Below, in pieces: positions 1 through 11,487 of a stretch of 11,487 nt of DNA. The notes under the pieces are model-generated. The model was given only the letters and a program-made list of their open reading frames with translations, made no database searches and had not been told where the DNA came from. The position numbers and the translations under genes were made by a program. The DNA lies in contig DLMG01000399.1 of the NCBI GenBank assembly GCA_002479245.1, positions 1 through 11,487 of the forward strand, in the 5' to 3' direction. Origin of the DNA: Verrucomicrobia subdivision 3 bacterium UBA7542 (GTDB lineage: Bacteria; Verrucomicrobiota; Verrucomicrobiia; Limisphaerales; UBA11358). How positions within the stretch are numbered: position 1 is the first letter of the stretch; each line of letters begins with the position of its first letter.

Positions 1-8
1 ATCCAAAC

Positions 9-75
9 TTCACGGGCCAGGGCAGACTTCACGGGCCAAGGCCGGTGAAGTAGCAAACTGAAGCCTTCACGGGCC
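9..75. repeat. TTCACGGGCC repeat cluster with hairpin
   Basis: TTCACGGGCC occurs three times on the plus strand (9-18, 28-37, 66-75), the last two followed by AAGG. The third copy is the right arm of an imperfect hairpin: GGCCGGTGAAG (40-50) pairs with CTTCACGGGCC (65-75) around a 14-nt loop, with one mismatch. The same arms recur at 2960-3028 and around the GIY-YIG gene at 4421-4675. The cluster lies downstream of the vapC at 206-616. Confidence 0.75.
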
Positions 76-205
76 AAGGAAAGTTGAAAGTTGAAATTGG
101 AAAAGCTGAAACGCTAAAATCATTTCTGCTTTCCACTTTGATTTTCAGTTTTTGCCTTTGGTCTTGTTGATCAGCAGCCGCGTCAGGCGGACGAGGAAAT
201 GATCG
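76..205. other. A-rich intergenic stretch downstream of vapC
   Basis: Low-complexity GAAAGTTGAAA-like DNA runs from about 79 to 120, followed by T-rich sequence. It matches in style the A-rich tracts near 1019-1170, 3718-3750 and 11230-11270. No gene is supported. A short minus-strand open stretch just past the vapC stop (about 140-200) reads like a protein tail but lacks a credible start. Confidence 0.4.
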
Positions 206-616
206 TTATAGCAACGGGTCAATGATCCGCACGCCTGCGGGTTCGAAGTGTCGCTGGTTATGCGTGGCAAGCGTGTGGCCGTGAAACAGGGCGGTGGCTG
301 CAATCAAGGAATCCTCACACGTCATCGTGCGGTTTCTGCGCTTGAGGTCGGCGAGCAGCCCCTTCCATCTCACCAGCACCGGCTCAGTCAGTTGTTCAAT
401 GACCGGCGAAAACCTTTGCCGGGTCTCTTTGAGCCAGGCCGCCAGGTCCGAGCGATGCGTGGCGGGCGCTTGTCGCAGCCCATATTCGAGTTCAGCAAAG
501 GAAACCACGCTGACAAAAAGGTCTGAGTCGTGTTGCGCCAGCCACGGGACAAGTTTTGCCGGCACGCGCTTGCGTTCCAAAAACGACAGCAGGTCCGTGT
601 CAATCAAGAAGCTCAC
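206..616 (-). CDS. vapC: VapC-like PIN-domain toxin
   Basis: Predicted ribonuclease toxin of a type II VapBC module, 136 residues, the usual size for the family. PIN-domain landmarks are visible: the first acidic residue in LIDTD (Asp6), Glu42 in FAELEYG, Asp102 in CEDSLIAATAL, and the late ATHNQRHF motif with Asn120. The last motif usually reads like TRNxxDF, so the His before Phe is a small deviation. I chose the GTG start at 614-616 because it overlaps the antitoxin stop by 4 bp (GTGA, 613-616) and places the first PIN beta strand at the N terminus. The frame stays open upstream to 811, but that part is the antitoxin gene read out of frame. VapC enzymes typically cut specific RNAs when the antitoxin is degraded; the target cannot be told from sequence. 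Confidence 0.9.
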   Translation of the reverse strand: MSFLIDTDLLSFLERKRVPAKLVPWLAQHDSDLFVSVVSFAELEYGLRQAPATHRSDLAAWLKETRQRFSPVIEQLTEPVLVRWKGLLADLKRRNRTMTCEDSLIAATALFHGHTLATHNQRHFEPAGVRIIDPLL

Positions 617-867
617 TTGAATGGCAGTGGATGACGTTTCGGCGGGGGCATCGGCCAAGGGCAGCGGGAAAACTGCTTGAGCAACGCTTTGCCGGAAACC
701 CCGCGCCGTTTGTCTGGTTTGGGCGTCAGGATGATGCTGTTTCTGCCGTCGCGCAGGGGATGGACCTCCACCGCGCCGCCGCGCGACAAGCCCGAGGCAT
801 CGCGCCACCATTTGGGCAGCGTGCTCTGACCCACGTTGGAAACGGTCATCGTGTCGGAATCTTTCAT
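613..867 (-). CDS. vapB: AbrB-type VapB antitoxin
   Basis: An 84-residue antitoxin. The N-terminal half fits a swapped-hairpin AbrB/SpoVT DNA-binding domain: TVSNVGQSTLPKWWR followed by GLSRGGAVEV and a DG turn (about residues 8-50). The C-terminal half (about 51-84) is basic and proline-rich and would be the flexible toxin-wrapping tail. The stop codon overlaps the GTG start of vapC by 4 bp, so the two are translationally coupled. A perfect 9+1+9 bp palindrome ends one base before the ATG and contains an AAGGA Shine-Dalgarno-like stretch, so self-repression by the VapBC complex is likely (inference). VapB proteins with AbrB folds commonly pair with this PIN subfamily. Confidence 0.88.
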   Translation of the reverse strand: MKDSDTMTVSNVGQSTLPKWWRDASGLSRGGAVEVHPLRDGRNSIILTPKPDKRRGVSGKALLKQFSRCPWPMPPPKRHPLPFK

Positions 868-868
868 G

Positions 869-887
869 TTTTAAGGATTCCTTAAAA
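869..887. promoter_or_regulatory. Palindromic candidate operator of vapBC
   Basis: Perfect inverted repeat TTTTAAGGA-T-TCCTTAAAA, with 9-bp arms around one central base, directly abutting the vapB start codon (865-867). A TTGACG hexamer (897-902, minus strand) lies upstream as a possible -35, but I see no good -10 at 16-18 bp. The position and symmetry fit an AbrB-type antitoxin operator. On the mRNA strand the palindrome includes the AAGGA that could serve as ribosome binding site, so bound complex would block both transcription and start-site access. Confidence 0.65.
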
Positions 888-952
888 GCGGGCGTCCGTC
901 AACCCCGGGTTGGGAAAATATCAGCCGCCACTTTTTTAACGGGCCCGTTCGT

Positions 953-1011
953 GAGTTGAGGGTTTCGCTCCGTGGAATAATGGCGGCAATTCCACAGGGT
1001 GAGGGTTGAGG
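953..1011. repeat. 59-bp dispersed repeat, copy 1
   Basis: This stretch is identical to 11164-11222 except for one base (T at 969, C at 11180). It contains a 7-bp inverted repeat, GTGGAAT (972-978) and ATTCCAC (989-995), around a GC-rich 10-nt loop, and ends in GAGGGTTGAGG. In both copies an A-rich tract and GAC-type heptamers follow. It is noncoding on either strand. Confidence 0.85.
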
Positions 1012-1181
1012 ACACGATTAAAAGTAGAAAATTGAAAGCAGAAAGCAGAAATGCCGGATCACAGACCACAGACCACAGACCACAGACGACGAGACTACGG
1101 ATGACAGACATCACAAAATCAAAAGCTAAAATTCTGAAATTATCAAATCAAATCAAAATACTGAAAGGACAGCGACAGGCA
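1012..1181. repeat. A-rich tract plus GACCACA heptamer array
   Basis: The gene-free stretch from 888 to 1228 holds copy 1 of the 59-bp repeat, then this segment. An A-rich GAAAGCAGAAA-type tract (about 1019-1052) is followed by at least three tandem CAGACCA heptamers (about 1061-1085) and degenerate relatives, then another A-rich tract (1110-1170) with AATCAAAA and CTGAAA words. The same order of modules follows the 59-bp repeat at 11223-11313. I see no gene here. Confidence 0.6.
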
Positions 1182-1214
1182 GCCCCGGTAAAAAATGCGA
1201 GCCATTTCACGGGG
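1182..1214. repeat. Degenerate TTCACGGGG hairpin unit
   Basis: CCCC (1183-1186) plus a decayed GTGAAAT-like left arm faces ATTTCACGGGG (1204-1214) across a GCGAGCC-type loop. It resembles the units at 2960-3028 with a damaged left arm. It lies 15 bp past the stop codon of the KilA-N gene, that is, at the 3' boundary of that module. Confidence 0.5.
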
Positions 1215-1228
1215 TAAAGATGCCTGTT

Positions 1229-2056
1229 CTATGTCAGCAACCGGTGGCTGGGTGCGGTGAGCGTCTGCATCTGGCGGATGGCAATTGCGTTGAGCCGTTT
1301 GAGCCGGTCGTTCTGCGGCAGGGTCATATGGATGAACTCGGCGTTCATGCCCTCAATGTTGGCCAGCACCAGCAGTTGCTCGATGCTGGCGTATTCGCGC
1401 ATGTTGCCTTCGAGCTTGGGATTGGCGTCGCGCCATTGCTTGGCGGTCTGGCCGAAGAGGGCGACGTTGAGCAGGTCGGCCTCGGTGGCGTAGGTGATGG
1501 CGGCTTGCGCGGGCGTCACCTCGGGCGGGATGAGGCGGGCTTTCACCGCGTCGGTGTGGATGCGGTAATTCAGCTTGGACAAGGTGCGGTTGAGATTCCA
1601 GGCGAGGGAGAGGCGGCGGTTCTCATCGTCCTTGAGCCGCTGGAATTCCTTGATCAGGTAGAGTTTGAACTCCGAAGAAATCCAGGAAGCGAATTCAAAG
1701 GCAATATCCCGGTGGGCGTAAGTGCCGCCATAACGGCCTGATTTTGAGGTGATGCCAATGGCTTGGGTGGCTTCAATCCATCGTTGAGGAGAAAGGACAA
1801 AGTAGTTGCTGCCCGCCTCATTTCTAAACCTCTCGAATTCGAGAGGTTTAAAATCCGGAGTGCTCAATTTCTCCCACAACCCCAGGAATTCAATGGTGCT
1901 GCGACCACGCATCCAGTTGTTGATGATGGCAAACGGCTCTTGTGCATTCCGATGCCGGGCGATGTCCGTCAACGAGATGTAGTCCTGATCGTTCTGATTC
2001 AGGACGGCTATGGCCGTGCCCTGGACTTCGATGATTGTTTTTTTGGGTTTGATCAT
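1229..2056 (-). CDS. KilA-N domain protein
   Basis: A 275-residue KilA-N family protein. The N-terminal part (about 10-130) carries the family hallmarks: YISLTDIAR, NWMRGRSTIEFLGLWE, the conserved SGRYGGTYAHRDIAFEFASWIS block (residues 106-127), then FKLYLIKEFQRLK (130-142). The C-terminal half is helical and has no motif I recognise. KilA-N is a putative DNA-binding domain from phage and large DNA viruses; similar full-length proteins occur as single genes near bacterial mobile elements and defence genes, with no settled function. The ATG at 2054-2056 directly precedes the conserved IKPKKTIIEVQG start. The frame is open further upstream but would overlap the HEPN gene. There is no strong ribosome binding site, and a tiny 20-codon frame ends 4 nt before the start. 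A perfect 26-bp palindrome sits in codons 69-78. Confidence 0.85.
   Translation of the reverse strand: MIKPKKTIIEVQGTAIAVLNQNDQDYISLTDIARHRNAQEPFAIINNWMRGRSTIEFLGLWEKLSTPDFKPLEFERFRNEAGSNYFVLSPQRWIEATQAIGITSKSGRYGGTYAHRDIAFEFASWISSEFKLYLIKEFQRLKDDENRRLSLAWNLNRTLSKLNYRIHTDAVKARLIPPEVTPAQAAITYATEADLLNVALFGQTAKQWRDANPKLEGNMREYASIEQLLVLANIEGMNAEFIHMTLPQNDRLKRLNAIAIRQMQTLTAPSHRLLT
1825..1850. repeat. Perfect 26-bp palindrome inside the KilA-N gene
   Basis: The arms TAAACCTCTCGAA (1825-1837) and TTCGAGAGGTTTA (1838-1850) are exact reverse complements with no spacer and an EcoRI-type GAATTC centre. It encodes about residues 69-78 (FKPLEFERF) of the KilA-N protein without breaking the frame. A PxEF-like word occurs at this place in relatives as far as I recall, so selection on protein may contribute. 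Confidence 0.9.
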
Positions 2057-2060
2057 AGGT

Positions 2061-2123
2061 TCAGGAACTGCCCAGTGCGGCCATGAAGGCTTCGAGTTTG
2101 GTCTGGTTGGTTTCCGCACGCAT
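2061..2123 (-). pseudogene. 20-codon leader or gene remnant before KilA-N
   Basis: An ATG-to-TGA frame of 20 codons (starts MRAETNQTKLEAFMAALGSS) lies in the 100-bp gap between the HEPN gene and the KilA-N start. The KLEAFMAALG wording resembles the N termini of nucleotidyltransferase-like DUF6036 antitoxins as I recall them, so it may be a truncated gene start. It could equally be a coupling leader peptide, since its stop precedes the KilA-N ATG by 4 nt, or chance. Low certainty. Confidence 0.25.
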
Positions 2124-2157
2124 GATTCAAAAGCGGCAAGCGGTTTGAACGATTGAT

Positions 2158-2613
2158 TCAGGTGGACAAAATCTGATGGGCATGACCGGCTACCCGCCCG
2201 CAAATGGCGTCAAAAACCGGCTTTTGCTCCCGGCAGTAGGCAAAAATCTCCGCCGCCTTCGCGCCCGCGTAATCGTGAGCAATCATGTTACGTACATCCT
2301 TCATCTCCCGCAATTCTTCGGATCGGTCCACGAATCCGCGCTGCTCGGCGCGGTTGACCACGTCCAGCAATGTGCCTTCGGGTTTCAACTCCACTCGATC
2401 CAGACTGCGGAGCACCTTGTTGACCAGCAAGTCCACTGAGCGGGCAAAACGTCCGGTGAAGGCCTCGGCGCTTTCCAATTGTTTTTCCGTCGCGTCTTTC
2501 AAGGTATCCGGCAATCCGGCAACTTGCTGGAAGGAATAATCCAAGTGCCGCCGGGCGTTGGCCAATTCCGCCAGGCCCTGTTCGAGCAAGCTCCGGGCAT
2601 GATCCTGTTTCAT
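2158..2613 (-). CDS. hepT: HEPN-domain toxin, HepT type
   Basis: A 151-residue helical protein of the HEPN superfamily, the toxin half of a HepT/MntA-type module. The catalytic RX4HXY signature is intact: Arg108, His113 and Tyr115 in VRNMIAHDY. In studied HepT proteins this motif gives RNase activity, and the partner nucleotidyltransferase AMPylates the Tyr to silence it; transfer to this pair is inference. The start ATG (2611-2613) overlaps the nucleotidyltransferase stop by 4 bp (ATGA), so the toxin depends on translation of its antidote. Helical heptad-like sequence fills residues 5-75. The alternative name is HI0074-like nucleotidyltransferase substrate-binding protein, an older label for the same fold. 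Confidence 0.85.
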   Translation of the reverse strand: MKQDHARSLLEQGLAELANARRHLDYSFQQVAGLPDTLKDATEKQLESAEAFTGRFARSVDLLVNKVLRSLDRVELKPEGTLLDVVNRAEQRGFVDRSEELREMKDVRNMIAHDYAGAKAAEIFAYCREQKPVFDAICGRVAGHAHQILST

Positions 2614-2897
2614 AATTTTATTCCCGTTTCCTGCGCCAGGGTTGCCAGCGGCTCGTCCATTTGATCCCGCCGCCGCACCACCAAGTCCAGTTGCTGCCAG
2701 CCGATGCGATCCAGAATCCGGGTGCGCAACCGCAACACATCGCGAAAACCAAGCTGGTCCGACACCACCAACAGATCAATATCCCCGCCTTTGGCCGAAT
2801 CGTTTGCCCGCGAACCGTAGAGATAGATTTCCGCAGCCGGGTCTAATCGCCGGACTTCTTCGCCAACTGCTTTGGCTTCATTCGCGCCCAGTCTCAT
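2610..2897 (-). CDS. mntA: MntA-like minimal nucleotidyltransferase antitoxin
   Basis: A 95-residue minimal nucleotidyltransferase with a complete active site. GSR (residues 28-30) opens the motif, Asp39 and Asp41 in GGDIDLLV are the metal-binding pair, and Asp71 in QQLDLVV is the third carboxylate. The C terminus (EPLATLAQETGIKL) is typical of MNT proteins paired with HEPN partners. In characterised systems the enzyme transfers AMP from ATP to a Tyr of the HEPN toxin. It is the first gene of a two-gene operon and overlaps hepT by 4 bp. A TTGACG hexamer (minus strand, 2927-2932) may be a -35 box; the candidate TATTAC downstream lies at a poor 19-bp spacing. Confidence 0.88.
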   Translation of the reverse strand: MRLGANEAKAVGEEVRRLDPAAEIYLYGSRANDSAKGGDIDLLVVSDQLGFRDVLRLRTRILDRIGWQQLDLVVRRRDQMDEPLATLAQETGIKL

Positions 2898-2959
2898 GGC
2901 TGTAATATCCCCAAAAACCTCACGGCCGTCAATTCAAGCAAAGCAAAAGCAGAAATGCT

Positions 2960-3028
2960 GCCCAGTGAAATAGGCGGGGCCATTTCACGGGCCTCGGCCG
3001 GTGAAGTAGGCGGCCCACTTCACGGGCC
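2960..3028. repeat. Two tandem hairpin units with compensatory change
   Basis: Unit 1: GCCCAGTGAAAT (2960-2971), loop 2972-2981, ATTTCACGGGCC (2982-2993). Unit 2: GGCCGGTGAAGT (2996-3007), loop 3008-3016, ACTTCACGGGCC (3017-3028). Both loops start AGGCGG. The stem pair that is A:T in unit 1 is G:C in unit 2, so both arms changed together. Unit 2 is followed by AAGGAAAG, as at 76-83. The units lie between mntA and parE. Confidence 0.8.
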
Positions 3029-3048
3029 AAGGAAAGCGGAAATTTATT

Positions 3049-3100
3049 TCAGCTTTCCAGATTTGTGTTTTCAGCTTTCCAGATTTGTGTTTTCAGCTTT
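3049..3100. repeat. 22-bp tandem repeat, about 2.4 copies
   Basis: A 22-bp unit beginning TCAGCTTTCCAGATTTG is repeated exactly at 3049-3070 and 3071-3092, with a partial third copy to 3100. It ends about 19 bp before the parE stop codon. It is noncoding and recent, since the two full copies are identical. Confidence 0.85.
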
Positions 3101-3118
3101 TACCCTCCGGCTTCCATC

Positions 3119-3436
3119 CTAAAAAAAACGCTCCGGCTCCTGGCGCCAGTTGACATTGCCGTAGAGGACTCGCTTGATTTCCACGCTTTTGCCGGCGGGT
3201 TTGTAGAAAATCAGCCAGCGGTTGAAGGGCGGTGGCACAACGAAGAAACGCACGCCTTTCAAAGAACGATGCTTGAAGCGAGCCGGCGGTCCCATCTCCG
3301 GAAATTGCGCCAGCCGGTCGAAAGACTCAAAAGCGGCATCCAGAAAATCCAGCGCGGACTGTTCGTTGTCAGCAGCGATGAAATCCCGTGCGGCGATCAA
3401 GTCCTCATCCGTTTCCGGTGACGCCTGCCAATTCAT
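3119..3436 (-). CDS. parE: ParE/RelE-family toxin
   Basis: A 105-residue ParE-type toxin, typical in length. The family pattern is visible: an N-terminal helical hairpin (about 7-46), RLAQFPEMGPPAR (41-53), the LKGVRFFVVPPPFNRWLIFYKP strand run (59-80), and IKRVLYGNVNW near the end (87-97). ParE toxins usually poison DNA gyrase; RelE relatives cut ribosome-bound mRNA. The PEMG and RVLxG wording favours ParE. The start ATG (3434-3436) overlaps the antitoxin stop by 4 bp (ATGA). Confidence 0.9.
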   Translation of the reverse strand: MNWQASPETDEDLIAARDFIAADNEQSALDFLDAAFESFDRLAQFPEMGPPARFKHRSLKGVRFFVVPPPFNRWLIFYKPAGKSVEIKRVLYGNVNWRQEPERFF

Positions 3437-3684
3437 CGCTTCAAATTTCCGTAGATGCGCGCCTTGCGTTCGGCAGTCATGGCCGTGGCCGGCCGGGCTT
3501 GTAACAGCAAAGCCTCCAATTCATCCGCGTTGCGGAAGCTCGCGCTTTCGGGGCCCTGGCCCCGGGTGACGGCATCCAGCATCGCCAGCGCCTGGTGAAT
3601 GACCTCGCTTTTGTTCGAGGCGCGACCGGCGCGAATTTGCCGCTGGATGATCGTTTCGTAGTAATCAGTGCGCGTGTAACCCAT
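3433..3684 (-). CDS. parD: ParD-like ribbon-helix-helix antitoxin
   Basis: An 83-residue antitoxin upstream of and overlapping parE. Residues 7-37 (DYYETIIQRQIRAGRASNKSEVIHQALAML) match the two helices of a ParD ribbon-helix-helix domain, including the RAGRASNKSEV turn; the rest would bind the toxin. The usual N-terminal beta strand is short or diverged. I chose ATG 3682-3684; a TTG at 3706-3708 would add eight residues. A good TTGACA hexamer upstream leaves room for only a few bases of 5' leader, and AAGGG sits too close to the ATG to act as a normal ribosome binding site. The ParDE complex would be expected to repress its own promoter. Confidence 0.82.
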   Translation of the reverse strand: MGYTRTDYYETIIQRQIRAGRASNKSEVIHQALAMLDAVTRGQGPESASFRNADELEALLLQARPATAMTAERKARIYGNLKR

Positions 3685-3690
3685 GCCCTT

Positions 3691-3718
3691 ACAGTAAACT
3701 ATTGGCAAATGCTGTCAA
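3691..3718 (-). promoter_or_regulatory. Candidate parDE promoter
   Basis: A perfect -35 TTGACA (3713-3718) is followed after 16 bp by TACTGT (3691-3696), a weak -10. The inferred start of transcription falls at or just before the ATG at 3684, suggesting a leaderless mRNA. The short TTAC-N-GTAA inverted repeat around the -10 could be part of the operator. Confidence 0.45.
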
Positions 3719-3957
3719 CCAAATCAAAAGCAGAAAACGCTGAAAAAACCGGACTACTGACTACGGGACAACTGACCACGGACCACGGGCTACCGACCAG
3801 GGACCACTGACAACAGACCACTGACTAGGGACCACTGACAACAGACCACGGACCACGGACCACGGACCACGGACTACCGACTAGGGACCACCGACAACAG
3901 ACCACGGGACTACAGGATAAGAGACCACAGGACCACTGACCACTGTCTTCCCATTCA
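3719..3957. repeat. A-rich tract and long degenerate heptamer array
   Basis: An A-rich CAAAAGCAGAAAA-type tract (about 3719-3750) leads into roughly 195 bp (3751-3945) built mainly from 7-8 nt words of the form GACCACN, GACTACN and GACAACN, including four consecutive GGACCAC-type copies around 3856-3883. No reading frame here looks like a protein despite open stretches, because a 7-nt period passes through all frames. It separates parDE from the second vapC. Confidence 0.8.
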
Positions 3958-3985
3958 GAATTTGGAAGCCAAAATGCAACCGGCG

Positions 3986-4408
3986 TCAACCGCCCTTGGG
4001 CGGGGATTTTGGTGACAACAACGGATTTTCCGCAATACCCGCCGCCCACGGTTGGCCAATCAAGTCGCCGTCCAGTGTGGCCAGTTTTAATCCATGCCGC
4101 TTCGCTAAAGCGATCAGATGCGCATCAGTTGTGTTTTTGGAACCCGTCTTTGGCGAAGCCGTGCCATCCACATCGTCTGCCAGGAATTGATGTCCGGGAC
4201 GCGCATGTAATTTTTTCAAAGTCTCCTGCGTTTCTTCCCAGCTCGCCCCATAAGCGCCACTCAGGCTGATTCTGACAAAACCCAGTTCACCGATTGCGCA
4301 AGTATGGAATGTGTCAACCGAATCAATCCAGGCCTTGGCGTCCGAATGATTGGCATGGGTTGTCCAGCGTGACGCCAGAATCAGATTCACATCCAGCAAC
4401 CAGTTCAT
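3986..4408 (-). CDS. vapC: VapC-like PIN-domain toxin, separated from its antitoxin
   Basis: A 140-residue PIN-domain protein with all acidic positions: Asp6 in LLDVNLIL, Glu41 in GELGFVR, Asp95 in TTDAHLIALAKRHG, and Asp113 or Asp115 in ATLDGDL. It belongs to the VapC subgroup beginning with LLDVN and is a probable RNase toxin. The usual arrangement is antitoxin and toxin touching; here a GIY-YIG gene sits between this gene and the likely antitoxin (4685-4900). The C-terminal SPKSPPKGG tail is read from a CCGCCC-TT-GGGCGG inverted repeat (3990-4003), so the natural end of the protein may have been altered by a repeat. There is no ribosome binding site before the ATG, and the gap to the upstream gene is 12 nt. 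Confidence 0.85.
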   Translation of the reverse strand: MNWLLDVNLILASRWTTHANHSDAKAWIDSVDTFHTCAIGELGFVRISLSGAYGASWEETQETLKKLHARPGHQFLADDVDGTASPKTGSKNTTDAHLIALAKRHGLKLATLDGDLIGQPWAAGIAENPLLSPKSPPKGG

Positions 4409-4420
4409 GGCCAGTCTGCT

Positions 4421-4675
4421 TCAGCCCGTGAAATAATTTCTGCATCTGGATTTGAGGTAACGTTTTCCGTAGGTTGTTTTCAAATACTTTTCCCGCCTGA
4501 AAGCATCCTTTTCGTCAAGACACGCCTCGTAGTAGATCAACTCAAGTGGTCGTCTGCCACTGGTTGACGGAACCTTGCCCGCATTGTGCTGGGCAATCCG
4601 GTTGCGCAGATCACCTGTGCAGCCGGTGTAGAGCTGACCATCGTAAGCGGAGCGAAGCACATAAACGTAGATCAT
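4421..4675 (-). CDS. Single-domain GIY-YIG nuclease
   Basis: An 84-residue stand-alone GIY-YIG endonuclease domain. MIYVYVLRS carries the first motif tyrosine (Tyr5), LYTGCTGDLRNRIAQHN carries the second motif (YTG, 16-18) and the conserved Arg, and Glu62 in RREKYLK is the metal-binding glutamate. The C-terminal KTTYGKRYLKSR block is typical of the small UvrC-like or YhbQ-like proteins common in many bacteria. The final residues YFTG are encoded by the arm sequence ATTTCACGGGC, which recurs as a dispersed repeat in this window. The gene lies between an antitoxin and its PIN toxin, without its own ribosome binding site, 9 nt after the antitoxin stop. Its substrate is unknown. A role as homing-type or transposition nuclease is inference; a DNA repair or housekeeping role is the alternative. 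Confidence 0.9.
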   Translation of the reverse strand: MIYVYVLRSAYDGQLYTGCTGDLRNRIAQHNAGKVPSTSGRRPLELIYYEACLDEKDAFRREKYLKTTYGKRYLKSRCRNYFTG

Positions 4676-4693
4676 CGTTCAATTTCACAGGCC
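4424..4693. mobile_element. Candidate GIY-YIG element with inverted arms
   Basis: On the plus strand GCCCGTGAAAT (4424-4434) and ATTTCACAGGCC (4682-4693) are near-perfect inverted repeats enclosing the nuclease gene. TGCTT (4417-4421) and AAGCA (4694-4698) just outside extend the symmetry. The arms equal those of the short hairpins at 2960-3028, where a loop replaces the gene. The right arm overlaps the stop codon of the antitoxin, and the left arm encodes the last residues of the nuclease. No target duplication is evident. The element status is my inference. Confidence 0.5.
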
Positions 4694-4900
4694 AAGCATT
4701 CGGTTCACGTTTTCCGGTGTCATGGGCGGTGCGCCGGGCGGCGCTTCCAGCAACAGGTCATCGCCTTGCCGCACAAGGCGGGCTTTTCCGGGTTGCGAAT
4801 TTGCCGGCCGGGATCGCGCGGCCAGAAAGCGGATCAATTCTTCCTTCTGTTCCGGTGGCAGCGCCTCTGCGGCGGTTTCAATTTCAGCCAATGTGCTCAT
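4685..4900 (-). CDS. vapB: VapB-like antitoxin, C terminus possibly altered
   Basis: A 71-residue acidic helical protein beginning MSTLAEIETAAEALPPEQKEEL, a pattern typical of small antitoxins paired with PIN toxins, followed by a loop and the toxin-binding-like tail GAPPMTPENVNRMLGL. Relatives usually run a few residues further and overlap the toxin start. Here the last codons (GGC CTG TGA) lie inside the inverted arm of the GIY-YIG element, consistent with truncation by insertion. A well-formed promoter precedes the gene with almost no leader. The assignment rests on the N-terminal pattern and on the PIN gene two genes downstream. Confidence 0.75.
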   Translation of the reverse strand: MSTLAEIETAAEALPPEQKEELIRFLAARSRPANSQPGKARLVRQGDDLLLEAPPGAPPMTPENVNRMLGL

Positions 4901-4907
4901 TGCAAGG

Positions 4908-4936
4908 ATTATAACATCCCGGTTTCATTGCGGCAA
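4908..4936 (-). promoter_or_regulatory. Promoter of the second vapB
   Basis: A consensus -10 TATAAT (4908-4913) lies 17 bp downstream of a -35 TTGCCG (4931-4936, 4 of 6 matches). The expected transcription start is about position 4901, next to the ATG at 4898-4900, so the mRNA should be leaderless; no Shine-Dalgarno sequence is present. Confidence 0.65.
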
Positions 4937-4939
4937 GCT

Positions 4940-4971
4940 GCCCAGTGAAGCAACCGCACACTTCGTGCCGG
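4940..4971. repeat. Degenerate hairpin unit upstream of vapB
   Basis: The left arm GCCCAGTGAAG (4940-4950) is well conserved. The right arm ACTTCGTGCCGG (4960-4971) is a decayed version of ACTTCACGGGCC. The left flank (AAGCTGCCCAGTGAA) matches that of the unit at 2960. Confidence 0.5.
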
Positions 4972-5451
4972 TCAATTCGCAGGCGCATTTATGCCTGGCC
5001 CGCAATCGACGTCCAAAAGGTTGATGGCTGAGCCCCGAACTCCGATAAATCGCGAGCAGGCGCATTCGGGGTGCAGTTGAGGGTTGAGAGTTTTAAATTC
5101 CCGACAACCCGCGGCCCGGCAACCATCAATTATTTTATTTCCGCTCACCTTTTCGACCGTTGAGGGTTGAAGGTCTTTGGACGCCCAACTCCCAGCGATC
5201 GGTCTGCAAAATCAAACTTCAAATATCAAATCCGAGGCCCGGCCTCACACCCGGTCCCGCACAACTTCGCACCAACGCCAAGGAAGGCCGTCCCGCCAAG
5301 CGGGACGGCCTTCCTTTCCGAGGCCTTTGTCCGGGTTGGCGGGGGTGCGAAGTTGCGCTCCGACTAAGCCCACCCCCGGTTGTTGGGCGGGGGAGCGGCT
5401 TGAAAATCAGCGCTCCGGCAGCCATCCGTGTGCATTCGCGAAATCGGTGTC
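4972..5451. other. Noncoding region between vapB and the wzc-like gene
   Basis: No credible gene on either strand. GTTGAGGGTTGA words at about 5077 and 5159 recall the ends of the 59-bp repeat. A GCCCCGAACTCCGATAAAT word (about 5031) resembles one at 11415-11430. A nested inverted repeat occupies 5263-5354, and a C-rich/G-rich imperfect hairpin (about 5369-5394) lies nearer the wzc-like stop. Confidence 0.5.
5263..5354. terminator. Nested inverted repeat, possible operon terminator
   Basis: A perfect 17-bp stem (5280-5296 with 5300-5316) closes a 3-nt CAA loop. It is enclosed by an outer 11-bp inverted pair, AACTTCGCACC (5263-5273) and GGTGCGAAGTT (5344-5354). TCCGAGGCC is also repeated directly (5231-5239, 5317-5325). 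It lies about 135 bp past the wzc-like stop codon. There is no clear T-tract on the minus strand, so it may be a mobile or REP-like element instead of, or as well as, a terminator. Confidence 0.5.
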
Positions 5452-7572
5452 TCATGACTGTTTCGCAGCGGGATAATAATCCGCATATTTATAGTAGTAG
5501 TCTGAACGCCCCGAGGTGTCGGCTCCGTTGAAGATGACGCCGAGAACCCTGGCTTGTCGTTGGGCGAGCAATTCCAGCGCTTCCCGCGCCGCGCGGGCGC
5601 TGGAATGCCGGCTGCGCACCACGAAGAGTGTGCCATCCACCTTCGGGGCCAGACAACTGGCGTCATCCGCCGCGAACAGGGGGCTGCTGTCAATCACCAC
5701 ATAATCAAACTCCTGGCGCCACCGGGCCAGAATCTGATCCAGCCCGGAACCCAGGAAGAGATCTCCGGGATTGCCGGAAAGCTGCCTGCCACTGGAAATG
5801 AAGGTCAGATTGGCCTGCGAGTCTTTCTGCATGACTTGGTCAGGGTCGCAGGTTTGATTCAGCAGTTCCGCGAATCCCGGTTCTCTTTGGAGGCCCAACA
5901 GATGATGCAAATGTCCCTTGCGCAGGTCGCCATCCACCAGCAACACGCGGGAACCGGAGAGGGCCAGTGTGCGGGCCAGATTGGCCGCCACGGTGGATTT
6001 GCCCTCGCTCGGCATCGCGCTGGCAATGAGCAGGACTTTGGGCCGCTCGCCGTCCGTGGCCAGGAAAAGCAGCGCTGACCGGAGGCTGCGATAGGACTCG
6101 GCGTAAATGTGCCGCGGATCGTTGAGGACCAGCAACGGCATGATGCTCCCTCCTTCCTGACCCACTTCCGGCAACAGGCCGACCACGTTATCACCCAGAG
6201 TGGAGTTGACTTCGGTGACGGAGGTAAAGCGATCATCACGAACCGCGATCAAGAAAACGATGCCCAAGCCGGCCGCCAAGCCTCCCAAAATGGCCAGCAC
6301 CAGTCCGGCCTTTTCGCCGGAATAAGAGCGTTTTGGGGGCGAGGCGGGTTCCAGAATGGCAAGGCTCTCTTGATCAATGTTGCGACTGATGCCCACGTTT
6401 TGAACCAGCAGCGCGAGCCGGTCATACACGCTTTGGGTCCGTTCGACATTCAGTTTGAGACGATTCGCTTCGCCAATGATGGCATTGGCCGCCACCACCT
6501 TGGCCTCCCATTCCTTGACGGACGCCATAACGTTGTCGGTTTTCATTTGATTGGCCTGTCGGGCAGCGGTCAGTTGGTCACCGTTCTGGCGCCGGTATAT
6601 TTCCTGCAACTGCCCGGCCCGTTCGATATCCGCGTCCAATTTGACGATTTTGGGATGTTTGGGCCGGAGATACTTGCTGAGTTTTTCGCGCTCCATCTTC
6701 AGCAGCTCAATCTCATTAAGGGAAGACCGCTGATCGGAGGCAGCGCCAGCGAAGCGCGACGAAGTCGTTTCGGAAGTTACCGAGACTGTCCCGTCCGTGG
6801 CCAAACCCGGATTGTTGGTTGCGGCGTCCAGGAGCCGGGCTTCCAATTGTAGATCCGACAATTGCGTTTTGAGCTTTGTCAGATAGCTCCCGGCGACCGT
6901 GGCCTCCTCCTGCAGAATGGCGAGGTTGTTGGTTCGCTCAAATGCCAGCAGCGCGTCCTGCTCGGTGGTCAGGTCCCGTTCCCAGCGCTGCATCTGCTCG
7001 GAGATGGAGGCCAGTGTGTCTCCGGAAACCTCCTGGCGGACATTTTTTTTGTAATCCAGATAGGCCGTCATGATGGCGTTCAGATAGGTCTGGGTGAACA
7101 GTGGATTCGAACTGGTGGCCTGAATGTTAAACACCGAGCTCTTGGGTTTACCCGACACGTAGATGTTAACCAGCAGCGGCTCACCTTCTTTATCCAACAC
7201 AATCGGGGCATTGTTGGTTGAGACTTTTAAGAGCGCCAGGGCTTGCTGCCGCAACGTCTCGCTCTGAAGCAACCCGCTCAGCGTGCCCATGTAATTCTGC
7301 ATGTCCTCTGAGAACATCCCCCCCTCCGGCAGCCTCAACTTCAAGGTTTCCCACATGCTGGCCTTGGAAACAAAAGCCGGCTGCTTCCAATAGACATAAG
7401 CCGCCTCCATGGCCAGGCCGATGGCCAGCGTCACAACCAGAACCCACCAATATTTCGGCAGGAAAGTGAGAAACCGGCGGACCCGCAAAGAAGTTCCGGT
7501 CGCACCCAGGTCGTCCACCGGACCAGCCAGTTGGAGATCCTGATCCGGGGCGGGTAACAATGGCGTATTCAC
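5452..7572 (-). CDS. Wzc-like polysaccharide co-polymerase and tyrosine kinase
   Basis: A 706-residue inner-membrane protein joining a Wzz chain-length domain to a bacterial tyrosine kinase. Order: cytoplasmic N terminus, first membrane segment (about 43-60), long periplasmic coiled-coil region (about 180-390), the proline-containing PASPPKRSY run before the second membrane segment (423-444), then the kinase. Kinase motifs are complete: Walker A ASAMPSEGKST (517-527), Walker A' LLVDGDL (544-550), Walker B VVIDSSP (625-631), and a tyrosine cluster DYYYKYADYY at 691-700 for autophosphorylation. ESYRSLRSALLF (492-503) is the usual oligomer contact helix. Such proteins control polymer length and gate export with a Wza partner, encoded 54 bp upstream. 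The start is GTG (7570-7572) with no clear ribosome binding site. This is the last gene of the operon in view. Confidence 0.93.
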   Translation of the reverse strand: MNTPLLPAPDQDLQLAGPVDDLGATGTSLRVRRFLTFLPKYWWVLVVTLAIGLAMEAAYVYWKQPAFVSKASMWETLKLRLPEGGMFSEDMQNYMGTLSGLLQSETLRQQALALLKVSTNNAPIVLDKEGEPLLVNIYVSGKPKSSVFNIQATSSNPLFTQTYLNAIMTAYLDYKKNVRQEVSGDTLASISEQMQRWERDLTTEQDALLAFERTNNLAILQEEATVAGSYLTKLKTQLSDLQLEARLLDAATNNPGLATDGTVSVTSETTSSRFAGAASDQRSSLNEIELLKMEREKLSKYLRPKHPKIVKLDADIERAGQLQEIYRRQNGDQLTAARQANQMKTDNVMASVKEWEAKVVAANAIIGEANRLKLNVERTQSVYDRLALLVQNVGISRNIDQESLAILEPASPPKRSYSGEKAGLVLAILGGLAAGLGIVFLIAVRDDRFTSVTEVNSTLGDNVVGLLPEVGQEGGSIMPLLVLNDPRHIYAESYRSLRSALLFLATDGERPKVLLIASAMPSEGKSTVAANLARTLALSGSRVLLVDGDLRKGHLHHLLGLQREPGFAELLNQTCDPDQVMQKDSQANLTFISSGRQLSGNPGDLFLGSGLDQILARWRQEFDYVVIDSSPLFAADDASCLAPKVDGTLFVVRSRHSSARAAREALELLAQRQARVLGVIFNGADTSGRSDYYYKYADYYPAAKQS

Positions 7573-7626
7573 GGTTGGGTGCTGGTTTTTGATTTATTGG
7601 GTTTCAGGCACAGGGCCGGTCCAGGT

Positions 7627-8559
7627 CTAAAAATGGACCAACCGTTCGGGAATGTAAATGAGGTCGCCAGGCTTCAGGGCCACGTCATTCTCGGTTTTAC
7701 CTTTGTCAAAAATCTCGCCCACGTCCACGACCAGCGTCTCCTTGTCGATTTCGCCAGTGCCCCCCTGGCGCGTGATTTTGACATGATGCTTGTCGGCGAA
7801 GTCGGTGAAGCCCCCGGCGCGGAGGATGGCCTTGCTCAGCGTCAGGACTTCATCGCTCGGAATATCCTCCGGCCCCGGCATCCGAACCGGGCCGACCAGA
7901 TACACCTTGCCACGGCTTTTGGTCATCAAATCCACGGAGATGATCACCGTGGCCCGATAATAATAGGCTTTTTCGAGTTCGACCTTGAGTGCCTGGGCCA
8001 ATTCTTTGCAGGTCTTGCCGGCAGCGGGATAGTGCCCGATATAAGGAACTTCCAAGTCTCCTGAATCCATAACGATGAGCGGCATGGGCTCATTCTCGTC
8101 TTCCTCAATCCGGAAGCTAATACGGTCGCCGATGGCCAAACGATATTGATCGTCCGAGGTGTCCAGGCTGTTCGTGGAAATACGGCTGACGGAATTCGTG
8201 CCGCCTGGAGAGGCGTCCAGGCTGTTCGTGGAAACAGGGCTGGCGGAATTCGTGCCGCCTTGAGTCAGGGAGCCGGCCGCGTTGAGCTGCGGACCGCCAT
8301 TGGTGGACAAAACGGCCGGCAAGCGGTCCGTGGCGGGCCGGGATCCGGAGTTTTCAGAAAACAGCGATTCTCTGGACAACGATGCCGGCGCATCGGTAAA
8401 CAGCGGTTCTCCGGAAGACGAACAGGAGGTTCCGAACAGCAGACACAGAGCCGCGAACAACAGCGGGCCGGCAAGTGTTTTGGCAGCCGCACGGTCAGGC
8501 GGGGTTGGTTTTTGAACCACGTGCGGACTGAAATTTGGTTGAGGCGATCTAAAATTCAT
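7627..8559 (-). CDS. Wza-like polysaccharide export lipoprotein
   Basis: A 310-residue outer-membrane export protein. A hydrophobic signal (about 28-45) ends in FGTSC, so Cys46 is the likely lipidated residue, though Gly at -3 is not the usual lipobox residue. A Ser/Thr/Asn-rich linker (about 50-137) holds an 18-residue tandem repeat. The poly-export domain starts YRLAIGDRISFRI (139-151), the SLBB-like domain spans about 219-280 (VYLVGPVRMPG, AILRAGGFTDFA), and LKPGDLIYIPERLV (295-308) closes it. The family forms the octameric channel through which polymer leaves the cell. I chose the ATG at 8557-8559, which overlaps the stop of the barrel gene by 4 bp; the frame is open to 8811 but that part is antisense to barrel coding in another frame. 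It lacks the long C-terminal helix of E. coli Wza, so a barrel partner may supply the outer-membrane pore. Confidence 0.9.
   Translation of the reverse strand: MNFRSPQPNFSPHVVQKPTPPDRAAAKTLAGPLLFAALCLLFGTSCSSSGEPLFTDAPASLSRESLFSENSGSRPATDRLPAVLSTNGGPQLNAAGSLTQGGTNSASPVSTNSLDASPGGTNSVSRISTNSLDTSDDQYRLAIGDRISFRIEEDENEPMPLIVMDSGDLEVPYIGHYPAAGKTCKELAQALKVELEKAYYYRATVIISVDLMTKSRGKVYLVGPVRMPGPEDIPSDEVLTLSKAILRAGGFTDFADKHHVKITRQGGTGEIDKETLVVDVGEIFDKGKTENDVALKPGDLIYIPERLVHF
8156..8263 (-). repeat. 54-bp tandem duplication in the Wza-like linker
   Basis: Two in-phase copies (about 8156-8209 and 8210-8263) differ at a few bases and encode GGTNSASPVSTNSLDAS and GGTNSVSRISTNSLDTS. The duplication keeps the frame and lengthens a low-complexity linker between the lipid anchor and the export domain. 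Confidence 0.8.
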
Positions 8560-9893
8560 TGGATCTGATAGGTTAGTGTAAGTCCCACAAAGTTCTGCGT
8601 ATATTCGTTGTTCGCGACATTGGATGACCGGAGGGTGAGGCGGTAGTTCAAGCCCAGCGAGAGTTTTTTTATTATCGAATAGCTGGCACCCACGCTGACC
8701 CCGAGCCAGTCGAAGGTTTCCGTGAGGTTGCCCGCCACATTTCCCTGGCCCTGGTTCCCATGCTCGTAGGAAAATGAGGTGTTCAGGTTCACGTTCTTGA
8801 TGATGTCCCAATGGATGCCGGGACGGACATAATAGTCTTCAATCGCATCCGACTGGATTCCCGTTTGCACTTCATGCCCGGCGTCGAGGGTATAACCGAT
8901 GGCGTCGGTGATCTGATGGGTGATGTTCAGGTCGGCATACCAGGAGTTCAGGTCCGAGGTTCGGATGGTTTGGCTGGTATGCTGGAATTGAAAAATAGTG
9001 TAACCAAACCGGGGCTGGACGCGAAAATATTTATCCGGCTGCCAGTCGGCGTAAACACCCGCGCTGTAAGAGTTATTGTCGTTCAAAACCATCTGGTCAT
9101 AGGTTGTGAACGAACCCGTGCCTTCGATGCCGGTCGTGACCCCGGGATACATCTGAAATCCCGCCCGCGCAAACACCATCTCGGTCGTGCCATCCTGGGA
9201 CTCGTACTGCTGTGGGGTGGGGGAGATGACATTCTGATGATCGTAACCAGCGCTTAACGTCACCCGGTTCAAATCCCAGGTGACACTCAGTCCGGCGGTG
9301 TTGTTGAGGGTGGCGTAGGCGGCGGTCCCGGACAACGCGGGCTGTTGCGAGGCATCCTGGACGTAATTCGCCCGGTCATGAAGGTTGAACCAAAAATCCT
9401 TCACAAAAATGTCAAAGGACAGTTCGGTGCCGGACTGCAGGCGCCAGGTGCTGTACTGGTCGTGGTCAAAATACTTGTCGTAGCCGGCGCCGACGTTCAA
9501 GCTCAGCAAATTGTTCCGGGTAATCGGGTAGCTGGCATTCAACTGTACCAGCGGACTCAAGATGAAGTCTTGTTCGGGGTCTGTCTTTGAACTGTTGATA
9601 TTGTCATTCCAGTCCAGGCTGAGCGAGGGCACGACCAGCAACCTGAAGTCGCCCGACTTGAAGGTGTAGGGGAGGGATTCCAGTTGGATTTGTCTGGCCG
9701 CCGCCGCCACTTCGCCCGCCAGCGAGTTGCGCAAGGCTTCCTGCGCCGGGGCCGGCGAAGCGGCCAGCAAAACAAACGCAACCAGGCACCCGCAACCAAT
9801 GGTCCCGGCACGCCGCCGGCACCGGCTCCTCGAAGGACCGGCCTGGGATTCCCGGTTTCTGAAATGATGGAAGAAAAAAGAGGTTGAGGACAT
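8556..9893 (-). CDS. Outer-membrane beta-barrel protein of the export operon
   Basis: A 445-residue secreted protein. An unusually long basic N terminus (about 30 residues, with RCRRR) precedes a hydrophobic core (33-45) and a likely signal peptidase site after ASPAPA (residue 50). The remainder is made of alternating aromatic strands with short Asn/Asp-rich turns, for example VPSLSLDWNDNIN, LLSLNVGAGYDKYFDHDQY and the closing VGLTLTYQIQ, as in putative outer-membrane barrels of exopolysaccharide loci (BBP2 type). Function beyond a barrel is inferred from position: 9 bp after the araC gene and overlapping the wza-like gene by 4 bp. It may act as pore or secretin-like partner for polymer export. 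No ribosome binding site is visible before the ATG, so translation is probably coupled to araC. Confidence 0.8.
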   Translation of the reverse strand: MSSTSFFFHHFRNRESQAGPSRSRCRRRAGTIGCGCLVAFVLLAASPAPAQEALRNSLAGEVAAAARQIQLESLPYTFKSGDFRLLVVPSLSLDWNDNINSSKTDPEQDFILSPLVQLNASYPITRNNLLSLNVGAGYDKYFDHDQYSTWRLQSGTELSFDIFVKDFWFNLHDRANYVQDASQQPALSGTAAYATLNNTAGLSVTWDLNRVTLSAGYDHQNVISPTPQQYESQDGTTEMVFARAGFQMYPGVTTGIEGTGSFTTYDQMVLNDNNSYSAGVYADWQPDKYFRVQPRFGYTIFQFQHTSQTIRTSDLNSWYADLNITHQITDAIGYTLDAGHEVQTGIQSDAIEDYYVRPGIHWDIIKNVNLNTSFSYEHGNQGQGNVAGNLTETFDWLGVSVGASYSIIKKLSLGLNYRLTLRSSNVANNEYTQNFVGLTLTYQIQ

Positions 9894-9902
9894 GGGGTGG
9901 GT

Positions 9903-10952
9903 TCAAACCGTTAGCGGCAAGGAGTTGCTCGCCTTGGGATAAGCAAGCTGCGCGTGATGTTCGATCGCTTGCTTCCCTGCGCGCAGGCCCGGCAAGGTCC
10001 TGGCACCAGGAGATTTCTTGAGCGGAGGAATTTTTGGCGCCAGTGAAACGATGTTTTCGGGCTTGCCGGCCACCAATGGACACAACCCTTTGGCTTGCAG
10101 CGGGCAGGCTGAATCTTCCCCCGGCACGGTGGCCGGCCGGCTTTTCTCCAGTGCGGCCTGTTTGCGCCAACAGCCCGGACTGACACCGAATCGCCGCTTG
10201 AAGCAGGTATTGAACAGTCCCAAATGATTGAAGCCGCATTGAGCCGCCACGTTAATCACCTTCGCATTAACATCACGGAGGAGGGAAACCGCCTTTAGCA
10301 GGCGCATTTCCATCCTGAGCGCACCAACGGAGAAGCCGAAATAATGATGAAACAAACGATTGAGATGACGCCGGCTGCAACCGAACCTGGCCGCCAATTC
10401 CTCGATCGAAAGGCCCAACAGTTGATCCACCGAAAGTTCTTCAAAGACCCGGATTATGCGCTCCTCAACCTGCCCCAAGCCGACTCGTTGATGATGCGCG
10501 GCCCTGAATTCCCCGTTCAAAATGGCCGCCGCAACGCGCAGCAAATGACCGCGATGTTCGAGGTCGAGTTGGGAGGGAACCTCTTCAATCAACCGGTGAC
10601 ATTTCATGGCCAGCGCCGTGGAAGCCGGAAAAAATTTTGAACCTTTGAAATTGTCGGTTACTTCCTGAAGCAGAGAAATCTCGTTGCCGGCAAATAGTGG
10701 AATGAGATGTTCCAACCGCAGGGAAAACGACCAAAAAACCATTTCTGCACCTTTGGGAACGCAGAGCCTTCCTCCCGGACTTCCCTCCCAAACGAGGATA
10801 TCTCCGGGGACCAGCCGTTGGGCGGCTGAGCCATTAACGTGTCCCACACCGCCTGTGGGGAATATGAAACAAAGCCCTTCTTTCTGAGGTGACCATTCCT
10901 CCAAAGATTTTAAACGGACCAACCGCAGAGCAAAATAATCCTGATCAAACAT
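9903..10952 (-). CDS. AraC-family transcriptional regulator heading the operon
   Basis: A 349-residue regulator. The N-terminal part (about 1-110) resembles a cupin-like AraC sensor (GGVGHVNG, LVPGDILVWEG). The DNA-binding part has two helix-turn-helix motifs: SIEELAARFGCSRRHLNRLF (182-201) and VINVAAQCGFNHLGLFNTCF (232-251), closing with KRRFGVSPGCWRK. A further 80 or so residues rich in Pro, Lys and Ala follow, which is unusual because AraC proteins normally end shortly after the second motif. The ATG at 10950-10952 has AAAGG about 7 nt upstream. Three GGACAT-centred repeats at 21-bp spacing lie 139-201 bp upstream. Being first in the cluster, it probably regulates itself together with export genes; the ligand is unknown. 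Confidence 0.9.
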   Translation of the reverse strand: MFDQDYFALRLVRLKSLEEWSPQKEGLCFIFPTGGVGHVNGSAAQRLVPGDILVWEGSPGGRLCVPKGAEMVFWSFSLRLEHLIPLFAGNEISLLQEVTDNFKGSKFFPASTALAMKCHRLIEEVPSQLDLEHRGHLLRVAAAILNGEFRAAHHQRVGLGQVEERIIRVFEELSVDQLLGLSIEELAARFGCSRRHLNRLFHHYFGFSVGALRMEMRLLKAVSLLRDVNAKVINVAAQCGFNHLGLFNTCFKRRFGVSPGCWRKQAALEKSRPATVPGEDSACPLQAKGLCPLVAGKPENIVSLAPKIPPLKKSPGARTLPGLRAGKQAIEHHAQLAYPKASNSLPLTV

Positions 10953-11090
10953 ATGGCGCCTTTACTGGAGGAAGATCTTACAAAGCTCATTATTAGCAAC
11001 CACCCGTTTCTGCCGGTCTTTTCTCGTCCCGCTTATTTTAACGCAACAATCAGTGAATCAGTAAATAGGTTTAACGCCGTTTTGTCCAGA

Positions 11091-11153
11091 CATATTTAGG
11101 ACATCAAAAAACACGTATGGGACATTGGGATACACATTTGGGACATGGTGGGA
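11091..11153. promoter_or_regulatory. Three phased 21-bp direct repeats upstream of araC
   Basis: Three 21-bp units (11091-11111, 11112-11132, 11133-11153) share the pattern CAyrTwTrGGACAT; GGACAT starts at 11099, 11120 and 11141. A 21-bp period equals two helical turns, which would place bound proteins on one face of the DNA. AraC proteins often bind direct repeats, so these may be its operators (inference). Between the repeats and the start codon are a TAAAAT hexamer (minus strand, 11035-11040) without a good -35 and an ACTGATTC direct repeat (about 11049-11064). Confidence 0.55.
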
Positions 11154-11163
11154 AGACGGTTGA

Positions 11164-11222
11164 GAGTTGAGGGTTTCGCCCCGTGGAATAATGGCGGCAA
11201 TTCCACAGGGTGAGGGTTGAGG
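11164..11222. repeat. 59-bp dispersed repeat, copy 2
   Basis: 58 of 59 bases match 953-1011, same orientation. The internal inverted repeat GTGGAAT...ATTCCAC is conserved (11183-11206). It directly follows the phased GGACAT repeats and again precedes an A-rich tract and GAC-type heptamers. Confidence 0.85.
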
Positions 11223-11313
11223 GTCGTGGCGAAAATACTGAAATTTTGAAATCTGAAATGCTGAAATCAGGGAACAAGGGACTACGGGCAGGAGACTGCG
11301 GACTACTGACCAA
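11223..11313. repeat. A-rich CTGAAAT tract plus GACTACG heptamers
   Basis: Tandem CTGAAAT/TTTGAAAT words at about 11237-11270 are followed by GGACTACGGGC-type heptamers at 11278-11312. The same module order is found at 1012-1100 and, without the 59-bp head, at 3719-3945. Confidence 0.65.
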
Positions 11314-11340
11314 GCCGCATACATGCCATTAAATTCTTTA

Positions 11341-11372
11341 ACGCAAAGACGCCAAGGCGCAAGGACGCAGGT
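11341..11372. repeat. Octamer tract ACGCAAAG/ACGCCAAG
   Basis: Four consecutive 8-bp words: ACGCAAAG, ACGCCAAG, GCGCAAGG, ACGCAGGT. This is a short member of the ACGCAAAG-type octamer repeats that I recall from intergenic DNA of several bacterial phyla. It is noncoding. Confidence 0.7.
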
Positions 11373-11487
11373 GAAGAATGTTTCTCTCGCAGTTCGGCTA
11401 AGGTCACTATTTAGCCCGAACTCCGAAATAGGAATGGTATAGCAATTCCAATTAACCCAGGCATAGTTTGATATGCCTCTGGGAAAA
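11373..11487. other. Window end with two small hairpins, no gene
   Basis: AGTTCGGCTA (11391-11400) pairs with TAGCCCGAACT (11412-11422) with one bulge. CCCAG/GCATA (11456-11465) pairs with TATGC/CTGGG near 11472-11483 around a GTTTGA loop, with a 2-nt bulge. They may belong to a feature beyond the window. I see no coding signal. Confidence 0.4.

Follow-up and report, generated by a model that had tools for sequence, protein, structure and literature searches.

We find that a small GIY-YIG nuclease gene in a Verrucomicrobia subdivision 3 bacterium is the sole gene of a bounded unit with covarying inverted ends. Units of this kind occupy precise, recurrent sites, are near-identical within diverged flanks in one pair and show an orientation bias. 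On comparison of sequences, a family of bounded, mobile and intron-less GIY-YIG elements is well supported. We consider it probable that these are minimal selfish elements of ~270–300 bp, driven by the GIY-YIG endonuclease, that end in two matching inverted arms, lack an intron and spread by homing-like copying. The window (the whole stretch of DNA analysed here, 11,487 bases) is an entire contig, C87, of an assembly of 4.4 Mb in 428 contigs that is ~70% complete (genome G000). The element and the host genes around it are:

4423 to 4693, minus strand: complete element of 271 bp, with the GIY-YIG gene between the two arms; arms anchored, insertion by empty-site comparison
4681 to 4693, minus strand: 5' arm in gene orientation, GGCCTGTGAAATT, which also codes the last codons and the stop of the upstream antitoxin ORF
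4423 to 4435, minus strand: 3' arm, TATTTCACGGGCT, which also codes the YFTG end of the nuclease
4421 to 4675, minus strand: GIY-YIG nuclease gene, 84 aa (PF01541)
4419 to 4422, minus strand: host flank GAAG beside the 3' arm (target side); the closest empty homologues have CTTGAAG or TTGGAAG there
4694 to 4696, minus strand: host flank CTT beside the 5' arm (target side), by empty-site comparison
4685 to 4900, minus strand: antitoxin-like ORF, 71 aa, the host gene at the insertion; no Pfam match
3986 to 4408, minus strand: PIN-domain gene, downstream partner in the split operon (PF01850, 31.4 bits)

The nuclease carries a GIY-YIG domain (PF01541, 58.7 bits against a cut-off of 22.6). Its only Pfam matches are PF01541 and PF10544, and no Y1 (HUH) tyrosine transposase is among them; nor does the element encode a transposase of any other known class (DDE, Ser or Tyr). 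Residues R26 and E62, which we take to be the active-site arginine and glutamate of GIY-YIG nucleases, with their catalytic roles, are invariant in an alignment of 35 sequences, and the closest solved structures by sequence are the UPF0213 proteins 1zg2 and 1ywl. NCBIfam gave no match for the protein. A part in a defence system was set aside because PADLOC gave the nuclease no match.

Inverted arms across the family

In gene orientation, the sequence of the unit is CTT-GGCCTGTGAAATT-gene-TATTTCACGGGCT-GAAG, with inverted arms of 13 nt each, and a TGCTT/AAGCA symmetry outside the arms is also present in the window. The enclosure of the gene by inverted arms, first proposed from the letters of the window alone, is borne out by its genome. 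We found eight GIY-YIG genes there; the two that belong to this subfamily are both flanked by arms, and the arm core has no match at the loci of the remaining six. The second copy, on contig C333, encodes a protein of 74% identity and is enclosed by GGCCCGTGAAATA and TATTTCACGGGCC. Its host gene retains the start and a segment matching positions 70–105 of the IVP profile (24.5 bits, below the cut-off), and the middle part appears to be gone or displaced.

A protein search returned 3173 relatives, the best 120 of which are listed, and a scan of one genome per species returned 385, of which the best 80 were taken; the rows of the protein tree bear 24 phylum labels, and most of the records are metagenome-assembled. 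Together with the two copies of the window's genome and locus L010, the 80 make up 83 loci (labels for the same record are L038 and L159/L121, L058 and L162, and L091 and L177). The two arms were located independently with a loose profile; since every one of the 83 loci exceeds its threshold, a profile match is no evidence in itself, and arms were accepted when the two arms of one locus matched at no fewer than 10 of 13 positions. By this measure 75 of the 83 loci have matching terminal inverted repeats, as an insertion sequence would, and the arms do recur around homologues, as had been expected; the eight others are L039, L044, L077, L091, L094, L099, L113 and L117. The arm consensus is ACCCYGTKARATA ... 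TATYTMACRGGGT, and the 75 elements are 265–368 bp long (median 286).

Arm positions 5, 8 and 10 are variable and were left free in the profile. At these positions, the left and right arms agree in 65, 75 and 77 of the 83 loci, against means of 38.5, 36.4 and 40.7 when the pairing is shuffled. None of 2,000 shuffles reached the observed values, a significance that is overstated because shuffling ignores relatedness, yet all 75 elements are distinct. This covariation shows that the two ends must match, and would fit a hairpin or two copies of one protein-binding site.

Occupied sites, empty sites and short hairpins

The window element separates the antitoxin-like ORF from the PIN gene. We searched for the PIN protein in 294 relatives (67 with a match at 1e-12), fetched 30 loci and read the upstream region in 12. 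Ten of these 12 PIN operons lack the element, as in G132, where the empty site is ATGCTTGAAGACTGGCC. The empty antitoxin homologues of G009 and G132 end in ..LEDWP, and six of the ten empty operons have an antitoxin of a different type, AbrB-like on our reading, with a similar end motif. The same place is occupied in two genomes, that of the window and G181 (L121). The three operons closest to the window in their PIN proteins (81, 72 and 67–68% identity, the last in two pieces) are empty, and the more distant G181 (53%) is occupied, so that either two separate insertions took place here or the element has been lost repeatedly. Between the window and G181 the element (78% identity) is no more alike than the left flank (78%; right flank 57%), so this pair alone gives no sign of recent movement.

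Loci L082 and L107, in records named Desulfurellaceae and Desulfurellales, carry the element at the same IVP site. Their elements agree at 283 of 286 positions, against 134 of 175 (77%) in the left flank and 211 of 260 (81%) in the right, and the near-identity includes the arms and drops off close to them. Judged from the alignment, this pair shows recent spread or conversion. The element exceeds both of its flanks in identity in all seven pairs compared; in the six besides L082/L107, selected because their elements or sites are similar, identity is 0.75–0.88 for the element and 0.44–0.85 for the flanks, the right flank of L080/L112 (0.85) nearly equalling the element (0.87). Together with the empty and the recurrent sites, near-identity within diverged flanks upholds the view that gene and arms form a discrete mobile element. 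The protein tree has 37 phylum changes (minimum 23, shuffled mean 47), which fits transfer as far as 84 columns with most forks unresolved can indicate.

Two other ideas about spread and target were dropped. One was carriage by phages, a single scan of viral contigs having given four pattern matches and no confirmed relative. The other was rRNA or tRNA as the target: 12 loci chosen for few open frames contained no rRNA, and one tRNA away from the element.

The window also contains short hairpins:

40 to 75, no strand assigned: short hairpin with the same right arm as the units at 2960–3028; direct repeats of the right arm at 9–18, 28–37 and 66–75
2960 to 3028, no strand assigned: a pair of short hairpins from a distinct repeat family, GCCCRGTGAARTAG..AYTTCACGGGCC(AAGG) or nearly so

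Both stretches are genuine hairpins, as the sequence-only reading had held, and those at 1182–1214 and 4940–4971 are, by eye, as degenerate as it described them. Its proposal that they are deleted derivatives of the element fared worse. The hairpins at 2960–3028 and their relatives have a consistent extra purine relative to the element arm (GCCC-R-GTGAA versus GCCC-GTGAA). As an exact pattern, the GCCCRGTGAARTAG..AYTTCACGGGCC repeat occurs in 9 of 320 genomes of the order (control 0), with 0–37 matches per genome (37 in G193 and 11 in G010, some overlapping). Repeat and typical full element occur together in one of these nine genomes, that of the window, although the genomes of the order are incomplete and single absences are uncertain. 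In G123, another repeat genome, the only GIY-YIG match is a weak one within a 1103-aa frame. A short form of the other arm type, again as an exact pattern, was found in none of the 320 genomes. The window's short hairpins are thus probably not derivatives of the element; the two kinds of arm are so alike in their letters that some link seems likely. A high-copy REP family driven by the GIY-YIG gene was rejected for this order, because hairpins and typical elements co-occur only in the window's genome.

Both the window (1–79) and contig C333 (1–98) start inside short-hairpin arrays, so the repeat probably interrupted the assembly and has more copies than were counted. Window positions 946–1011 and 11157–11222 are 94% identical copies of a 66-nt repeat that contains a further short hairpin, CCGTGGAATA..AATTCCACAGGG (by eye), whose arms resemble those of the element.

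In other phyla, short hairpins were present in 9 of 50 element-bearing genomes tested among those of the 80 loci (control 0). The hairpin has the arm letters of the resident element in G088, G085, G075, G103 and G077, differs from the resident arm at one or a few letters in G099, G070 and G073, and is clearly different in G095. A looser hairpin pattern gave 22 matches in the fetched loci against none when reversed, some of them overlapping or touching the element. Outside the host order, the short hairpins may be derivatives of the element.

Element-type short hairpins were also seen in frame within host genes (L045:5311-5341, L082:2050-2092, L107:796-838, L114:6741-6779 and L176:1756-1816), the host frames being those of HsdS, IVP and others, with 10–20 residues added. 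Rickettsia palindromic elements are short palindromes that lie in frame within protein genes, and we know of no enzyme for them. The five hairpins are like these elements (PMC4316617) in their in-frame insertion; sequences and hosts differ.

At further GIY-YIG loci, flanking inverted repeats score at least 12 in 15 of 66 cases, compared with 5 of 468 null windows; removing nine loci of the element's own subfamily, which account for 7 of the 15, leaves 8 of 57. Other GIY-YIG subfamilies have different palindromes, namely CCGCGTAAA..GCTTCG.. at L011, L166 and L182 and the self-palindromic CAGCCTTCGCCCGCCG.. at L030 and L017, and the pairing of a small GIY-YIG gene with a palindrome may be wider than one subfamily. 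Different inverted repeats, partly self-palindromic and with scores of 10–37, were noted at L011, L166, L182 and L165 and at L030, L017, L172, L012 and L179.

These observations could also be read the other way round, with an older host palindrome, REP-like and perhaps RAYT-driven, into whose loop the GIY-YIG gene landed, the hairpins being targets. The short hairpin family does occur without a typical element in eight of its nine genomes, other palindromes flank other GIY-YIG subfamilies, and Y1_Tnp/RAYT-type genes are present in 29 of 32 genomes tested; the last, however, are found in carriers and non-carriers alike and therefore discriminate nothing. A landing in a pre-existing palindrome is difficult to reconcile with the ten empty PIN operons, none of which has a hairpin at the site, with the near-identity of L082 and L107, which covers the arms and stops close by, and with the way in which the arms track the gene over many phyla. 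We regard this course of events as unlikely.

Host genes, orientation and the edges of the element

We examined interrupted host genes by running Pfam on each half separately. The YhcG_C profile is divided into 1–91 and 92–156 in L063, and L058 is likewise broken at 91. The IVP profile is divided into 1–45 and 49–105 in L101 and into 1–41 and 47–106 in L047, where the left half is below the Pfam cut-off; so, as happens with short pieces, are the left half of L070 and the right halves of L082 and L107. Phage_integrase is divided into 4–86 and 94–169 in L088, Phage_int_SAM_4 is cut at 68 of 85 in L010, and SLFN_AlbA_2 is split from HATPase_c_4 in L050 and L053. Elsewhere the element lies between operon genes: AbiEi and AbiEii (L060), ATP synthase beta-like and epsilon-like (L072), and HsdS and HsdR (L045). 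At least one sense flank had a Pfam match in 22 of the 27 loci tested, some of them on one flank only; there was no match for L097, for L064 (left flank only) or for L042, L078 and L083 (minus strand).

Several motifs are hit more than once. The IVP motif is a recurrent site, with 14 loci linked by pairwise similarity, five of which are confirmed by Pfam (L101, L082, L047, L070 and L107), and L158 added by eye. The integrase motif QAF^NALV is hit in L010 and L164 (integron-integrase-like, by eye), and the YhcG site is shared by L058 and L063. Bro-N-like genes have two insertion positions ~11 codons apart (L049/L054 and L061/L065), and each group shows the other group's site uninterrupted. Site-specific insertion in conserved motifs and empty alleles, by which homing is recognised, are both found.

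At 48 of the 75 loci, open frames of 45 codons or more run in the direction of the nuclease gene on both sides of the element. When each insertion was assigned the strand on which its two flanks stay open for longer, 44 were sense and 8 antisense (p = 4e-7, 52 loci), the other 23 loci having neither pair longer than 45 codons. Among the eight antisense calls, L038, L054, L058 and L092 are sense by homology, and L042, L078 and L083 are the three that had no Pfam match on the minus strand. Upstream of the gene, the distance from arm to start (as used here) is 0–47 nt; this leaves little room for a promoter and, with a dependence on host transcription, would be the simplest reason for the sense bias.

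Direct repeats of 3–8 nt just outside the arms were found in 0 of the 75 loci, and 2-nt repeats in 2 (2.9 expected); the edges of the element are fixed only to within a few bases, so that a target duplication of very small size could escape notice. The left flank is TTC in 25 of the 75, TTT in 19 and CTT in 10, and the right flank is AAA in 29 and GAA in 11. The outermost pair is C/A in 26 loci and T/G in 18, and it is Watson–Crick in 16, which is rarer than chance (as few in 3 of 10,000 shuffles; Fisher p = 3e-5 for the table of C/T by A/G). This pattern fits a target TTC^AA / TT^GAA, on either strand, and would also suit a stem of RNA or DNA with a conserved wobble at its base. At some sites the outer TTY..RAA looks to us element-derived, with host bases replaced, and the outer TTT..GA of the Bro-N sites seems to have been brought in by the element.

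C/A and T/G are isosteric wobbles in RNA, and the scarcity of Watson–Crick outermost pairs could point to an intron-like unit, the arms of which pair in the host mRNA so that the unit is excised, or skipped by the ribosome, while the host gene remains functional and the nuclease homes. Insertion within conserved motifs, mainly in sense and with open flanks, would be expected of such a unit. Yet the pattern equally fits the proposed target, and mismatches in the arms are as often of the G.U type as of the A.C type (22 to 20), which indicates no preference for an RNA strand. Rfam contained no known intron or ribozyme family for any of 25 sources including the window, the sole match being a tRNA in L103 that lies off the element, and a group I or II intron with a homing endonuclease was rejected on this basis. 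A large middle part of the C333 host gene is missing, and at the Bro-N site, on our reading, cutting out one segment never gives back exactly the intact sequence. We find an intron-like unit quite improbable.

It is very unlikely that the gene is resident and non-mobile, with arms that serve as signals for transcription or mRNA stability. The constant closeness of the upstream arm to the gene agrees with such a role, but the distribution is patchy (a match at 1e-15 in 20 of 320 genomes of the order, weaker GIY-YIG relatives included), unrelated genes are interrupted at recurrent sites, empty sites exist, and in one pair near-identity is limited to the unit. That the arms are an accident of codons for a conserved protein tail (YFTG or YLTG) with a chance match upstream, the objection anticipated for the 3' arm from the start, can be dismissed almost entirely: although the right arm overlaps the coding sequence in 64 of 75 loci, it lies wholly after the stop codon in the other 11, changes in the tail codons (CTA, CTC, TTA, TTC, TTG) are mirrored in the upstream arm, null windows seldom reach the score seen around GIY-YIG genes, and the covariation of the arms refutes it.

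Mechanism and known systems

For a selfish element copied in a homing-like manner, we propose that the nuclease cuts DNA at short sites within conserved coding motifs and that repair would copy the element into the break, as in homing. The ends would be recognised as a pair, whether in duplex form or folded into a cruciform; it is likely that the nuclease drives the element and that the ends act together. Expression would probably occur by read-through from the host gene, so that mainly sense insertions would persist. An 84-aa nuclease domain with no DNA-binding domain would be unusual for such a choice of site.

A more ambitious version, which we put forward tentatively and as the less probable outcome, is that the elements may form a new autonomous class of mobile DNA of ~0.27 kb, bounded by inverted repeats, in which the single-domain 84-aa GIY-YIG protein would be a transposase that recognises the cruciform made by its own paired ends. 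Its sister subfamilies would pair with other palindromes, and through the short in-frame derivatives, palindromic elements so far without an enzyme would be assigned one.

The GIY-YIG homing endonuclease genes include those of I-TevI type and the phage seg genes. Like them, the element has a nuclease of this family, inserts into conserved coding motifs, is patchily spread and has near-identical copies whose flanks have diverged; it differs in that no intron or intein was found, in its own covarying inverted ends, in a nuclease that has no separate DNA-binding domain, and in that one scan confirmed no viral relative. IS200/IS605 elements have an HUH transposase, no target duplication and subterminal hairpins. 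The absence of target duplication, the short target and hairpins at the ends are common to both; IS200/IS605 elements are longer, and their hairpins are subterminal, whereas the hairpin of the element encloses the gene. The integron attC site has the consensus RYYYAAC..GTTRRRY, and an attC cassette was rejected because the arms are arranged the other way round and in many cases have no GTT/AAC (GTG/CAC in the window, by eye).

The RAYT enzymes have the HUH fold. Like RAYT/TnpA_REP with REP or REPIN sequences, the element ties small palindromes to a nuclease-like gene and has short non-coding relatives, and the comparison drawn in the sequence-only reading is useful as an analogy. As a system it does not carry over: the enzyme is a GIY-YIG nuclease and not a Y1 HUH transposase, the element is low in copy number with the gene inside the palindrome, and it is sited within genes. 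In place of the many extragenic copies per genome of RAYT/REP, the incomplete genome G000 has two typical full copies.

The 23S rRNA intervening sequences carry a gene for the IVP four-helix protein. They, too, have inverted ends around one small gene; gene and target differ, and the element often targets the IVP gene itself. Such intervening sequences are mentioned in PMC11270868, which assigns every GIY-YIG ORF of CPR rRNA insertions to an insertion that resembles neither group I nor group II introns. Its authors suggest recent horizontal transfer of these ORFs and place them outside the context of homing, a judgement that may count against our proposal; the term inverted repeat is not used there. 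The likeness to the element lies in insertions of this non-intron kind and in the occurrence of the element family in CPR as well; the ORFs of PMC11270868 differ in lying in rRNA genes. The term inverted repeat is likewise absent from PMC1564403, which classifies the GIY-YIG superfamily. Among the papers listed by a full-text literature search that covered few subscription journals or preprints, none, judged by titles and the openings of abstracts, gives an account of GIY-YIG genes enclosed by palindromes in bacteria.

If our proposal is correct, these would be among the smallest self-sufficient mobile elements, spread across many bacterial phyla and so far annotated merely as 'GIY-YIG nuclease' or 'putative endonuclease'. 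They would help to explain the abundance and patchiness of small GIY-YIG genes and the splitting of conserved genes, and possibly also the intron-less GIY-YIG insertions in CPR rRNA genes. They would supply a candidate enzyme for palindromic elements in frame within bacterial genes, and, with a minimal nuclease, paired ends and a short, precise target, a simple system for the transition from nuclease domain to transposase.

The surroundings of the element in the window have features of their own. Positions 206–3708 hold a toxin–antitoxin-like run (PIN, MazE-like, KilA-N, HepT-like with nucleotidyltransferase, and ParE), in which a ParD-like gene beside ParE falls just below the cut-off. Degenerate tandem repeats of 7/14 nt (GACCACG/GACCACT) lie at 3748–3945 and 1056–1105, beside several toxin–antitoxin-like genes. 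Between this toxin–antitoxin island and a polysaccharide-export-like cluster (by eye), a perfect 17-bp inverted repeat with a 3-nt loop occupies positions 5280–5316.
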